64,000 nucleotides of DNA, from the NCBI RefSeq assembly GCF_014137855.1, contig NZ_JACGWT010000003.1, positions 434,001-498,000 on the forward strand. Direction: 5' to 3'. The notes under the pieces are model-generated. The model was not told the DNA's origin and searched no databases. It worked only from the letters and a program-made list of their open reading frames with translations. Position numbers and translations under genes: made by a program. Source of the DNA: Microlunatus kandeliicorticis. Lineage in GTDB: Bacteria; Actinomycetota; Actinomycetes; Propionibacteriales; Propionibacteriaceae. Below, one piece after another: positions 1 to 64,000 of this stretch; the first letter of the stretch is position 1; every line of letters starts with the position of its first letter.

Positions 1-38
1 GGCGCACGGGAGCAGCCCGCGAGCGGACGACAGCCTCC

Positions 39-1373
39 TCACCTCTCGGGCCAGACGATCGCCTCGTACTGCGCGCGCAGCCGCCGGCCCTGGACGGGGC
101 TGACCGACTCCACCCAGGTGATTCGGCCGTGCAGGTGCTCGCGAAAGTGCGGGTGGCGCTCGCGGTTGGCCGCCTCCGGGCCGTGCCGGCGAGCGTCGTG
201 GAGCACGGCCCGCAGCCGGTCCCGGTCCGAGCGGGCGATCCCGGGCCGCCGGTTGGTGACGATGCCGGTGACGGTCTGCCGCTCCCCGGTGCGCCGGACG
301 CGGCTCTTGCCCGGGTGCACCACGAAGCCCTCCGCGACGATGATCGTGGACACCGTGGCCAGCAGCGCCGCCGGTCGCGCGACCGGACCGGAGAAGGTCA
401 GGTCGTCGGCGTAGCGGCTGTAGACCAGACCGGCCGTCTCGGCGTACCGCTGGAGGCGGTGGTCGAGGCTGAAGCAGGCCAGGTTGGCCAGCGCCGGCGA
501 GGTCGGTGACCCCTGCGGCAGGTGCCGGCTGCGGAGGGTCGCACGCAGCCGGTGGCGCTCGCTCGGGTCGCCACCCGCCGGCATCCCGCTCAGCACCCAG
601 CCCGGGGTGGCGTGCGTCGACAGTCCGGTCAGGACCCGGACGACCGCTTCGGGGAGACCCATCGTCCGGTAGAGCCCGCCGACTCGGGCCGCGGTGATCG
701 TGGAGAAGAACGACCGCAGGTCGAGCGCGACCACCGTCGGGGCGCCAACGTGCCGGGCCGCGTTGGTGATCGCGCTCCGCCCGCCGACGAAGCCGTGGGC
801 CGCGGGGTGCACCGGCACCCAGGCCAGGATCCGGTCGAGGATCCGCCGCTGCACCGCCCGGAGCAGCGGTCCCGGCGCCTCGAGCAGCCGGGGCGCCGCG
901 TGCGGACGGGACCGCCAGCGGTGCTCGAACGCCTGGTAGGGACCGGGCGGGCTGCGGCGCTGCAGCCTCGCCGTGTCCGCGAGCCAGTCGAGCTGGTCGA
1001 GCGGCACCTCGAGCAGCCTGGCCAGCGCGACGAGGTCCGGCAGGTCGGGCACCGGCCACCGCCGCCGTCCCATCCGGCCCGGTACCGGCGCCAGCACCCG
1101 GACGCGCAGCGGCTCGTGCTCCTGCCGCACGGCGTGGGCGATCTCGGTCAACGGCGTCGCCAGCAGCAGGAAGCGGGCGAGCTCGTCCGGCCGGTCGGTC
1201 GGTGGTTCGCGGTAGGCGGCGAGGACCGGCCCGACGACCCGTCCGGCCCACTCGCACGGACGGCCGAGGGTGCGGGTCACCGCCGCCTGCAGGGCGTCCG
1301 CAGTCCAGTCCTCGGCCGCGAGCAGGCCCCAGGCGATGCCCCGGGCCAGCCCGTCGTCGGGCGCGAGGGTCAC
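39..1373 (-). CDS. Retron-type reverse transcriptase
   Basis: RNA-directed DNA polymerase of about 444 aa, expected to copy a cognate structured RNA into msDNA. Seen directly, numbering from the GTG at 1373: an N-terminal extension of about 130 aa without obvious motifs, then the RT core with HPAAHGF followed by NAARH (about 204-208, matching the retron NAxxH motif), LDLRSFF (217-223), LPQGSPTSPALAN, the catalytic YADD (about 321-324), and TVTGIVTN (about 367-374, matching the retron VTG motif). The long N-terminus and core resemble myxobacterial Mx162-like retron RTs; this is recalled family knowledge, not a search. The frame is open up to 1637, but the GTG at 1373 puts the start after the predicted ncRNA; the exact start is uncertain. 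No effector domain is fused to the C-terminus. GGAGG follows the stop codon, so another gene may lie beyond the window edge. Confidence 0.9.
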   Translation of the reverse strand: MTLAPDDGLARGIAWGLLAAEDWTADALQAAVTRTLGRPCEWAGRVVGPVLAAYREPPTDRPDELARFLLLATPLTEIAHAVRQEHEPLRVRVLAPVPGRMGRRRWPVPDLPDLVALARLLEVPLDQLDWLADTARLQRRSPPGPYQAFEHRWRSRPHAAPRLLEAPGPLLRAVQRRILDRILAWVPVHPAAHGFVGGRSAITNAARHVGAPTVVALDLRSFFSTITAARVGGLYRTMGLPEAVVRVLTGLSTHATPGWVLSGMPAGGDPSERHRLRATLRSRHLPQGSPTSPALANLACFSLDHRLQRYAETAGLVYSRYADDLTFSGPVARPAALLATVSTIIVAEGFVVHPGKSRVRRTGERQTVTGIVTNRRPGIARSDRDRLRAVLHDARRHGPEAANRERHPHFREHLHGRITWVESVSPVQGRRLRAQYEAIVWPER

Positions 1374-1457
1374 GGGGACGCCCCGGGGACGGTGCGACTC
1401 CCGCCGGGTGCCGTCGTCGCCGTCACGGCGGGTGTGAACGGGCATCTGGTGCCGGAT

Positions 1458-1621
1458 GTGGTGGTGACGCCCGGCGACCTGTCGTGCCTCCGCGGGTGCG
1501 CTGCTGCGCGAAGCGCAGGGCGACACCCGCCGGCCTGCGGCAAGGTGACACTGCGTGCGCCGGAGGGAACCTCGGGCGTCGACCGCCGGAGCGGGCGAGA
1601 TCTCGCGGACGTCACCACCAC
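1458..1621 (-). ncRNA. Candidate retron msr-msd RNA
   Basis: Lies immediately upstream of the RT gene, where msr-msd is normally found, in a stretch (1374-1758) with no convincing protein. The segment is closed by a perfect 12-bp inverted repeat, GTGGTGGTGACG (1458-1469) and CGTCACCACCAC (1610-1621), as expected for the a1/a2 stem. Nested inside are a second stem, CCTCCG/CGGAGG (1487-1492 with 1561-1566), that could base an msd hairpin, a self-complementary GCGAGATCTCGC near the 5' end of the RNA, and a tight CTGCGC-TTC-GCGCAG hairpin. Size (164 nt) and order fit known retrons. The branching guanosine and exact msd limits cannot be assigned by eye, so the call is structural inference. Confidence 0.5.
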
Positions 1622-1758
1622 CGAGCCATCGTCGCACCCTGCGTCCTCGGCCGAGCCGGACAGCAGGTTCGCCCAGCCACCTCGATCACGCGGCACCCCG
1701 CGCCGAGCGCGGAGGCCGCGCCGCTCGGCACGGCTGCCCGGGCCGGCGGCGGACGCGA

Positions 1759-2388
1759 TCAGGTCCAGTCGCCGTCGGCGGTCCCCAGCCGCCCCCGGCC
1801 GAGCGGCGTCACCGGGACGGCGGCCAGGCTGGTGATGCCGATGTCGAGGAGGGTGGCGCGGGAGAGGCCGACCGCCCCGAGGGTCTCCATCCCCTCGATC
1901 AGCGCGCAGAAGAACGCGCCGAGCGAGTCGGCGTCCGCGCTCTCGTCGATCTCCCCGGCCTGCTGGGCCTCGGCGATGCAGGCGGCGTAATGCGTCCGCA
2001 TGGTCTCGAAAGCGGCCGCCGCCGTCGAGGCGACGGCCGGATCCCGGCCGGCGAGCTCGACGGCCGCCTTGGTGAACAGCGACGGCGGCGCCTGCGCGGC
2101 ACCGTGCTCGACGGCCACCGAGACCAGCTGGGCCCGGATCCGGGTGATCGGGCTCTGAGACCCGTGCCGGATCGCCTCCACCGCGTCCAGGGCCTCGGCG
2201 GTGTCGGCGAGGAAGGCGCGCATGAACAGCTCCTTCTTCCCGCCGAAGACGTTGTAGAGGCTCTGGCGCGCCAGGCCGGTGGCCTCGAGCAGGGTGTCCA
2301 GTGAGGTCCCGGCGAAGCCGGACTCGGCGAACGCCTCGCGGGCGCGGGCGACGACCTCGGCTTCATCGAACGAGCGTGGTCGCGGCAT
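1759..2388 (-). CDS. TetR/AcrR-family transcriptional regulator
   Basis: One-component repressor of 209 aa. The N-terminal helix-turn-helix is clear (residues about 10-55: AREAFAESGFAGTSLDTLLEATG, then LYNVFGGKKELF), followed by a ligand-binding domain of normal TetR length. ATG start with GGAGG ten bases upstream. It is divergent from an SDR gene, with a 30-bp-class inverted repeat in the shared promoter, so it probably represses itself and the SDR. The inducer is not predictable. Confidence 0.93.
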   Translation of the reverse strand: MPRPRSFDEAEVVARAREAFAESGFAGTSLDTLLEATGLARQSLYNVFGGKKELFMRAFLADTAEALDAVEAIRHGSQSPITRIRAQLVSVAVEHGAAQAPPSLFTKAAVELAGRDPAVASTAAAAFETMRTHYAACIAEAQQAGEIDESADADSLGAFFCALIEGMETLGAVGLSRATLLDIGITSLAAVPVTPLGRGRLGTADGDWT

Positions 2389-2408
2389 GGCGTCCTCCTG
2401 ACGAGTTC

Positions 2409-2454
2409 TTGACTGATCGGTCTATTACGGGCTAGTTTGAGACCAGTCAGTCAA
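2409..2454. promoter_or_regulatory. Probable TetR operator
   Basis: Inverted repeat TTGACTGATCGGTCT (2409-2423) and AGACCAGTCAGTCAA (2440-2454), matching at 13 of 15 positions. It sits between the divergent TetR and SDR start codons. Placement and symmetry fit a TetR-family operator overlapping both promoters. Confidence 0.65.
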
Positions 2455-2477
2455 CAATATGTCTGGAGGGACAGGAC

Positions 2478-3224
2478 ATGACAGGGGTGCTGGAAGGCAA
2501 GACGGCGCTGGTGACCGGCGGGACGTCGGGGATCGGCCTGGCCGTAGTGCGGACGCTCGTCGGCGAGGGCGCGCACGTGGTGCTGTCGGGCCGGCGACAG
2601 TCGGCCCTCGACGCGGTGGTCGCCGAGCTGGGAGACGGCGTGACCGCGGTCCGGGCGGACGCCTCGGACCCCGCCGGGGTGGCGACGTTGTTCGAGGCGG
2701 TCGCCGCGCGCGGCTCCGGGCTCGACGCGGTGCACGCCAACGCCGGCGTCGGTGAGTTCGGTGCCCTGACCGAGGTGACTCCGGAGGACATCGACCGCAC
2801 CTTCGGGACCAACGTCCGCGGCACCGCGCTGACGGTCCGCGGCGCGCTGCCGCACCTCAACCAGGGCGCGGCGATCGTCGTCACCGGCTCGACGTCGGCC
2901 CGGGGCACCGAGCAGGGCTTCGGCGTCTACGGCGCGTCGAAGGCGGCGCTGACCGTGATGACCCGCACCTGGGCTCTCGAGCTGGCGCCCCGCGGCGTCC
3001 GGATCAACACCGTGGTGCCCGGGCCGACCGAGACCCCCGGGCTCAAGGGGCTCGCCCCTCAAGACCCGGACGCGCTGTTGACCCAGATCGCGGCCGGGAT
3101 GCCGCTCGGCCGCCTGCTCCGGCCCGAGGAGGTCGCCGCCGCGGTGCTGTTCCTGGTCTCGCCCGCGAGCTCGGGCATGACCGGCAGCGAGCTGCTCGTC
3201 GACGGCGGCAGCACCCTCGGCTGA
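2478..3224 (+). CDS. SDR-family NAD(P)-dependent oxidoreductase
   Basis: Classical short-chain dehydrogenase/reductase of 248 aa. The cofactor-binding TGGTSGIG is at residues 13-20, a NAG-type motif (ANAGV) around 90, the catalytic Ser in VVTGSTS near 140 and the YGASK catalytic motif just after 150. The C-terminal GSELLVDGG is typical of the family. ATG start follows GGAGGG eight bases upstream. It is divergent from the TetR gene and likely under its control. The substrate is unknown. Confidence 0.93.
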   Translation: MTGVLEGKTALVTGGTSGIGLAVVRTLVGEGAHVVLSGRRQSALDAVVAELGDGVTAVRADASDPAGVATLFEAVAARGSGLDAVHANAGVGEFGALTEVTPEDIDRTFGTNVRGTALTVRGALPHLNQGAAIVVTGSTSARGTEQGFGVYGASKAALTVMTRTWALELAPRGVRINTVVPGPTETPGLKGLAPQDPDALLTQIAAGMPLGRLLRPEEVAAAVLFLVSPASSGMTGSELLVDGGSTLG

Positions 3225-3238
3225 GGGGCCGCCCGGCG

Positions 3239-3727
3239 CTAGGCGTCGGTGGCGAGCTGCAGGTCGGCGGCCACGACGACCGGCAGATCGAGCGGGAGTG
3301 CGGCGACGCCGATGGCCGTCCGGGCGTGGGCACCCACCTGCTCGCCGAAGACGTCGAGGACGACCTCGGAGAACCCGTTGACCACCGCCGTCGTGGCCGG
3401 GTAACCGGGCTGGGCGTTGACGAAGCCGCTGACGCTCAGCCAGGCCTCGATGCGGTCGAGATCGCCGATCGCCTGACGCACGCTCGCCAGCACCGACAGG
3501 GCGGCGACGCGCGCCGACTGCTGCGCCTGTTCGAGCGAGACCACGTCCGGCACCCGGCCGAACGGCCCCATCGGTGAGCCGTCGGACTGCTGGGCGCCGT
3601 GCCCGGAGACCAGCACCCGGGTCCCGACGACGCGCACCCAGCTGAACCAGACGCGCACGTTCGGCGGCATGACCGGACAGGCGGGCAGCTGGAGTCCCAG
3701 CTCGCGCAGTCGTTCCTCGACGGTCAT
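3239..3727 (-). CDS. RidA (YjgF/YER057c) family protein
   Basis: Protein of about 162 aa of the Rid superfamily, which includes enamine/imine deaminases. Conserved features are VLVSGHG near residue 40, the central ASVRQAIGDLDRI block and a C-terminal ARTAIGVAALPLDLPVVVAADL strand, the Rid core that ends in the trimer interface. The start was set at the ATG at 3727, six bases after AGGAGG; a GTG two codons earlier touches the RBS. It converges on the SDR gene with only 14 bases between stop codons. The specific substrate is uncertain. Confidence 0.85.
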   Translation of the reverse strand: MTVEERLRELGLQLPACPVMPPNVRVWFSWVRVVGTRVLVSGHGAQQSDGSPMGPFGRVPDVVSLEQAQQSARVAALSVLASVRQAIGDLDRIEAWLSVSGFVNAQPGYPATTAVVNGFSEVVLDVFGEQVGAHARTAIGVAALPLDLPVVVAADLQLATDA

Positions 3728-3774
3728 CAGCACCCTCCTGGGGGGGCTCGTGTCCCGGGTCTCAGGACCGGGGG

Positions 3775-4644
3775 TCAGGTCGCAGCATGGCGCATCCGGT
3801 GGCCGTCGTCGTCCGGATCGCGGCCTTCGGGGTCGTCGGCCCTAGGCCGTTGCTCCCGCGTGCTGAACGGCGAGGTCGGTCGGTCGAGCCGCACCCCGTC
3901 CACGGTGATGTCGATCAGCTCGTTGTAGAAGGCGATCCGGCCCGCGATGGCCTGGACGGCCGGGTAGGGCTCGGCGTAGGACCAGGCGATGTCGCTGAGG
4001 TCCGGGCGGTCGCGGAGGCTCCAGTAGCGATCCGCGACCCCCTTGTACGGGCAGTGGCTCCGGGTGTCGCTGGCGACCAGCAGCCCGGGCCTCAGATCTG
4101 CTTCCGGGAGGTAGAAGCGGGTCGGCAGCGAGGTCTCGAGGAGCAGGACGGGTGCGTGGCTCTCGGCCAGGACCTCGCCGTCCACCGAGACGACGACGTG
4201 CCGGCTGCTGGCCAGTGCCTCGACGCGCTTGTGCGGATCGCGCGGGTGACCGGCGACGACCTCGTCCTCCTCGCGCCAGTCGATCGACGCCGGCCGCCAC
4301 GTCAGCACGATCCGGTCGCCGAGCGCCGGGTCGTCACGCCGCCAGGCCGCCCGCGGCACCCGCCGGTCGCCGATGACGAGGTCGAAGACCTCCGAGACCG
4401 GCCCGTGGGGCTCGAAGAAGTCGAACCCGGCCGGCGCCGGCGTAGAGGTGGGGACCAGGAGGTCGAGGCGGACGTCCGCGCGGTCGACGGCGTAGTTCGG
4501 CACCGGGAAGGTCTCTTCCCAGAACAGCAGCGGTGTGCGGGTGTCGACCACGACGGTGTCCCCGACGCTGCCCCGGACCCACTTGTCGATCGGTTCGGTC
4601 TCCACGATCCGAGCGTGGCACTGTCGGCCGTGGCTGTCGATCAT
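3775..4644 (-). CDS. DUF427 domain protein (two copies)
   Basis: Protein of about 289 aa with two DUF427 modules. The first (VRGSVGDTVVVDTRTPLLFWE near residue 25) and the second (KRVEALASSRHVVVSVDGEVLAESHAPVLL... with YLPEADL and CPYKG) show the family hallmark of a beta-rich fold with a conserved CPYKG segment. The ATG at 4644 was chosen because an upstream ATG would run through the divergent neighbour's promoter. Function of DUF427 proteins is not established. Confidence 0.85.
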   Translation of the reverse strand: MIDSHGRQCHARIVETEPIDKWVRGSVGDTVVVDTRTPLLFWEETFPVPNYAVDRADVRLDLLVPTSTPAPAGFDFFEPHGPVSEVFDLVIGDRRVPRAAWRRDDPALGDRIVLTWRPASIDWREEDEVVAGHPRDPHKRVEALASSRHVVVSVDGEVLAESHAPVLLLETSLPTRFYLPEADLRPGLLVASDTRSHCPYKGVADRYWSLRDRPDLSDIAWSYAEPYPAVQAIAGRIAFYNELIDITVDGVRLDRPTSPFSTREQRPRADDPEGRDPDDDGHRMRHAAT

Positions 4645-4681
4645 CGGCTGCGCGGCGGTGCCGCGGTGCCAGACTGCGCAG

Positions 4682-5164
4682 ATGGGCGACCCGAGCGACG
4701 ACCTGTTCGAGGCGGAGATCCGCGGCCACCACAGCATGCGTGATCACCTGCTCGATCTGCTGACCGACGCCGAGCTGTCGTTCGCGCTGCCGGGACGCAA
4801 CCCGACCCTGGCCGGGCTGCTCGTCGAGCTGGGCCACCTGCAGGGCGTCTACAGCCACTCCTTCGCCACCTTCGACCTCGACTGGGACCACGTCGAGGTC
4901 GAGCCGCCGGACCGCTCGACCGTCGCGGCCTTCCGGACCTGGTTCGGTGTGCAGGACGCGGCGATGAAGGCGGCCCTGGAGCGACTGAGCGACGCCGACC
5001 TGCGGGCCGAGCGGATCGACCGGGGCGACGGGTTCGTGGCCTCGCCGTTCGTCCAGCACCAGATCTACCGCGAGGCCGTCTACATCTTCTACGGCAAGGC
5101 GAGCGTCTACCTCCGGGCCCTCGAGATCGACGCCGGGCCGAGCTGGGCCGCCTGGATCGGCTGA
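4682..5164 (+). CDS. DinB-like four-helix bundle protein
   Basis: Protein of 160 aa. It has the DinB/DUF664-like pattern: HHSMRDHLLDLL in helix 1, a conserved His in ELGHLQG in helix 2 and HQIYREAVYIF in helix 4, which together could make a metal site. The ATG at 4682 lies 37 bases from the divergent DUF427 start, so the two probably share a promoter region. The biochemical role is unknown; members of this superfamily include thiol-dependent transferases. Confidence 0.7.
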   Translation: MGDPSDDLFEAEIRGHHSMRDHLLDLLTDAELSFALPGRNPTLAGLLVELGHLQGVYSHSFATFDLDWDHVEVEPPDRSTVAAFRTWFGVQDAAMKAALERLSDADLRAERIDRGDGFVASPFVQHQIYREAVYIFYGKASVYLRALEIDAGPSWAAWIG

Positions 5165-5193
5165 CCCGTCCGGCGCACCGGAACCGCACTGCT

Positions 5194-6123
5194 TCAGGGG
5201 ACGACGATGATCTTGCCCCGGACGCTGCGGCTCTCGATCGCGGCGAAGGCCGCCGCAGCCTCCTCCAACGGAAAGGTGCAACCGACGCGCGGGGTGATGG
5301 CGCCGTCGGCGAGGTAGCCGGTGAGCTCGGCCAGGACGCCGTCGGACTGCGCACCCTGACGGATGACCGTCAGGCCGAGGGAGTCCGCCTTCGCCTGGTC
5401 GATCTCACCGATGACGGTGACGAGGGTGCCACCGCGCTTGAGGATGCCGTACGACTTCTCCAGCGACGCGCCACCGACGGCGTCCAGGACGGCGTCGACG
5501 TCGCGGAGGTGCTCGGCGAAGTCGGTGGAGGTGTAGTCGAAGACCGCGTCCGCACCGAGCTCGCGGACGAGATCGAGGCCGTCTCCGCTGGCCGTGGTGA
5601 CCACGTGCGCCCCGCGGAGCTTGGCCAGCTGGACGGCCGCGGATCCGACCGCGCCGGAGCCGCCGCTGATGAAGACCTTCTGACCGGGTCGCAACTTCAG
5701 GCTGTGGTCGATGGCCTCGACCGCGGTGGTCCCGGCGACCGGCATCGAGGCGGCGTCGGTGAAGCTCAGGTCGCCGGGGATCCGGGCGAGGTTCCCGGAC
5801 GGGACGAGGGCCCGTTCGGCGAACGCGCCGCTGCCGCCGAGCAGGGTGTAGGCGTTGCCGTAGACGCGGTCGCCGACGGCGAAACCGGTCACGTCCGGAC
5901 CGACCGCGGCGACCACGCCGGCCACGTCACCCCCGAGGGTGGCCGGAAAGTGCAGCGGCATGAGCGCCTGGGCGTAGCCGGCGCGGAGGGTCGCGTCGAG
6001 CGGGTTCAAGGCGGCGGCCTCGACGTCGATCAGGACCTGGTCGCCGGTGGGAGCGGCCAGCAAGACGTCGGTGACGCTCAGGACGCTGTTGTCGCCGTAC
6101 TCGGTGATCTGCAGTGCACGCAT
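5194..6123 (-). CDS. NADP-dependent quinone-type oxidoreductase (MDR family)
   Basis: Zinc-independent medium-chain dehydrogenase/reductase of 309 aa. The N-terminus MRALQITEYGDNSVL, the GDRVYG motif near 105, the nucleotide-binding GGSGAVGSAAVQLAKLRGA around 155-175 and the C-terminal VRGKIIVV are all typical of quinone oxidoreductases. The ATG at 6123 follows GAAGGAAG; a longer frame upstream is only a 12-nt tandem repeat translated. It lies downstream of the broken DsbA-like gene on the same strand, and the HxlR regulator is divergent from that pair, suggesting redox or electrophile control. Confidence 0.88.
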   Translation of the reverse strand: MRALQITEYGDNSVLSVTDVLLAAPTGDQVLIDVEAAALNPLDATLRAGYAQALMPLHFPATLGGDVAGVVAAVGPDVTGFAVGDRVYGNAYTLLGGSGAFAERALVPSGNLARIPGDLSFTDAASMPVAGTTAVEAIDHSLKLRPGQKVFISGGSGAVGSAAVQLAKLRGAHVVTTASGDGLDLVRELGADAVFDYTSTDFAEHLRDVDAVLDAVGGASLEKSYGILKRGGTLVTVIGEIDQAKADSLGLTVIRQGAQSDGVLAELTGYLADGAITPRVGCTFPLEEAAAAFAAIESRSVRGKIIVVP

Positions 6124-6143
6124 GGATGAGCTTCCTTCTCTGG

Positions 6144-6191
6144 GGTCGGTCGTGAGGTCGGTCGTGAGGTCGGTCGTGAGGTCGGGAGTGA
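6144..6191. repeat. 12-nt tandem repeat in leader
   Basis: Three exact copies of GGTCGGTCGTGA (6144-6179) and a fourth diverged copy (6180-6191), just upstream of the oxidoreductase start codon. Could be a repeated binding site or simple slippage; nothing else is seen in this 188-base gap. Confidence 0.85.
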
Positions 6192-6311
6192 TTGAGAGCG
6201 GCGGGTCACCGGTGCCGTCGAGGCCGCAGCTGGTCCCGAGCTCGGTGAGCTCGAGAACCCTCGACAGGTCGAGCTCCAGGGCCGGCCGCCGGCCGCTCGG
6301 TGCGGGAGTGC

Positions 6312-6986
6312 TCACGCCGAGACCCCTGCAGCGGCGCGGGCGAGGACGTCGGCATACACCTCGACGCTCTGCGCCCCGGCAACGGCCAGCCGGCCCCCGA
6401 GGACGGCGAACGGGACACCGGTGACGCCGAGTTCCCGGGCCTGCGCCTCGTCGGCGTGGACGTCGTCGGCGTACGCGTGGCCCGCGAGCACCCGCCGGGT
6501 GTCGCCCTCCGGGATGCCGTGACGCGCCGCCGCGGCCACCACCTGCTCGGGGTCGACGGGGTTGCTGCGCCCGGCGAAGTACTCGGCCTGCAGGTCGGTG
6601 AAGAAGGCGGTGCCGACCTCTCGCTCGTTCGCGAGCTGGAGGACCCGGTGCACGGCGAAGGTGTTGCCGACGGGACGGTCGACGACGAAGGGAAGGCCCT
6701 CGGCGGCGGCCTGGCGGGCCATCGCCTCCTCCCTCAGCCGTGCTTGCTCAGGACCGACACCGTGGGCGCGGGTGGCGACCTGCAGCAGCGGCTCGGTGGT
6801 GCCGGTGGGCCACTCCGGGTGCAGCTCGAAGGAGTGCAGGACGATCTGCGCGGCCACGCCGCTGGTCTCGATCGCCCGGACGAGTCGGTGCTCGCCGAGA
6901 TAGCACCAGGGGCAGGTGAGGTCGGTTCAGACGTCGACCCGGACCCGTGTGCTGGAGGTGACTGAAGGATCTAGGGCTGAAGACAT
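6312..6986 (-). pseudogene. DsbA/FrnE-like oxidoreductase with in-frame UGA
   Basis: The frame starts at an ATG at 6986 and encodes the FrnE-type thioredoxin-fold family, with the CPWC redox motif soon after the start and the C-terminal GVTGVPFAVLGGRLAVAGAQ (cis-Pro loop). A single TGA (complement of 6927-6929) interrupts it at codon 20, where relatives usually have an aromatic residue (VDV-stop-TDLTCPWC). A TGG to TGA change explains it. Restarting at the GTG at 6857 would give a 181-aa protein lacking the CPWC active site. The rest of the frame is intact, so the mutation is recent, or it is a sequencing error or read-through. Confidence 0.75.
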
Positions 6987-7065
6987 CTGGACCTACCATC
7001 AAGGCGCAACCGCACGCTTTGTGCGTAATGCGATGATGAGCCCCTCGGAGGAGGCTTACAAAAGG

Positions 7066-7101
7066 CACATCGGTGTTCGCAGCAGTGGGCACACCGGTGT
7101 G
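7066..7101. promoter_or_regulatory. Paired palindromes, candidate HxlR operator
   Basis: CACACCGGTGTG (7090-7101) is a perfect 12-bp palindrome; CACATCGGTGTT (7066-7077) is a near copy 24 bases upstream. Both lie between the divergent DsbA-like and HxlR genes, close to the HxlR start. Phasing of about two helical turns fits two dimers bound on one face. Role inferred from position. Confidence 0.45.
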
Positions 7102-7120
7102 CGTGGACGGAGGGTCGGAC

Positions 7121-7528
7121 GTGACGTCAGCAGCGGGAGTGCACCCGTCGCCGGTCCGCGAGGCGGGGGTCTGTTCGGGGTGGCCCAAGGAGAGCGGCTT
7201 CATCCGCGAGGTCCTCGACCGGATCGGCGACAAGTGGACCATCTTGATCATCGGCACCCTGCGCGACGGACCCCTGCGCTACACCGAGCTGCACAGCGTG
7301 GTGCCGGGCATCTCCCAGCGCATGCTGACCCTCACCCTGCAGCAACTGGCCCGCGACGGCCTCGTCACCCGCACCGCCCACCCGGAGGTCCCGCCCCGCG
7401 TGGAGTACGCCCTCACGCCGCTGGGCCGGAGCCTTCTCGACGTGGTGATGGCGCTCTCGGCCTGGGCCGTCACCCACTACGAGACGGTGGCCGCCAATCG
7501 ACGAGCCGCGGACGAGGCGACCCGCTGA
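7121..7528 (+). CDS. HxlR-family winged-helix regulator
   Basis: Protein of about 135 aa with the HxlR signature: an N-terminal Cys (VCSGWPKESGF), IGDKWTILIIGTL, then RYTELHSVVPGISQRMLTLTLQQL and a winged hairpin with VPPRVEYALTPLGRSL. The single Cys near the N-terminus is the type used as a redox or electrophile sensor in QorR/YodB-like members. GTG start chosen because GGAGG lies upstream at the right distance; a longer start at 7073 is possible. It is divergent from the DsbA-like and quinone-oxidoreductase genes, probable targets. Confidence 0.9.
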   Translation: MTSAAGVHPSPVREAGVCSGWPKESGFIREVLDRIGDKWTILIIGTLRDGPLRYTELHSVVPGISQRMLTLTLQQLARDGLVTRTAHPEVPPRVEYALTPLGRSLLDVVMALSAWAVTHYETVAANRRAADEATR

Positions 7529-7599
7529 ACAGCCCGGCGAGCCATGCGCCGTGCGTGCCACCACGGAGATGATCGCGACCGGCGGAACCGGGAATCGAC

Positions 7600-8058
7600 G
7601 TGAGAGCCGCGATAGGAGATGTCGAGCGAAGTGTGGTCCTAACAGGGGCAAGCTCGAAATTTCTGCTCAAGCTTCGTTCCCTCTGCTCCCCTGCTACGGC
7701 CGTCCGCGACGAGTCCGATCCGGCGCCTGAGCCGCCCCGTCAGCATCAGCTGCAGCGCCGCCTGACCGACGACGAGACCGCGGTGCTGGCGGCGGAGTAC
7801 CAGGCCGGCATCAGCATGAGTGAGCTCGCGCAGCGCTGGCGGATGCACCGGACCACAGTGGCGGCGCAGCTGCGCCGGGCCGGCGTCGAGCTCCGCCGCC
7901 AGGGCGTCCCGGACGGCCAGCTTGCTGAGGCTGCCCAGCTCTACCTGGACGGCTGGTCTTGCCACCGGCTCGGCGAGCGCTACGGCTGTGACGCCGAAGC
8001 CGTCCGACGGAAGCTCGTCCGGTACGGCGTCCCGATGCGGAAGCCGTGGGAACGCTAG
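7600..8058 (+). CDS. Double helix-turn-helix protein, recombinase-type remnant
   Basis: Frame of 152 aa with two consecutive HTH units (about residues 56-98, ELAQRWRMHRTTVAAQLRRAGV, and 104-148, RLGERYGCDAEAVRRKLVRYGV). Such units occur at the C-termini of Hin-like or serine recombinases and in small actinobacterial proteins near them. No catalytic resolvase domain is present. Upstream, the DNA around 7650-7675 would read KLEILLKLR in another frame if one T were removed; I remember that peptide from such proteins, which hints that the 5' part is a frameshifted piece of a longer gene. It marks the left side of the accessory island. Confidence 0.6.
   Translation: MRAAIGDVERSVVLTGASSKFLLKLRSLCSPATAVRDESDPAPEPPRQHQLQRRLTDDETAVLAAEYQAGISMSELAQRWRMHRTTVAAQLRRAGVELRRQGVPDGQLAEAAQLYLDGWSCHRLGERYGCDAEAVRRKLVRYGVPMRKPWER
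7650..7665 (+). repeat. Left direct repeat of the island
   Basis: AAGCTCGAAATTTCTG. A nearly identical AAGCTCGAAATTCTG is found in the same orientation at 12571-12585, and both are accompanied by TAACAGGGG (7640-7648 and 12586-12594). The pair brackets the low-GC segment and could be recombination or insertion-target sites. Confidence 0.5.
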
Positions 8059-8504
8059 TCCATTCCGGCAGCGGCCCGCTCGTCGTCGAGTCGACGCTGC
8101 TCTTGGTCGAGCAGCGCCCGCATGGCCGGCAACAACTGCCTTGGGTCTGGATCCGGTCGGAGCCGCGGGTGCACCGTGATTCGAAACGTCGAGCTCGGAA
8201 CCCGACGACGGCCGGAAGTCGCAAGTGGTTGGGCCGAGTTGGCGGGCCGTTGTTCTGCCTTGGCCTGGTGCAGCGACTGCAAGGCGCGACCGGCGCGCTG
8301 CGGCAACGATGGGTGTACGCGCGAGACGACCTGCCGGTGAACGATGGCTTCCTGGTCGGACAGATCGTGGCTGGGACGGTAGAAGTCGTGGAGGCTGCGC
8401 TGGTCTTTCGACGACAGGCAGGAGAAGAAATTAGGTTTGGCGAGCCAGGCATCTATAACCAACAGGCGGTCTTGCAGGTAGCGTTGGTTGGTGAGTCGGG
8501 GCAT
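8055..8504 (-). CDS. Hypothetical protein, 149 aa
   Basis: Not recognised. The sequence looks like a real soluble protein: basic and helical N-terminus (RYLQDRLLVIDAWLAK), a middle rich in Gln and Pro, and a C-terminal FRITVHPRLRPDPDPRQLLPAMRALLDQ block. Its codon use is closer to the chromosome than to the giant gene next to it. It ends four bases inside the convergent HTH gene. Its start codon lies 14 bases from a run of 14 G (on its strand), so its transcription or translation could be affected by length changes there. Confidence 0.5.
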   Translation of the reverse strand: MPRLTNQRYLQDRLLVIDAWLAKPNFFSCLSSKDQRSLHDFYRPSHDLSDQEAIVHRQVVSRVHPSLPQRAGRALQSLHQAKAEQRPANSAQPLATSGRRRVPSSTFRITVHPRLRPDPDPRQLLPAMRALLDQEQRRLDDERAAAGMD

Positions 8505-8518
8505 TGGCTATAACGATA

Positions 8519-8532
8519 CCCCCCCCCCCCCC
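8519..8532. repeat. C14 homopolymer
   Basis: Fourteen consecutive C on the + strand in the divergent promoter region between the 149-aa gene and the giant gene. Such runs are prone to slippage and G-quadruplex formation on the G strand. The rest of 8505-8678 is AT-rich and has no gene. Confidence 0.95.
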
Positions 8533-8678
8533 GATTTTGCAACCAACTTTAAGCGATGTACAACCGGTGAAATACTTCAAAATCGCCAGCGCGAGCACTT
8601 TCATGCCCTCCTTAAAAGCTGTAAAATAACAAAACATCAACCGCAACTTCAGACCAGCTCGCTGATTACGAGGCGCTC

Positions 8679-11588
8679 ATGAAACCCGGCTATGCCAACC
8701 GTTCTCAACTCAAAGCCTGGGCAGACTCAGTCCAGGCCCAAACTCAACTACCTCGTCTGATTCGTCGATTGATTCTCGAGACCGGAGCAGGCATTCTTCG
8801 TCTTGGCATGTCGGCGGACGAAGGCGTCTCGGTTGGTGGATGGGATGGGACCGTCTATGCGCAGGCCGCCTCACCTTGGGTGCCAGCCGGATTGTCAGTG
8901 TGGGAATTGTCCGTGAACAAGAGCCCCGGGACCAAGGCAACAGATGATTACTTGAAGCGTCAGGATACGCCCGACGGGAGCCCAACAGCCGAGGCTACTT
9001 ACATCGAAGCAATCATGAGGACCTGGGCTTCGAGAGATCAGTGGGCGATGGATCGCCAAGCCGATGGAAGGTGGAAGGAGGTGCGGGCGTATGGATTGGA
9101 CGACATCGCGACATGGCTGGAGTCTGCACCACTCACCTGGGCCTGGTTTTCCGAAGAGCTCGGACTGAGACCAGACGGGCTTAGGACAGGATCATCATTC
9201 TGGGCGGCTTGGTCAGGGGCCACGGAGCCCGCCCTTTCTCCAGGCGTCGTGCTTGCTGGTAGGGGCGAACAAGTACATAAAATCCGTGAAGTCGTACAGA
9301 GTCGATCCGTGACGACAGTGTCTGGATCGTCCGTCGAAGAGATTTGTGCCTTCATCGCAGCATTTGCTGTGAAGTGCGATGATGAGGGGGACGACGGTGT
9401 GCTGTCACGTCTTGTATTTGTCGAGGATCCCACCACCTGGCGGGGACTGTTGCGGGCTCCCCACCCAGAAATACTCGTACCCCTCGATCCATCGTTTGCG
9501 GACGATGTTGGCTCAGGGAATATACATGCCGTACTTGTCCCTACCGACGGTCAGGGTGGGGACATTAGCTTAGGACCCGTCGATAGCCAAGCCGTTGCCG
9601 AATCGTTGAGAACGTCCGGCGTCTCCGACCTCCGAAGGTCGGAACAACTGGGCAAGCTAGCTCGACGAAGTCTCAGCGCATTTCGTCGCCGCATCGCATC
9701 CAAGCCAGCACTTCATCAACCACGCTGGGCAAAGGGCGCGGTTCACCGGGATGTGAAAGGGTTTCTCTTAGCCGGCCGCTGGAACGACGCAAGCGATGGA
9801 GACCGCAGCCAACTTAAATTCCTAACAGGGCTATCGGACGACGGACTTCATAATCGCGTTTCAGATCTCGCTCTAGCGGACGACCCATTCATCACGGGAC
9901 TAGGGTCAACTTGGTCACTCGTGTCACCGGTCGACGCCTGGTTGCTCTTGAAATCTTCGCTGCAAGAGGAGGACTTTAAGAGATTCGAGACCGTCGCAGT
10001 GACGGTCCTGGGTGAAGGAGATCCTACACTCGACATTGATCCGGGCGAACGTTGGTGGCGCACGTCGATATCAGGAACAGGTAAGAAGTACTCGCCGCAG
10101 TTAACGCGTGGCCTAGCTCGGAGCCTTGCGCTGCTCGGCACGCTCGGTAACGACGACGTTGGAACCGTTCATTCGGGTGCCGACTGGGCATCGAGCATTG
10201 TGAGGACACTGCTTGCCGCAGCCAACTCCGACGAGAGCGGCAGAGGCTGGGCATCGATTGCCGGGCAACTGCCGCTCCTTGCTGAAGCAGCACCAGGAGC
10301 CTTCCTTGATGCTGTGGAGGAGGCTCTCATCGGCAACGCAGTTGTAGCGCGAGCCTTCTTCTCTGATGGTCCAGATAGTCACCCCCTAACCACGAGTTCA
10401 ATGCATACGCATGTGCTGTGGGGACTTGAGACGACTGCATGGTCAAGTGAGTACTTCAGTCAATCGGTCGACTTGCTCTGTAAGCTCGATTTGGTCGACC
10501 CTGGAGGTCAACAGGCCAACCGGCCGGCCAACTCTCTTCTCAACATCTTGCGACCCTGGCATCCCGACACGGCCGCTTCGCCCGGAAGCCGCTTGATGGT
10601 GTTCGACAACATCCGCAAGAACTACCCTGATCGCGCTTGGAAGCTTGGATTGGCACTTCTGCCAGAAGCTCACGGCAGTGTCCACTTCCCGACACGCAGC
10701 CCTGAGTACCGGGAGTGGAAGCCCGACAAGACATCAGTACCGGCTGCCGAGTACTGGGGGTTCATCGCCGAGGTACTTAATCGTTGTATACAGGATGCGG
10801 GAAACGACTGGGATCGTTGGGCTGAAATCTTTGATCGATATGCGAATCTCGCACCGAGTGATCGAGAGAAGATTCGAGCTAGCTTCCAAGGACAGATTCC
10901 AAATCTCACCTCGGGGTCCGATCGGGCAAAGCTATGGAGTCATGTCCGAAAAGTGATTGCTGATCACCGCGAGTTCCCGGAAGCTGCTTGGTCACTTCCC
11001 GAAGAGGAGATTGTCAAACTTGACGACCTGATAGAAAAGCTGGCGCCCCCAGAGCCCCACGCACAACACGAGTGGCTCTTCCAAGACTGGTCTCCACATT
11101 TGGAAGGGGCTCGCATTCTGGATAACTATGACACATACGAAGCATTACTGGAACAGAAACGTGAAGAAGCGATTGCTTCAATTGTTGATTCAGAGGGCCT
11201 GACCCAGATATCACAACTAGTTTCAAACGTCCGAGTACCTGAGGCTGTTGGGTGGTCCCTCGGTGGGGCGCGCCCAATCTTCGATGATGAGCTCCTGGAG
11301 AGCCTCAAGCTCAGTGCATCGGCAGCTGAGCGTCAACTTGCCGAGCGCTACTTTGCTCGACGCTTCGTGGATGAAGGTTGGGATTGGCTTGAAGGCCTGC
11401 TGACGAAGCGCCCTGAATTGTCAGCATACCAACGAGCATTGCTTCTGCTACTCAGTCGGGACTTTCCCAGGTCCGCCGACACTGCGGAACAAGACGCGGA
11501 GGTAGCAAAAGTCTTCTGGTCCCACTTCTCGCCCCCTACGGCTTGGGGAATAACTTTGTTTTCATTGAACGTGCCGCGACTGGGTTGA
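8679..11588 (+). CDS. Giant island protein, N-terminal part (candidate defence protein)
   Basis: Frame of 969 aa in markedly lower GC (about 52%) than the surroundings. Residues 1-165 form a compact domain with conserved-looking acidic and Lys residues (E34, GGWDG with D56, WELSVNK with E76 and K81, KA..DYLKR at 86-94), reminiscent of PD-(D/E)XK nucleases. Residues about 193-340 begin GRGEQVHKIREVV like a STAND NTPase, but where a P-loop is expected there is TVSGSSVEEICAF, without a GK[ST]; RLVFVED is Walker-B-like. The remaining 600 aa look like alpha-helical repeats. ATG at 8679 has GAGG upstream. The frame ends early through a one-base shift near 11532-11536; the downstream frame (11543-12478) continues the protein. 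No closer family can be named; defence is inferred from architecture and island context. Confidence 0.8.
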   Translation: MKPGYANRSQLKAWADSVQAQTQLPRLIRRLILETGAGILRLGMSADEGVSVGGWDGTVYAQAASPWVPAGLSVWELSVNKSPGTKATDDYLKRQDTPDGSPTAEATYIEAIMRTWASRDQWAMDRQADGRWKEVRAYGLDDIATWLESAPLTWAWFSEELGLRPDGLRTGSSFWAAWSGATEPALSPGVVLAGRGEQVHKIREVVQSRSVTTVSGSSVEEICAFIAAFAVKCDDEGDDGVLSRLVFVEDPTTWRGLLRAPHPEILVPLDPSFADDVGSGNIHAVLVPTDGQGGDISLGPVDSQAVAESLRTSGVSDLRRSEQLGKLARRSLSAFRRRIASKPALHQPRWAKGAVHRDVKGFLLAGRWNDASDGDRSQLKFLTGLSDDGLHNRVSDLALADDPFITGLGSTWSLVSPVDAWLLLKSSLQEEDFKRFETVAVTVLGEGDPTLDIDPGERWWRTSISGTGKKYSPQLTRGLARSLALLGTLGNDDVGTVHSGADWASSIVRTLLAAANSDESGRGWASIAGQLPLLAEAAPGAFLDAVEEALIGNAVVARAFFSDGPDSHPLTTSSMHTHVLWGLETTAWSSEYFSQSVDLLCKLDLVDPGGQQANRPANSLLNILRPWHPDTAASPGSRLMVFDNIRKNYPDRAWKLGLALLPEAHGSVHFPTRSPEYREWKPDKTSVPAAEYWGFIAEVLNRCIQDAGNDWDRWAEIFDRYANLAPSDREKIRASFQGQIPNLTSGSDRAKLWSHVRKVIADHREFPEAAWSLPEEEIVKLDDLIEKLAPPEPHAQHEWLFQDWSPHLEGARILDNYDTYEALLEQKREEAIASIVDSEGLTQISQLVSNVRVPEAVGWSLGGARPIFDDELLESLKLSASAAERQLAERYFARRFVDEGWDWLEGLLTKRPELSAYQRALLLLLSRDFPRSADTAEQDAEVAKVFWSHFSPPTAWGITLFSLNVPRLG

Positions 11589-12478
11589 TAGCTAATAGCC
11601 GTAATGCAGCTGCTGCGAAGTTGCTTGAAGTCTACTTGACGAGAAGCGATTTCGAGGTGTCGACGGCACAACTTTTTCTCCTCATGAACGTGCTCGAAAG
11701 GCTGGCCACCGATACGGCCGACCCTGAGTTGGACGCTCTACGCCAGTATGATTATGAGTCTTTGTTTGAAGTCCTCGAGACTCATCGATCCAGCCTTGAT
11801 GCAACCCGCCTGGGTCGTCTCGAGTGGCAGTTCCTGCCTGCGCTCGGGTACAGCCCAAGTGTGCCTGTACTTTTTGAGGAACTGGCGAAGGATCCGAAGT
11901 TTTTTGTTGAGGTCATCTCGACGGTCTACCGACGGCACGACGGCGAAGAGGACGCGGAAAATATGCAGGAGCCAGCCAATCGCGAGACCATGGCAATGAA
12001 CGGGTATCGGTTACTCGAAGCGTGGGATGTCCCGCCCGGGTTTGACGGAAATGCTATGGACGCGAAAGCCCTAGCCACGTGGCTCGAGGAGGCAACGCCG
12101 CTGCTGCACGAACGAGATCGCTATCGCAGCGGCTTACATCAGTTTGGACAAGTCCTCGCCTCATCGCCTGCTGATCCAGATGGAACTTGGCCGGGGACGG
12201 CCGTAAGAGAGGTCATTGAAGCAGCCGAGACTGATGCCATTGCCTCAGGATTGTTTCTCGCAATCGTGAACGGCCGGGGCGTTACAACGCGAGCCCTCGG
12301 AGAAGGCGGCGAGCAAGAACGTAAGCTGGTTGAAAAGTATAGCGACTTGGCACAAAAGTTGCAGGACGGGTCACCGAAAACAGCGAGAATCCTTCGCAAG
12401 GTGGCTAAATCATACCAATCGGATGCTCGCAGAGAAGACCTCGAAGCAGAGAGCTTCCTGAGCGGGATGGACGACTAG
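11543..12478 (+). CDS. Giant island protein, C-terminal part (frameshifted)
   Basis: Frame of 311 aa with the same low-GC composition as the preceding frame and overlapping its end. Adding one C to the C5 run at 11532-11536 would join the two smoothly (FWSHFSPP-YGLGNNFVFIER), giving about 1,265 aa. The segment is helical throughout with no recognised motif, ending in an acidic tail. There is no RBS in front of the nominal TTG start, so it is unlikely to be an independent gene. Either a real null mutation, a slippage-controlled switch or a sequencing error. Confidence 0.75.
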   Translation: MGNNFVFIERAATGLIANSRNAAAAKLLEVYLTRSDFEVSTAQLFLLMNVLERLATDTADPELDALRQYDYESLFEVLETHRSSLDATRLGRLEWQFLPALGYSPSVPVLFEELAKDPKFFVEVISTVYRRHDGEEDAENMQEPANRETMAMNGYRLLEAWDVPPGFDGNAMDAKALATWLEEATPLLHERDRYRSGLHQFGQVLASSPADPDGTWPGTAVREVIEAAETDAIASGLFLAIVNGRGVTTRALGEGGEQERKLVEKYSDLAQKLQDGSPKTARILRKVAKSYQSDARREDLEAESFLSGMDD

Positions 12479-12505
12479 TCACTTCTCGCCAATACATGAA
12501 GCAGT

Positions 12506-12555
12506 ATCGGTACATGCCACCCTTGTCAGCGTTCGGCCGGAAACCATGTACCGAT
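12506..12555. repeat. 11-bp inverted repeat at island right end
   Basis: ATCGGTACATG (12506-12516) and CATGTACCGAT (12545-12555), perfect, 28 bases apart. It lies between the giant gene and the right direct repeat. It could be a terminator-like hairpin or a recombinase binding site; the 12479-12649 gap holds no gene. Confidence 0.6.
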
Positions 12556-12570
12556 GACCATCCGGGGACA

Positions 12571-12594
12571 AAGCTCGAAATTCTGTAACAGGGG
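12571..12594 (+). repeat. Right direct repeat of the island
   Basis: AAGCTCGAAATTCTG followed directly by TAACAGGGG. Partner of the left copy at 7650-7665, where TAACAGGGG comes before rather than after the element. Confidence 0.5.
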
Positions 12595-12649
12595 TCGCGC
12601 ACAGACTTCGAGCGCCGACAGTGTCGATGCTGATGTACCGACGAACGCA

Positions 12650-12678
12650 AAAACCGCCCCTGTAACAGGGGCGGTTTT
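12650..12678 (-). terminator. Rho-independent terminator of tRNA-Ala
   Basis: Perfect 13-bp stem AAAACCGCCCCTG / CAGGGGCGGTTTT with a three-base loop, followed on the minus strand by a T run. It lies 20 bases past the 3' end of tRNA-Ala. Confidence 0.9.
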
Positions 12679-12697
12679 CACACATATGTTCTAATGC

Positions 12698-12773
12698 TGG
12701 TGGAGCTAAGGGGATTCGAACCCCTGACCTTCTCGTTGCGAACGAGACGCGCTACCAACTGCGCCATAGCCCC
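12698..12773 (-). tRNA. tRNA-Ala(CGC)
   Basis: Full cloverleaf on the minus strand. The acceptor GGGGCTA/TAGCTCC contains the G3-U70 pair that identifies alanine tRNA. The anticodon loop TTCGCAA gives CGC, the T-loop is GGTTCGAATCC, and CCA is encoded. Confidence 0.97.
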
Positions 12774-12778
12774 GGATG

Positions 12779-12816
12779 GGTCGCCGTCCGGCCTTGACGG
12801 CCGGAGTGCGGCGACC
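12779..12816. terminator. Long GC-rich hairpin
   Basis: GGTCGCCG-TCCGGCC and its complement form a near-perfect stem between glpR and tRNA-Ala. There is no T tract, so it may be an end-of-transcript structure for glpR rather than an intrinsic terminator. Confidence 0.55.
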
Positions 12817-12867
12817 AGAGTAGCACCGACCCGCCCCTGCCTCCGAGTCGAGCGCCGGAGGCTGCGG

Positions 12868-13674
12868 CTACTCGCCGACCGCCCGGCCGAGGTCCTGCTC
12901 GTCGGCGGTCCGCGGCGCCTCGGCGACCGTCGGAACGGTCGGCCGGACCAGGCCGACCGCGGGGCCGTCGGCGGTGACCGGGAGCCCGAGCCGGCCCGAC
13001 GACGTGACGTCGGGAGCACTCAGGTCGATGGTGCGGACAGTCCGCGGAGCTAGCGGCTTCGAGACGTAGGTCGGCATGGTGATCGGCAGCGGGTCCCACA
13101 GCCCCACGGTGTTGGCCGACGCCGGGCTGGCCGCGGCGACGACCGCGGGCTGGGTCTGCGGCTTGAGCTTCAGGTCGGTCCGGCGCAGGAAGACGGTCTT
13201 CTCGTCGTTGCCGTGGCAGATCCGCGCGAACCGTGCGTCGAGGTTGCGGCGCATCGCGCGGACGCTGAACCGCGAGACCACCACGAAGGCCACCAGCAGG
13301 CCGCCCGGCACCGCGAGCCAGGCCCAGTCGATGAAGCGGCCGGCGCAGGCGCCGAGCACCAGCGTGACCACCGCCATCAAGATCAACAGCACCCGTCGCC
13401 GCCGGCCCGCGGCCACCAGCTCCATCCGGCGGAGCTCGCGGATCGCCGCCCGGCGCGTCATCGGGGTCGAGATCTCCACCGCGACCATCGGCGTCAGATC
13501 CTGATCAAGGACCGGCGCGGTGCCGGACCGGACGATCCGCACCGAGTCGGAGAAGCGCTCGCGCGGATCGGTCTCCGCCCGCGACTCGTGATCACGGCGA
13601 CGGAGGTAGGTGGGGATCAGGAAGGCGAGCCAGGCCACGGCGATGGCAGCGTAGATCAGGCCGGTCATGCTCAC
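12868..13674 (-). CDS. glpR: GlpR/SepX-like membrane protein
   Basis: Membrane protein of 268 aa. An N-terminal TM helix (IYAAIAVAWLAFLIPTYL), then a conserved cytosolic segment (RRDHESRAETDPRERFSDSVRIVR), two more TM helices around residues 95-135, and a Pro- and Thr-rich C-terminal tail. This matches the actinobacterial protein called GlpR (gephyrin-like molybdotransferase receptor) or SepX, which recruits the MoeA paralogue Glp to the division site. It closes the gene run that starts with moeA, which supports the call. A GTG start is used, with an ATG two codons later. Confidence 0.75.
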   Translation of the reverse strand: MSMTGLIYAAIAVAWLAFLIPTYLRRRDHESRAETDPRERFSDSVRIVRSGTAPVLDQDLTPMVAVEISTPMTRRAAIRELRRMELVAAGRRRRVLLILMAVVTLVLGACAGRFIDWAWLAVPGGLLVAFVVVSRFSVRAMRRNLDARFARICHGNDEKTVFLRRTDLKLKPQTQPAVVAAASPASANTVGLWDPLPITMPTYVSKPLAPRTVRTIDLSAPDVTSSGRLGLPVTADGPAVGLVRPTVPTVAEAPRTADEQDLGRAVGE

Positions 13675-13785
13675 ACGACGAACTTAGGTGCTGCGCCCCG
13701 CTCCCCCGGTGACGCTGGCGGGTGTGTCGGCCGGAACACCCTGTGATCAGGGAGATCTCAGCGCGGGCTCGGCTTCGGGACGGGG

Positions 13786-14424
13786 TCAGGCGGGCGCCGA
13801 CGGACGCAGCCGCTCCCACCTGTTGATCATGCCCTCGGGCACCTCCTCGGCGTTCAGCGCGAACACCAGATGATCACGCCACTCGCCGTCGATGTGCAGG
13901 TAGCGCGGCCGCAACCCCTCCGGGCGGAAGCCCAGCTTGGTCACCACCCGGAGGCTCTTGCCGTTCTCGGGCCGGATCGCCACCTCGATCCGGTGCAGCC
14001 GCATCACCCGGAAGCAGTAGTCGCAGGCCATCGCCACCGCGGTCGGGACGATCCCCCGGCCGGCCCACTGCTGATCGATCCAGTAGCCGACCTGCCCCCA
14101 GGACGCCGAGCCCGCCACGATCCCGCTCACCGTCAGCTGCCCCACCAGCTGCTGGCGGCCGTCCGGGTCGGCGTAGACGATCAGCCAGGGCAGCATCCGG
14201 CCCTCGCGGGCCTGCTTGGTCAGCATCCGCACCAGCGCGCCGTAGCTGTGCGGTCCGGCCTGCGACCCGGGCGGCATGGTCGCCTCCCAGGGCCGCAGCC
14301 AGTCGAGGTTCCGCCGCCTCACCCGCTCCCACTCGGCTCCGTCGCGGAGCCGCATCGGCCGCAGGGTGACCCGGCCGTGGGTCAGCGTGACCGGCCACCG
14401 GTGGGTGCCGTACTGGCCGATCAA
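13786..14424 (-). CDS. GNAT acetyltransferase, RimJ/RimL type
   Basis: Protein of 212 aa in the GNAT fold of the ribosomal-protein N-acetyltransferase group: VTLRPMRLRDGAEW at the N-terminus, VGYWIDQQWAGRGIVPTAVA (acetyl-CoA binding, near residues 113-132) and LHRIEVAIRPENGKSLRVVTKLGF. Its start overlaps the moaB stop in ATGA. This position between moaB and glpR is usual in actinobacteria. The acceptor substrate is unknown. Confidence 0.88.
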   Translation of the reverse strand: MIGQYGTHRWPVTLTHGRVTLRPMRLRDGAEWERVRRRNLDWLRPWEATMPPGSQAGPHSYGALVRMLTKQAREGRMLPWLIVYADPDGRQQLVGQLTVSGIVAGSASWGQVGYWIDQQWAGRGIVPTAVAMACDYCFRVMRLHRIEVAIRPENGKSLRVVTKLGFRPEGLRPRYLHIDGEWRDHLVFALNAEEVPEGMINRWERLRPSAPA

Positions 14425-14945
14425 TGGTCCTCGCCCCGCAGCTGGGCCACTGCGTGCGGCAGCACCGGCCCGAGCACCGCCATCCCGTCCCGGACGCCGC
14501 CGCGCGAGCCGGGCAGGTTGACCACCAGCGTCCGGCCGGCCACCCCCGCAACACCACGGCTCAGCACCGCGGTCGGGACGCCCTGGGCCAGCCCGTGCGC
14601 CACGATCGCCTGGGCCACCGCGGGCAGTTCGTAGTCGAGCACCGCCCGGGTCACCTCGGGCGTCCGGTCCGCCGGGCCGATCCCGGTGCCGCCGGTGGTC
14701 ACCACCACCGCGACGCCGTCCGCGACGGCCCGTCGGAGCTCCGCGCCCACCGGGTCCCCGTCGGGAACCACCACTGCCGGCTCGACCGCGAACCCCAGCC
14801 CGGCCAGTGCCTCGACGACGATCGGGCCGGAGCGGTCCTCGTAGACCCCGGCGGCCGCCCGGTCGGAGGCGGTGACCACCCTGGCGGTCGGCCGCTCGCC
14901 GGCCGGTTCAGCCACCGCCGGACCCCGGGTCGCGGACCCAGTCAC
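14421..14945 (-). CDS. moaB: Molybdenum cofactor biosynthesis protein MoaB/Mog family
   Basis: Protein of 174 aa of the MoaB/MogA family, which adenylylates molybdopterin. Clear motifs: ASDRAAAGVYEDRSGP near the start, VVTTGGTGIGPADRTPE (about 82-98) and the C-terminal NLPGSRGGVRDGM. It overlaps the end of moaC by 38 bases and the acetyltransferase start by four, indicating translational coupling. Confidence 0.92.
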   Translation of the reverse strand: MTGSATRGPAVAEPAGERPTARVVTASDRAAAGVYEDRSGPIVVEALAGLGFAVEPAVVVPDGDPVGAELRRAVADGVAVVVTTGGTGIGPADRTPEVTRAVLDYELPAVAQAIVAHGLAQGVPTAVLSRGVAGVAGRTLVVNLPGSRGGVRDGMAVLGPVLPHAVAQLRGEDH

Positions 14946-15426
14946 CGCGCCGTCCGCCGGTCTTCGCCTCGACCCGGACGTCGGTGATCACCGCCCCGCG
15001 GTCGACCGCCTTGATCATGTCGATCATCGCCAGCCCGGCCACGCTGACCGCGGTCAGCGCCTCCATCTCGACCCCGGTCCGCTCGGCGGTCCGGACCGTC
15101 GCGGTGATCAGCACCCCGTCGTCGACCACGGTCACGTCGCAGTCCACCCCGGTGATCATCAACGGGTGGCAGAGCGGGATCAGCTCGGGGGTCCGCTTGG
15201 CCGCCTGGATCCCGGCGATCCGGGCCACCGCGAGCGCGTCGCCCTTCGGCACCTCGCCGGTCCGCAGGGCGGCGACCGCCGCCGCGGACAGCCGGACCCG
15301 GCCGCTGGCCGTCGCCGTGCGGACGCTGACCGGCTTGTCGCTGACGTCGACCATCCGCGCGGCCCCGCGCTCGGTCAGGTGCGGCAGCCGGGCGGGGTCA
15401 GCCGGCTGCGTCGGGTCCGTGGTCAC
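14908..15426 (-). CDS. moaC: Cyclic pyranopterin monophosphate synthase MoaC
   Basis: Protein of 172 aa that converts the MoaA product to cyclic pyranopterin monophosphate. Conserved MoaC blocks are ARMVDVSDKPVSVRTATA, AGIQAAKRTPELIPLCHPL (catalytic Lys and His region), GVEMEALTAVSVAGLAMIDMIKAVD and VRVEAKTGGRRGDW. ATG start three bases after the moeA stop. No moaA, moaD or moaE is seen in this window. Confidence 0.95.
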   Translation of the reverse strand: MTTDPTQPADPARLPHLTERGAARMVDVSDKPVSVRTATASGRVRLSAAAVAALRTGEVPKGDALAVARIAGIQAAKRTPELIPLCHPLMITGVDCDVTVVDDGVLITATVRTAERTGVEMEALTAVSVAGLAMIDMIKAVDRGAVITDVRVEAKTGGRRGDWVRDPGSGGG

Positions 15427-15429
15427 CGC

Positions 15430-16767
15430 TCACTCGTCGCCGAGCAGCCAGACGTCCACCTCGTCGCCCTGGGCCACGAAGTCGACGTCCTCGGCGAGCA
15501 GCACCAGCGTGTTCGCCCGGACCAGCCCGCCGAGCAGGTGCGACCCCGGTCCGCCGACCAGCGACACCGCCCGCCCGCCGTCGCGGTCGCTCTCGACCAG
15601 CCCGCGGGCGAACTGTAGCCGGTTGGGCAGCGACCGCATCGGGTGCGCAGCGCGGCAGCGGACCGGTTCGCGCTCGTAGGGAGTGGCACCCATCAGCCGC
15701 CGGATCACCGGCCGGACGAACGCCTCGAACGAGACGAAGCTGCTCACCGGGTTGCCAGGCAGCATGATCATCGGCACCCGGTCCTCGCCGATCAGCCCGA
15801 ACCCCTGCGGCTTGCCCGGCTGCATCGCGACCCGGGCGAAGTCGGTGGCGCCGAGCTCGGGCATCACCTGCTTGATCACGTCGTAGTCGCCCTCGCTGAT
15901 CCCGCCGCTGGTGAGGATCAGGTCGGCCCGGACGAGCTGGTCGGAGATCAGCTGCTTGACCGCGGCCGGGTCGTCGTCGACCAGCCCGACCCGGAACACC
16001 TGCGCGCCGGCCGCCTTGGCCGCCGCGGCGAGCAGGTAGGAGTTCGAGTCGTAGATCTCCCGGTCGCTGCTGAGCCGGTGGCCGGGCTGGACCAGCTCGG
16101 TGCCGGTGGAGACCACCACCACCCGCGGCCGCGGCCGCGGCCGCACCGTCACCTTGTCCAGGCCGATGCCGGCGAGCAGCCCGATCGCCCGCGGGCCGAG
16201 CCGCTGGCCCTCGCGGAGCACCACGGTGCCGGCGGCGACGTCCTCGCCGCGCCGGCGCACGTGCTGGCCGAGCACCGACGGCTCGACCACGGCGACCTCG
16301 CGCTCGCCGCGGTCGGTCGCCTCGTAGGGCACCACCGCGTCGGCGCCGGGCGGCAGCGGGGCGCCGGTCATGATCTTCATCGCCGACCCGGGCGAGAGCC
16401 GGTGCGGCGCCACCTGGCCGGCGGCGATCTCCCCGACCACCGGCAACCGGACCGGGGTGTCGCTCGAGGCCGTCTCGACGTCGTGCGCCTGGACGGCGTA
16501 CCCGTCCATCGCCGAGTTGTCGAAGCCGGGCAGGTCGACCGCCGCGCTGACGTCCTCGCACAGGCACAGCCCGACCGCGTCGAGCAGCTGCTGGCTGAAC
16601 GGCGGCAGCGGGTCGACGCAGGTCAGCAGGTAGTCGCGGTGGTCGGCCATCGCGCGCAGCCCGTCGACGGTGTCGGCGGGCGGGGCGGGCAGCGCCGGCC
16701 GCTCGGTGCGCTCGACCAGCGGCCGTTCGGAGTCGCGTCGTCGACCGAACAGGGGCATGGGCCCCAC
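15430..16767 (-). CDS. moeA: Molybdopterin molybdotransferase MoeA / Glp
   Basis: Protein of 445 aa (or 442 from the ATG at 16758) of the MoeA/gephyrin family. It contains PGFDNSAMDGYAV, GAPLPPGADAVVP, STGTEL, DSNSYLL, TSGGISEGDYD and MLPGNPVSSFVSFEAFVRP, covering the active-site cleft. With moaB and moaC downstream it may serve cofactor synthesis; with glpR in the same run it is the likely Glp paralogue, which has been tied to cell division in corynebacteria. Both roles are possible. Confidence 0.93.
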   Translation of the reverse strand: MGPMPLFGRRRDSERPLVERTERPALPAPPADTVDGLRAMADHRDYLLTCVDPLPPFSQQLLDAVGLCLCEDVSAAVDLPGFDNSAMDGYAVQAHDVETASSDTPVRLPVVGEIAAGQVAPHRLSPGSAMKIMTGAPLPPGADAVVPYEATDRGEREVAVVEPSVLGQHVRRRGEDVAAGTVVLREGQRLGPRAIGLLAGIGLDKVTVRPRPRPRVVVVSTGTELVQPGHRLSSDREIYDSNSYLLAAAAKAAGAQVFRVGLVDDDPAAVKQLISDQLVRADLILTSGGISEGDYDVIKQVMPELGATDFARVAMQPGKPQGFGLIGEDRVPMIMLPGNPVSSFVSFEAFVRPVIRRLMGATPYEREPVRCRAAHPMRSLPNRLQFARGLVESDRDGGRAVSLVGGPGSHLLGGLVRANTLVLLAEDVDFVAQGDEVDVWLLGDE

Positions 16768-16862
16768 CCTAGTGTTCGACCACGGCCGAGCCGCGGACCT
16801 CGGCGCCGGGGTGCGGGTCCTTGTCGCCCACCGGCGTCGGTGCCGACCAGTAGCGTGAGGAC

Positions 16863-17825
16863 ATGGCCAGCAGCAAGCCGCCCGCCGCCGAGCTCGAGGT
16901 GGGCGGCCGCACGGTGAAGATCACCAACCCGGACCGGGTCTACTTCTCCGCGCGGGACGAGACCAAGCTCGACCTCGCCCACTACTACCTCGACGTGGCC
17001 GACGGGATCACCCGGGCGCTGTACGAACGACCGTGCATGCTGCACCGCTTCCCCACCGGCACCGACGGCGAGAAGGTGCACCAGAAGCGGCTGCCGCACG
17101 GCGCCCCGGACTGGGTGGAGACCGTACGGGTCACCTTCCCGCGGTATGCGCGGACCGCCGACGAGCTCTGCGTCACCGAGCCGGCCATGGTGGTCTGGGC
17201 GGTGCAGATGTCCACCGTCGAGTTCCACCCGTGGAACAGCCGCCGTGCGGACGTGGAGAAGCCCGACGAGTGGCGGATCGACCTCGACCCCGGGACGGAG
17301 TGCGACTTCGCCCGGGTGCAACGGGTGGCCGGAGTGGCCCACGAGGTGCTCGACGAGCTCGGGGCGGTCGGCTGGCCGAAGACCTCGGGCGGGAACGGGC
17401 TGCACGTCTACGTCCGGATCGGTGCCGAGCACGGGTTCGGCGACCTGCGCCGGGCCGCGCTGGCCTTCGCCCGCGAGGTCGAGCGGCGCACCGACGACGC
17501 GACCACCACCTGGTGGCGCAAGGACCGCGACCCGTCGAAGGTCTTCGTCGACTACAACCAGAACACCCGCGACCACACCATCGCCGCCGCCTACTCCGTC
17601 CGCGGCAACCCCGAGGGCACCGTGTCGACGCCGGTCCGCTGGGAGGAGATCGACGACGTCGACCCGCGCGACTTCACCATCGCCACCGTCCCGGCCCGCT
17701 ACGCCGAGCTCGGCGACCTGCACGCGGGCATCGACGACGCCGTCTTCTCCATCGCCCCGCTGCTGGAGTGGGCCGACCGGGACGAGAAGCAGGGCGCCGA
17801 GACGCCGCCCGAACCCGAGGCCTGA
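16863..17825 (+). CDS. Stand-alone LigD-type primase-polymerase
   Basis: Archaeo-eukaryotic primase-like polymerase domain of 320 aa, as in the polymerase part of LigD or mycobacterial Prim-PolC. Motifs: the metal-binding pair in WRIDLDPG (D140 and D142), SGGNGLHVYV (nucleotide-binding His), and VFVDYNQN with the third acidic residue, then the family segment ATVPARYAELGDLH. No ligase or nuclease domain follows. Such free polymerases fill short gaps in break repair or excision repair. ATG start. It is divergent from moeA. Its 3' end runs into a repeat array. Confidence 0.92.
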   Translation: MASSKPPAAELEVGGRTVKITNPDRVYFSARDETKLDLAHYYLDVADGITRALYERPCMLHRFPTGTDGEKVHQKRLPHGAPDWVETVRVTFPRYARTADELCVTEPAMVVWAVQMSTVEFHPWNSRRADVEKPDEWRIDLDPGTECDFARVQRVAGVAHEVLDELGAVGWPKTSGGNGLHVYVRIGAEHGFGDLRRAALAFAREVERRTDDATTTWWRKDRDPSKVFVDYNQNTRDHTIAAAYSVRGNPEGTVSTPVRWEEIDDVDPRDFTIATVPARYAELGDLHAGIDDAVFSIAPLLEWADRDEKQGAETPPEPEA

Positions 17826-17835
17826 CGACCGCGCT

Positions 17836-18030
17836 TCGACAGGCTCAGCGCGCGTTCCTCGGCGACCACCCCGTGCCCTGCGCTCAGCGCGCGTCCCCCA
17901 GTGGCCACCCGGGGCCCTGAGCCTGTCGAAGGGCCAGGGCCGTGCTCCCCCGCCGCGCTTCGACAGGCTCAGCGCGCATGCTCCCGGCGCGCGAGCTCCC
18001 CGGCGCGCTTCGACAGGCTCAGCGCGCGTT
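17836..18030. repeat. CTTCGACAGGCTCAG repeat array 1
   Basis: Four or more copies of CTTCGACAGGCTCAG or its reverse complement, with GCGCG flanks, between two convergent stop codons. REP-like; can fold as hairpins. Confidence 0.9.
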
Positions 18031-18031
18031 C

Positions 18032-18583
18032 TCAGTCCAGGACCAGGTGCTGGCGGCCGTCGATCAGCTCGCGGACGGCGTCGGCGTGGCCGGCGTGGGT
18101 GGCGGTCTCGACCAGCAGGTGCACCAGCACCTCGGTGCCGGTCGCGGGACGCCAGTCGCCGAACAACCCGTCGGGCCACCAGGCGACCGGGGCGGCCAGG
18201 TCGATCCCCGCCAGCACGGCGTCGCTCCGGCCGCACTCCGCCGTGTAGCCGGCCACGGCGTCCGCGGCGCTGATCCCGGCCCCGAGCCGCCAGCCGTCCT
18301 GGTTCGCCGCCAGCAGCTCGGCCGCGCGCGGATCACCGCCGAGCACCCCGCTGACCCAGAACAGCTCGTCGTCGTGGGTGACGTGGCTCAGCAGCTGGGG
18401 CAGCGTCCAGCCCGAGGGCAACAGCACCCGCTGGGCGGTCTCCTCGTCCAGCCCGTCGAGCGCGTCGAGCAGGTGCCGGCGCTGGGCGGCCAGCTGTCCG
18501 AGCAGCTGCTCGCGCACCGGGTCGGGTTTCGGCCGGGACGGCGGGCCGGCGGGCGTTCCGGCGTCATCGCTCATGACCGTCAC
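18032..18583 (-). CDS. DinB/maleylpyruvate-isomerase-N family protein
   Basis: Protein of 183 aa with the four-helix DinB-superfamily pattern: [45 protein letters not shown] (first conserved His), and [24 protein letters not shown] (C-terminal His pair). In actinobacteria this fold includes mycothiol-dependent enzymes. An ATG three codons in (18574) is an alternative start. The stop codon lies right at the repeat array. Confidence 0.8.
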
Positions 18584-18612
18584 GCTAGGGCCTGCACGTA
18601 GACTCGTGGGTC

Positions 18613-19038
18613 GTGATGCGGACGATGTTCAAGTCGAAGATCCACCGGGCCACGGTGACCCACGCGGATCTGCACTACGTCGGTTCGCTCACCATCGACG
18701 CCGAGCTGATGCGGGCCGCCGACCTGCTCCCCGGCGAGCAGGTCTCGGTGGTCGACGTGACCAACGGCGAGCGGCTCGAGACCTACGTGATCGAGGGTGT
18801 TCCCGGCTCCGGGGTGATCGGCGTCAACGGCGCCGCGGCCCACCGGATCCACCCGGACGACACGGTGATCATCATCTCGTACGGCCAGTTCGACGACGCC
18901 GAGGCGCGGACGTTCACCCCGACCGTCGTGCACGTCGACCGCCAGAACGCGATCCTCGGGGTCGGCTCCGACCCGGCCGAGTCGCTCGACGACCGGGCGG
19001 CCACCCCGGTCGGCGCCCTCCGCGCCGCGCAGGGCTGA
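18613..19038 (+). CDS. panD: Aspartate 1-decarboxylase precursor
   Basis: Makes beta-alanine from L-aspartate for pantothenate. It is a pyruvoyl enzyme: self-cleavage occurs between Gly24 and Ser25 in HYVGSLTID. The N-terminus [21 protein letters not shown] and the segment [25 protein letters not shown] (about 75-100) are canonical. First gene of panD-panB-panC-fthC; five bases separate it from panB. Confidence 0.97.
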
Positions 19039-19043
19039 CCGCC

Positions 19044-19859
19044 GTGCCTCGACGGGTCCGGATCCCCGACCTCCAGGCGGCCAAGCGCGAGGGCCGGCGC
19101 TGGGCGATGCTGACCAGCTACGACACCTCCACCGCGGCGATCTTCGAACAGGCGGGCGTCGAGGCGCTGCTGGTCGGCGACTCCGCCGCCAACACCGTCT
19201 ACGGCTATCCGAGCACCCTGGCCGTCACGGTCGACGAGCTGATCCCGCTGGCCGCCGCGGTGGTCCGCTCGACCAGCCGCGCGCTGGTGGTGGCCGACCT
19301 GCCGTTCGGCTCCTACGAGCAGGGGCCGGCCCAGGCGCTGGCCACCGCCACCCGGTTCATGAAGGAGACCGGCTGCGCCGCGGTCAAGCTCGAGGGCGGG
19401 GTCCGGATGGCCGCCCAGATCGCCGCGATCACCGCCGCCGGCATCCCGGTGATGGGACACATCGGCTTCACCCCGCAGTCCGAGCACGGCCTCGGTGGTT
19501 ACCGGGTGCAGGGCCGCGGCGAGCAGTCCGACCGGGTTCGCGCGGACGCCCGGGCGGTGGCCGAGGCGGGCGCGTTCGCGGTGGTGCTCGAGATGGTCCC
19601 GGGGCCGCTGGCCACCGAGATCACCCGCGAGCTGCCGATCCCCACCGTGGGCATCGGCGCCGGGGCGGGCACCGACGCCCAGGTGCTGGTCTGGCAGGAC
19701 ATGGCCGGTCTGACCCCGCGGACCGGCAAATTCGTCAAGCGGTACGCCGAGCTCGGCACCGTGCTCGGGGACGCGGCCCGCGCCTACGTCACCGAGGTGG
19801 CCGAGGGCACCTATCCGGGACCTGAGCACACCTTCGACCTGCCCGCCGACCCGGCGTGA
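19044..19859 (+). CDS. panB: 3-methyl-2-oxobutanoate hydroxymethyltransferase
   Basis: Transfers a hydroxymethyl group from methylene-THF to 2-oxoisovalerate, giving ketopantoate. About 271 aa from the GTG at 19044. Motifs: [60 protein letters not shown] and [20 protein letters not shown]. The start was set by homology and by the five-base gap after panD; a longer upstream frame overlaps panD. Confidence 0.96.
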
Positions 19860-19866
19860 GGCGACG

Positions 19867-20712
19867 GTGAGGGTCGCGCGGTCGAGGGCCGAGCTGGCCC
19901 AGCTGCGGCCCGAGCTGACCGGTCGGCTGGGTTTCGTCCCCACCATGGGCGCGCTGCACGACGGGCACCTGTCGCTGGTCGAGCAGGCCCGGAGCCGCGC
20001 CGACGCGGTCGCGGTGAGCATCTTCGTCAACCCGCTGCAGTTCGGGCCGACCGAGGACTTCGACGCCTACCCGCGACCGATCGAGGACGACCTGGCCCGG
20101 TGCGAGGCGGCCGGCGTCGCCCTGGTCTTCGCCCCCACCGCCGCCGACCTGGTCGGCACCGACCCGCAGGTCCGGGTCAGCGCCGGGGCGCTCGGCACGG
20201 TGCTCGAGGGCGCCAGCCGCCCCGGGCACTTCGACGGCGTGCTCACCATCGTGCTCAAGCTGCTGCACCTGGTCGCGCCGGACGTCGCCGTGTTCGGCCG
20301 CAAGGACGCCCAACAGCTCGCCTGCATTGAGGCGATGGTCGCCGACCTGGACGTGCCGGTCGAGATCGTCGGCGCGCCGATCGTCCGCGAGCCGGACGGG
20401 CTGGCGCTGTCCAGCCGGAACGCCTACCTGACGCCCGAGCAGCGGGCCGACGCGGTCGCGCTCTCCCGGGCCCTGACCGCCGCGGCCTGGGAGACCGACG
20501 CCGAAGGCGCGCTGCGGGCCGGCCGACGGGTGCTGGCCGCCGCCGAGGCCGCCTCGCCCTGGGTGGCCACCGACTACGCGGCCCTCGTCGACCCGCGGAC
20601 GTTCGCGCCGGTCGGCGCCGACCACCGCGGTCCGGCTCTGCTCGCGCTGGCCGTCCGGGTCGGCAGCACCCGGCTGATCGACAACCGGCTGCTCGAGCTC
20701 ACCGGGCCGTGA
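19867..20712 (+). CDS. panC: Pantothenate synthetase
   Basis: ATP-dependent ligase joining pantoate and beta-alanine. 281 aa with GFVPTMGALHDGHLSLV (HxGH-type nucleotide site), VSIFVNPLQFGPTEDFDAYPR, RPGHFDGVLTIVLKLL, FGRKDAQQ and LALSSRNAYL. GTG start seven bases after panB. Ends overlapping the next gene by four bases. Confidence 0.97.
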   Translation: MRVARSRAELAQLRPELTGRLGFVPTMGALHDGHLSLVEQARSRADAVAVSIFVNPLQFGPTEDFDAYPRPIEDDLARCEAAGVALVFAPTAADLVGTDPQVRVSAGALGTVLEGASRPGHFDGVLTIVLKLLHLVAPDVAVFGRKDAQQLACIEAMVADLDVPVEIVGAPIVREPDGLALSSRNAYLTPEQRADAVALSRALTAAAWETDAEGALRAGRRVLAAAEAASPWVATDYAALVDPRTFAPVGADHRGPALLALAVRVGSTRLIDNRLLELTGP

Positions 20713-21311
20713 GCGACGACCCGACCGCGGCCAAGCGAGCGCTGCGCCGCGAGCTGCTGGCCGCCCGCCGGGACCGCCCGGAGGCGCTCCGGGCCCGGTC
20801 GGACAAGGCCCGGCTTGCGGTGCTCGGCGCGCAGCTGGCCGCCACCGCGCCCGCCTGCGTGGCCTGCTATCTGTCCGCGCCGCCCGAGCCCGACACGGTG
20901 AAGCTGATCGGTCGGCTCGCCGCCGCCGGAGTGGAGGTGCTGCTCCCGGTGGTGCCGGCGGTCGACCGGGCCGGTGGGCTGCCGGAGCCGGACTGGGCGC
21001 TCTACGCCGGCCCGGACCGGTTGGCCGAGGGCGGCTTCGGGATCGTCGGGCCCACCACCGCCCCACAGGGCGCCGAGGCGCTCGGCGGGGCCGAGCTGAT
21101 CATGCTCCCCGGGCTGGCCGGCACCCGGCACGGTGACCGGTTGGGCCGGGGCGGCGGCTGGTACGACCGGGCGCTGGCCCACGCGACCCCCGGCGTCCCG
21201 ACCGTGCTGCTGCTCGACGACGACGAGGTGCTCGAGACCCTCCCGACCGAGCCGTGGGACCGCCGGGTGAGCACGCTGGTCACCCCGCGCGGCTGGATCG
21301 ACTGCGGTTGA
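20709..21311 (+). CDS. 5-formyltetrahydrofolate cyclo-ligase
   Basis: Converts 5-formyl-THF to 5,10-methenyl-THF. 200 aa with the N-terminal KRALRRELLAARR, the PEPDTVKLI segment, and the C-terminal LPGLAGTRHGDRLGRGGGWYDRAL signature. Overlap GTGA with panC indicates coupling; the link is through methylene-THF used by PanB. Confidence 0.93.
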   Translation: MSDDPTAAKRALRRELLAARRDRPEALRARSDKARLAVLGAQLAATAPACVACYLSAPPEPDTVKLIGRLAAAGVEVLLPVVPAVDRAGGLPEPDWALYAGPDRLAEGGFGIVGPTTAPQGAEALGGAELIMLPGLAGTRHGDRLGRGGGWYDRALAHATPGVPTVLLLDDDEVLETLPTEPWDRRVSTLVTPRGWIDCG

Positions 21312-21378
21312 GCCGCGCCCCCGCCGCTCACTCCTCCCCCTGGAGCGGCGACGGGGGCGCGTGGTCCTGTTGGGCCGG

Positions 21379-22482
21379 TCAGCTCGCCGGCACGAAGGCC
21401 GAGCGGTGCACGGTGACCACCTGGCCGGCGTCCTGGATGCCGACGAACCCGGCGATCGCCCACGCCGAGGCGTAGAGCCGGCCGTGCGACCAGAGCAGAC
21501 CGGACGGCATCGTGACGGCGGCGAAGGTCTGGTGACCGCAGCGGTCGATCCGGACGATCCGGCCCACCGTGCTCGGGTCGAAGTCCGGCCCGGGCTCGCC
21601 GGCCGGGGCGCCGTAGGTCACCTCGGAGGCGTAGACGTTCCCGCGCCGGTCGAGGGCGACCCCGGTCGGCGCGTCCAACCCGCTGATCACCCGCAGGATC
21701 CTCCAGGTGCGGGCGTCCAGCACGTAGATCCGGCCCTGACCCGGAGCCTCGGCCGAGAGCCCGGACACGTACAGCGTGTTCCGCGGACCGGCCACGATCC
21801 CGGTCGGCACCGGGTCGCACCCGGTGCCGTCGGCGGTGTTGTTGCCGGTGTTCCCCGAGCAGAGACTGCCGGTCCGGACCAGCGGCAGCGCCTTCGCCCG
21901 GGTCACCGCGCCGTCCCGGAGCCGCACCCGCAGCAGGTCGTTCGCGCCCGCGTCGGCCACGATCACCGAGTCGCGGTGCACGGGGTCGGGGACCACGTAG
22001 TAGGGGTTGCTCAGGCTGTCGGCGTCCGGACCGGTCTGCTGGACCTGTCCGTCGGGGTTGTTCGCCTTCTCGTAGGCGAGCAGGTCGGTGATCTTGCGGG
22101 GCGTCCCGCCGTCGCGGGCCACGAACACCGAGGCCGCCGTCGACGGCAGCGGGGTGTCCTGACCTCCGCCGGTGACGATCACCAGCCACCGGCCCATCCG
22201 CGTCACGCCCTGCGGCTGCGCGTCGCCGAACCCCGTCACGGCGACGCTCTTCGCCCCGGTCCATCGGTCGATCCGGGTGATCTGTCTCGGCCCATTCTCG
22301 GCCACGTACAGGTAGCGACCGCCGTCGGCGATCTGGAACGGCCCGTTGAGACCCGAGGCCACCACCCGGACCGGTGACGGCGACCCGCCTCCCCGGCTCT
22401 CGGCCGCCGCCGGTGCGACGGTCAGTCCTACGGCACAGGTCGCCGCCGCGGTCACGGCGAGCACACGCGCTGCGTTGCGCAT
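21379..22482 (-). CDS. Secreted ScyD/ScyE-like beta-propeller protein
   Basis: About 367 aa from the ATG at 22482. A clear Sec signal peptide (MRNAARVLAVTAAATCAVGLTVAPAAA), then NHL/six-blade-type repeats: VASGLNGPFQIADGGRYLYVAENGP, GRIYVLDARTWRIL, APTGVALDRRGNVYASE. Matches the ScyD/ScyE family by layout. Function outside cyanobacterial scytonemin clusters is not known. Monocistronic between convergent fthC and ileS. Confidence 0.8.
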   Translation of the reverse strand: MRNAARVLAVTAAATCAVGLTVAPAAAESRGGGSPSPVRVVASGLNGPFQIADGGRYLYVAENGPRQITRIDRWTGAKSVAVTGFGDAQPQGVTRMGRWLVIVTGGGQDTPLPSTAASVFVARDGGTPRKITDLLAYEKANNPDGQVQQTGPDADSLSNPYYVVPDPVHRDSVIVADAGANDLLRVRLRDGAVTRAKALPLVRTGSLCSGNTGNNTADGTGCDPVPTGIVAGPRNTLYVSGLSAEAPGQGRIYVLDARTWRILRVISGLDAPTGVALDRRGNVYASEVTYGAPAGEPGPDFDPSTVGRIVRIDRCGHQTFAAVTMPSGLLWSHGRLYASAWAIAGFVGIQDAGQVVTVHRSAFVPAS

Positions 22483-22618
22483 TCGATCCCCCAAGACGAT
22501 CACCGGACGGACCCCGGTGGCCCGTTCTCCGGGCAACGTAGCGGCTGCGCTGTGCTTTCGCTGAGAAACTCAGAAAGTCAGAAAAGTGGACGATCCCGCC
22601 ACCGGCGAGCGCCGCGAC

Positions 22619-22646
22619 GGGCCCGTCCGCGGGTGCGGACGGGCCC
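22619..22646. terminator. Perfect GC hairpin after ileS
   Basis: GGGCCCGTCCGC-GGGT-GCGGACGGGCCC, a 12-bp perfect stem with a four-base loop in the gap downstream of ileS. No T run, but placed as a transcription end. Confidence 0.7.
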
Positions 22647-22680
22647 GCCGGGGCAGGCTCTCACCGCCGGCGGTCGAAGG

Positions 22681-25600
22681 TCAGCGACGCTCGAGCGCGA
22701 CGACCCAGACCGCGCGACCGCCCCCGAGGTCGACCCGGGTGTCGCCGCTCGGATCTGCGACCTCCAGCTCGAGGGTCAGGGTCTCCTCGCGGATCAGCTC
22801 GGCGTGCCGTTCGACCGCGGCCCGGACCTCGTCCTCACCGCCGAGCACCAACCGGATCCGGTCGCTGACCTCGAGCCCGGCGTCGCGTCGCGCCTGCTGG
22901 ACGGCCCGGACGACGTCGCGCGCCACCCCCTCGGCGGCCAGCTCGGGCGTCACCTCGGTGTCCAGCACCACGAAGCCGGAACCGGGCAGGGTGCCGACCG
23001 CGCGGTGGTCTTCCCCCTCGCCGGCGCCGGTGATCACCGTCTGCAGGGTGTACTCGCCCTCCTGCAGGGCGATGCCGCCGCTGACCACGGTGCCGTCGTC
23101 GCCGACCGACCAGTCCCCGCTCTTCGCGGCCCGGATCGCAGTCTGGACGTCCTTGCCCAGCCGTGGCCCGGCGGCGCGGGCGTTGACCTGGAGGGTCTGG
23201 CTGACCCCCATCGCGGCCCCCGCCTCGGACAGCTCGACCAGCTCGACCCCGCGGACGTTGAGCTCGTCGGCGATCAGCGCGGTGAACGGCGCGAGCGCGG
23301 CCGCGTCCTCGGTGACCACGGTCAGCGAGGTCAGCGGCAGCCGGACCCGCAAGCCGTTCGCCTTGCGCAGGGCCGATCCGGCCGAGCAGACGTCGCGGAC
23401 GCGGTCCATCGCGGCGACCAGCCCCGGGTCGTCGGGCAGGGCGGTGGCGTCCGGCCAGTCGGTCAGGTGGACCGACCGCTCACCGGTCAGCCCGCGCCAG
23501 ACCTCCTCGGTGATCAACGGCAGCAGCGGCGCGGCCACCCGGCAGGTGGTCTCGAGCACGGTCCACAGCGTGTCGAACGCGGCGACCGAGGTCTCGCTCT
23601 CGCCGTCCCAGAAGCGGTCCCGCGACCGCCGGACGTACCAGTTGCTCAGCACGTCGAGGAACCCGCGGACCGCGTCGCAGGCCGCGGCCACGTCGAGCTG
23701 GTCGAGCGCGCTCTCGACCTCCACCACCAGCTGGCGGAGCTTGGCCAGCACGTAGCGGTCGAGCACGTCGGTCGAGTCGACCGACCGCTTCGCGTCGTAC
23801 CCCTGCCCGCCGCGGGCCACCCCGGCGTAGAGCGCGAAGAAGTACCAGGTGTTCCACAGCGGGATGATCACCTGCCGGACGCCCTCGCGGATGCCCTGCT
23901 CGGTGACGATCAGGTTGCCGCCGCGCAGGATCGGGCTGGACATCAGGAACCAGCGCATCGCGTCGGCACCGTCGCGGTCGAAGACCTCGCGGACGTCGGG
24001 ATAGTTGCGCAGCGACTTGCTCATCTTCTGCCCGTCGCTGCCCAGCACGATGCCGTGGCTGATGCAGCTGCTGAACGCCGGCCGGTCGAACAGCGCGGTG
24101 GCCAGGACGTGCATGGTGTAGAACCAGCCGCGGGTCTGCCCGATGTACTCGACGATGAAGTCGCCCGGGTAGTGGTGCTCGAACCAGTCGGTGTTCTCGA
24201 ACGGGTAGTGCACCTGCGCGTAGGGCATCGAGCCGGAGTCGAACCACACGTCGAGGACGTCCTCGACCCGGCGCATGGTCGACCTCCCGGTCGGGTCGTC
24301 CGGGTTGGGTCGGGTCAGCTCGTCGATGAACGGCCGGTGCAGGTCGGTGACCTCCACCCCGAAGTCGGCCTCGAGCTCGGCGATCGAGCCGTAGACGTCG
24401 ATCCGCGGGTAGGCGGGGTCGTCGGAGCGCCAGATCGGGATCGGGCTGCCCCAGAAGCGGTTCCGGCTGATCGACCAGTCGCGGGCGTTGGCCAGCCACT
24501 TGCCGAACTGGCCGTCCTTGACGTGCTCGGGCACCCAGGTGATCTGCTGGTTGAGCTCGCCCATCCGGTCCTTGATCGCCGTGACCTGGACGAACCAGCT
24601 CGAGACGCCCTTGTAGATCAACGGGTTCCGGCACCGCCAGCAGTGCGGGTAGGAGTGGGCGTAGCTCTCGTGCCGGAGCAGCACCGTGCCCCGGGTGACG
24701 GAGCTGCCCTTCGACGGGCTCAGGGCACCGTGGTCCTGGCTCAGGGCCCGGGTGCTCGCCTTGAGGTCGTCGATGATCGGCAGGTTGGCGTCGAAGACGA
24801 GCAGCCCGGCGTAGTCGTCGACCGGCGCGGTGAACTTGCCGTCCGGACCGACCGGCATCACCGCCTCGATGCCCTCGCGGTCGGTGACCTCCTTGTCGTC
24901 CTCGCCGAAGGCCCCGGCAGTGTGCACCAGACCGGTGCCGTCCTCGGTGGTGACGAAGTCGCCCGGGACGATCCGGAACGCGTTCTCGTGCCCCAGGTAG
25001 TAGGAGAACGGCGGCGTGTAGGACCGGCCGAGCAGGTCGGACCCCTTCAGCCGTTCGACGACCCGGTCCGCGGCGTCCTCCCCGAGCTCGCGCGCGTACG
25101 CGCCGAGCCGGGCCTCGGCGATCACGAACCGCTCGTCGGCGTAATCACCGGTGCCCTGCACCACCACGTAGTCGATGTCCTCGCCGACCACGATGGCCAG
25201 GTTGCTCGGCAGCGTCCACGGCGTGGTGGTCCAGATCAGCGCCAACTCACCGGTCTCCAGCCGCAGCCCGACGGTCACCGCCGGGTCGTTGCGGATCTGG
25301 TAGACGTCCTCGTCCATCCGCAGCTCGTGGCTCGACAGCGGCGTCTCGTCGTTCCAGCAGTAGGGCAGCACCCGCCAGCCCTCGTAGACCAGACCCTTGT
25401 CGTACAACGACTTGAAGGCCCACAGCACGCTCTCCATGAAGGTGATGTCGAGCGTCTTGTAGTCGTGGTCGAAGTCGACCCAGCGGGCCTGCCGGGTGAC
25501 GTAGTCCTGCCACTCCTCGGTGTACTTGAGCACCGAGGACCGGCAGGCCTCGTTGAACTTCTCGATGCCCAGCCCGAGGATGTCCTCCTTGGTCTTGAGC

Positions 25601-25956
25601 CCGAGCTGGCTCATCGCCTCGAGCTCGGCGGGCAGCCCGTGGCAGTCCCAGCCGAAGCGGCGCTCGACGTGCCGGCCGCGCATGGTCTGGAAGCGCGGGA
25701 CGATGTCCTTGACGTAACCGGTCAGCAGGTGCCCGTAGTGCGGCAGCCCGTTGGCGAAGGGCGGGCCGTCGTAGAAGACGAACTCGTTGGCCCCGTTCTC
25801 GCCGGTCGGGTTGCGGTCGACCGAGGCGGCGAAGGTGCCGTCGGCTCGCCAGTAGCCGAGCACCCGCTCCTCGATCTCGGGGAAGCGCGGACCGGACGGG
25901 ACGCGGAACGCCTCCTCGCCGGGAGTGCGGCCGCTGCTGGCTTTCGGGTAGACCAT
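22681..25956 (-). CDS. ileS: Isoleucyl-tRNA synthetase
   Basis: Charges tRNA-Ile. 1,091 aa of the large type with a C-terminal anticodon domain. The class I signatures are HYGH (73-76, in PHYGHLLTG) and KMSKS (around 642). The editing domain has [13 protein letters not shown] and [15 protein letters not shown]. An in-frame insertion at about residues 398-420 ([14 protein letters not shown]) is made of the CTTCGACGGGCTCAG repeat family and lies between DLKA and [20 protein letters not shown], where I do not expect one from other IleS proteins. Translation is probably controlled by the T-box upstream. Confidence 0.98.
24694..24762. repeat. Repeat element inside ileS
   Basis: CCCTTCGACGGGCTCAGGGC at 24707-24726, with a second GGCTCAGGGC just after. 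Same family as the intergenic arrays, kept in frame within the synthetase gene. Confidence 0.8.
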
Positions 25957-26190
25957 GGTCGTCGTCTCTCTCGTGCTGCGTTCCGCACGAGGACGACGCG
26001 CCGACCTGCCGGTCGCCGACGCCGCGGTACCACCTCGCTTGCCGTCCGCACCGGGGTCCCGGGCGGACGACCGCTCGTTCGACGGCTGTCACGGGCCTAC
26101 CCGTCCGGGTCTAGTGAGGCCCGCCGCGACGGGCCCGTTCTTCCGGAGGCTCACCGGTGATGGCCGGATCACTGCCTGTGCGGACGATCC
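25957..26190 (-). promoter_or_regulatory. ileS T-box riboswitch (translational type)
   Basis: The minus-strand leader holds the T-box sequence AGGTGGTACCGCGG (complement of about 26022-26035), which pairs with the tRNA acceptor end. A short stem I (CCGGCC-ATC-ACCGGTGAGCCTCCGG) carries an ATC isoleucine specifier at 26161-26159. Next to the start codon, CGTCGTC-CTCGTGC pairs with GCACGAG...GACGACG, masking the GAGAGA ribosome site. This is the layout of actinobacterial translational T-boxes with ultrashort stem I. Uncharged tRNA-Ile is expected to free the RBS. Confidence 0.9.
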
Positions 26191-26242
26191 TAGCGAAACG
26201 CCTGACGGCGGCCCAACGGATTGCCTTCGGCACACTGGACGC

Positions 26243-26947
26243 ATGAGTCACGGCCCTCTCGCCCCTGGGGGCGCCGTCCCGGTCGGTCCGGAGCCGCCGC
26301 TGAACCAGCCGGCCTACGTCATCGGTCTCGGCGCCGCGGTCCGTCGCGCGCTCCGGAAGTACGCCGTCTTCCACGGCCGGGCGAGCCGGCGCGAGTTCTG
26401 GTGGTGGTGTCTGGCCCAGGTGATCTGCTTCGCCGTGATCGAGGCGCTCACCCTGTCGATCGGCGCCGCCACCGCGGACGCCGCCGGCACCTCGCAGAGC
26501 CCGCTGCTCGCGCTGCCGCTGACCCTGCTCGGCCTCTGGGTGCTCGGGACGATCGTGCCGAGCATCGCGGTCAGCGTCCGCCGGCTGCACGACGCCGGCC
26601 ACACCGGCAAGCTCTATCTGCTCAACCTGCTCAACGCGTTCGGCTTCGTCGGCGCGGTGGTCGTGCTGGTCTTCTGCGCACTGCCGAGCTCACCGTCCGG
26701 CGTCCGGTACGACCGGCTCGAGCCGGGCCAGGCGCCGATCCTCCCGGCGGGACCGGCCGGCTGGACGCCGGCGTCGCCCTACCCCGCACAGGCTTGGCCC
26801 CAGCAGCCCTACCCGCAGCAGCCGTTTGCGCAGCAGCCGTATGCGCAGCCGTTTCCGCAGCCGCAGGACTATCCGCAGCAGCCCTACCCGGGTCCGTCGG
26901 CCAGCGATCCCGACGAGGTCTGGCGGCGGCCGCCGCCCGGGAGCTGA
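26243..26947 (+). CDS. DUF805 membrane protein with Pro/Gln-rich tail
   Basis: 234 aa. The DUF805 domain (residues about 30-150) begins YAVFHGRASRREFWWWCL and has hydrophobic helices at about 50-70, 88-112 and 128-150, with VSVRRLHDAGHTG between them. The C-terminal 80 aa are YPQQP-like repeats, probably disordered. Role unknown. ATG at 26243 was preferred over a longer frame across the T-box. Confidence 0.85.
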   Translation: MSHGPLAPGGAVPVGPEPPLNQPAYVIGLGAAVRRALRKYAVFHGRASRREFWWWCLAQVICFAVIEALTLSIGAATADAAGTSQSPLLALPLTLLGLWVLGTIVPSIAVSVRRLHDAGHTGKLYLLNLLNAFGFVGAVVVLVFCALPSSPSGVRYDRLEPGQAPILPAGPAGWTPASPYPAQAWPQQPYPQQPFAQQPYAQPFPQPQDYPQQPYPGPSASDPDEVWRRPPPGS

Positions 26948-27013
26948 TCGGTCACGTCGCGGCCGGTCCGGGGCAGCGGCCGGCGCTCCTCCCCGACCGC
27001 CAAGTCCCGGAGC

Positions 27014-27523
27014 TCAGAGCCCGGCGCGCTCGGCCAACCCGCGCAGGTAGGCGGCCTGACCGACGTGCTGGGTGATGTCGCCGATCACGCTGACCAGCCG
27101 GGCCGACAGGGTCACCGGCGGGTCCCAGTTCTCGTCGACCACCCGGGCCAGGTCGTCCTCGGTGAGCTCCTCGACGAACTGGATCGTCGCCGCGTGCACC
27201 TCGCCGTGGTACTCGGCCAGCAGGGCCGGGTCGACGCGGACCTTCGCGACGTCGTCGCTGTCCTGGGCGTAGCCGGTCTCGTCCGGGTCGAACGGCAACC
27301 CGAACTGCTCACGCCACTTCGGCCAGATCTGCTCGGTCCCGGCCACCCCCGCGACGTGGTCGTCCTGCACCCGGCTGAGGTGCCAGACCAGCCAGTCGAT
27401 GGTGTTGGCCTCGGCGTCGGGCCGGTAGGTGGCGGCGTCCAGACTCAGCCCGTCGGTCACCGCGACGACCAGCTCGTGGACCCGCTCGAAGGCGTCGACG
27501 AGCAGCACGTTGGCAGCGTTCAT
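27014..27523 (-). CDS. DinB-family protein (DUF664-like)
   Basis: 169 aa from the ATG at 27523. Helices include MNAANVLLVDAFERVHELVVAVTDGL, NTIDWLVWHLSRVQDDHVAGVAG (metal-binding His) and SVIGDITQHVGQAAYLRGLAER (C-terminal His). Third protein of this fold in the window. Possibly a thiol-dependent transferase; substrate unknown. Confidence 0.85.
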   Translation of the reverse strand: MNAANVLLVDAFERVHELVVAVTDGLSLDAATYRPDAEANTIDWLVWHLSRVQDDHVAGVAGTEQIWPKWREQFGLPFDPDETGYAQDSDDVAKVRVDPALLAEYHGEVHAATIQFVEELTEDDLARVVDENWDPPVTLSARLVSVIGDITQHVGQAAYLRGLAERAGL

Positions 27524-27664
27524 GCTCCCCAGTCTCGACCTCGGCGGGCCGCTGCGCCCGACCGGGGGCCCACCGGTCGTGCATCCGGCTCCGGCCGGCC
27601 GCGCGAACCTCGCCGACGAGCGGCGGCCGGACGGTCCGCTGTCCCGCGAGCGGAGGAGGCACGG

Positions 27665-28366
27665 GTGCAGGACCAGGAACCGGCGGTGCTGGTGGTGGGC
27701 GCGACGGGCGTGCTCGGGCAGGCGATCGCCGCCCGGCTGGCCGAGCGCGGGGCCCGGCTCGCGGTGATCGGGCGCGACGCCGACCGGCTCGCGGAGGTCG
27801 CCGAGCGCACCGGCGCGGTGAGCCGACAGACCGCCGACCTGATCGACGCCGACGCCGTGCGGTCGGCGGTGCAGGCATCGGCCGAGGCGCTCGGCGGGCT
27901 CGACGGCCTGGTCGTGGCGGCGGGCGTGGCCGCCTTCGGGCCTGCGGTCGACGAGGACGACGCGGTGGTCGAGGAGCTGTTCGCGGTGAACACCCTCGGC
28001 GTGATGACTGCCGTCCGGTCCGCGGTCCCGCAGTTGCGCGAGGGCGGCGCGGTCGCGGTGATCAGCGCGGTGCTGGCCGACGTCCCGACCGCCGGGATGG
28101 CCGCCTACTCGGCCAGCAAGGCTGCGACGGCGACCTGGCTCGAGGTGCTCCGGCGCGAGCTCCGGCGCAGCAGGATCGACGTCCTCGACGCCCGCCCGCC
28201 GCACCTGGAGACCGGGCTGTCCGACCGCGCGCTGGCCGGGCAGCCGCCGAAGCTGCCCCCGGGCGGCGACATCGACGAGGTGGTCCGGCTGATCGTCGAG
28301 GGCCTCTACGACGGCCGCCGCGAGCTGGTCGCCGACCTCAAGGCGGGCACGCTCGAGCTGCGCTGA
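27665..28366 (+). CDS. SDR-family oxidoreductase
   Basis: 233 aa from the GTG at 27665, just after GGAGG. The cofactor motif is GATGVLG (about 12-18), followed by NTLGVMTAVRSAVPQL and YSASKAA (catalytic Tyr and Lys, near 150). Lacks a long substrate loop, so it is a minimal SDR. Divergent from the DinB-like gene by about 140 bases. Confidence 0.88.
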   Translation: MQDQEPAVLVVGATGVLGQAIAARLAERGARLAVIGRDADRLAEVAERTGAVSRQTADLIDADAVRSAVQASAEALGGLDGLVVAAGVAAFGPAVDEDDAVVEELFAVNTLGVMTAVRSAVPQLREGGAVAVISAVLADVPTAGMAAYSASKAATATWLEVLRRELRRSRIDVLDARPPHLETGLSDRALAGQPPKLPPGGDIDEVVRLIVEGLYDGRRELVADLKAGTLELR

Positions 28367-28418
28367 GCCGGTGCCCCGGCGGGTGCCGCGGCCGGCCGCG
28401 ACGCTCAGGAGGAATTAG

Positions 28419-31049
28419 TCAGCCGCTGGGGGTCAGCACCAGGGTGTGCCGGCGGGCGGCCTCGACCGCGGGCCGGGTGAACGCGAACGGCAGGAACCGG
28501 CCGGCCACCCACAGCGCGGTCTGGTCGTCGTAGTCGGGGTTCCAGGCGTGTCCGGACACCCCGCTCTGGTTGACCCAGCGCGAGGCGTCGACGGCGGACC
28601 AGTCCACCAGCATCCGCATCGCAGGGCCGTTCTGGACGCTGTAGCCGTCGTTGCCGAAGGACATCGCGTTGACCACCGCGGGACCGCCGGGCACCGGGAA
28701 CGGACCGACGTTGAGCAGCCACTCGACCGGCTTGATCCCGCTGGTCCCCAGCGTCTGGTTGCGCAGCGTCACCTGGTGGATCCGTCCCCAGCTCCATCCG
28801 CGGGGGTCCCGGGACATCAGGGCGGTGATGTCCTTGCGGGCCTGGGTCATCGCGGCGACCAGCATGTCGTCGCGGGTCTCCCGGCGCGGGGTGCGGGCGT
28901 CGTCCCACCACGGGTTGTCCGGCTGTTTCAGCAGCCGGGCCACCACCGCGTACCAGCGGTCCCCGCCGTCGGCCTGTTGGTCGGCGGGCAGCTGGTCGTC
29001 GAAGGTGACTTTCAGCAGGTCGGCGAAGACGACGCTGAACCACGCCGCCGCCGCCGAATCGGTCCCCGCCCGGTAGTCCCAGCCGACCAGCGTCTGCTGG
29101 CCCTCCCGGACCCACGGGTCGTTCACCCTGACCTTGAGCAGCGCGGGCACGATCTGCTCGGCGTAGCGCATCGTGTCGTCGCTGAACAGCTGCTCGGCCG
29201 CCTCCGGGCTCAGCGGCCGGGTGGCCGAGATCCGGTCGATCAGCTCCTGGCTGCGCCAGCCGTAGGAGTAGTCGGCGCCGAGCTTGTACGGGTACTGCGC
29301 GCCGATCACCGTCTGGTTTGCGGTGACCACGAACCCCCGCGACGGGTCGAGCTCCCAGGGCAGCGCGTCGAAGGGGATGCTGCCGCGCCAGTCGTAGGCC
29401 TTGTCCCAGCCGGGGGCGGGAAGATCACCGGATCCCCTGCCCCGCAACGGCAACCGGCCGGGCAGCTGGTAGCCGATGTGGCCCGCCCGGTCGGCGTAGA
29501 CCATGTTCTGCGACGGCCCGGTGAACAGGCGGGCGGCGTCGCGGAACTCGGTGAAGTCCTGCGCGGTGTCGATCGCGAACAACGCGTCCATGCTGCGTCC
29601 TGGGGTCAGCGCCTCCCAGTCGAGCGCGACCGCGTAGCCGTCGCCGGGTGGCCGCCCCGACTCCCCCGTCGGCCCGTCCCGGCCGACCTGCCGGAGCTGC
29701 GGGTCGACGTCGGAGAGCAGTGGGCCGTGACGCGACACCCGGACGGTGATCGTCCGCGGGGTCGCCTCGCCCCGCACCCGGATCTGTTCGGTGCGGACCT
29801 GCAACGGCTGCCAGGACGACCCGACCCGCGCGGTGTCGCCGCGGAGCTGCTCGAGGTAGAGGTCCTGGGCGTCGGGATAGGAGTCGGTGAAGCCCCAGCT
29901 CATCGCGTCGTTGTGGCCGATGATCACGCCGGGCATCCCCGAGAACGAGAAACCGCTGACGTCGAACGGGCAGCGCGCGCTCACCGTTCGGCAGTGCAGC
30001 CCGACCTGCATGAAGATCGACGGGATCGAGACCGCCAGGTGCGGGTCGTTGCCGAGCAGCGGGCGTCCGGTGGTGGTCCGCGACCCGGACACCGCCCAGG
30101 CGTTGGAACCGATCCCGGCGTCCGAGCCGCCGCGGCCGAGCACCGCCGGGATCGTGGTCCAGGCCCGGGCGGCCGCCTCGAGCGCGGGGACGGCGGCGTC
30201 GAGCTGGCCACCGGTGAGCCCGTCCAGACCCGATCCCGACGCGCTCCGCCCCGAGCCGGTCGACGAGCCCGTCACGGAGCCCGGGGACGTCCCGAGCGGT
30301 GCCGGCCGACCCTGGCTGCGGCCGGCGGCGAGGTCGAAGCGGCCGTCGCGGACCGTCCCGCTGCCCACGATGGGCTGGAACTGGTCGAGCTGCTGCGGCG
30401 GGTAGAGGTCGGCGGCGCGGGCCGCTCCCAGCTTGGCGGTGATCAGCGCGCGAGCGGTCTCCTGGTCGCTGTTGCCGTCGAGGTCCCAGGCCATCGCCTT
30501 GAGCCAGGCGAGCGAGTCGACCGCCGTCCAGTCCTCCGGGGTGTAGTCGAGCCCGGTCAGCCGCAACAGCGAGTACTCGACCGACATGTCGGCCGGCGCG
30601 TTGTTGCGGATGTAGGCGTTGACCCCGGCGGCGTAGGCGTCGAGATAGCGCCGGGTGCTCGGCGAGAGCACCGCCAGCTCGGCCTGGGCGGCGCGCCGCC
30701 AGCCGAGGGTGCGGATGTAGGCGTCGGTGCCGACCTGCGAGGCCCCGAACAGCTCCGACAGCCGGCCCGCGGTGATGTGGCGTCGGACGTCCATCTCGAA
30801 GAACCGGTCCTGGGCGTGGACGTAGCCCTCGGCCTCGAACAGGTCCTCCGGGTCGTCGGCGTAGATGTCGGGGATGCCGTTGGCGTTCCGGATCACCTCG
30901 ACCGGCGCGCTGAGGCCGGCGATCCGCAGCTGCCCGTCGACGGTCGGGAACGGACGACGCACGGTGGTGACCAGCAGGCTGCCGCCGGCCGCGAGAACCA
31001 GGACCAGCACGAACACGCCGAACAGCAGCCAGCGAGGGATCCGACGCAC
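28419..31049 (-). CDS. Penicillin acylase family (Ntn hydrolase), membrane-anchored
   Basis: 876 aa precursor. An N-terminal TM helix (LLFGVFVLVLVLAAGGSLLVTTV), then PVEVIRNANGIPDIYADDPEDLFEAEGYVHAQDRFFEMDVRRH of the alpha chain. The beta chain begins at a Ser in GSNAWAVSG (about residue 315), which becomes the N-terminal nucleophile after autocleavage. LLGNDPHL and FSFSGMPGVIIGHN follow. Members hydrolyse amides, including beta-lactams and acyl-homoserine lactones; the substrate here is unknown. Confidence 0.92.
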   Translation of the reverse strand: MRRIPRWLLFGVFVLVLVLAAGGSLLVTTVRRPFPTVDGQLRIAGLSAPVEVIRNANGIPDIYADDPEDLFEAEGYVHAQDRFFEMDVRRHITAGRLSELFGASQVGTDAYIRTLGWRRAAQAELAVLSPSTRRYLDAYAAGVNAYIRNNAPADMSVEYSLLRLTGLDYTPEDWTAVDSLAWLKAMAWDLDGNSDQETARALITAKLGAARAADLYPPQQLDQFQPIVGSGTVRDGRFDLAAGRSQGRPAPLGTSPGSVTGSSTGSGRSASGSGLDGLTGGQLDAAVPALEAAARAWTTIPAVLGRGGSDAGIGSNAWAVSGSRTTTGRPLLGNDPHLAVSIPSIFMQVGLHCRTVSARCPFDVSGFSFSGMPGVIIGHNDAMSWGFTDSYPDAQDLYLEQLRGDTARVGSSWQPLQVRTEQIRVRGEATPRTITVRVSRHGPLLSDVDPQLRQVGRDGPTGESGRPPGDGYAVALDWEALTPGRSMDALFAIDTAQDFTEFRDAARLFTGPSQNMVYADRAGHIGYQLPGRLPLRGRGSGDLPAPGWDKAYDWRGSIPFDALPWELDPSRGFVVTANQTVIGAQYPYKLGADYSYGWRSQELIDRISATRPLSPEAAEQLFSDDTMRYAEQIVPALLKVRVNDPWVREGQQTLVGWDYRAGTDSAAAAWFSVVFADLLKVTFDDQLPADQQADGGDRWYAVVARLLKQPDNPWWDDARTPRRETRDDMLVAAMTQARKDITALMSRDPRGWSWGRIHQVTLRNQTLGTSGIKPVEWLLNVGPFPVPGGPAVVNAMSFGNDGYSVQNGPAMRMLVDWSAVDASRWVNQSGVSGHAWNPDYDDQTALWVAGRFLPFAFTRPAVEAARRHTLVLTPSG

Positions 31050-31170
31050 CGCGTCATGCTAACGACGCAGCCGCGCCGCACCGGCTTAGCAGTCGTTATG
31101 CTTGAGTGCCAGTCGAAACCGTTGACGGCCCGGGCACCACCCGGCGCCGGTGTCGATGCGAGAGAGTCCG

Positions 31171-31527
31171 ATGCCTACCTACCAGTACCGCTGCACGTCC
31201 TGCGGTCGCGACCTCGAGGTCGTCCAGAAGTTCACCGACCCGGCCCTGACCGAGTGCCCGACCTGCCAGGGCGAGCTCCGCAAGGTCTTCAACGCGGTGG
31301 GCGTGGTGTTCAAGGGCAGCGGCTTCTACCGGACCGACAGCCGCTCCGACCCGAAGGGCGGCTCGGAGAAGAAGTCGTCCACGGAGAAGAGCTCGTCCGA
31401 CACCTCCTCGACCTCCTCCACGGATTCCTCGAGCGGCTCGTCGGGCGGCTCGTCGAGCGGTGAGAAGAGCAGCGGCAGCGGCTCCACCGGCACGAGCAAG
31501 GCCGCCGCCGGCACGAGCTCGAACTAG
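31171..31527 (+). CDS. FmdB-type zinc-ribbon protein
   Basis: 118 aa. N-terminal MPTYQYRCTSCG...CPTCQGELRKVFNAVGVVFKGSGFYRTD contains two CxxC pairs typical of the FmdB putative regulatory family. The C-terminal 50 residues are Ser/Gly-rich and low in complexity. Start at the ATG giving MPTYQ, which is invariant in the family. Function not established. Confidence 0.92.
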   Translation: MPTYQYRCTSCGRDLEVVQKFTDPALTECPTCQGELRKVFNAVGVVFKGSGFYRTDSRSDPKGGSEKKSSTEKSSSDTSSTSSTDSSSGSSGGSSSGEKSSGSGSTGTSKAAAGTSSN

Positions 31528-31641
31528 TCCTCCCGTCCGCGGCCGGCCGTCCGTCCACAGGACGCCGGTTGTCCTGGCGGCTCGCGTGGAGCCTGTGGAC
31601 GACACCCGCGGGCCCGGGCCGACCGTCCCAGGGTGGTAGGC

Positions 31642-32331
31642 ATGAGGCCTCTCCGTCCCGCACCGACGCCCCGCCGCTCTGCCACCGGGTCGCGGCGCCG
31701 ACGGTCGCTGTTCCACGACCTGTATCACGAACTGGGCCGGGCGGTCTCCTGGCATCGCCGCAAGCTCGCCGCGGTCGCCGCGGTCGGGGCCGTGCTGGCC
31801 ACGGTCAGCGCGGCGCTCCCGCCCGACCGCCCGAGCACCGAGGTGCTGGTGACGACTACGGCGCTGGCCGGCGGCGTGACCCTCGGGTCCACCGACGTCA
31901 CCCTCCGCCGCCTGCCCGAGGACGCCGTGCCGACCGGGGCCGCGACCGATCCGGCCGCGGTCGTCGGACGCACCCTGGTCGCGCCGCTGCCCGCGAACGC
32001 CGTGCTGACCGACCTCAGCGTGCTGTCGGACCGCACCCTGGCCGATCCCGGGCTGGTGATCGCACCGCTGCGGATCGGTGACGCCACGATCGCCGGTCTG
32101 CTCCGGGTGGGCGACCGCGTCGACGTCGTGTCCGGGGCCACCGCCGGGTCGCGCGCGACGGTGGTCGCCTCCGACGTCCGGGTGGTCGCCCTGCCCGCCG
32201 ACCCCGGCGCGGACGGCCTCGGCGTGACCGCCGGTGGGAACGGCGGGCAGCTGGTGCTGGTGGCGGCCACCCCGGAGCAGGCGGCGGCCCTGGTCGACCT
32301 CGGCACGGACGCCGGCGTGATCTTGCACTGA
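31642..32331 (+). CDS. SAF-domain protein, CpaB/RcpC-like
   Basis: 229 aa. One TM segment (LAAVAAVGAVLATVSAAL, about 45-62) followed by an SAF domain: VLVTTTALAGGVTLGSTDVTLRRLPEDAVPTGA, VGRTLVAPLPANAVL, and GDRVDVV. CpaB-like proteins work with tight-adherence pilus machines, but no pilus genes are near. Follows fmdB on the same strand as in many actinobacteria. Confidence 0.82.
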   Translation: MRPLRPAPTPRRSATGSRRRRSLFHDLYHELGRAVSWHRRKLAAVAAVGAVLATVSAALPPDRPSTEVLVTTTALAGGVTLGSTDVTLRRLPEDAVPTGAATDPAAVVGRTLVAPLPANAVLTDLSVLSDRTLADPGLVIAPLRIGDATIAGLLRVGDRVDVVSGATAGSRATVVASDVRVVALPADPGADGLGVTAGGNGGQLVLVAATPEQAAALVDLGTDAGVILH

Positions 32332-32419
32332 CCGACCGCGACGGTGCTGTCGTGGAGCCGTCGCCAGGCCCTACGCTGTTGCCGCTCAGTCGACGGCCTG
32401 ACCGAGCAGCGGTCGCGAC

Positions 32420-32440
32420 ATCGGTTCGTCTCGAACCGAT
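32420..32440 (+). promoter_or_regulatory. Hairpin in mscL leader
   Basis: ATCGGTTCG-TCT-CGAACCGAT, perfect 9-bp stem, 49 bases before the mscL start. May end the upstream transcript or act in the leader; no T run. Confidence 0.5.
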
Positions 32441-32488
32441 CCCGTCGCACAGACCGTTCCGTCGTCAGCACTAGAGGGGGAACCACCC

Positions 32489-32977
32489 ATGAGCACGAAC
32501 AATCCGCAGCCGAACCGCAACGACCGTCTCCGTGGCGCCGGGGGTGCGCTCGCCAAGGGCACCGGCGACACCCTCAACGGCTTCAAGAACTTTCTTCTCC
32601 GCGGCAACCTCGTGGAGCTGGCCACCGCCGTGATCATCGGCACCGCCTTCACGGCCGTGGTCAAGAGCTTCACGGACATCCTGTGGCAGATCATCGGCAA
32701 GTTCGGTGGCGTGCCCGACTTCACCAACAAGCTGGTGTGGGGACTCTCGGTGGGCGCCTTCCTGAGCGCTGTGCTGTCCTTCCTCCTGATCGCCGCGGTC
32801 CTCTACTTCCTGGTGATCACGCCCTACAACCGGGCGCGCGCACTCAACTCGCAGAAGGAGGAGGCCGAGCCCGCGGTCACCAGCGAGGACCTGCTGACCG
32901 AGATCCGCGATATCCTCCGCGAGCAGCAGAACGGCACCTCCACCACCGTCACGGACCCGACCCGCCCGATCGCCTGA
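32489..32977 (+). CDS. mscL: Large-conductance mechanosensitive channel
   Basis: 162 aa homopentameric osmotic-release channel. Residues 30-60 (LNGFKNFLLRGNLVELATAVIIGTAFTAVVKSF) are the amphipathic N-helix and TM1, and SVGAFLSAVLSFLLIAAVLYFLVI is TM2. The cytoplasmic tail (TSEDLLTEIRDILREQ) is the usual helix bundle. The N-terminus is about 25 aa longer than in E. coli. ATG with GGGGG upstream. Confidence 0.96.
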   Translation: MSTNNPQPNRNDRLRGAGGALAKGTGDTLNGFKNFLLRGNLVELATAVIIGTAFTAVVKSFTDILWQIIGKFGGVPDFTNKLVWGLSVGAFLSAVLSFLLIAAVLYFLVITPYNRARALNSQKEEAEPAVTSEDLLTEIRDILREQQNGTSTTVTDPTRPIA

Positions 32978-32983
32978 CCCTCC

Positions 32984-33009
32984 GGTCCGCGTGATCGTCC
33001 GCGCGGACC
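32984..33009 (+). terminator. Hairpin downstream of mscL
   Basis: GGTCCGCG and CGCGGACC, a perfect 8-bp stem seven bases after the mscL stop. The 33010-33134 remainder has nothing recognisable. Confidence 0.6.
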
Positions 33010-33134
33010 ACAGCACGGTCGTCGAGAGCCCGTCGCGTCTCCGCCCACCCGGCGGCGACGCGGCGGGCTCGCCGCGTTCCGGTGTGGCGGTGGTGATCAT
33101 CACCGCGTCGACCGGCCGCACTCGGTGGTCGCGA

Positions 33135-33506
33135 TCAGTAGTGCGGGGGGACGTCGCGGAGCAGCCGCAGCTCGTCCGGCCCCGGCGCCCGGTCCTTGAT
33201 CACCGGAGCCCGCTGCGACGCCTGGGGGAGACCTCTGCGCTGCAGCTCGGTCATCAGCTCGGTCATCAGCGCAGCCAGCTGAGCGGCCCCCAGTCCGGCG
33301 CGCAGCCGGTCCGGCACCGGGTGCGGCCAGGGCTGTCCGGTGGCTCGGGCGTCCGCCTGCGCCGCAACCGGGCTCTCCCCCGCCTCGGCCAGCCGCGCGA
33401 GCACCCGGTCGAGGTCCGGCGCGACGGCGTCGGGCCAGTCGGGGTGGTCGTGACCGGTGAGCGCCCACCCGAGGGCGCGGTCCCAGGGCGCGGGGTCGGC
33501 AGACAC
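33135..33506 (-). CDS. Hypothetical protein, 123 aa
   Basis: Not recognised. Acidic and helical, with DPAPWDRALGWALTGHDHPDWPDAVAPDLDRVLARLAEAGESP at the N-terminus and a short internal duplication LMTELMTEL. Codon use fits the chromosome. Convergent with mscL and divergent from the membrane protein at 33602. No motif suggests a function. Confidence 0.6.
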   Translation of the reverse strand: MSADPAPWDRALGWALTGHDHPDWPDAVAPDLDRVLARLAEAGESPVAAQADARATGQPWPHPVPDRLRAGLGAAQLAALMTELMTELQRRGLPQASQRAPVIKDRAPGPDELRLLRDVPPHY

Positions 33507-33573
33507 CGCGCCAGCCTAGGACCGCGGCGCGCGAACGCCGGTCGTCCTGATCCTCAAGAAACCCGATCGCTAT

Positions 33574-33587
33574 TGACTCATCAGTCA
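33574..33587 (+). promoter_or_regulatory. Possible TetR-type operator
   Basis: TGACT-CATC-AGTCA just upstream of the membrane protein gene that is cotranscribed with a TetR regulator. Resembles the half sites (TGACT) of the operator at 2409-2454. Autoregulation inferred. Confidence 0.45.
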
Positions 33588-33601
33588 TTACTGTTGACCA
33601 C

Positions 33602-34009
33602 ATGGTCAACAAGCGCGACTTCTCGCTCTCCACCGCCGCCCCGCTGCGCGCCGCCGTCGGCGTCTATGTCGCCCTGGTCGCGGCCACGCTGGTCGCACTC
33701 GCGGTGCTGTCGGCGGTCGATCCGCCCCTGGCGACGTCGGAGGCCTGGGGTCATGCCATCGTCGTGGCCGTGTTCGCCGTCCTGCTGCCGCTCCGGCTCC
33801 GCGCCGCGCTGCGCGGCAGCCGCGGGGCGCTCCGCGCGGTCGGCCTGATCGCCGGGCTGCTGGTGCTGGTCAACGCGGTGGAGGCGGCGATCCCGCGGTT
33901 CGTCCCGACCTGGATGCGGGTCGAGATGGTCGTGGTCGCGGTGCTGATGGCCGCGGTGGTCCTGCTGGTCGCCCTCACCGCCCGGGCTCGCGACGCCGGA
34001 CGGGCGTGA
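33602..34009 (+). CDS. Small integral membrane protein
   Basis: 135 aa with about four TM helices (residues about 14-40, 50-66, 78-95, 105-126) and few charged loops. Not recognised further. Its end overlaps the TetR start by four bases, so the pair is probably one transcript with the regulator controlling expression of this protein. Confidence 0.8.
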   Translation: MVNKRDFSLSTAAPLRAAVGVYVALVAATLVALAVLSAVDPPLATSEAWGHAIVVAVFAVLLPLRLRAALRGSRGALRAVGLIAGLLVLVNAVEAAIPRFVPTWMRVEMVVVAVLMAAVVLLVALTARARDAGRA

Positions 34010-34629
34010 GCCCGGTGGCGGAGCGGCGGCGACTGAGTCCCGAGGCGCGGCGCGCCCAGCTCGAGCGAGCCACCCTGGAAGTGGTCGCCGCGGTGGGGTA
34101 CGCCGCCGCCGGCGCGGACGCGATCGCCGCCGCCGCCGGGGTGTCCAAAGGGTTGCTCTGGCACTACTACGACGACCTCGACGCCCTGATGGCGGCCGCC
34201 GCCCGGCGCGGGCTGGCCGAGCTGGTCGGTGAGGTCGCCTCGGCGGTGGAGCTGGAGGCGCCGGTGCCGGCGCTGCTGCGCGGAGCGATCCACCGCGCAG
34301 CCCGGCTCCCCCGGACGCATCCGGACCACCTCCGCGCGATCCGCCAGATCGTCTCCGGTCTGCGGCACGCCGACGGCTCCCCGGTGCTCGACGAGGCCGA
34401 GTACGCCGGCCTGCAGACCGCCCAGCAGGCGCTGTTCGCCCGGGGCCAGGCCGAGGGGGACGTCCGCCCCGACCTCGACGCCGGGATGCTGGCCGCCACC
34501 TACCAGGCCGCGGTCGACGGGATGGTCGACCGACTGCTCCGGCACCCCGAGCTCGACCCGGGACCGGTCGCCGAGCTCACCGCGACCGTGCTGCTCGACG
34601 GACTGGCCCGCGACGCCCACACCGGGTGA
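34006..34629 (+). CDS. TetR-family transcriptional regulator
   Basis: 207 aa. The HTH lies in residues about 14-60 (ARRAQLERATLEVVAAVGYAAAGADAIAAAAGVSKGLLWHYYDDLDALM). The C-terminal ligand domain is of standard length. GTG start overlaps the upstream gene. Regulates probably its own operon through the TGACTCATCAGTCA site. Confidence 0.9.
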   Translation: MSPVAERRRLSPEARRAQLERATLEVVAAVGYAAAGADAIAAAAGVSKGLLWHYYDDLDALMAAAARRGLAELVGEVASAVELEAPVPALLRGAIHRAARLPRTHPDHLRAIRQIVSGLRHADGSPVLDEAEYAGLQTAQQALFARGQAEGDVRPDLDAGMLAATYQAAVDGMVDRLLRHPELDPGPVAELTATVLLDGLARDAHTG

Positions 34630-34665
34630 CCCGCTTCACACCCGGGGCGGGAATCCCCACGAGAC

Positions 34666-34681
34666 GGTTGAGGTTTCAACC
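34666..34681 (+). promoter_or_regulatory. Palindrome overlapping the nitroreductase start
   Basis: GGTTGA-GGTT-TCAACC, perfect 6-bp arms, ending four bases before the ATG. Position suggests a repressor site (MarR- or HxlR-like) that also blocks the ribosome site. Confidence 0.5.
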
Positions 34682-34684
34682 GCC

Positions 34685-35329
34685 ATGACCACCCTCGACT
34701 ACGATCTACGCTCCCTCGACCAGGACTTCGAGAGCGACCTGCTGGCTCTGGACCCCGAGGCCCAGCAGCTGCTGTTCACCGAGGCCCGGACCGCCAACGC
34801 CTTCACCGACGAGCCGGTGAGCGACGAGCAGATGCGCGCGGTGCACGACCTGGTCAAGTGGGCTCCCACCGCGATGAACACCCAGCCGCTGCGGGTCGCA
34901 CTGGTCCGCAGCCCGGAGGTCCGCGAGCAGCTGGTCGCCGCGATGAGCGAGGGCAACCGCGACAAGACCCGCACCGCCCCGCTGGTCGCCGTGCTGGCGG
35001 CGGACGTCGACTTCCACGAGGAGATGGACCGGACCGCGCCGCACGCGACTGCCGCCCGGGACCGCTTCGCCTCGGCCGAGCAGGCCCGCGAGGACGTCGC
35101 CCGCACCAACGCGCTGCTGCAGGCCGCCTACTTCATGATCGGCGTCCGCGCCGCCGGGCTGGCCGCCGGCCCGATGGGCGGGTTCGACGCCGATGCGGTC
35201 AGCCGGGTCGCCTTCCCCGACGGCCGGCACCGGGCCGTCCTCGTGGTCAACATCGGCCACCCCGCCGAGGGCGCCTTCCGGCCGCGCCAGGCGCGACTCG
35301 GCTTCGACGAGGTCGTCACCGTCCTCTGA
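34685..35329 (+). CDS. Nitroreductase family protein, RutE-like
   Basis: 214 aa FMN-dependent oxidoreductase, closest in layout to RutE-type malonic semialdehyde reductases: LLFTEARTANAFTDEPVSDEQMRAVHDLVKWAPTAMNTQPLRV, NALLQAAYFMIGVRAAGLAAGPMGGFD and VVNIGHPAEGAFRPRQARL. No other rut genes are nearby, so the physiological substrate is uncertain. ATG at 34685 follows a palindrome. Confidence 0.88.
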   Translation: MTTLDYDLRSLDQDFESDLLALDPEAQQLLFTEARTANAFTDEPVSDEQMRAVHDLVKWAPTAMNTQPLRVALVRSPEVREQLVAAMSEGNRDKTRTAPLVAVLAADVDFHEEMDRTAPHATAARDRFASAEQAREDVARTNALLQAAYFMIGVRAAGLAAGPMGGFDADAVSRVAFPDGRHRAVLVVNIGHPAEGAFRPRQARLGFDEVVTVL

Positions 35330-35342
35330 GGCACGACCACGA

Positions 35343-35592
35343 CGCCCTTCGACAGGCTCAGGGGCCGTCCTGGGTGGGAGGGCTCAGGGCACGATCCGCC
35401 CGCCCTTCGACAGGCTCAGGGAGCTACTGGGTGGGAGGGCTCAGGGCACGATCCGCCCGCCGCGCCCTTCGACAGGCTCAGGGGCCGTCCTGGGTGGGAG
35501 GGCTCAGGGCACGGATGCGCGTACCGCGCCCTTCGACAGGCTCGGGTCACGGGTCTCCGACGGGTCACGTGCCCTGAGCCTGTCGAAGGGCC
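35343..35592. repeat. CTTCGACAGGCTCAG repeat array 2
   Basis: Three tandem units of about 60 nt (CTTCGACAGG at 35347, 35405, 35467), each also carrying GGGTGGGAGGGCTCAGGGCAC, followed by a fourth copy and an inverted CCTGAGCCTGTCGAAGG at the end. Between two convergent genes. Confidence 0.9.
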
Positions 35593-35598
35593 GGTACG

Positions 35599-36978
35599 TC
35601 AGCCGCTGATCAGCGCCCCGGTGGCCACCACCTCGGGGCTGCCCTGGTCGGGCAGCTCACCGGCGCCCTCCACCACGACGCCGCGTTCGAAGGTCCAGTC
35701 GCCGCGGACGGTGAGGCTCTTGGCCCGCTTCAGCGAGGGCGCCCCGGCCGGGAAACGCTGCTCGAACTTCCCGATCGTCTTGTAGAACGACGGGTCGAGG
35801 TCGATCAGCGGCGCCGGGTCGGCGACCCGGGTCAGCCGGCCGTCGCCGCCCACCTCGTAGACGTCCGAGCGCAGCAGCAGCAGGTCGTTGGTCGTCTTCA
35901 CCGGCAGGAACCGCTCGCGGCCGACCCCGAGACAGGTCGCGCCCTCGAACACCTCGACCGCGGCGCCCATCGCGCTCTCGAGCTGGATCACCGCGGGTGA
36001 CGAGCTGTCGGCCGGGTCGACGGTCTTCTCGTTCTTGATCAAGGGCAGCCCGAGCACCGCGTGCCGCTCCTTGAGGGTGGCGTCCAGCACCTCGAGGTCG
36101 AACCACAGGTTGTTCGTGTGGAAGTACGGGTGCCGCGACTCGTCGGTGAAGTAGTGCATGTCCTCCTTGGGCGTCTGCGCGGTCTCGCGCAGGATCAGCC
36201 GGCCGTCGGACTTGCGGATCGCCAGGTGGCCGCCCTTGACGTCGGCCGGGGTGCGGCGGCACAGCTCGGCCGCGTACGGCGCCCCGCTGGCCGCGAACCA
36301 GGCCGCGATCTTCGGGTTCGGCGCGGCCCCGAGGTTGTCGGAGTTGGAGACCGAGGCGTACCGGTAGCCCGCCGCGAGCAGCCGCTCGAGCACCCCGGAG
36401 GCGGCCAGCGCGGTGTAGAGGTCGCCGTGACCCGGCGGGCACCACTCGAGGGTCGGGTCGGCGGGCCACTCGACCGGGGCGAGGTCGTCGGCGCGGAGCT
36501 TCGGCTCCTGGTTCTGGACGAACTCGAGCCCGAGCCCGCCCACCTCGAGGCCGTCGTACCCGCTGAGTGCGGCGAGGGTGTCCTCGGAGGTGCGGAAGCT
36601 GTTCATGAACAGCAGCGGCAGGTCGACCCCCCACTGCTCGCGCGCCGCCCGGACCTGGGTGACGATCAGGTCGAGGAAGCTCTGCCCGTCGCGCACCGGG
36701 AGCAGCGACTTGGCCTTGTCCATCCCCATCGAGGTGCCCAGCCCGCCGTTGAGCTTGATGATCGCGGTCCTGGCGAAGGCGGCCCGCTGCTCCTCCTCGC
36801 CGATCTCCACGTCGGCGATCAGGGTCGGCTCGGCCACCGGGTCGATGCTGTCCTCGGGGATCATCCCGGTCGCGCCGGACTCGAGCTCGCCGTAGTAGTG
36901 GCTGAACACGGTGATCGCCTCGTCGGCCACCCCCGCGGCCCGCATCTTCTCCTGCGCCTGCTTCAGACCGTCGCTCAT
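35599..36978 (-). CDS. UDPGP-family UTP-glucose-1-phosphate uridylyltransferase
   Basis: 459 aa of the eukaryotic-like UDP-glucose/UDP-sugar pyrophosphorylase type, unlike bacterial GalU. The N-terminal nucleotide loop is IIKLNGGLGTSMGMDKAKSLLPV, with PGHGDLYTAL, SNSDNLGA and KTTNDLLLLRSDVYEV in the catalytic core. Supplies UDP-sugars for glycan synthesis. ATG at 36978 chosen by homology; a longer frame exists. Ends near repeat array 2. Confidence 0.92.
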   Translation of the reverse strand: MSDGLKQAQEKMRAAGVADEAITVFSHYYGELESGATGMIPEDSIDPVAEPTLIADVEIGEEEQRAAFARTAIIKLNGGLGTSMGMDKAKSLLPVRDGQSFLDLIVTQVRAAREQWGVDLPLLFMNSFRTSEDTLAALSGYDGLEVGGLGLEFVQNQEPKLRADDLAPVEWPADPTLEWCPPGHGDLYTALAASGVLERLLAAGYRYASVSNSDNLGAAPNPKIAAWFAASGAPYAAELCRRTPADVKGGHLAIRKSDGRLILRETAQTPKEDMHYFTDESRHPYFHTNNLWFDLEVLDATLKERHAVLGLPLIKNEKTVDPADSSSPAVIQLESAMGAAVEVFEGATCLGVGRERFLPVKTTNDLLLLRSDVYEVGGDGRLTRVADPAPLIDLDPSFYKTIGKFEQRFPAGAPSLKRAKSLTVRGDWTFERGVVVEGAGELPDQGSPEVVATGALISG

Positions 36979-37021
36979 GGCCCCGATCGTAGGGGCCGGG
37001 TGCGGCGGCCACCACGCTCGG

Positions 37022-38119
37022 TCAGCCGGTGCGGGTGGCGCTCGGGCTGGGTCCGCTCGTCCCACCCGCGGTGCCGCTCGGGGTGGCGCCCGGCCGACCG
37101 GGCGCTGTCCCGGCAGGCAGGGCGGCGAGGAACTTCTGGGTGGCGGCGGCGATCTGCTGCTGCGCGCGCTCCCGCGACACCGTCGGCACGCCGTCACCGG
37201 GCTGGTTGCCGTAGTCGCCGAAGAACGCGTGCACCCCGCCCTGGACGACCACCGCGGTCGCGTCGGCGGGCAGCCGGTCACGGGCGGCGGCGATCCGGTC
37301 GGGGGTCTCCAGCCCGTCCTTCGACCCGGACACCGACAGCACCCGGAGGTCGGTGCGGGTCAGCGTCCCGGCCGGCTCGGAGGCGTAGAGGACCAGCCCG
37401 GTGAAGGTGCGGTCGTCGTCGGCGACGGTGGCCGCGGGGATCCCGCCGAGCGAGTGACCGCCGACCACCCACCGGGTGACCTCGGGATAGAGCGCTGGGA
37501 TCCGACGGGCCGCGCCCGGGTCGAGCAGGCCGATCCCGAATGGCTCCTTGACCACCACGACGACGTAGCCGGCCTCGGCCAGCGGGCGGAGCAGGGCGGC
37601 GTAGGCGCGGGCGTCGACCCGGGCGCCGGGATAGAAGACCAGGCCCGTGGTGGGCGGGATCGCCGCCCCGGTGCGGGTCTCGCGGGTGGGGAACAGGGTG
37701 TACGAGGTCAGCCGCTGCACCACCCGGACCGTCGTGGTGGTGTCGAGCGCCTGCAGTGCGACAGGATCCGCGGCGAACGGCCGGCTCCAGCCGAGGAACC
37801 CCGTGGTGGCGAGCAGCAGGACCAGCACCGGGACCGACACCGCGGTGCGCCAGCGTCGGCGGGGCGGGTTGTCGCCGCCGCGCCGTCGTCGCAGCCGGTC
37901 GACCAGGACGACGACGGCGCAGATCGCCCCGACCACGCCGGTCACCAGCAGCGCGAACCCGATCACCAGGGTGACCGGGTGGCCGTTGAGCATCGGGTCC
38001 GGTCGGGTCAGACCGACCCAGGCGGGCACTGCGACCAGAGCCAGCGAGGCGACCAGCCAGACCGCCGCGAGCGCGCCACTGCTGCGCCGCTCGGGTCGGG
38101 TCGTCCTCCGCTGGGCCAC
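37022..38119 (-). CDS. Membrane-anchored alpha/beta hydrolase
   Basis: 365 aa. Three hydrophobic helices (about 16-34, 47-73, 90-110), then an extracytoplasmic hydrolase domain: GLVFYPGARVDARAYA, nucleophile elbow GGHSLGG (about residue 220), LRVLSVSGSKDG and HAFFGDYG. The tail is Pro/Thr/Ser-rich. Related by motif to dienelactone-hydrolase-like enzymes. Substrate unknown. Confidence 0.88.
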   Translation of the reverse strand: MAQRRTTRPERRSSGALAAVWLVASLALVAVPAWVGLTRPDPMLNGHPVTLVIGFALLVTGVVGAICAVVVLVDRLRRRRGGDNPPRRRWRTAVSVPVLVLLLATTGFLGWSRPFAADPVALQALDTTTTVRVVQRLTSYTLFPTRETRTGAAIPPTTGLVFYPGARVDARAYAALLRPLAEAGYVVVVVKEPFGIGLLDPGAARRIPALYPEVTRWVVGGHSLGGIPAATVADDDRTFTGLVLYASEPAGTLTRTDLRVLSVSGSKDGLETPDRIAAARDRLPADATAVVVQGGVHAFFGDYGNQPGDGVPTVSRERAQQQIAAATQKFLAALPAGTAPGRPGATPSGTAGGTSGPSPSATRTG

Positions 38120-38163
38120 CCGCGGAGTCTAGGGGCCGGGCGCGGCCCGCCTACAGTGCTCGG

Positions 38164-39498
38164 GTGACAGCGCGCGACTGGGCGGACACCGTGATCTGGT
38201 GGCAGGTGTTCCCGCTCGGCTTCGCCGGCGCGCCCGCCGAGGGCCTCCCGGAGGCGGGCGATGGGGATGTCGCGGACGGGCTCCCGGGTGAGGGCTGGCT
38301 GGACCACCTGGTCGACCTCGGCTGCAACGGGCTCGCGCTCGGGCCGGTGTTCGCCGCGCAGTCGCACGGCTACGACACCCTCGACCACCACGCCGTCGAC
38401 CGCCGGCTCGGCGACACGCAGACGCTGCGGACGCTGCTCGACCGCTGCCGCGCCCGCGGCGTCCGGGTGCTGCTCGACGGCGTGTTCAACCACCTCGGGC
38501 GCGACCACCCGATCGCCCGCCGCGCGATCGAGGCCGGGCCGGACTCCGAGCCGGGACGCTGGCTCCGCTGGACCGCCGGTCCCGCGGGCTGGCCCGAGCC
38601 CGAGGTGTTCGAGGGGCACAGCCGGCTGGTGGTGCTCAACCACGACAACCCGCAGGTGGCCGACCTGGTCGTCGACGTGCTCGACCACTGGCTCGACGCC
38701 GGCGCGGACGGCTGGCGGCTCGACGCCGCCTACGCGGTGCCCGCTCCGTTCTGGGCTCAGGTGCTGCCGCGGGTCCGTGAGCGGCACCCGGACGCCTGGT
38801 TCGTCGGCGAGGTCATCCACGGCGACTACGCCGGCTACGTCGAGGCGTCCGGGTTGGACGCGGTCACCCAGTACGAGCTGTGGAAGGCGGTCTGGTCGTC
38901 GCTCCGCGAGCGCAACTTCTTCGAGCTCGACTGGACGCTGCGGCGGCACGCCGAGCTGCTGACCTCGTTCGTCCCGCTGACCTTCCTCGGCAACCACGAC
39001 GTGACCCGGATCGCCAGCCAGCTCGGCGACCGGCGGCTGCTGCCGCACGCGGTCGCGCTGCTGTGCCTGCTGCCAGGGGTGCCGAGCGTCTACTACGGCG
39101 ACGAGTTCGGGCTCGAGGCGGTCAAGGAGGAACGGCTCGGCGGCGACGACGCGATCCGGCCGGCCTTCCCCGACGACCCCGCCGAGCTCGAGGAGCGTCC
39201 CGGCGGCGGCGTCGAGGACCTCTACCGGATGCTGATCGCGGTCCGGCGCCGGCACCCGTGGCTGGTCGACGCCGAGCTGAGGACCGAGGATCTGAGCAAC
39301 GAACAGGTCGCGGTGGTGCTGACCGCCCGGGCCGGCGCCGAGCACGGCCGGCTCGCGCTGCTGCTCAACGTCGGCGAGAAGAGCGCGGAACTCGTGCCGG
39401 GTGATGGCGACTGGACGGTGGTCGAGCGCTCCCCCGGCGACCCGGGCCGCGGGCCCTCCGTGGTCGGCGCCCACGGCTGGTCGGTGCTCGCGGGCTGA
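38164..39498 (+). CDS. GH13 alpha-amylase family glycosidase
   Basis: 444 aa. The conserved regions are DGVFNHLGRDH (region I), GWRLDAAYAV (nucleophile Asp), FVGEVIHGDY (acid/base Glu) and FLGNHDVTR (region IV), within a (beta/alpha)8 barrel. There is no signal peptide, so it acts inside the cell, perhaps on glycogen- or trehalose-related oligosaccharides. Its stop lies four bases before tRNA-Arg on the other strand. Confidence 0.93.
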   Translation: MTARDWADTVIWWQVFPLGFAGAPAEGLPEAGDGDVADGLPGEGWLDHLVDLGCNGLALGPVFAAQSHGYDTLDHHAVDRRLGDTQTLRTLLDRCRARGVRVLLDGVFNHLGRDHPIARRAIEAGPDSEPGRWLRWTAGPAGWPEPEVFEGHSRLVVLNHDNPQVADLVVDVLDHWLDAGADGWRLDAAYAVPAPFWAQVLPRVRERHPDAWFVGEVIHGDYAGYVEASGLDAVTQYELWKAVWSSLRERNFFELDWTLRRHAELLTSFVPLTFLGNHDVTRIASQLGDRRLLPHAVALLCLLPGVPSVYYGDEFGLEAVKEERLGGDDAIRPAFPDDPAELEERPGGGVEDLYRMLIAVRRRHPWLVDAELRTEDLSNEQVAVVLTARAGAEHGRLALLLNVGEKSAELVPGDGDWTVVERSPGDPGRGPSVVGAHGWSVLAG

Positions 39499-39502
39499 AC
39501 GG

Positions 39503-39575
39503 CGCCCTCGACAGGATTCGAACCTGTGACCAACCGCTTAGGAGGCGGTTGCTCTATCCCCTGAGCTACGAGGGC
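39503..39575 (-). tRNA. tRNA-Arg(CCT)
   Basis: Complete cloverleaf on the minus strand: acceptor GCCCTCG/CGAGGGC, anticodon loop CTCCTAA (anticodon CCT), T-arm ACAGGTTCGAATCCTGT. CCA is not encoded. Confidence 0.96.
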
Positions 39576-39688
39576 CGGCGCCACATCCTACGGCCGTCCC
39601 GTCGAGCGGGGCCGCCGACGCTGTCGGGCATGCGAACGGCCCGCGGTCGAGGACCGCGGGCCGTGCAGAGCGTGCTGTGGGGCGGGGT

Positions 39689-40066
39689 TCAGTTGCCCTG
39701 CGCCTCCGCCTTCATCTTCTCGACCTCGGCGTGCACCTGGTCCATGTCGAGGTCCTTGACCGCGCGGACGACCTCCTGCAGCTGCGGCGCGGGGAGCGCG
39801 CCGGCCTGGTTGAAGACCAAGACGCCCTCCCGGAAGGCCATCAGGGTCGGGATGCCGGTGATGCCGAGCCCGGCCGAGAGCTCCTGGTTGGCCTCGGTGT
39901 CCAGCTTGGCGAACACGACGTCGTCGTGCTCCTCGGAGGTCTTGTCGTAGACCGGTGCGAAGCGCTTGCACGGACCGCACCAGTCGGCCCAGAAGTCGAC
40001 CAGCACGATGTCGTTGTCGGCGATCGTCTGCTCGAAGGTGTCGGCGCTGATGTCAACGGTGGCCAT
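39689..40066 (-). CDS. Thioredoxin
   Basis: 125 aa disulfide reductase with WCGPC at 29-33, the cis-Pro loop GIPTL and FREGVLVFNQAG. ATG at 40066 follows AGGGAG. About 15 aa longer at the C-terminus than TrxA, with a helical acidic tail (MDQVHAEVEKMKAEAQ). Encoded next to the small HhH-like protein on the same strand. Confidence 0.95.
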   Translation of the reverse strand: MATVDISADTFEQTIADNDIVLVDFWADWCGPCKRFAPVYDKTSEEHDDVVFAKLDTEANQELSAGLGITGIPTLMAFREGVLVFNQAGALPAPQLQEVVRAVKDLDMDQVHAEVEKMKAEAQGN

Positions 40067-40198
40067 GAAGAGGCTCCCTCGGATCTGCTCGTGGTGAGTG
40101 GTGTTCAGCCAGCACAACGGGCCGCGACCGGCGGGTATTCCCCGTCGGGCGGCCCGCGTGCACGCGGCCCAGAGCTGGTCGGGTCAGAGCTTGTTGGC

Positions 40199-40420
40199 TC
40201 AGAGCTTGTTGGAGAGGGCGACCAGCACGCCGGCCAGCGCGAAGTACTTGTTGGACCCGAGGTCGCGGACCGTCTTGATCCCGAACGCCTGCTGCAGCGC
40301 GGCGGCGTCGGCCTCCGAGACACCGGCCAGGGCGGCCGGGGAGGCGCTGAGGATCTCCTCGAGGGTCTTGTCCTCGTAGGCCTTGTCGAGGCCCTTGGCG
40401 AGATCGACCGAAACTGCCAT
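40199..40420 (-). CDS. Small conserved-looking protein, 73 aa
   Basis: Begins MAVSVDLAKGLDKAYEDKTLEEILSASPAALAGVSEADAAALQQAFGI and has a helix-hairpin-helix-like core (VSEADAAALQQAFGIKTVRDLG). ATG has AAGGAGTG upstream. The last 15 bases including the stop are duplicated just downstream (NKL-stop twice). No assigned function; probably cytosolic. Confidence 0.75.
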   Translation of the reverse strand: MAVSVDLAKGLDKAYEDKTLEEILSASPAALAGVSEADAAALQQAFGIKTVRDLGSNKYFALAGVLVALSNKL

Positions 40421-40509
40421 CACACACTCCTTCGTGGGGATGCCCGCGGTGCGGGACGTGGGAGCCGGGACGGCTCTCGGGCCGATTGTGGCACCGGCGA
40501 CCCGAGCCG

Positions 40510-41283
40510 TCACTTGATGGCGACCAACCGCCTCATCGGCACCGCGAGACTGACCGGCCCGCGCTCGTCCACCCGGCTGCTGAGGTGCTCGACCGCCGCC
40601 TGCACCCGGGCCGGCCGGGTCTGCGGCAGGTAGAGCGCCGAGAGCATCAGCTCTGCGTCGGCGCGGTCGGCGACGGTGAACGCGTACCGCTCGCGGGCGT
40701 CCTCGACCTTCTGCAGTCCGTGGGCCCGCAACGTCTTGGCGAATCCGGCCAGCTCGAGCGGCCCGGGGAACTGCGGCGAGGTGCGCAGGATCCCGGTCAG
40801 CCGGCTGAGCACCCGCAGGTCGCGGGCGGCCAGCGGACGGGCGGCCGGGGCGATCGCGGCCAGCACCCCGCCGGGACGCAGCACCCGGGCCACCTCCGCC
40901 AGCACGGCCCCGAGCGGGCGGACCACCACCAGACCCATCGAGGAGGTGACCGCGTCGACCGAACCGTCGGCGAACGGCAACCGCAGCGCATCCGCCCGCA
41001 CCCAGGGACCGGGACCGCGCTCGGCGGCCAACGCCAGCTCCTCGGCGGAGAGGTCGACCCCGACCACCGTCCGGCCGTCGTGGACCAGCTCCCGCGACAT
41101 CGGCCCGGACCCGCACGCCAGGTCGACGACCAGCCGCGCCTCCCGGGAGACCGCCCGGGCCAGCCAGCGGTAGGGGTTGTGGTCGCCGGCCAGGCTGCGG
41201 GACAGCACGGCCTCGGCCGCGCCCGCGTGGTCGCGGTGGAAGGAGGCCAGGAAGTCCGGCCAGCTGAACGGGTCGTCAGCCAT
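40510..41283 (-). CDS. Class I SAM-dependent methyltransferase
   Basis: 257 aa. Motif I VVDLACGSGPMSRELV (about 52-67), motif II GVDLSAEELALAAERG, motif III LPFADGSVDAVTSSMGLVVV and the following ARVLRPGG. UbiE/Methyltransf_11 type. Substrate not predictable. Faces the DtxR gene in tandem on the minus strand. Confidence 0.9.
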   Translation of the reverse strand: MADDPFSWPDFLASFHRDHAGAAEAVLSRSLAGDHNPYRWLARAVSREARLVVDLACGSGPMSRELVHDGRTVVGVDLSAEELALAAERGPGPWVRADALRLPFADGSVDAVTSSMGLVVVRPLGAVLAEVARVLRPGGVLAAIAPAARPLAARDLRVLSRLTGILRTSPQFPGPLELAGFAKTLRAHGLQKVEDARERYAFTVADRADAELMLSALYLPQTRPARVQAAVEHLSSRVDERGPVSLAVPMRRLVAIK

Positions 41284-41376
41284 CGTCGCGGTGAGCCCCC
41301 GCCGCCCTCATCATCGTCGCGTGCCTCCGGACGTCGTCGTGGCGCTCATCCTGCCACGGCGACCACGCCGCGTCGG

Positions 41377-42078
41377 TCAGCCGGCGAGCCGGTCGACGAA
41401 CAGGTGGGTGGCCGATTCCTTGTCGATCTCGGCGGTCGGCCGGTCGGCGACGCTGAGCACCACGCCGAGTCCCCCGGTGCGGACGCCGACCTCGGCCCCG
41501 GGCAGCACCCCGGCCTCGCGCAGGGTCGACATCATCGTGACGTCCTTCTGGATCTCCTCGCTCATCCGGCGGATCCGGACCCGGATCTCGCCGTCGTGGT
41601 CGGGGAGGATGTCGCTGAGCATCGCGTTGCCGTCGCGGAACACCGCCGGGGCGTCGGTCACCCCGAGCTCACCCATGCCGGGGATCGGGTTGCCGTACGG
41701 CGACTCCTGCGGACGGTCCAGCAGGGTGACCAGCCGGCGTTCGACGTCCTCGGAGATGACGTGCTCCCAGCGGCAGGCCTCTTCGTGGACGAGCTCCCAG
41801 TCGAGCCCGATGACGTCGGTCAGCAGCCGCTCGGCCAGCCGGTGCTTGCGCATCACCCGGGTGGCGCGGTCGTGTCCCTCGTCGGTCAGCTCGAGGTGGC
41901 GGTCCCCGAGCACCCGGACCAGCCCGTCGCGCTCCATCCGGGCGACGGTCTGCGACACAGTCGGGCCGCTGTGGTGCAGGCGTTCGGCGATCCGGGCCCG
42001 GAGCGGGACGATGCCCTCTTCTTCGAGCTCGAAGATCGTCCGGAGGTACATCTCGGTCGTGTCGATCAGCTCGCTCAC
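41377..42078 (-). CDS. DtxR/IdeR-family metal-dependent regulator
   Basis: 233 aa iron- or manganese-sensing repressor. The winged HTH (LIDTTEMYLRTIFELEEEGIVPLRARIAERLHHSGPTVSQTVARMERDGLV) is followed by the metal-binding dimerisation domain (DEGHDRATRVMRKHRLAERLLTDVIGLDWELVHEEACRWEHVIS) and a C-terminal SH3-like domain. The Cys/His/Glu pattern (HEEACRWEH) matches IdeR. Divergent from the photolyase gene by 86 bases. Confidence 0.93.
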   Translation of the reverse strand: MSELIDTTEMYLRTIFELEEEGIVPLRARIAERLHHSGPTVSQTVARMERDGLVRVLGDRHLELTDEGHDRATRVMRKHRLAERLLTDVIGLDWELVHEEACRWEHVISEDVERRLVTLLDRPQESPYGNPIPGMGELGVTDAPAVFRDGNAMLSDILPDHDGEIRVRIRRMSEEIQKDVTMMSTLREAGVLPGAEVGVRTGGLGVVLSVADRPTAEIDKESATHLFVDRLAG

Positions 42079-42164
42079 GCCTGCGCCTCCTCCGTCGCCC
42101 CCGGCCGTCCACCCTGGGCCTCGCGGTCGAGAGGGGTGTCGGCGCTCGCGTGCAAGATTAGAGC

Positions 42165-43571
42165 ATGTCCAGAAAAGCCGGGGTCGCCGTCTGCTGGCTG
42201 CGCCGCGACCTCCGGCTGGCGGACAACCCGGCCCTGTTGGCTGCCGCCTCCGCCGGCGCGGTGCTGCCGCTGTTCGTGCTCGACCCGGTGCTGCTGCGTC
42301 GGGCCGGCGAGGTGCGCACCCGCTGGCTGCACGCCGGTCTGCGCGCGCTCGACGCCGACCTTCGGGTCGGCGGCGGTCCCGGCCTCACCGTGGTGGCAGG
42401 ACGCCCGGCCGAGGCGGTGCCCGCGGTCGCCGCCGCGACCGGGGCCACCGAGGTGCACGTCAGTGCCGACTTCGGACCGTACGGACGGCGTCGGGACGCC
42501 GCAGTCGCCGCCGCACTCGCCGAGAGCGGCGCGGCGCTGGTGGCCACCGGATCGCCCTACGCGGTGGCGCCCGGGACCCTGCGGAACGGCAGCGGCCTGC
42601 CGTTCCGCGTGTTCACCCCGTTCCACCGGGCCTGGGAGGCGCACGGCATGCACGGCCCGGCGGAGCGGCTCGACCCGGCGTCCGCCTCCTGGGTCGGCCA
42701 AGAACGGGCGCGGGCGCTGCCGGGCCGGGTGCCCCTGCCCGAGGCCGACCCCGACGACGTCGCCGCGGCCTCCGAGGGGGCGGCCCGCGAGGCGTGGGCG
42801 GACTTCCTGCAGCCCGGCACGGCCGGAGTGAGCGGCTACAAGACCAACCAGAACCTGCCCGGGGCGGACGCGACCTCGCGGCTGTCGGTGCCGCTGCGCT
42901 GGGGGCAGCTGCACCCACGGACGCTGCTGGCCGACCTGGCCGGCTCCGAGCTCGGCCGCACCGCCGGTGGTGCGGCGCTGGCCCGGCAGCTGGCCTGGCG
43001 CGACTTCTTCGCCGACGCCCTGCTGCAGCGCCCCGACGCGGTGTCGGCACCGATCCGGGCCGAGTTCGCCCGGCTGCCGGTCGAGGAGCCGGGGCCGGCG
43101 TTCGAGGCCTGGAAGCAGGGCCGGACCGGCTATCCGCTGGTCGACGCGGGGATGCGGCAACTGCTCGCCGAGGGCTGGATGCACAACCGGGTGCGGATGC
43201 TGACGGCCTCGTTCCTCACCAAGGACCTGCACATCGGCTGGTGGCACGGTGCGGCCTGGTTCATGGAGCGACTGCGCGACGGCGACCTCGCCCAGAACCA
43301 GCTCAACTGGCAGTGGGTGGCCGGCTGCGGTCTCGACGCCGCCCCCTACTACCGGGTGTTCAACCCGACCACCCAGGCGGAGAAGTTCGACCCGGACGGG
43401 GCCTACATCCGGCGCTGGGTGCCCGAGCTGCGCGACCTGCCGACCCAGCACCTGGCCGAACCCTGGGACGCCCCCGGCGGGCCTCCGGCCGGCTACCCGG
43501 CCCCGATCGTCGACCACAAGACCGAACGGCTGGACGCCCTCGAGCGCTACAACCAGGTCAGGATCAACTAG
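42165..43571 (+). CDS. phr: Deoxyribodipyrimidine photolyase
   Basis: Light-driven repair of cyclobutane pyrimidine dimers; 468 aa. The N-terminal antenna domain begins VCWLRRDLRLADNPAL; the FAD domain contains GRTGYPLVDAGMRQLLAEGWMHNRVRM, ASFLTKDLHIGWWHGAAWFMERL and NQLNWQWVAGCGLDAAPYYRVFNP. ATG at 42165. Its 3' end meets repeat array 3. Confidence 0.96.
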   Translation: MSRKAGVAVCWLRRDLRLADNPALLAAASAGAVLPLFVLDPVLLRRAGEVRTRWLHAGLRALDADLRVGGGPGLTVVAGRPAEAVPAVAAATGATEVHVSADFGPYGRRRDAAVAAALAESGAALVATGSPYAVAPGTLRNGSGLPFRVFTPFHRAWEAHGMHGPAERLDPASASWVGQERARALPGRVPLPEADPDDVAAASEGAAREAWADFLQPGTAGVSGYKTNQNLPGADATSRLSVPLRWGQLHPRTLLADLAGSELGRTAGGAALARQLAWRDFFADALLQRPDAVSAPIRAEFARLPVEEPGPAFEAWKQGRTGYPLVDAGMRQLLAEGWMHNRVRMLTASFLTKDLHIGWWHGAAWFMERLRDGDLAQNQLNWQWVAGCGLDAAPYYRVFNPTTQAEKFDPDGAYIRRWVPELRDLPTQHLAEPWDAPGGPPAGYPAPIVDHKTERLDALERYNQVRIN

Positions 43572-43577
43572 GCGGGG

Positions 43578-43755
43578 CGCTTCGACAGGCTCAGCGCACG
43601 GGACAGCGGGACGCGCTTCGACAAGCTCAGCGCACGGACAGCGGGACGCGCGCTTCGACAGGCTCAGCGCACGGGACAGGGGACGCGGGCTGAGCGCACG
43701 GCAAAAGCGCGGGCTCAGCGCACGGCACGACGCGGGCTGAGCCTGTCGAAGCCCT
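43578..43755. repeat. CTTCGACAGGCTCAG repeat array 3
   Basis: At least three copies of CTTCGACAGGCTCAGCGCAC or close variants and several partial units (GGCTGAGCGCACGG), ending in an inverted GGCTGAGCCTGTCGAAG. Lies between convergent phr and aldolase genes. Confidence 0.88.
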
Positions 43756-43765
43756 TCGCCGTACG

Positions 43766-44593
43766 TCAGCGGGCGAGCAGCGTGATCAGCCGGGTGACCT
43801 CGTCGGCCACGGCCTCGCGGGCCGGGGTGAGGTACTTGCGCGGGTCGACCAGGTCGGGGTCGGCCCCGAGCCGCTCGCGCACCGCGCGGGTGAACACCAC
43901 GTTGAGGTGGGTGCCGATGTTGATCTTGCGCATCCCCGCCTCGACGGCGCGGACCAGCTCGTCGTCCGGCACCCCGGAGCTGCCGTGCAGCACCAGCGGC
44001 ACGGGCAACCGGTCGCGGAGCCGGGTGATCAGCTCGAGGTCGAGGCTGGCCGTCCGCTCGGTCATCGCGTGCGAGCTGCCGACCGCGACCGCGAGCGCGT
44101 CCACCCCGGTCGCCTCGACGAAGGCCGCCGCCTCGTCCGGGTCGGTCCGGGCGCCGGGCGCGTGCACCCCGTCCTTGCCGCCGACCTCACCGAGCTCGGC
44201 CTCGACGTCGACGCCGGCCGCGTGCGCCTTGGCGACCACGGCGGCCGTGGCGGCGACGTTCTCGTCGTAGCCGAGCTTCGAGGCGTCGAACATCACCGAG
44301 CCGAAGCCGAGCGCGATCGCCTCCTCGGTGAGATCGGTCCGGGTGGCGTGGTCGAGGTGCACCACCACCGGGACCGCCGCCGCCTCCCCCGCCGCGAGCG
44401 TGGCGCGAGCGATCGGCTCGAGGGCACCGTGGTACTTCACCGCGTTCTCGGAGATCTGCAGCACCACCGGCTGTCCGGCCCGCTCGGCGGCGGCCACCAG
44501 CGCCTCGGCGTGCTCGATCATGATCACGTTGAACGCGCCGACCGCCCGGGGGCCGGAGCCGCCGAGCACCTCGGTCAGTCGCACCAGACTCAT
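43766..44593 (-). CDS. Class II ketose-bisphosphate aldolase
   Basis: 275 aa zinc-dependent aldolase of the GatY/KbaY/Fba family. VVVHLDHATRTD (zinc His and Asp), FDASKLGYDENV, GSSHAMTE and LHGSSGVPDDELVRAVEAGMRKINIGTHLN. As third gene after a ROK kinase and NagA, the likely substrate is tagatose 1,6-bisphosphate from an amino sugar; fructose bisphosphate cannot be excluded. Confidence 0.88.
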   Translation of the reverse strand: MSLVRLTEVLGGSGPRAVGAFNVIMIEHAEALVAAAERAGQPVVLQISENAVKYHGALEPIARATLAAGEAAAVPVVVHLDHATRTDLTEEAIALGFGSVMFDASKLGYDENVAATAAVVAKAHAAGVDVEAELGEVGGKDGVHAPGARTDPDEAAAFVEATGVDALAVAVGSSHAMTERTASLDLELITRLRDRLPVPLVLHGSSGVPDDELVRAVEAGMRKINIGTHLNVVFTRAVRERLGADPDLVDPRKYLTPAREAVADEVTRLITLLAR

Positions 44594-45747
44594 CGCGTCT
44601 CCTCCTCGACCCAGCGTCCGTTCTGCATCACCCGCACCAGTCCGGCGTCGTCGTCGAGCAGCACCAGGTCGGCGCGACGCCCGGGCTCGAGCACGCCGAC
44701 CCGGTCGAGCCCGTGCCAGCGCGCCGGGGTGGCCGCCGCCACCGCGGCCAGGTCGGCGAAGCCGAGCCCGACCTCGCGGTGCAACACCTGGACCGCACCA
44801 CCGGTCCCGAGGGTGGAGCCGGCGATCGACCCGAGCGTGCCGTCCGGGTTCCGCAGCCGGGCGACGCCGCTCTGCACCCGGACGTCGAGTCCGCCGAGGG
44901 CGTAGTCGCCGTCGCTCATCCCGGTGGCCACCATCGCGTCGGTGACCAGGGCGAACCGGTCCGGCCCGGCCGCGGCGAAGGCCATCGCGAGCACCTCAGG
45001 ATGGGTGTGCACGCCGTCGCAGATCAGCTCGACCAGGCAGCGCTCGTCGGTCAGCAGCCGCGGCACCGGACCGGGCGCGCGGTGGTGGATCGAGCGCATC
45101 GCGTTGAACAGGTGGGTGGCCGCGGTGGCGCCGGCGTCGAGCCCGGCCAGGGTGGTCCGTTCGTCACCGTCGGTGTGGCCGATCGCCGCGGTCACCCCGG
45201 CGGCACGCAGCCGGCGGATCGCGTCGAGCGCCCCGGGCAGCTCGGGAGCGATGGTGATCATGCTGAGGCAGCCCTGACCGGCCTCGAGCAGCCGCTCGAT
45301 GCTCTCCGGGTCGGGCGGGCGGAGCAGCGACGGCTCGTGCGCCCCGCGCTTGGCCGGCGAGAGGAACGGCCCCTCGAGGTGGATGCCGGCCAGCTCGCCG
45401 GACCGGACCAGCGGGACGACCACGCCCAGCTGGTCGACCAGCTCGTCGATCTCGGCGGTGACCAGGCTGGCGAACGTGCTGGTGGTGCCGTGCGCCCGGT
45501 GGTAGGCCGCCGCACGGCGGATCTCGTCGGCGTCGCCCCGGGCGTAGTCGGCTCCGCCGCCGCCGTGCACGTGGGTGTCGACGAAGCCGGGCAGCACCCA
45601 GCCGTCGTGATCATGGTCGACCGGCTGGTCGGCCGCCGTGGCCGGGTCGGCCGGCCCGACCGCGACGACGTCGCCGTCCTCGATCGTGATCACCGCGTCG
45701 TCGATCACCTGCGTCCCGGTGGCGAGGTGCCGGGTGCGGATCCTCAC
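44590..45747 (-). CDS. nagA: N-acetylglucosamine-6-phosphate deacetylase
   Basis: 385 aa from the GTG at 45747. Metal site HVHGGGG, then LEGPFLSP, IGHTDGDE, THLFNAMRSIHHRAPG and LVTDAMVATGMSDG with the catalytic Asp. The GalNAc-6-phosphate deacetylase AgaA is a close alternative given the aldolase. Coupled by four-base overlaps to the kinase before and the aldolase after. Confidence 0.93.
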   Translation of the reverse strand: MRIRTRHLATGTQVIDDAVITIEDGDVVAVGPADPATAADQPVDHDHDGWVLPGFVDTHVHGGGGADYARGDADEIRRAAAYHRAHGTTSTFASLVTAEIDELVDQLGVVVPLVRSGELAGIHLEGPFLSPAKRGAHEPSLLRPPDPESIERLLEAGQGCLSMITIAPELPGALDAIRRLRAAGVTAAIGHTDGDERTTLAGLDAGATAATHLFNAMRSIHHRAPGPVPRLLTDERCLVELICDGVHTHPEVLAMAFAAAGPDRFALVTDAMVATGMSDGDYALGGLDVRVQSGVARLRNPDGTLGSIAGSTLGTGGAVQVLHREVGLGFADLAAVAAATPARWHGLDRVGVLEPGRRADLVLLDDDAGLVRVMQNGRWVEEETR

Positions 45748-46721
45748 CGGGCCGCCGCGATCAGCTCGCGACCGACCAGGGCGGCTCCGACCACGCCGGC
45801 CCGGCTGCCGAACTCGGCCACCGCCAGCCGGGGCCGTCGCTGGAAGGCGAGGTGGGCGGTCAGGTAGTCCTCGACGGTGGGCAGGATCAGGTCGGCCGCG
45901 CCGGACAGCCCGCCACCGATGACGATCACCTCGGGACCGAGCAGCGTCAGCGCGGTGAGCAGCGCCTCGGACAGCGCGGTGCCGGCCAGGGTGAACGCCT
46001 TGACCGCCGCGGGTGCGCCGGACCGGGCCAGGCCCGCCACCTTGTCGGCCGGCGTGGTCATCGTGCGCCCGGTCAGCCGCGCGAAGGTGCGCTCGACCCC
46101 GGCGGCCGAGGCGACGATCTCCAGGCAGCCGGTCGCGCCGCAGGCGCACCGGGTGTCGCCGGCGCTGGGCACCGGGATGTGACCGAGCTCGCCGGCGTAC
46201 CCGTCGGCCCGGAGCAGCCGGCCGTCGACCACCAGCGCGGCGGCGATCCCGGTGCCGAGCGGGACGAACATCAGGTTCTGCACACCGCGCCCGGCGCCGA
46301 GCTGCCACTCGGCCCGGCCGGAGGCGCGGACGTCGTGGTCGACCCCGCCGGGCAGGCCCAGCCGCTCGCTCAGCCCGGCGGCCAGGGGCATGCCGTACCA
46401 GCCGATGTTCGCCGCGGCCACCACCACACCGCGGTCGACGATGCCCGGCACCACCACGCCGAAGCCGGTCACCGCCCGGCCGGGCAGGGCGGGCAGCGAG
46501 GCGTCGACGAAGCGCGCCATCTCGGCGGCCAGCCAGTCCCGGCTGCCGCTGCCGTCGTCGCCGACCTCGCGGGCGGACAGGTAGGTGGGCACGCGGTCCT
46601 CGGCCAGCACGCCACCGGCGGCGTCGACCAGCGCCATCTTGGTGAACGTGCCGCCGAGGTCGACCGCACAGATCAACGCGGGGTCGAGCAGCGCGGAGTC
46701 ACCGCCGGGCACCGGATCCAT
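45744..46721 (-). CDS. ROK-family sugar kinase
   Basis: 325 aa. The N-terminal phosphate motif is AVDLGGTFTKMALVD and the zinc-binding motif GHIPVP...CACGATGCLE is complete. GTGIAAALVVDG and GGGLSGAADLILP follow. As first gene of a kinase-deacetylase-aldolase operon it probably phosphorylates GlcNAc or a related amino sugar; it lacks an HTH so it is an enzyme, not a NagC-type regulator. Confidence 0.9.
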   Translation of the reverse strand: MDPVPGGDSALLDPALICAVDLGGTFTKMALVDAAGGVLAEDRVPTYLSAREVGDDGSGSRDWLAAEMARFVDASLPALPGRAVTGFGVVVPGIVDRGVVVAAANIGWYGMPLAAGLSERLGLPGGVDHDVRASGRAEWQLGAGRGVQNLMFVPLGTGIAAALVVDGRLLRADGYAGELGHIPVPSAGDTRCACGATGCLEIVASAAGVERTFARLTGRTMTTPADKVAGLARSGAPAAVKAFTLAGTALSEALLTALTLLGPEVIVIGGGLSGAADLILPTVEDYLTAHLAFQRRPRLAVAEFGSRAGVVGAALVGRELIAAAR

Positions 46722-46865
46722 GGACGGGACAGTACGAGAGCCGCACGGCGCCCCGCCCGGGTGGTCCAGACCTCGGGCCGGCCGAACTCGTCCGGAAACA
46801 CCGTTGACCGCTCTTGATCACCCGACCTACCGTGGACGTACACGAGAAGGGAGGTGGTCCGATAC

Positions 46866-46904
46866 ATGAGTGGTTTACGGACGCGTGAGGTGACGGCGAG
46901 CTAG
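46866..46904 (+). CDS. Tiny upstream ORF, 12 codons
   Basis: Reads MSGLRTREVTAS. It has an exceptionally strong ribosome site, AGAAGGGAGGTGGTC (46846-46860 area), matching an extended anti-SD at 13 of 15 positions, ending six bases before the ATG. It opens the leader of acVLRF1. The strong RBS on a short peptide suggests that ribosome progress, not the peptide, is what matters. It may be conserved in actinobacteria but I could not check. Confidence 0.55.
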   Translation: MSGLRTREVTAS

Positions 46905-47117
46905 CCGTCCGGTCTGACCGGGTCAGCACCTGCTGACCCACCCATGGCGGACCGGTCGTAGCGGCCGGCTCAATCCAACGCCAACACCCGAACCCGCGGG
47001 CGCCGGAGAGTCCATCCGGCCGGGGCTTCGACCACCTCCTCGGAGGGAAGCCTCGCCCAGCCCGCGGGTTCGTCCACGTCCGGGCCCGGAACCCGGCCCG
47101 ATCGCTGCGGAGGTGTC
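46905..47117 (+). promoter_or_regulatory. Structured leader of acVLRF1
   Basis: Several nested inverted repeats after the tiny ORF. GGGTCAGCA/TGCTGACCC (46920-46939) is a tight hairpin. GAACCCGCGGGC (46990-47001) pairs perfectly with GCCCGCGGGTTC (47060-47071), enclosing GGCTT/AAGCC and CCTCC-TC-GGAGG. The innermost CCTCC is anti-SD-like. No protein is seen here. The layout resembles a uORF-controlled attenuator. Confidence 0.5.
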
Positions 47118-47783
47118 GTGCTGTCCGACGCTGCGATCCCCGACCGCGAGGTCGCCGTCGCCCGGGGCCGCTGGCCCGGCTGGCTGGCCCGCTATCGGAC
47201 CAACCATCCCGACACCGTGGCCGCCGCGACCGCCACCGAGGTCCGGCTCGACTCCCCCGACGGTGCCCGGGCGGTGGTCAGCGTGCCCTTCCCCCCGCTC
47301 GACCCCGACGCCGGGACCACCGGCGACGCGGCGCTCGACGCACTGACCAGGCACATCGCCCGCGACCACCGCTTCGGGGTGCTGCTGGTCCGCCGCGGCG
47401 GGCACGCCGTCGGTGTCTTCGAGGGCGACCGGCTGGTGGTCTCCAAGATCGGCGGCGGCTACGTCCAGGGTCGCACCAAGGCCGGTGGCTGGTCGCAGCA
47501 GCGCTACGCCCGCCGCCGGGCCAACCAGACCCGTCAGGTGTACGAGGCCGCCGCCGAGCTGGCGGTCCGCTTGCTGCTCCCCGAGACCGACCGGCTCGAG
47601 GCGCTGGTCACCGGTGGCCACCGCGAGGGCGTCGAAGCGGTGCTGGCCGACCAGCGGCTGGCGGCGCTGCGTCGGTTGGTGCGGCCGGGGCTGGTCCCGA
47701 CCGCGGACCCGCGGCTGCGGGTGCTGGAGGAGGTCGGGACCGCCGCGCTCGCGGTGTCGGTCACGCTCAACGCCCTGGCCTGA
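47118..47783 (+). CDS. acVLRF1-family peptidyl-tRNA hydrolase
   Basis: 221 aa. Actinobacterial Vms1-like release factor: a thin eRF1-like core with KIGGGYVQGRTKAGGWSQQRYARRRANQ (about 110-137), where GWSQQR (about 124-129) is the expected catalytic glutamine loop, and an RLE-rich C-terminal part (LLPETDRLEALVTGGHREGVEAVL). Family members cleave stalled peptidyl-tRNA on 50S subunits. GTG start preceded by GGAGG. Its leader with the tiny ORF would fit control by ribosome stalling. Confidence 0.85.
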   Translation: MLSDAAIPDREVAVARGRWPGWLARYRTNHPDTVAAATATEVRLDSPDGARAVVSVPFPPLDPDAGTTGDAALDALTRHIARDHRFGVLLVRRGGHAVGVFEGDRLVVSKIGGGYVQGRTKAGGWSQQRYARRRANQTRQVYEAAAELAVRLLLPETDRLEALVTGGHREGVEAVLADQRLAALRRLVRPGLVPTADPRLRVLEEVGTAALAVSVTLNALA

Positions 47784-47892
47784 CGAGCAGGATCTGACCG
47801 CTCGACGACGCACCGGCCGCGACCGCCCGCTCGGACCTACGGCAACACGAAAACGAGCGGCCGTTTCCTGCCGCGTCAGCGAGGATCGGCGG

Positions 47893-48432
47893 GTGCTGAT
47901 CCGTCCCGCCACCGTCGCCGACGTCGAGGCGCTCGCCGCGCTGCACGTCCGCGGCTGGCAGATCGGGTACGCCGGGCTGTTGCCGCAGGAAGCGCTCGAC
48001 CGGCTGTCGGTCGAGGAGCGGACGGCGCGCTGGCAGGAGATCGTGGCCACCAGCGACCTGCCGCGCCGCGGTCCGCTGGTCGCCGCGGTCGACGGCGTGG
48101 TCGCCGGGTTCAGCTACGTCGGGCCGAGCCGGGACGGGGCGAGTGGCTCGGACGACGGGCCGGGCGGGCACGGCGAGGTGTGGTCGTTCTACGTCGACCC
48201 CGACCGGTGGCGCGGCGGGATCGGCCGGACACTGATGGCCACCGCCCTCCGGACGCTGCGCGAGGCCGGGCGAACCGACGCGGTGCTCTGGGCGCTGGCC
48301 GACAACGCGCGAGCGATCGCGTTCTACGAGGCCACCGGCTGGACCCGGGACGGCCGCACCAAGACCGACACCTTCGCCGGCGTCGAGATCGCGGAGGTAC
48401 GGATGCACCACGACCTCCGCGGCCCGATCTGA
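47893..48432 (+). CDS. GNAT N-acetyltransferase
   Basis: 179 aa from the GTG at 47893. VLIRPATVADVEALAALHVRGWQIGYAGLLP, then the acetyl-CoA motif VDPDRWRGGIGRTLMATALRTLRE (about 97-120) and ARAIAFYEATGWTRDGRTK. Substrate unknown. Its 3' end meets repeat array 4. Confidence 0.9.
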   Translation: MLIRPATVADVEALAALHVRGWQIGYAGLLPQEALDRLSVEERTARWQEIVATSDLPRRGPLVAAVDGVVAGFSYVGPSRDGASGSDDGPGGHGEVWSFYVDPDRWRGGIGRTLMATALRTLREAGRTDAVLWALADNARAIAFYEATGWTRDGRTKTDTFAGVEIAEVRMHHDLRGPI

Positions 48433-48445
48433 GGGCACGGCTCCT

Positions 48446-48760
48446 GCCCTTCGACAGGCTCAGGGCACGATGGGGGCGTTCCGCTCGCTGAGCTCGTCGA
48501 AGCGCAGGCCCTTCGACAGGCTCAGGCCACGGTGGTGGCGGCATTCCGCGCGCTGAGCTCGTCGAAGCGCGGGCCCTTCGACAGGCTCAGGCCACGGTGG
48601 TGGCGGCATTCCGCGCGCTGAGCTCGTCGAAGCGCGGGCCCTTCGACAGGCTCAGGCCACGGTGGTGGCGGCATTCCGCGCGCTGAGCTCGTCGAAGCGC
48701 GGGCCCTTCGACGGGCTCAGGGCACGGTGGAGTGGCTCAGGGCGCGGTGGCGGGCTCAGG
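48446..48760. repeat. CTTCGACAGGCTCAG repeat array 4 (65-nt units)
   Basis: Four CTTCGAC copies at 48511, 48576, 48641 and 48706, exactly 65 nt apart, the last one diverged. Each unit holds a forward CTTCGACAGGCTCAG and a GCTGAGCTCGTCGAAGCG in opposite sense with 25-30 bases between. Sits between convergent genes and includes the pdxH stop codon. Confidence 0.93.
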
Positions 48761-49406
48761 GGGCGAGGCGGGTGATGGTCCAGCGCTCGGCGTCGCGGGT
48801 CCAGAGCAGCCGGTCGTGCATGCGGCTCGGCTGGCCCTGCCAGAACTCGAGGGTCTCGGGGCGCACCCGGTAGCCGCCCCAGTGCGGCGGGCGGGGGACG
48901 TCACGGTCGGCGAACCGCGCCGCGATGGCCGCGTACTCCTGCTGCAGCTGATCGGCGGAGGCCACCACACTCGACTGGGCCGAGGCCCAGGCGCCGAGCT
49001 GCGAACCACGCGGCCGGCTGGCGAAGTAGGCGTCGGACTCCTTCGCGCTGGTCCGCTCCACCGGCCCCTCGACCCGCACCTGACGCTGCAGCGGGTACCA
49101 GCCGAAGAGCAGCGCGGCCCGCGGATCGGCGTCGAGCTCGCGACCCTTGCGCGAGTCGTAGTTGGTGTAGAACACGAAACCGTCGGCATCGGCGGCCTTG
49201 AGCAGCACCGTCCGGACGCTCGGTCGGCCGTCGAGGCAGCTGGCCACCACCATCGCGGTCGGCTCGGGCAGCGTTCCGGTCTCCTTGGCGGCGAACGCAT
49301 CGGCCAGCCAGCGGTCGAACAGCTCCATCGGGTCGGCGGGGACGTCGCTCTCGCGGAGCTGCCCGCGGTGGTAGTCGATCCGCTCGGCGGCCAGGTCGGG
49401 ACTCAC
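48756..49406 (-). CDS. pdxH: Pyridoxamine 5'-phosphate oxidase
   Basis: FMN enzyme making pyridoxal phosphate. 216 aa from the GTG at 49406. IDYHRGQLRESDVPADPMELFDRWLADA, VLLKAADADGFVFYTNYDSRKGRELDADPRAALLFGWYPLQRQVRVEG, ASRPRGSQLGAWAS and the C-terminal RMHDRLLWTRDAERWTITRLAP are canonical. Divergent from serC, a PLP enzyme, by 39 bases. The stop codon is inside the repeat's CTCAGG. Confidence 0.96.
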   Translation of the reverse strand: MSPDLAAERIDYHRGQLRESDVPADPMELFDRWLADAFAAKETGTLPEPTAMVVASCLDGRPSVRTVLLKAADADGFVFYTNYDSRKGRELDADPRAALLFGWYPLQRQVRVEGPVERTSAKESDAYFASRPRGSQLGAWASAQSSVVASADQLQQEYAAIAARFADRDVPRPPHWGGYRVRPETLEFWQGQPSRMHDRLLWTRDAERWTITRLAP

Positions 49407-49433
49407 CCTTCCAGTCTGGCAGCCCGCGGATGA

Positions 49434-50582
<1,149 letters not shown>

Positions 50583-50653
50583 CGCACCACCCGATCGGGG
50601 GCAAAACCCGGGATCGGGTTGAGCCTGGCTGACCGAACCGCTTTACTGCCAGG

Positions 50654-52321
50654 GTGACCGGCGGGTTCGAGGGGTCGAACCGCCCGGACGGGCGCGGCCC
50701 GCTCCGGACGTCGGTCCTCGCACGCCTGGTCGCGCTGCTGATCGCCCTGGGGGCCGGACTCGTCCTGCTCGTCCTCGGTGCCACCGCGGCGCACGCCGAC
50801 GACACCGCCACCACGGGTGACACCACCAGCACCACGATTAGCACGGCCACGACGAGCTCGACCAGCACGACGAGCACGGGCAGCACCAGCGCGTCGACCT
50901 CGGACCGGGCCACGGCCTCTTCGTCGAGCAGCACCGCGAAGCGCACCGCCAAGGCCCGCCAGGCCGAGCGCGCGTCGACCACGCGGGACCGCGCCGCCGC
51001 CCGGAGCGTCAAGCAGCTGGTCGAGCGCCTCACCACGCCCGGACACGGCCGCAGTGCCGACCAGCGCAAGGACGGCCGTCACCGGGCCGGGAACGGGCAG
51101 ACCGCGAACGGCCAGACCGGCTCCGACCAGGGCGGGACCGGCCAGACCGGCACGGGCACCGGCGGCAGCCAGAGCGATGGCGACGGCCAGTCCGGCAGCG
51201 ACAGCGGCGCCACGGACGGCAGCGGTGGCGCCACCGGAGGTTCCGACCCGTCCGGTTCGAACGACAGCGGAGCAACGCCAGGACAGACCGGCGGATCGGA
51301 CACCTCGAGCGATCCGAGCGGCTCCGGAGACTCAGTCGGCTCGGGCGGCTCGGACGGCTCCGGCACCTCGGACGGCTCCGGCACCTCAGGCGATCCCGGC
51401 ACCTCAGGCGATCCCGGCACCTCGGGCGATCCGGGCACCCAGACGCCGCCGACCACCGGCGGCGACCAGACCGGCGGCGACCAGACCGGCGGCGACCAGA
51501 CCGGAGACGGCACCGGCCAGGACGGCCCGGGATCCGGCGGTCCGGTCATCGTCTGGCCGACCCCGGTCGGCCCCATCACCGTCCCGGTGCCGGACCCCCG
51601 GACCGGCGGTTCGGGTTCGGCCGGCCAGGACGGCAGCCAGTCCGGGAGCGCGTCCGGCGGCCACTCGGGCCACCAGTCCGGCGGCTTCCCCTGGTCCCAG
51701 TTCGGCGGGGCCGGCCAGGGCAGCTGGGGTGGTCATCCGAGCGGCCCGCAGCCCGGCACCGGGAACCAGGGCGGCACGGTCTCCGGCGGCGAGAAGCCCG
51801 GCAGCACCGGCGCCGCCGGCACGAGCCCCGTCGGTTCGAGCCCCGCGAAGACCGCCGACGACAGCGGCCCGAGCCGTCCGGAGGCCGGAGCGACCCCGAT
51901 CGTGAGCCTGTTCGCTCCGAACCGAACCGTTCCCGGTGCCACCCAGATCAGTGCCACCCAGGCCGTCGCCACCCCGTCCGACGCCCTCGACGCCGTCGCG
52001 ACGTCGGGCACCGGTTCCACCGCCGGCCACGACCGGTCGGCGACCCGCAGCGCCCACCGGACGGACGACCCGTCCGCGCTCGGTCAGCACCGGCTGGGTC
52101 CGGTCGACCTCGAGCAGCACCACCGCAGCACCTGCCCGGGTGGTCCGACCAGCACGGGCAGCGCCGACGGGGGCGCGGTCAGCGCCCCGAGCGGCGGCCA
52201 GACCCTCGCAGTCATCGCCGCGGACCCGGTGGCGGTCGCGCACGGCTCGAGCGTGCGCACGTCGCGAACGGACGGGCTGTCGAGCACCCGCCTCACCCTG
52301 GTCAAGCACCGACCCGACTGA
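50654..52321 (+). CDS. Secreted low-complexity Ser/Gly/Thr-rich protein
   Basis: 555 aa. A signal/anchor (LARLVALLIALGAGLVLLVLGATAAHA) is followed by a Thr/Ser stretch, a basic helical segment (STTRDRAAARSVKQLVERL) and about 300 aa of Gly/Ser/Asp repeats. These include three exact GDPGTS units (18-nt repeats) and three GGDQT units (15-nt repeats). Probably an extended extracellular or wall-associated stalk. No enzyme domain or LPXTG is seen. GTG start. Confidence 0.75.
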   Translation: MTGGFEGSNRPDGRGPLRTSVLARLVALLIALGAGLVLLVLGATAAHADDTATTGDTTSTTISTATTSSTSTTSTGSTSASTSDRATASSSSSTAKRTAKARQAERASTTRDRAAARSVKQLVERLTTPGHGRSADQRKDGRHRAGNGQTANGQTGSDQGGTGQTGTGTGGSQSDGDGQSGSDSGATDGSGGATGGSDPSGSNDSGATPGQTGGSDTSSDPSGSGDSVGSGGSDGSGTSDGSGTSGDPGTSGDPGTSGDPGTQTPPTTGGDQTGGDQTGGDQTGDGTGQDGPGSGGPVIVWPTPVGPITVPVPDPRTGGSGSAGQDGSQSGSASGGHSGHQSGGFPWSQFGGAGQGSWGGHPSGPQPGTGNQGGTVSGGEKPGSTGAAGTSPVGSSPAKTADDSGPSRPEAGATPIVSLFAPNRTVPGATQISATQAVATPSDALDAVATSGTGSTAGHDRSATRSAHRTDDPSALGQHRLGPVDLEQHHRSTCPGGPTSTGSADGGAVSAPSGGQTLAVIAADPVAVAHGSSVRTSRTDGLSSTRLTLVKHRPD

Positions 52322-52344
52322 CCCGCGCCCCGAGGCGCGGCGAA

Positions 52345-52366
52345 CGCCCGACCCTGCGGTCGGGCG
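52345..52366 (+). terminator. Terminator after the low-complexity gene
   Basis: CGCCCGACC-CTGC-GGTCGGGCG, 9-bp perfect stem followed by CTTT, 24 bases after the stop. Confidence 0.8.
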
Positions 52367-52498
52367 CTTTCGGTCACGCACCCACCCGCACACCGGTGAC
52401 CTCCCGGGCGTCCTCGCGGCGCAGGGAACCTCCATGGCGACCGGCGTGCTCGATCGTGACCACCTGTCCGCGCCGCCCACGGCCCCCTCGCCGAGAAC

Positions 52499-52577
52499 CT
52501 GGTAGAGGGCCCACGGGGGCGCCCTCTACCAGTACGGGCCCCGGTGCGCAGTGCGGTCTGCACGGTGCACCGGGGCC
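52499..52577. terminator. Two strong consecutive hairpins
   Basis: CTGGTAGAGGGC/GCCCTCTACCAG (52499-52510, 52521-52532) and GGCCCCGGTGC/GCACCGGGGCC (52537-52547, 52567-52577), five bases apart. The 52367-52647 gap between convergent genes has no gene; these structures probably end transcription from one or both sides. Confidence 0.6.
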
Positions 52578-52647
52578 GTTCTCGTTCTCGGTCTCGTTGT
52601 CGGCGACGGGTCGAACGGCGCAGGATCGCCGCCCGCGGCTGGACCGG

Positions 52648-53673
52648 TCAGGAGCGCGAGCGCGCCAGGTAGGTCACCAGCCCGGCCACCACCGCGAGCA
52701 CCGCGGCCAGCCCGACGACCAGCGCGGTGTCCGAGCCGGGAACCACGTCCGCGCTGTCCGCGGTCGAGCCCGAGCCCTGGTCGCCGGCCGCCGACGCGCT
52801 CGCCGACGGGGCCGGGGTCCCCGGGGTCGGGCCACCGGTCGGCGCACTGCCACCCTGCTGCGGGATGTCCATGGCGTAGACCGGCTGGTCGACGCCCTCG
52901 CTGTTGAGCAGCAGCCGGCGTCCGCTGAGGTCGACCGCGACGCCCTCGCCCTGCTTCTGCGCCGGGGTCGGTGCCTGGGCCACGATCTTGTAGGTGCTGG
53001 CGTCGAGCACCAGCACCGAGACGTAGGTGCGCAGCACGATCCGGTCGCCCTGCGGCAGGAAGGTGCCGTCGGTGACGTAGGAGGGTGCGTCCGCGACCCG
53101 GGTCAGCTTGTTGACCCGGAGCCGGGACGGCGCCTGCGGGGCCTCGTAGATGCCGCCGGCCGCTTCCTTGCTGACCAGGAAGATCCGGCCGGTCGGGCTG
53201 ACCAGCAGCGTCTCGGCGTCGCGGGGCCCGTCCGGGTAGACGAAGTCGAAGGCTTGGTACTCCACCGTCCGGCCGTCGGGCTGCGGGTTGTACAACCGGT
53301 AGACGGTGACGCTCTGCCGGGTGGCGTCGTTGTCGCCGATGTCGGCGATCCAGAGGCTGCCGCCCTGGTAGGCGACCGCCTCCGGGTCGACGGTCTTGGC
53401 CCGGTAGGCCACGTAGCCGAGGACCCGGCCGCTGCGGTTGAGGGCGTAGGCCCGCGCCGGGCTGCCGGAGTCGTTGACCGTCCAGTACCGCTGGCCGGGG
53501 ACGTCCCGGGTCAGCCCGGACGCCTCGGTGATGGCCGGGTCGGAGACGGTGAAGGCGACCTCGGCCGCGTGCGCGACCCCGGCGTCCAGGCCGAGCCCAC
53601 CGGCGACCCCGCCGGCCAGCAGGGTGGCGAGGGCCAGCGAGGCCAGCCGCCGTGGTGACCTGCGTCGGCTCAT
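52648..53673 (-). CDS. Secreted beta-propeller-like protein with C-terminal anchor
   Basis: 341 aa from the ATG at 53673. Sec signal (LASLALATLLAGGVAGGLGLDAGVAHA), then repeats such as GSLWIADIGDNDATRQSVTVYRL, AETLLVSPTGRIFLVSKEA and GEGVAVDLSGRRLLLNSEG. A Thr/Pro/Ser linker and a final TM helix (TALVVGLAAVLAVVAGLVTYLARSRS) anchor it to the membrane. Role unknown; possibly binding or sensing at the surface. Confidence 0.82.
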   Translation of the reverse strand: MSRRRSPRRLASLALATLLAGGVAGGLGLDAGVAHAAEVAFTVSDPAITEASGLTRDVPGQRYWTVNDSGSPARAYALNRSGRVLGYVAYRAKTVDPEAVAYQGGSLWIADIGDNDATRQSVTVYRLYNPQPDGRTVEYQAFDFVYPDGPRDAETLLVSPTGRIFLVSKEAAGGIYEAPQAPSRLRVNKLTRVADAPSYVTDGTFLPQGDRIVLRTYVSVLVLDASTYKIVAQAPTPAQKQGEGVAVDLSGRRLLLNSEGVDQPVYAMDIPQQGGSAPTGGPTPGTPAPSASASAAGDQGSGSTADSADVVPGSDTALVVGLAAVLAVVAGLVTYLARSRS

Positions 53674-53806
53674 CGTGGCGGACCCTCTCGCGTCGAACGG
53701 CTGCTGGGCGGGACCCGCCGACGGCGGCACGCCAGGAGGAGGCTACGCGATCACGCGGGCGACACCGCTGAGCGGCGCGACGCCCCGGCCCCGCACTCCG
53801 GCCGGG

Positions 53807-53902
53807 TCAGCGCAGCTGCGGCCAGAGCGCCCCCACGAGGACGATCACCAGCAGCGCCACCAGCAGACCCGAGACGATCAGCCGTCGGGTCCGTGGGTTC
53901 AC
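53807..53902 (-). CDS. Small membrane peptide, 31 aa
   Basis: GTG-started frame reading NPRTRRLIVSGLLVALLVIVLVG followed by ALWPQLR: positively charged start, one TM helix, short tail. Typical of bacterial small membrane proteins. The reading frame fits codon bias. It lies between the propeller gene and the + strand gene at 54014. Confidence 0.5.
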   Translation of the reverse strand: MNPRTRRLIVSGLLVALLVIVLVGALWPQLR

Positions 53903-54013
53903 ACGCTGAGCCTATTGACCGGGCGGGAACGCGGTCGTCCCCGGTGCTCGAACCGCCTCACCCGGTCGGTGTTTCGGTGGTCGCCGACCGGCTCCCGAGG
54001 TTAATCTCAGCCC

Positions 54014-54676
54014 ATGGGTGTGCTCCGGTTGTACGCCATCGCGATCGACGAGGTCCGCAGCATGGTCGGCGCGCGCCCGGAGGACGCCGAGCGACTGCGC
54101 ACCCAGGCCCAGGCCGCCCTCGCCCCGCCGACGCCGGGCCCCGACCAGCGGCACGGGTTGCTGGGCAAGCTCGGCCCGATCTTCCGACGCGTCCCCGGCA
54201 CCCCGGTGCTCGACCCCGGTGAGCCGTCGATGCACGACTACGAGGTGCTGATCACCGGCGGCTACGTGCCGGCCGAGCGGGTCGGTGCGACCTGGCGGGC
54301 GCAGGAGCGCCTGGTCCGGGAGAACTGCTGGGGGACGCTGCGGCTCGACCTGACCGCCGCCCAGCTCGACGACCTCGACTTCGCGCTCGCCCGCGGCCAG
54401 GTGTCGGCGGCCTACGGGCTCCGTCACCTGCTCAACAGCTCCGCCTCGCTCAGCCTGCTGCCGGTCCGCGGGCTCTGGGTCGGCTACCACCGCCACGACA
54501 CCGCGCTGGCCATGGGCGACGCCTACCGCGCCGCGCTGGCCGCGATCCCGACCGAGGAGCAGCGCGAGCTGGTCACCACGCTGGTCGACTGGCTCGACGG
54601 CTTCCCGCACTGGGCGCCGGTCGCCGCCCAGCTCGGACGGCCGGCGCCCGACCTGATCGGCTTCTGGAGCGAGTGA
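54014..54676 (+). CDS. Hypothetical protein, 220 aa
   Basis: Not recognised. It starts MGVLRLYAIAIDEVRSMVGA and has a predicted globular alpha-beta middle (LRHLLNSSASLSLLPVRGLWVGYHRH) and a helical C-terminus. Acts as a soluble protein; no signal, TM helix or catalytic motif seen. Convergent with the APH-like gene. Confidence 0.7.
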   Translation: MGVLRLYAIAIDEVRSMVGARPEDAERLRTQAQAALAPPTPGPDQRHGLLGKLGPIFRRVPGTPVLDPGEPSMHDYEVLITGGYVPAERVGATWRAQERLVRENCWGTLRLDLTAAQLDDLDFALARGQVSAAYGLRHLLNSSASLSLLPVRGLWVGYHRHDTALAMGDAYRAALAAIPTEEQRELVTTLVDWLDGFPHWAPVAAQLGRPAPDLIGFWSE

Positions 54677-54694
54677 ACCGGGCCGTCCGCCGGG

Positions 54695-55579
54695 TCAGCG
54701 CTGCGCGGCCTTGGCGATGGTGATCGCGCCGGTCAGCCAGTCCCCGCCCGGCACCCAGTCGTCCTCGACCGCCCACAGCACGTTGCACAGCTCGCGGACG
54801 ATCACCCAGTCCCGGACCCGGTCCTCGTCCCACTCCATCGCGTCGACCACGGTCCAGATCCGGTCGAGGATGCCGTCGCGGATCCGGTCCGCCGGGTACT
54901 CGTCGAAGCGGTTCCAGAGCAGCGGGGCCACCTCGTAGGTCGAGTCGCCGGACAGCGGTTTGGGGTCGATGGCCAGCCACGGTTCGTCCTCGCGGAGCGA
55001 GCCCAGCACGTTGGCGTAGTGCAGGTCGCTGTGGATCAGGGCTCCGTCGGTGGCGGGATCGCTGGCGAAGTCGCGGGCCAGCGAGGCGGCGTGCTCGATC
55101 AGCCGACGGGGCGCGGCCCCCGAGTTCCGGATCCCGTCGAGCCGGGTGGCCCAGCCGGCGGTGACCTCGGACAGCCGCCGGACGTTGGGCGGTGCCGGCC
55201 GGTGCAACCGCGGGTAGAGCCCGGTGATCACCGCGAGCGCGCGGTCGAGCGGCACCTCGGTCAGCGTCCGGGCCGGGTCGGCGCGCTCGAGCAGCAACGC
55301 GTAGCGCCGGGGGTCGGCCCGGAGCAGCCGGACCGCACCGTCGCCGTTCCAGTCGCGCAGGGCCAGGTGCTCGGTGTCGGCCTCCCAGTGCGGCCAGCTG
55401 ATCTTGAGCGCGGCCGGAGTGCCGTCGGCGGTCCGCACCGGCACCACCAGCGCGCAGGCCCCGGCCATCGCCGCGCCGTCGACCCGTAGCCCCCACTCGG
55501 CGAGCAGATCGTCCCGCAGCCGGGGCAGCCGGGCCAGCCAGTCGTCCCGGCCCGGCATCCGCAACGAGTCGGGGATCAT
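54695..55579 (-). CDS. Aminoglycoside 6-phosphotransferase-like kinase
   Basis: 294 aa of the APH(6)/hydroxyurea-phosphotransferase kinase-like fold. ALKISWPHWEADTEHLALRDWNGDGAVRLL (ATP Lys and helix), LIHSDLHYANVLGS (catalytic HSD loop) and AIDPKPLSGDSTYEVAPLLWNR (metal Asp). Resembles streptomycin 6-kinase. Resistance is not proven; many such genes are housekeeping. Confidence 0.87.
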   Translation of the reverse strand: MIPDSLRMPGRDDWLARLPRLRDDLLAEWGLRVDGAAMAGACALVVPVRTADGTPAALKISWPHWEADTEHLALRDWNGDGAVRLLRADPRRYALLLERADPARTLTEVPLDRALAVITGLYPRLHRPAPPNVRRLSEVTAGWATRLDGIRNSGAAPRRLIEHAASLARDFASDPATDGALIHSDLHYANVLGSLREDEPWLAIDPKPLSGDSTYEVAPLLWNRFDEYPADRIRDGILDRIWTVVDAMEWDEDRVRDWVIVRELCNVLWAVEDDWVPGGDWLTGAITIAKAAQR

Positions 55580-55683
55580 CCTCCGACCCTACGAGCCGGT
55601 CCGACCGGACCCGGGCCGGGCCACCGTGGTGACCCGGCCCGCATCCGGTGCCGCGGGGAGCGGCAGGAGAGTCGGCCGGGCGG

Positions 55684-57921
55684 TCAGAACCGGTCGGCAG
55701 CCACCCGCACGGCGTCCGACGACGCCCCGCCACCGGGCTGGACGACGCCGTTCACGGTGAGCGTGTACGTCGCCGGCGTGGCCAGGGTCTCGGTCGGCTC
55801 GTCGTAGCCGATGATCACCACCACCCGCGGATAGCTGCGGAAGGCGGCCAGCCTCGCCGCGCCCAGGGTGAACGAGCGGGCGGTGTAGCTGCGGACCAGG
55901 GCCTTCTTCCGGGCGGTGTCGAGACCGATCACCCGGACCGCGAACCCGGCCACCGGCAGCGGCCGGACCTGGGTGGCCGACCGGAAGGCGGTCAGACTGC
56001 TGCCGTCGCTCACGGTGGTGCCGCCCACGGTGACGTCGTCGATCCACCAGCCGCCCTCGTTGACCGCCGGGTCGGTGACGTACCGGAACCCGAGCAACAC
56101 CTGACGGCCGGCCCAGGCGCTGAGGTCGTAGCGCTGGGTGGCGAACCCGGTGCTCGACCCGGTGAGCGCCGGCCCGAGCGGACCGGTGACCGTGTTCGCG
56201 TTGGCCAGCGCGGTGTAGGTGCGGCCCCCGTCGGCGGAGACCACCACGTAGCCGTAGTCGAAGTCCTTCTCGATCTGGTGCCGCTCGGTGAGGGTCAGCG
56301 TCGGGTCCGAGGTCGGCACGGTGACCGAGGTGAGCGCGGTGGCGTCGGTCGACGGGACGTCCCCCGAGAACAGCGTCGCGTTCCCGGCCCGGCCAGGGGC
56401 GTCGCTGACGCTGCTCCAGCGGAGCGGGTCCGGGGTCAGCGTCTTCGCCCCGGCGAACCGGAGCGAACGCAGCTGGTTGCCCTTCAGGTAGAGACCGCTG
56501 GCCGCGCGGACCCCGACGTAGTCGGCGCCGTTGGCCGGCGCGCCCGGCTCGGCGTAGCTGCGCGGGTTGCCGAGGTTGACCGTCGAGCTGAGGCTGGCCG
56601 AGGTGACCCGCGACTTCGCGATCCCGGCGACCTTGCCCTTCCGCCCCTCGACGACCCGGTCGAGCAGGGTCGAGGTCTGGAAGTCGTGCACCACGTCGAG
56701 GACGTCGGTGCCCGGCGCGTAGCCGTCGAGCACCCGCTGGACGCCGACCAGCCCCTGGTCGCGGCCGTCGCGGTGCAGCTGGCTGACGAAGCCGAGGCCG
56801 TAGCGGTCGTAGAGGAAGAGCAGGAACGAGTACGCCGCGCCGTAGTCGGCCAGGATGCTCCCGCCGCCCGGCTGGTCGCCCCAGAGGGTGAGCGAGTTCT
56901 CCGGTCCGCCGCAGTCGCTGGGGTTGGGGTTGTACGCGGTCCGGACGGTGTTGAAGCCCTGGTAGCAGGTGATGTGGCCGTCCGAGCCCGGCTCGAAGAC
57001 GGTCTTGCGGGCGTCGACGTAACCGACCAGCGTCTGGGCGAAGTCCGACAGTCCCTCGTTGAGCCAGGTGGCCTCGTCCGGGTCGGTGTAGTAGTGCAAC
57101 AGGTGCTGGTACTCGTGCGCGAAGGTGCCCTCGTAGAGCCGCGGCTGCGCGGACCGGCTGGTGCAGGCGTCGGAGGTCGGCTCGTCCGGCGGGTTGGCCC
57201 CGGTCCGGTGCGCCCAGTCGAAGGCGTCGATGGTCATCACGTTGCGGTCGAGCAGCTCGTTGATGGTGCTGAAGAAGAAGCCGGCGATGTAGGTCGGGGC
57301 GTTGCCGTAGTAGCTGTCGTCGCGGACGTTGTCGACCAGCGTCATGACCTTGTCGCCGTCGCCGGTGGCGTCGATCCCGGCGGTGGCCTTGCTGCCGTCC
57401 CGGTCGGGCGCGACGCTGAACGCCGCGGACTCCTTGGGGAAGATGTTCCGGTCGAACTCCGCGGCCAGCGTCTCCGCCTGGGCCCGGGTCACCGTGGTGC
57501 TGCCCGGGACTGCGTTGCGGCAGTCGCCCGCCGGGAAGGCCGTGTCGTCGGCCACCCAGACCTCGATCTTATCGCCCACGGCCTGCAACGTGTACGGCTT
57601 GGGATAGAGGGTGTTGGTGGTGTCGTCGAGACCGACCAGCGTCCGGGTGGTGCCGACCGCGGGCGTGCCGGCGGCAGCCCGGGCGGCCTGGCGGCGCTGC
57701 TGTGCGGTGGACCGCCCGAGCTTCGCGCTGTCGAAGCTCTGGCCCCGCTGGAGCTCGCGGACGTCGGAGGCGGTGCCCGCGGTGATCGCGGCGCGCGGCG
57801 GGTCGGTCGGGGTCGGGGGCAGGGCCCAGGCGGGCGTCGGCACCAGGGCGGTGCCGGCGACCAGCGCGACGACGGCGGCCAGGGTCGGCCAGCGTCGTCG
57901 GGAGGGACGGGGTGAGGTCAC
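55684..57921 (-). CDS. Secreted zinc metalloprotease, M6-like
   Basis: 745 aa. Signal peptide (LAAVVALVAGTALVPTPAWA), a propeptide region, then HEYQHLLHYYTDPDEATWLNEGLS with the zinc HExxH (about 268-272) and downstream Glu. Later, a beta-rich segment with GGWWIDDVTVGG and FRYVTDPAVNEGG is typical of the immune-inhibitor-A/M6 C-terminal region. Extracellular proteolysis, target unknown. Monocistronic. Confidence 0.88.
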   Translation of the reverse strand: MTSPRPSRRRWPTLAAVVALVAGTALVPTPAWALPPTPTDPPRAAITAGTASDVRELQRGQSFDSAKLGRSTAQQRRQAARAAAGTPAVGTTRTLVGLDDTTNTLYPKPYTLQAVGDKIEVWVADDTAFPAGDCRNAVPGSTTVTRAQAETLAAEFDRNIFPKESAAFSVAPDRDGSKATAGIDATGDGDKVMTLVDNVRDDSYYGNAPTYIAGFFFSTINELLDRNVMTIDAFDWAHRTGANPPDEPTSDACTSRSAQPRLYEGTFAHEYQHLLHYYTDPDEATWLNEGLSDFAQTLVGYVDARKTVFEPGSDGHITCYQGFNTVRTAYNPNPSDCGGPENSLTLWGDQPGGGSILADYGAAYSFLLFLYDRYGLGFVSQLHRDGRDQGLVGVQRVLDGYAPGTDVLDVVHDFQTSTLLDRVVEGRKGKVAGIAKSRVTSASLSSTVNLGNPRSYAEPGAPANGADYVGVRAASGLYLKGNQLRSLRFAGAKTLTPDPLRWSSVSDAPGRAGNATLFSGDVPSTDATALTSVTVPTSDPTLTLTERHQIEKDFDYGYVVVSADGGRTYTALANANTVTGPLGPALTGSSTGFATQRYDLSAWAGRQVLLGFRYVTDPAVNEGGWWIDDVTVGGTTVSDGSSLTAFRSATQVRPLPVAGFAVRVIGLDTARKKALVRSYTARSFTLGAARLAAFRSYPRVVVIIGYDEPTETLATPATYTLTVNGVVQPGGGASSDAVRVAADRF

Positions 57922-58050
57922 GGAGGGGCTTCCCTTCTCAGCGGGGACTCAGGAAGCCTCGTTCCTAATGGAGATCCCCCCCGACACGCCAGACCTTGGC
58001 GGGATCGCACCCCTCGGCCGCACCTCTTCCGGTGCGGCCGCCCACCGGGC

Positions 58051-61000
58051 TCAGGAGATGACCAGTACCAGATCGCCGCCCTCGACCTGCTGGACCGACG
58101 ACAGCGCCAGCCTCGAGACGGTGCCCGACTTCGGCGCGTTGATCGACGCCTCCATCTTCATCGCCTCGATGGTCGCCACGCTCTGCCCGGCCTCCACGGT
58201 GTCTCCCTCGGCCACCGACAGGCTCACCACGCCGGAGAACGGCGCGGCCACGTGGCCGGGGTTGGAGGTGTCGGCCCGCTCGGCCGCCTTGAGGTCGACC
58301 TTGATCGAGTTGTCGCGCACCCGGATCGGTCGGAGCTGGCCGTTGAGGGTGCACATCACGGTCCGCATGCCGCGTTCGTCGGCGTTGCCGATCGCCTCGA
58401 GCCCCAGGATCAGGTTGACCCCGCGGCCGATCCGGGCGGTGTGCTCGGTGTCCGGACGCAGACCGTAGAGAAAGTCGAGGGTGTTCAGCCGCCCGACCCG
58501 ACCGTAGGTCTCGCGGGCCTGCTCAAACGCCTTCGTCGGCCCGGGGAACAGCAGCCGGTTGAGCGTGGTCTGCGCGGTCCGGCCGCCCTCGTCGAGCAGC
58601 TTCTCGTCCTCGGGGCTGAGCTCCTCCTCGCGGATCGGCACCTTGCGGCCCTGCAGCGCCTTGGTGCGGAACGGCTCGGGCCAGCCGCCGGAGGGCTCGC
58701 CGAGCTCGCCGTTCAGGAAGCCGATCACCGAGTCCGGGATGTCAAAGTTGCCCGGGTTCTGCTCGAAGTCGTCGGGATCGGCCCCCACGGCGACCAGGTG
58801 CAGCGCGAGGTCGCCCACCACCTTGGAGCTCGGGGTGACCTTGGTCGGACGCCCGACGATCCGGTTGGCCGCGGCGTACATCGCCTCGATCTGCTCGAAC
58901 TTCTCCCCCAGACCGAGCCCGATCGCCTGCTGGCGCAGGTTGGACAGCTGGCCGCCGGGGATCTCGTGGTCGTACACCCGGCCGGTCGGGCTCGGCAGCC
59001 CGGACTCGAACGGCTGGTAGACCTTGCGGACCGCCTCCCAGTAGGGCTCGAGGTCCATCACCGCCCGTAGGTCGAGGTTGGTCGAGCGCTCCGTGTGCTC
59101 GAGCGCGGCGACCAGCGCCGAGGCGGGCGGCTGGCTGGTGGTCGACGACATCGGCGCGCTCGCCACGTCGACCGCGTCGACCCCGGCGTCGATGGCCGCC
59201 ATCAGGGTGGCCAGCTGACCGCCCGCGGTGTCGTGGGTGTGCAGGTGGACCGGCTGGTCGAACCGCTCGCGGAGCGCCGCCACCAGCTTGGCCGCGGCCG
59301 GCGGACGCAGCAGCCCGGCCATGTCCTTGATCGCGATGATGTGCGCACCCGCCTCGACGACCTTCTCGGCCATCCGCAGGTAGTAGTCGAGGGTGTAGAC
59401 CGGCTCGTCGGGGTCGTTGAGGTCGGCGGTGTAGCACAGCGCCACCTCGGCCACCGCGGTGTCGGTCTCGAGCACCGCCTCGATCGCCGGACGCATCTGC
59501 TCGACGTCGTTGAGGGCGTCGAAGATCCGGAAGATGTCGATCCCGGTGCGGGCCGCCTCGGCCACGAAGCTGCTGGTGACCTTGGTCGGGTAGGGCGTGT
59601 ACCCGACGGTGTTGCGGCCGCGGAGCAGCATCTGCAGGCACAGGCCCGGCATGTTGTAGCGCAGCGCCTCGAGCCGCTCCCACGGGTCCTCGTTGAGGAA
59701 CCGCAGCGCGACGTCGTAGGTCGCCCCGCCCCAGCACTCGACGCTGAACAGTTCGGGGGTCATCCGCCCGACGTACGGCGCGATCCGGATCAGGTCCTTG
59801 GTGCGGACCCGGGTGGCCAGCAGCGACTGGTGCGCGTCCCGGAAGGTCGTGTCGGTGACCTCGACGTGGGTCCGGTTCCGCAGGTCGGCGGCGAACCCGG
59901 CCGGGCCGAGCTCGAGCAGCCGCTGCCGCGAGCCGTGCGGGGACGGCTGGCTCAGGTCGACCCCGGCCGGCAGCTTCTCGATCGGGTCGAGGGTGGTCGG
60001 CGCCTCGCCGTGGGGCTTGTTGACCGTGACCTCGGCCAGCCAGCGGAGCAGCTTGGTGCCGCGGTCGCCGGAGCTCCGGGCGCTCAGCAGCTCGGGCCGC
60101 TTCTCGATGAAGTCGGTCGAGACGTTCCCGGCGTTGAACTCGGGGTCGTCGAGCACCGCCTGGAGGAACGGGATGTTGGTGGAGACGCCGCGGATCCGGA
60201 ACTCGGCGAGCGCGCGCCGGGCCCGGGCCACGGCGAGCGGGAAGGTCCGCCCACGGCAGGTGAGCTTGACCAGCATCGAGTCGAAGTGGGCGCTGATCTC
60301 CACGCCGGTGTCGACGGTGCCACCGTCGAGCCGGACCCCCGCGCCGCCGGCCGAGCGGTAGGCGGTGATGGTGCCGGTGTCGGGGCGGAAGCCGTTGGCC
60401 GGGTCCTCGGTGGTGATCCGGCACTGCAGCGCGGCGCCCTTGATCGCCACCGTCTCCTGGCTGAGCCCGAGGTCGGCCAGGCTCTCGCCGCTGGCGATCC
60501 GCATCTGGGACTGGACCAGGTCGACGTCGGTGATCTCCTCGGTCACCGTGTGCTCGACCTGGATCCGCGGGTTCATCTCGATGAAGACGTGCTCGCCGGC
60601 GCGCTCGCCCTCGGTCTCGACCAGGAACTCGACGGTGCCGGCGCAGGAGTAGTCGATCGAGGTGGCGAACTTCACCGCGTCCGAGGTCAGGGCGTCGCGG
60701 AGCTCCTGGCTGATGTTCGGCGCCGGGGCCAGCTCGATCACCTTCTGGTGTCGCCGCTGGAGCGAGCAGTCCCGCTCGAACAGGTGCATCACGTGGCCGG
60801 TGGTGTCGGCGAGGATCTGCACCTCGATGTGACGGGGACGCGCCACCGCCTGCTCGATGAACACGGTCGGGTCGCCGAACGCGCTGTCGGCCTCGCGCAT
60901 CGCCTGGCTGATCGCGTCGCGGAGCTGGCTGGGCTCGTCGACCCGCCGCATGCCGCGTCCGCCGCCGCCGGCGACCGCCTTGACGAAGACCGGGAAGCCG

Positions 61001-61452
61001 ATCTCCTCCGCCCCGGCGGCCAGCTGGTCGAGGTCGTCCGACGGCGGGGTGGAGGCCAGCGTCGGGATGCCGGCGGCGCGGGCCGCCTGGAGCGCCCGCA
61101 CCTTGTTGCCGGCCAGCTCGAGCACCTCCGGCGGCGGGCCGATGAACGTGATGCCGGCCTCGGCGCACGCCGCCGCGAGGTCGGGGTTCTCGCTCAGGAA
61201 GCCGTAACCGGGGTAGACCGCGTCGGCGCCGGCCGCCTTGGCCACCCGGATGATCTCAGCGACGTCGAGGTAGGCCCGGACGGGGTGCCCGCGCTCGCCG
61301 ATCTGGTAGGCCTCGTCGGCCTTGATCCGGTGGACGGCGTTGCGGTCCTCCCACGGGAACACCGCCACCGTCTGAGCGCCCAGCTCGACCGCCGCACGGA
61401 AGGCCCGCACCGCGATCTCGCCCCGGTTCGCCACCAAGACCTTGGAGAACAT
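58051..61452 (-). CDS. pyc: Pyruvate carboxylase
   Basis: 1,133 aa single-chain biotin enzyme making oxaloacetate. The biotin carboxylase domain (1-450) has VKAVAGGGGRGMR, ERDCSLQRRHQKVIELAPAP and EMNPRIQVEHTVTEEI. The carboxyltransferase domain (about 530-830) starts VTDTTFRDAHQSLLATRVR with IKDMAGLL and HLHTHDTAGG, and the C-terminal biotinyl domain has AIEAMKMEA. ATG at 61452. Anaplerotic role. Repeat array 5 fills its upstream region. Confidence 0.98.
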   Translation of the reverse strand: MFSKVLVANRGEIAVRAFRAAVELGAQTVAVFPWEDRNAVHRIKADEAYQIGERGHPVRAYLDVAEIIRVAKAAGADAVYPGYGFLSENPDLAAACAEAGITFIGPPPEVLELAGNKVRALQAARAAGIPTLASTPPSDDLDQLAAGAEEIGFPVFVKAVAGGGGRGMRRVDEPSQLRDAISQAMREADSAFGDPTVFIEQAVARPRHIEVQILADTTGHVMHLFERDCSLQRRHQKVIELAPAPNISQELRDALTSDAVKFATSIDYSCAGTVEFLVETEGERAGEHVFIEMNPRIQVEHTVTEEITDVDLVQSQMRIASGESLADLGLSQETVAIKGAALQCRITTEDPANGFRPDTGTITAYRSAGGAGVRLDGGTVDTGVEISAHFDSMLVKLTCRGRTFPLAVARARRALAEFRIRGVSTNIPFLQAVLDDPEFNAGNVSTDFIEKRPELLSARSSGDRGTKLLRWLAEVTVNKPHGEAPTTLDPIEKLPAGVDLSQPSPHGSRQRLLELGPAGFAADLRNRTHVEVTDTTFRDAHQSLLATRVRTKDLIRIAPYVGRMTPELFSVECWGGATYDVALRFLNEDPWERLEALRYNMPGLCLQMLLRGRNTVGYTPYPTKVTSSFVAEAARTGIDIFRIFDALNDVEQMRPAIEAVLETDTAVAEVALCYTADLNDPDEPVYTLDYYLRMAEKVVEAGAHIIAIKDMAGLLRPPAAAKLVAALRERFDQPVHLHTHDTAGGQLATLMAAIDAGVDAVDVASAPMSSTTSQPPASALVAALEHTERSTNLDLRAVMDLEPYWEAVRKVYQPFESGLPSPTGRVYDHEIPGGQLSNLRQQAIGLGLGEKFEQIEAMYAAANRIVGRPTKVTPSSKVVGDLALHLVAVGADPDDFEQNPGNFDIPDSVIGFLNGELGEPSGGWPEPFRTKALQGRKVPIREEELSPEDEKLLDEGGRTAQTTLNRLLFPGPTKAFEQARETYGRVGRLNTLDFLYGLRPDTEHTARIGRGVNLILGLEAIGNADERGMRTVMCTLNGQLRPIRVRDNSIKVDLKAAERADTSNPGHVAAPFSGVVSLSVAEGDTVEAGQSVATIEAMKMEASINAPKSGTVSRLALSSVQQVEGGDLVLVIS

Positions 61453-61547
61453 GGCGAGAGGCTATCCAGACTCTGTTACCGCCCCGCAACAGCGCCTGTG
61501 ATCTGGACGCGCCCGCGGCGTTCCGGCCCCCTGCGCCGCCCACACGG

Positions 61548-61930
61548 TGCCCTGAGCCTGTCGAAGGGCGCTTCGACAAGCTCAGCGCGCGTTCCCGACC
61601 ACGGTGCCCTGAGCCTGTCGAAGGGCGCTTCGACAGGCTCAGCGCGCGTTCCCGACCACGACGCCCTGAGCCTGTCCAAGGGCAGTGCAACGGGCTCGGT
61701 GCACGTTCCCGAACCCCGTGCCCTGAGCCTGTCGACGGGCAGTGCGACGGGCTCGGTGCACGTTCCCGAACCCCGCGCCCTGAGCCTGTCGACGGGCAGT
61801 GCGACGGGCTCGGTGCACGTTCCCGACCCCCGCGCCCTGAGCCTGTCGACGGGCGCTGCGACGAACTCAGCGCGAGTTCCCGACCCCCGAGCCCTGAGCC
61901 TGTCGAAGGGCAGTGCGACGGGCTCAGCGG
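61548..61930. repeat. CTTCGACAGGCTCAG repeat array 5
   Basis: Dense array: several head-to-head pairs CCCTGAGCCTGTCGAAGGGC plus GCTTCGACAGGCTCAGCGCG, then degenerate copies with GTGCGACGGGCTCGGTGCACG. It separates the 5' side of pyc from the SIMPL gene and supplies the SIMPL stop codon. Confidence 0.9.
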
Positions 61931-62709
61931 GCCGGGACGCCGTCGTCGGGGGGCGGGCCGCCGTCGCCGGGGCGGAGCGGGCTGACCGGGCTGATCGGGC
62001 CGGGGAAGAGGTCCTCGACGGTGGTCGGGTTGTCGGCGGGGAGCACCGCGCCGAGGTCGGGGTCGCTGATCCGGAACCGGACGGTGACCCGGCCGGTGAC
62101 CTCCTGCTCCTCCGGCTCGAGCTCGAGCGGCGGCTGCTCGTCGGGGAGTCCGCGCGCGAACGCCGCTTGGGCCCGCCAGACCGGCGGCGCGGGTTCGAGG
62201 TCGCTGACCCCGAGCAGCCCGACGACGAGCGAGCCGAACGCGTCGGCGTAGTCGTCGGCCCGCTGGCGGGCGTCCTCGACCGCGGCCAGCCGGGCCGAGC
62301 GGTACATCGGGTTCTCTCGGCGCAGCGACCAGGCCGGCCCGGTCACCGCGGACTGCTCGACCTCCCCGAGCGCCACCACCAGCGCCCCCAGCTGGGCGAA
62401 GTCGTGGACGACCACGGTGCTGGTCACCGACCCCTGGTAGCCGCGCGGCCGCAGCACGCTCCCCCGCTCGAAGGTCGGGCCGACCTGGAGCCCGGTGCTG
62501 GCGGTCGACTCGATCGCCCCGGAGAACCGGTCGAGCTCGGTGCGCAGCCGGGCGGAGCGCCGGGCCAGCAGGTCGGTGACCTCGTCGGGACGGCGTCCGT
62601 CGGCGCGGATCGTCACGGTCAGGGTGGCCAGGTCGGGCATGCCCCGCAGGGTCGCCTCCCCGCGCACCTCGACCACCGGACCTGCGGTGGGGATCGGGAC
62701 CTCGGTCAT
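61924..62709 (-). CDS. SIMPL-domain protein
   Basis: 261 aa. SIMPL (DUF541) pattern: VEVRGEATLRGMPDLATLTVTIRADGRRPDEVTDLLARRSARL and GPAWSLRRENPMYRSARLAAVEDARQRADDYADAFG near residues 128-165. No signal peptide. A Pro-rich tail ends at a stop codon (TCA at 61924-61926 on the + strand) within repeat array 5. Function unknown. Confidence 0.9.
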   Translation of the reverse strand: MTEVPIPTAGPVVEVRGEATLRGMPDLATLTVTIRADGRRPDEVTDLLARRSARLRTELDRFSGAIESTASTGLQVGPTFERGSVLRPRGYQGSVTSTVVVHDFAQLGALVVALGEVEQSAVTGPAWSLRRENPMYRSARLAAVEDARQRADDYADAFGSLVVGLLGVSDLEPAPPVWRAQAAFARGLPDEQPPLELEPEEQEVTGRVTVRFRISDPDLGAVLPADNPTTVEDLFPGPISPVSPLRPGDGGPPPDDGVPAR

Positions 62710-62812
62710 GCGCGGAGGCTACCGCCGCCGCGCGGTGCCGACGAGGGGTCAGGCGAAGGGCCTGGCGAGGCCGTCAGTCAAGGCCGTCAGTCGAGAGCCT
62801 CAGGCGAGAGGG

Positions 62813-64000
62813 TCAGTCGGCGGTGCGGTGCGGGAGCGCGCTGCGGATCACCACGCCGTTGGCCCGGGCCAGCAGCAGCACCGAGACCACCACCCCGAGC
62901 AGGGTCAGCCCGCCGCCACCGATCAGCGTCCAGCGGGCGCCGAAGGTCTGCCCGACCCAGCCGAGCAGCGGGGCGCCGACCGGCGTGCCGCCCATCATCA
63001 CCATCGCGTAGATCGCCATCACCCGGCCCCGGAACTGCGGGTCGACGCCCATCTGGACGCAGGCGTTGGCCGCGGTCAGCGTGGACAGCGAGACCAGCCC
63101 CATGATCGGCAGCGCGGCGGCGTAGCTGACGTAGCTCGGCATCATCCCGACCACCATCTCGACCACCGCGAAGACGCAGGCCATGATCACGATGAACCGG
63201 GCCCGCGGCGGGTGGGTCCGCCGGGCGGCGAGCAGCGCGCCGGCCAGCGAACCGACCGCCATGAAGGTGCCGAGGATGCCGTACTCGGCCGCACCCTTGT
63301 GGAAGACCTGGGTGGCCATCAGCGCCGAGGTCATCTGGAAGTTCATCCCGAAGGTGCCGACGAAGAACACGGTGAACAGCACCACCAGGATGTCCTTGCG
63401 ACCCCAGACGTAGGCCGCGCCCTCGCGGAGCTGGTGGGCCGCCCGCTTGGTCGGGGTGACCAGGTGCAGCCGCCCGGCGTCGATCAGCACCAGCGCCAGG
63501 ATGAAGGCGACGTAGGAGACCGCGTTGCCGAGGATCGCCCAGCCCGAGCCGAACGCGGCGATCACCACTCCGGCCACCGCCGGGCCGATGATCCGGCCGG
63601 CGTTGAAGTTGGCCGAGTTCAGCGCGATCGCGTTGGTCAGCTTCTCCCGGCCGACGATCTCGGACACGAAGCTCTGCCGGGCCGGGTTGTCGAAGGCGGT
63701 GGCCAGACCGAACGCGAAGGCGATCAGGTAGACGTGCCAGGTCTCGGCGTGGCCGGTGATGGCCAGCACGCCGAGCAGGCCGGCGGTGAGGGCCATCCAG
63801 GCCTGGGTGAGCTTGAGGATGAACCGCTTGTCGAACCGGTCGGCCATCAGCCCGCCGTACGGACTGAGCAGCAGCATCGGCAGGAACTGGAGCGCGGTGG
63901 TGATGCCGACCGCGACACCCGAGCCGTGCGACAGCTCGAGCACCAGCCAGTCCTGGGCCACCCGCTGCATCCAGGTGCCGACGTTGGAGACCGCCGCACC
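62813..64000 (-). CDS. MFS transporter, 5' end outside the window
   Basis: Partial: the last 395 aa of a major-facilitator protein of the enterobactin/multidrug-exporter-like type. GTWMQRVAQDWLVLELSHGSG, the motif-A-like PYGGLMADRFDKR and about ten TM helices are visible. The N-terminus continues past 64000. Substrate unknown; probably a drug or metabolite exporter. Confidence 0.9.
   Translation of the reverse strand, partial: GAAVSNVGTWMQRVAQDWLVLELSHGSGVAVGITTALQFLPMLLLSPYGGLMADRFDKRFILKLTQAWMALTAGLLGVLAITGHAETWHVYLIAFAFGLATAFDNPARQSFVSEIVGREKLTNAIALNSANFNAGRIIGPAVAGVVIAAFGSGWAILGNAVSYVAFILALVLIDAGRLHLVTPTKRAAHQLREGAAYVWGRKDILVVLFTVFFVGTFGMNFQMTSALMATQVFHKGAAEYGILGTFMAVGSLAGALLAARRTHPPRARFIVIMACVFAVVEMVVGMMPSYVSYAAALPIMGLVSLSTLTAANACVQMGVDPQFRGRVMAIYAMVMMGGTPVGAPLLGWVGQTFGARWTLIGGGGLTLLGVVVSVLLLARANGVVIRSALPHRTAD

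Follow-up and report, generated by a model that had tools for sequence, protein, structure and literature searches.

A broken low-GC gene in Microlunatus kandeliicorticis represents a P-loop-less family of putative defence proteins related to PD-λ-4A

The low-GC gene at positions 8679–12478 of the window (the whole 64,000-nucleotide stretch of Microlunatus kandeliicorticis DNA that was analysed) is probably a defence gene that encodes one large protein and is broken in this copy. Judging from its sequence, the protein would be a nuclease-armed, ATP-free phage sensor derived from STAND proteins. Profile comparisons indicate that the family to which it belongs is homologous to PD-λ-4A from end to end and that the two share a full-length ancestor. 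The absence of a P-loop is a trait of the family and not decay of the window copy. The gene and its parts are as follows.

8679–11588, plus strand: first piece of the broken gene, an ORF of 969 amino acids covering the nuclease-like and degenerate NTPase-like modules and the larger part of the conserved core; matches phrog_18693 of PHROGs v4 (E 2.9e-76, profile 7–857), the family profile (model 7–959) and the PD-λ-4A-set profile (E 2.6e-10 for 100,000 sequences)
8679–9173, plus strand: PD-(D/E)XK-like nuclease module, residues 1–165, with D56 (8844–8846), E76 (8904–8906) and K86 (8934–8936); aligned to the PD-λ-4A N terminus
9201–9713, plus strand: putative degenerate STAND NTPase-like module, residues 175–345
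9318–9353, plus strand: expected Walker A site, residues 214–225, VSGSSVEEICAF, with conserved E221
9714–11534, plus strand: start of the family core, residues 346–952, apparently opening with a winged-helix-like segment
10275–10598, plus strand: hallmark segment LAEAxPxxFL...LLWALExLAW...NRPxNSL, residues 533–640
11535–11560, plus strand: reading-frame break zone, flanked by profile positions 959 and 968
11543–12478, plus strand: second piece, an ORF of 311 amino acids with the C-terminal part of the core; matches phrog_18693 (E 2.7e-51, profile 989–1250) and the family profile (968–1260)

The two ORFs match one family profile in order and most relatives consist of a single ORF (the intact ones of ∼1230–1380 amino acids), so the pieces form one gene with one break. 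Intact members include one from Acidimicrobiaceae (L024:9914–13765), and WP_283055026.1 of Rhizobium sp. CB3171 is an intact one encoded on a plasmid. The preliminary description had reported a single 3.8-kb gene of about 52% GC in a chromosome of about 70% GC; a single large gene of low GC is indeed present, split into two ORFs, and the GC figures were slightly off, being 0.563 for the gene versus 0.733 for positions 13000–64000. The GC3 values of the two pieces are 0.56 and 0.59, compared with 0.97 for the ORF at 15430–16767, taken as moeA. Besides the window copy, broken members comprise at least four of the 80 relatives kept from genome_contigs (L023, L025, L037, and L064), together with L021 and L174. 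The breaks in seven broken members lie at model positions ∼146/149, 430/434, 778/781, 814/854, 866/877, 943/947 and, in the window copy, 959/968, and these differing positions rule out a conserved programmed frameshift. The breaks at 943/947 and 959/968 are close together, and some of those in relatives may be assembly errors. Unless its own break is an assembly error, the window copy is probably inactive.

The relationship to PD-λ-4A was assessed with hhalign, using an alignment of 75 relatives, with the window row left out, and a 10-protein PD-λ-4A set from which fragments and proteins of odd length (L148–L151, L153–L156, and L164–L166) were excluded. This single comparison gave 99.6% (E 1.2e-24) over 1156 columns, whereas its null controls, a reversed alignment and 10 column shuffles, gave at most 0.1%. 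When the modules were compared separately, the nuclease module gave 96.8% (E 2.5e-10), the core 98.8% (E 4e-17), the C terminus 37.6%, and the middle module 6.7% (E 0.0054, with 20 shuffles at E of at least 0.19), and the first 195 core columns alone gave 0.4%, not above the shuffles. In a search of seven PD-λ-4A-like rows (two of which, L149 and L154, are the same ORF), the family profile matched six below 1e-3; its top match among the PD-λ-4A-like proteins was to L150, a partial ORF without the P-loop region. With E values up to 1 allowed, the PADLOC PD-Lambda-4_A model missed the window protein and matched 19 of 33 records, in some cases through other, shorter ORFs; it gave a weak match in two of seven members. 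Two other ORFs of more than 200 amino acids beside L146, candidates for PD-λ-4B, had no relative at E 1e-3 in the loci compared. A review table gives Vassallo et al. 2022 as the source of PD-λ-4 (PMC10952713), a study that describes 21 systems protecting Escherichia coli (PMC9519451), and both the name and the screen suggest that PD-λ-4 is a defence system against phage λ. PD-λ-4A, the traceable relative, was not named in the preliminary description.

The N-terminal module carries the motif GWDG...WE...KA. Residues D56, G57, P69, E76, and R94 are invariant in all 76 alignment rows, and K86, located 10 residues past E76, is a lysine in 72 of the 76. A PD-(D/E)XK motif made up of D56, E76, and K81 had been proposed earlier; its two acidic residues are upheld, and K81 as the catalytic lysine is not supported, K86 being the conserved one. 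Profile comparison relates the module to the DGGID...FQAKK module of PD-λ-4A, and it may well act as a nuclease. A Pfam search of the protein returned no nuclease match. The Pfam matches of A2 were weak and scattered.

The middle module is co-linear with the NTPase region of PD-λ-4A in the full alignment, which is consistent with descent from an NTPase; aligned alone, the match is weak. No standard P-loop occurs in the middle domain of any of the 76 rows, in agreement with the earlier remark that Walker A is missing. A P-loop pattern was found elsewhere in one row only (L106), near the nuclease motif, and a relaxed pattern in L056 lies within the module, away from the Walker A place. Residue 221, at the expected Walker A site, is a glutamate in 72 rows and an aspartate in the other four, and hhalign pairs E221 with the glycine preceding the P-loop lysine of PD-λ-4A. 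Within the STAND-like preface, R195 is found in 75 of the 76 rows. PDB sequence searches gave two weak matches of the middle region to a designed P-loop ATPase (9jix; E 0.027 and 0.22).

The core is the part of the protein kept in the N-terminal variants, and within its hallmark segment E536 and P539 are invariant; the partial PD-λ-4A-like ORF in L150 shares this segment (E 8e-13, with seven sequences searched). A nested clade of seven members lacks both the nuclease and the middle modules, and one of these, L004, has a Schlafen AlbA_2 domain at its N terminus (E 3.1e-9). L022 has the full architecture and is not an N-terminal variant. About half of the members carry an N-terminal extension, and helix-turn-helix (HTH) matches were obtained in 10 of the 15 members scanned; the extension, with its HTH in those scanned, probably serves autoregulation. 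Members are annotated either as 'hypothetical protein' or as 'helix-turn-helix transcriptional regulator'.

Three further features flank the gene.

8055–8504, minus strand: divergent ORF of 149 amino acids, without a family match, found in 2 of 96 genomes including its own
8519–8532, no strand: C14 homopolymer in the gap that separates the gene from the divergent ORF, the sole run of at least eight in the 64 kb
12698–12773, minus strand: tRNA-Ala (CGC), identified with ARAGORN, its 3′ end facing the gene

Both the tRNA-Ala and the gene at 12868–13674 are present in all 10 regions compared from relatives of the host, adjoining in nine and ∼4.3 kb apart in L132, and in none of the 10 does a family gene lie to the left of the tRNA. 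Five left-side window genes sought in the same regions, over the ∼7–8 kb covered, produced one match only, a weak one (35%) in L133. The gene had been called a single-gene island, and its absence to the left of the tRNA in these regions accords with that; the borders are less well supported, as the tRNA 3′ end is not repeated elsewhere in the 64-kb window to mark att sites or a left border, and an att duplication of this kind was rejected.

Relatives are distributed across many phyla. Of 548 pattern-matched stretches in genome_contigs, 540 encode relatives, and relatives also occur in 11 virus-collection loci and in 21 plasmid records. Within ∼6 kb of the gene, Abi, restriction, YhcG-type nuclease, or toxin-antitoxin genes are present in eight of the 14 plasmid regions that carry annotation, a count made with no control, and no housekeeping contexts were seen in the regions read. 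PADLOC matched 181 families among 150 neighbour ORFs (of 177, from 31 of 36 loci) versus 61 among 150 control ORFs (of 192, from 15 of 20 control regions of the same genomes); families and not proteins are counted here, the control ORFs also gave BREX, CBASS-like, and Mad matches, and the defence enrichment is suggestive only. The preliminary description is supported in the order of modules that it gave and in its suggestion of a mobile, undescribed gene of the defence type.

Among 95 loci whose sequence extends 3.9 kb or more on one side, three, from two phyla, have a P-loop-bearing PD-λ-4A-like gene adjoining the P-loop-less one, forming tandem same-strand pairs with the P-loop-less gene first in L202 (R. 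leguminosarum pPR4) and L020 (both Rhizobium) and the P-loop-bearing gene first in L077 (Saprospiraceae). A further three loci (L057, L062, and L086) have an extra adjoining ORF of 361–407 amino acids that resembles the nuclease and middle modules. Plants employ paired sensor and helper NLRs, and these arrangements could likewise mean that the P-loop-less protein works with a second one, sensing or regulating while a P-loop-bearing PD-λ-4A-like partner performs the ATP-driven assembly. This is considered fairly unlikely, however, as 92 of the 95 loci have no P-loop-bearing partner in the available flank, defence genes may adjoin one another merely because islands collect them, and the window has no such partner among the genes tested. 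The plasmid records (10 of the 21 typed conjugative), the PD-(D/E)XK-like front end and the HTH matches would also suit a restriction-like nuclease that attacks plasmids or other mobile DNA entering the cell instead of phage, with the core recognising DNA or a product of conjugation; but no recurring methylase or other self-protection partner was seen by eye in the 14 annotated plasmid regions, and the relative PD-λ-4 appears, from its name and screen, to be a phage defence system, which together make this explanation unlikely. That the gene is a decayed or selfish accessory element without a defence role, in which ordinary decay of a pseudogene accounts for both the lost P-loop and the interrupted frame, is improbable even with several broken copies, because the invariant nuclease-like residues and the acidic residue kept at position 221 in many phyla point to long-term selection, and breaks at seven separate places point to local events.

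In the preferred reading, that of a nuclease-armed sensor, the long C-terminal core would be the likely sensor of a phage or foreign-DNA product, the degenerate NTPase-like module without a P-loop would relay the signal, and the N-terminal PD-(D/E)XK-like nuclease would be the effector that cuts DNA. Activation would most likely be ATP-independent and occur when a ligand binds and the protein assembles (DSR2, below, offers a comparison), as suggested by the conserved acidic residue occupying the Walker A place. A broader scenario can be put forward tentatively, in which STAND-derived sensors lost ATP binding and came to use an ATP-free switch built on the acidic motif, the nested clade shed the NTPase module and gained other N termini, including Schlafen AlbA, and some lineages pair with a P-loop-bearing sister in the manner of paired NLRs. 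ATP-driven assembly is commonly regarded as central to STAND and NLR-type immunity, and the family offers a direct way to ask whether STAND-type sensors fire without nucleotide, and how.

Among known systems, the Avs (AVAST) STAND proteins are alike in concept, combining an effector, an NTPase module, and a C-terminal sensor in one large protein, and the resemblance to Avs noted earlier holds as an analogy only. By sequence, 15 members matched 19 PADLOC families (E up to 0.1), none of them with an Avs name, and PDB sequence searches with the body of the protein gave nothing at E <0.01 (best E 0.017–0.029); membership of Avs is not supported by these searches, and a standard Walker A is also absent from the middle domain in the 76 rows. 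Mutation of the Walker A abolishes immunity in Avs5 (PMC12931631), in contrast to the family, which has none. A working analogy is provided by DSR2, a large effector-sensor with a SIR2 effector and a regulatory-sensing module that is triggered by phage protein binding, the bound protein being required for enzyme activity (PMC11087589); its effector is an NADase, unlike that of the family, and it was not matched in the PDB sequence searches. A Gifsy prophage protein was set aside as a ParA-like ATPase with a P-loop, as described in PMC12724215. Open-licence PMC text on degenerate or pseudo STAND families, PD-λ-4, and paired NLRs yielded no paper naming the family.

Two comparisons extend to the whole protein. 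The cluster phrog_18693, which carries no function, is the family itself: both window pieces match it in order, and the N-terminal variants also match it, from profile position ∼320–360 onward. This unnamed cluster is now tied to a known defence system, and its link to PD-λ-4A makes the family a candidate addition to defence catalogues. PD-λ-4A (PADLOC PD-Lambda-4_A, PDLC03991, 1283 positions) differs from the family in that all 10 proteins of its set have a canonical P-loop, in the Mrr-like D...QxK nuclease motif seen when PD-λ-4A-like proteins are read by eye, which the family lacks, and in the N-terminal extension, which belongs to about half of the family members; identity between the two is ∼13%. 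The two are nevertheless alike in length, co-linear over their full extent, and built in the same order, from nuclease to NTPase-like module to long core; they have the LAEA...LLWALE... hallmark in common, they have relatives on plasmids, and in three loci they stand side by side.

The low-GC locus in the window comprises two overlapping open reading frames (ORFs) that lie in different frames:

8679-11588, + strand, ORF of 969 aa (piece 1)
11543-12478, + strand, ORF of 311 aa (piece 2)

BLAST revealed that relatives mostly possess one ORF covering both pieces, and a single family profile places piece 1 at positions 7-959 and piece 2 at positions 968-1260; the two ORFs thus represent one gene with one break. 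The remainder of the gene is open, with all of the checked conserved residues in place; the window copy is probably inactive, unless an assembly error produced the break. The GC content of the gene is 0.563 compared with 0.733 in the part of the window beyond 13000, and the GC3 of the pieces is 0.56-0.59 compared with 0.97 in the ORF at 15430-16767. Recent acquisition of the gene would be the simple reading. A C14 homopolymer at 8519-8532 adjoins a divergent ORF and lies ∼147 bp ahead of the gene. It is the sole homopolymer of at least 8 in the 64 kb, where 0.025 such C runs are expected from base composition alone; phase variation or faulty assembly could account for it. Among the 71 relatives with enough sequence upstream of the frame start, two have a run of at least 9 at the corresponding place, both of A.

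A tRNA-Ala gene has its 3′ end ∼220 bp beyond the end of the family gene. All 10 of the relatives' regions fetched contain this tRNA-Ala together with the 12868-13674 gene, the two adjoining in nine and ∼4.3 kb apart in one (L132). The family gene was found left of the tRNA-Ala in none of these 10 regions, and five window genes from that side produced a sole, weak match in one region (ORF 5194-6315). No repeat of the tRNA end was found in the window to mark a left border. The left side of the tRNA-Ala is likely an integration hotspot.

Pfam, PADLOC, and NCBIfam gave no credible match to the window protein; both pieces matched phrog_18693, which has no assigned function in PHROGs. Among 72,556 plasmid records, 21 carried a relative, and for 18 of these the match extended over 80% or more of the query. 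Relatives were also found in 1 of 50,697 phage records and 5 of 396 sampled genomes of the window's phylum, its own included (weakest E 9e-4). With the core alignment as the query, 4 of 296 genomes of this phylum matched, again including its own (weakest E 1.4e-4), as did 9 of 299 in the phylum of a Pseudomonas carrier, with that carrier and one protein resembling the anti-phage protein PD-λ-4A among them. In genome_contigs, one peptide pattern matched 548 stretches; a relative is encoded by 540 of them, and the 80 retained include Actinomycetota, Bacillota, Bacteroidota, Pseudomonadota, Planctomycetota, and Methanosaeta bins. Of 19 candidate stretches in viral_contigs, 11 encode relatives. 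Two members (L025 and L036) come from Methanosaeta metagenome bins, with bin membership taken as given, and from these the family may extend to archaea. When the frame's first start codon is taken as the beginning, 38 of 75 full-length relatives have an N-terminal extension of at least 70 residues before the start of the window protein, which is absent from the window copy; HTH_3 was matched in 10 members of a set of 15.

Alignment of piece 1 with 75 loci (76 rows) revealed that Asp56, Gly57, Pro69, Glu76, and Arg94 of the nuclease module are invariant and that position 195 is Arg in 75 rows. The preliminary description had taken Lys81 as the nuclease lysine; the conserved lysine is instead Lys86 (72 of 76 rows). 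Its observation that the P-loop is missing was borne out. The standard P-loop pattern occurs in one row (L106), close to the nuclease motif, and a relaxed pattern in another (L056), within the middle module and away from the Walker A place. At that place, position 221 is Glu in 72 rows and Asp in 4, and 51 of the 76 rows fit the longer pattern [AG]x[ST]xx[ED][AV]. As the Walker A place is without a P-loop in all 76 rows and position 221 is always acidic, the lack of a Walker A is a stable feature of the family.

The PADLOC family PD-Lambda-4_A gave weak, mostly co-linear matches to several family members, and PD-λ-4A-like proteins were therefore fetched. The family profile found six of seven such rows below 1e-3 (search size being those seven, two of which are the same ORF), the best being a partial ORF lacking the P-loop region (L150), with L148 missing the threshold at 0.027. 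Conversely, a profile of 10 PD-λ-4A-like proteins found piece 1 with an E of 2.6e-10 (for 100,000 sequences). With the window row left out, hhalign matched the 75 relatives to this set end to end (99.6%, E 1.2e-24, 1156 columns); the reversed and 10 shuffled control alignments gave at most 0.1%, and in a half-rotated control the C-terminal half was still in register (97.9%). By module, the nuclease reached 96.8%, the core 98.8%, and the C terminus 37.6%. The middle module alone gave 6.7% (E 0.0054, against 0.19 for the best of 20 shuffles), and the segment directly after it 0.4%, which did not exceed shuffles. hhalign pairs the conserved acidic residue with the glycine preceding the P-loop lysine of PD-λ-4A. 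From its place between two homologous modules, its GR preface, and the weak 6.7% match, the middle module appears to be a degenerate STAND NTPase; a winged helix may follow it.

In three of the 95 loci that offer 3.9 kb or more on one side (of 109 with a family ORF; near-duplicates retained), the P-loop-less gene directly adjoins a P-loop-bearing PD-λ-4A-like gene in the same orientation. Three further loci carry an extra ORF of 361-407 aa that resembles only the nuclease and middle modules of the family gene beside it:

L202:6677-14704, tandem pair
L020:5719-13697, tandem pair
L077:5939-13795, tandem pair
L057:9902-11119, extra ORF
L062:9917-11137, extra ORF
L086:9965-11047, extra ORF

The pairs derive from two Rhizobium and one Saprospiraceae, thus two phyla, with opposite gene order. 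PD-λ-4A-like genes occur in 8 of 299 (fragments included) and 8 of 247 genomes in two sets, so that chance adjacency is unlikely, although defence genes tend to accumulate in islands in any case. In 8 of 14 annotated plasmid regions, genes of Abi, restriction, YhcG-type nuclease, or toxin-antitoxin type lie within ∼6 kb (L006, L009, L012, L014, L015, L019, L020, and L021), our own count, made with no control set and with three more plasmid regions lacking annotation. Neighbours of family genes matched 181 PADLOC families compared with 61 for control ORFs, a difference that is suggestive though not clean-cut. One ORF overlapping a family gene (L031:4769-8305) has E1/ThiF (Cap2-like), peptidase-like, and patatin-like matches and is possibly a CBASS-like fusion.

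In a quick core tree (85 rows, SH-aLRT support only), a branch with support of 99 parts the PD-λ-4A set from the family, and the closest relatives of the window protein are L024 and L081, both from Actinomycetota, which together with the high GC of the window points to an actinobacterial host. The nuclease and middle modules are missing from seven rows (L004, L019, L103, L107, L109, L110, and L111), which form one clade within the family (97; join above, 81). The order is provisional because of long branches (L022, L004, and L152), other long branches that join at the root, and unlike composition in 35 rows. In L004:568-3789 (− strand), a Schlafen AlbA_2 N terminus replaces both modules ahead of the core. 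L103, L107, L109, and L110 share the core behind a different, unassigned N terminus of ∼250-300 aa, for which no Pfam nuclease match was found and whose D...GQIKHS stretch is nuclease-like as read by eye; in L019 and L111 the N-terminal part is all but absent.

We propose that intact members act as single-protein alarms, in which the core would bind a product from a phage or from foreign DNA, the middle module would relay the resulting change, and the nuclease would then cut DNA, selectively or suicidally. As Walker A is missing, we infer from sequence that the family is ATP-independent and that the middle module would work without ATP. A review table (PMC10952713) lists PD-λ-4 itself among the P-loop NTPases, citing Vassallo et al., who report on 21 systems assayed in E. 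coli (PMC9519451). The P-loop is kept in all 10 proteins of the PD-λ-4A set. In Avs5 the Walker A site is described as essential (PMC12931631), whereas the family lacks one. DSR2, an effector-sensor protein that can be switched on when a phage protein binds (PMC11087589), serves as an analogy for the kind of switch proposed here.
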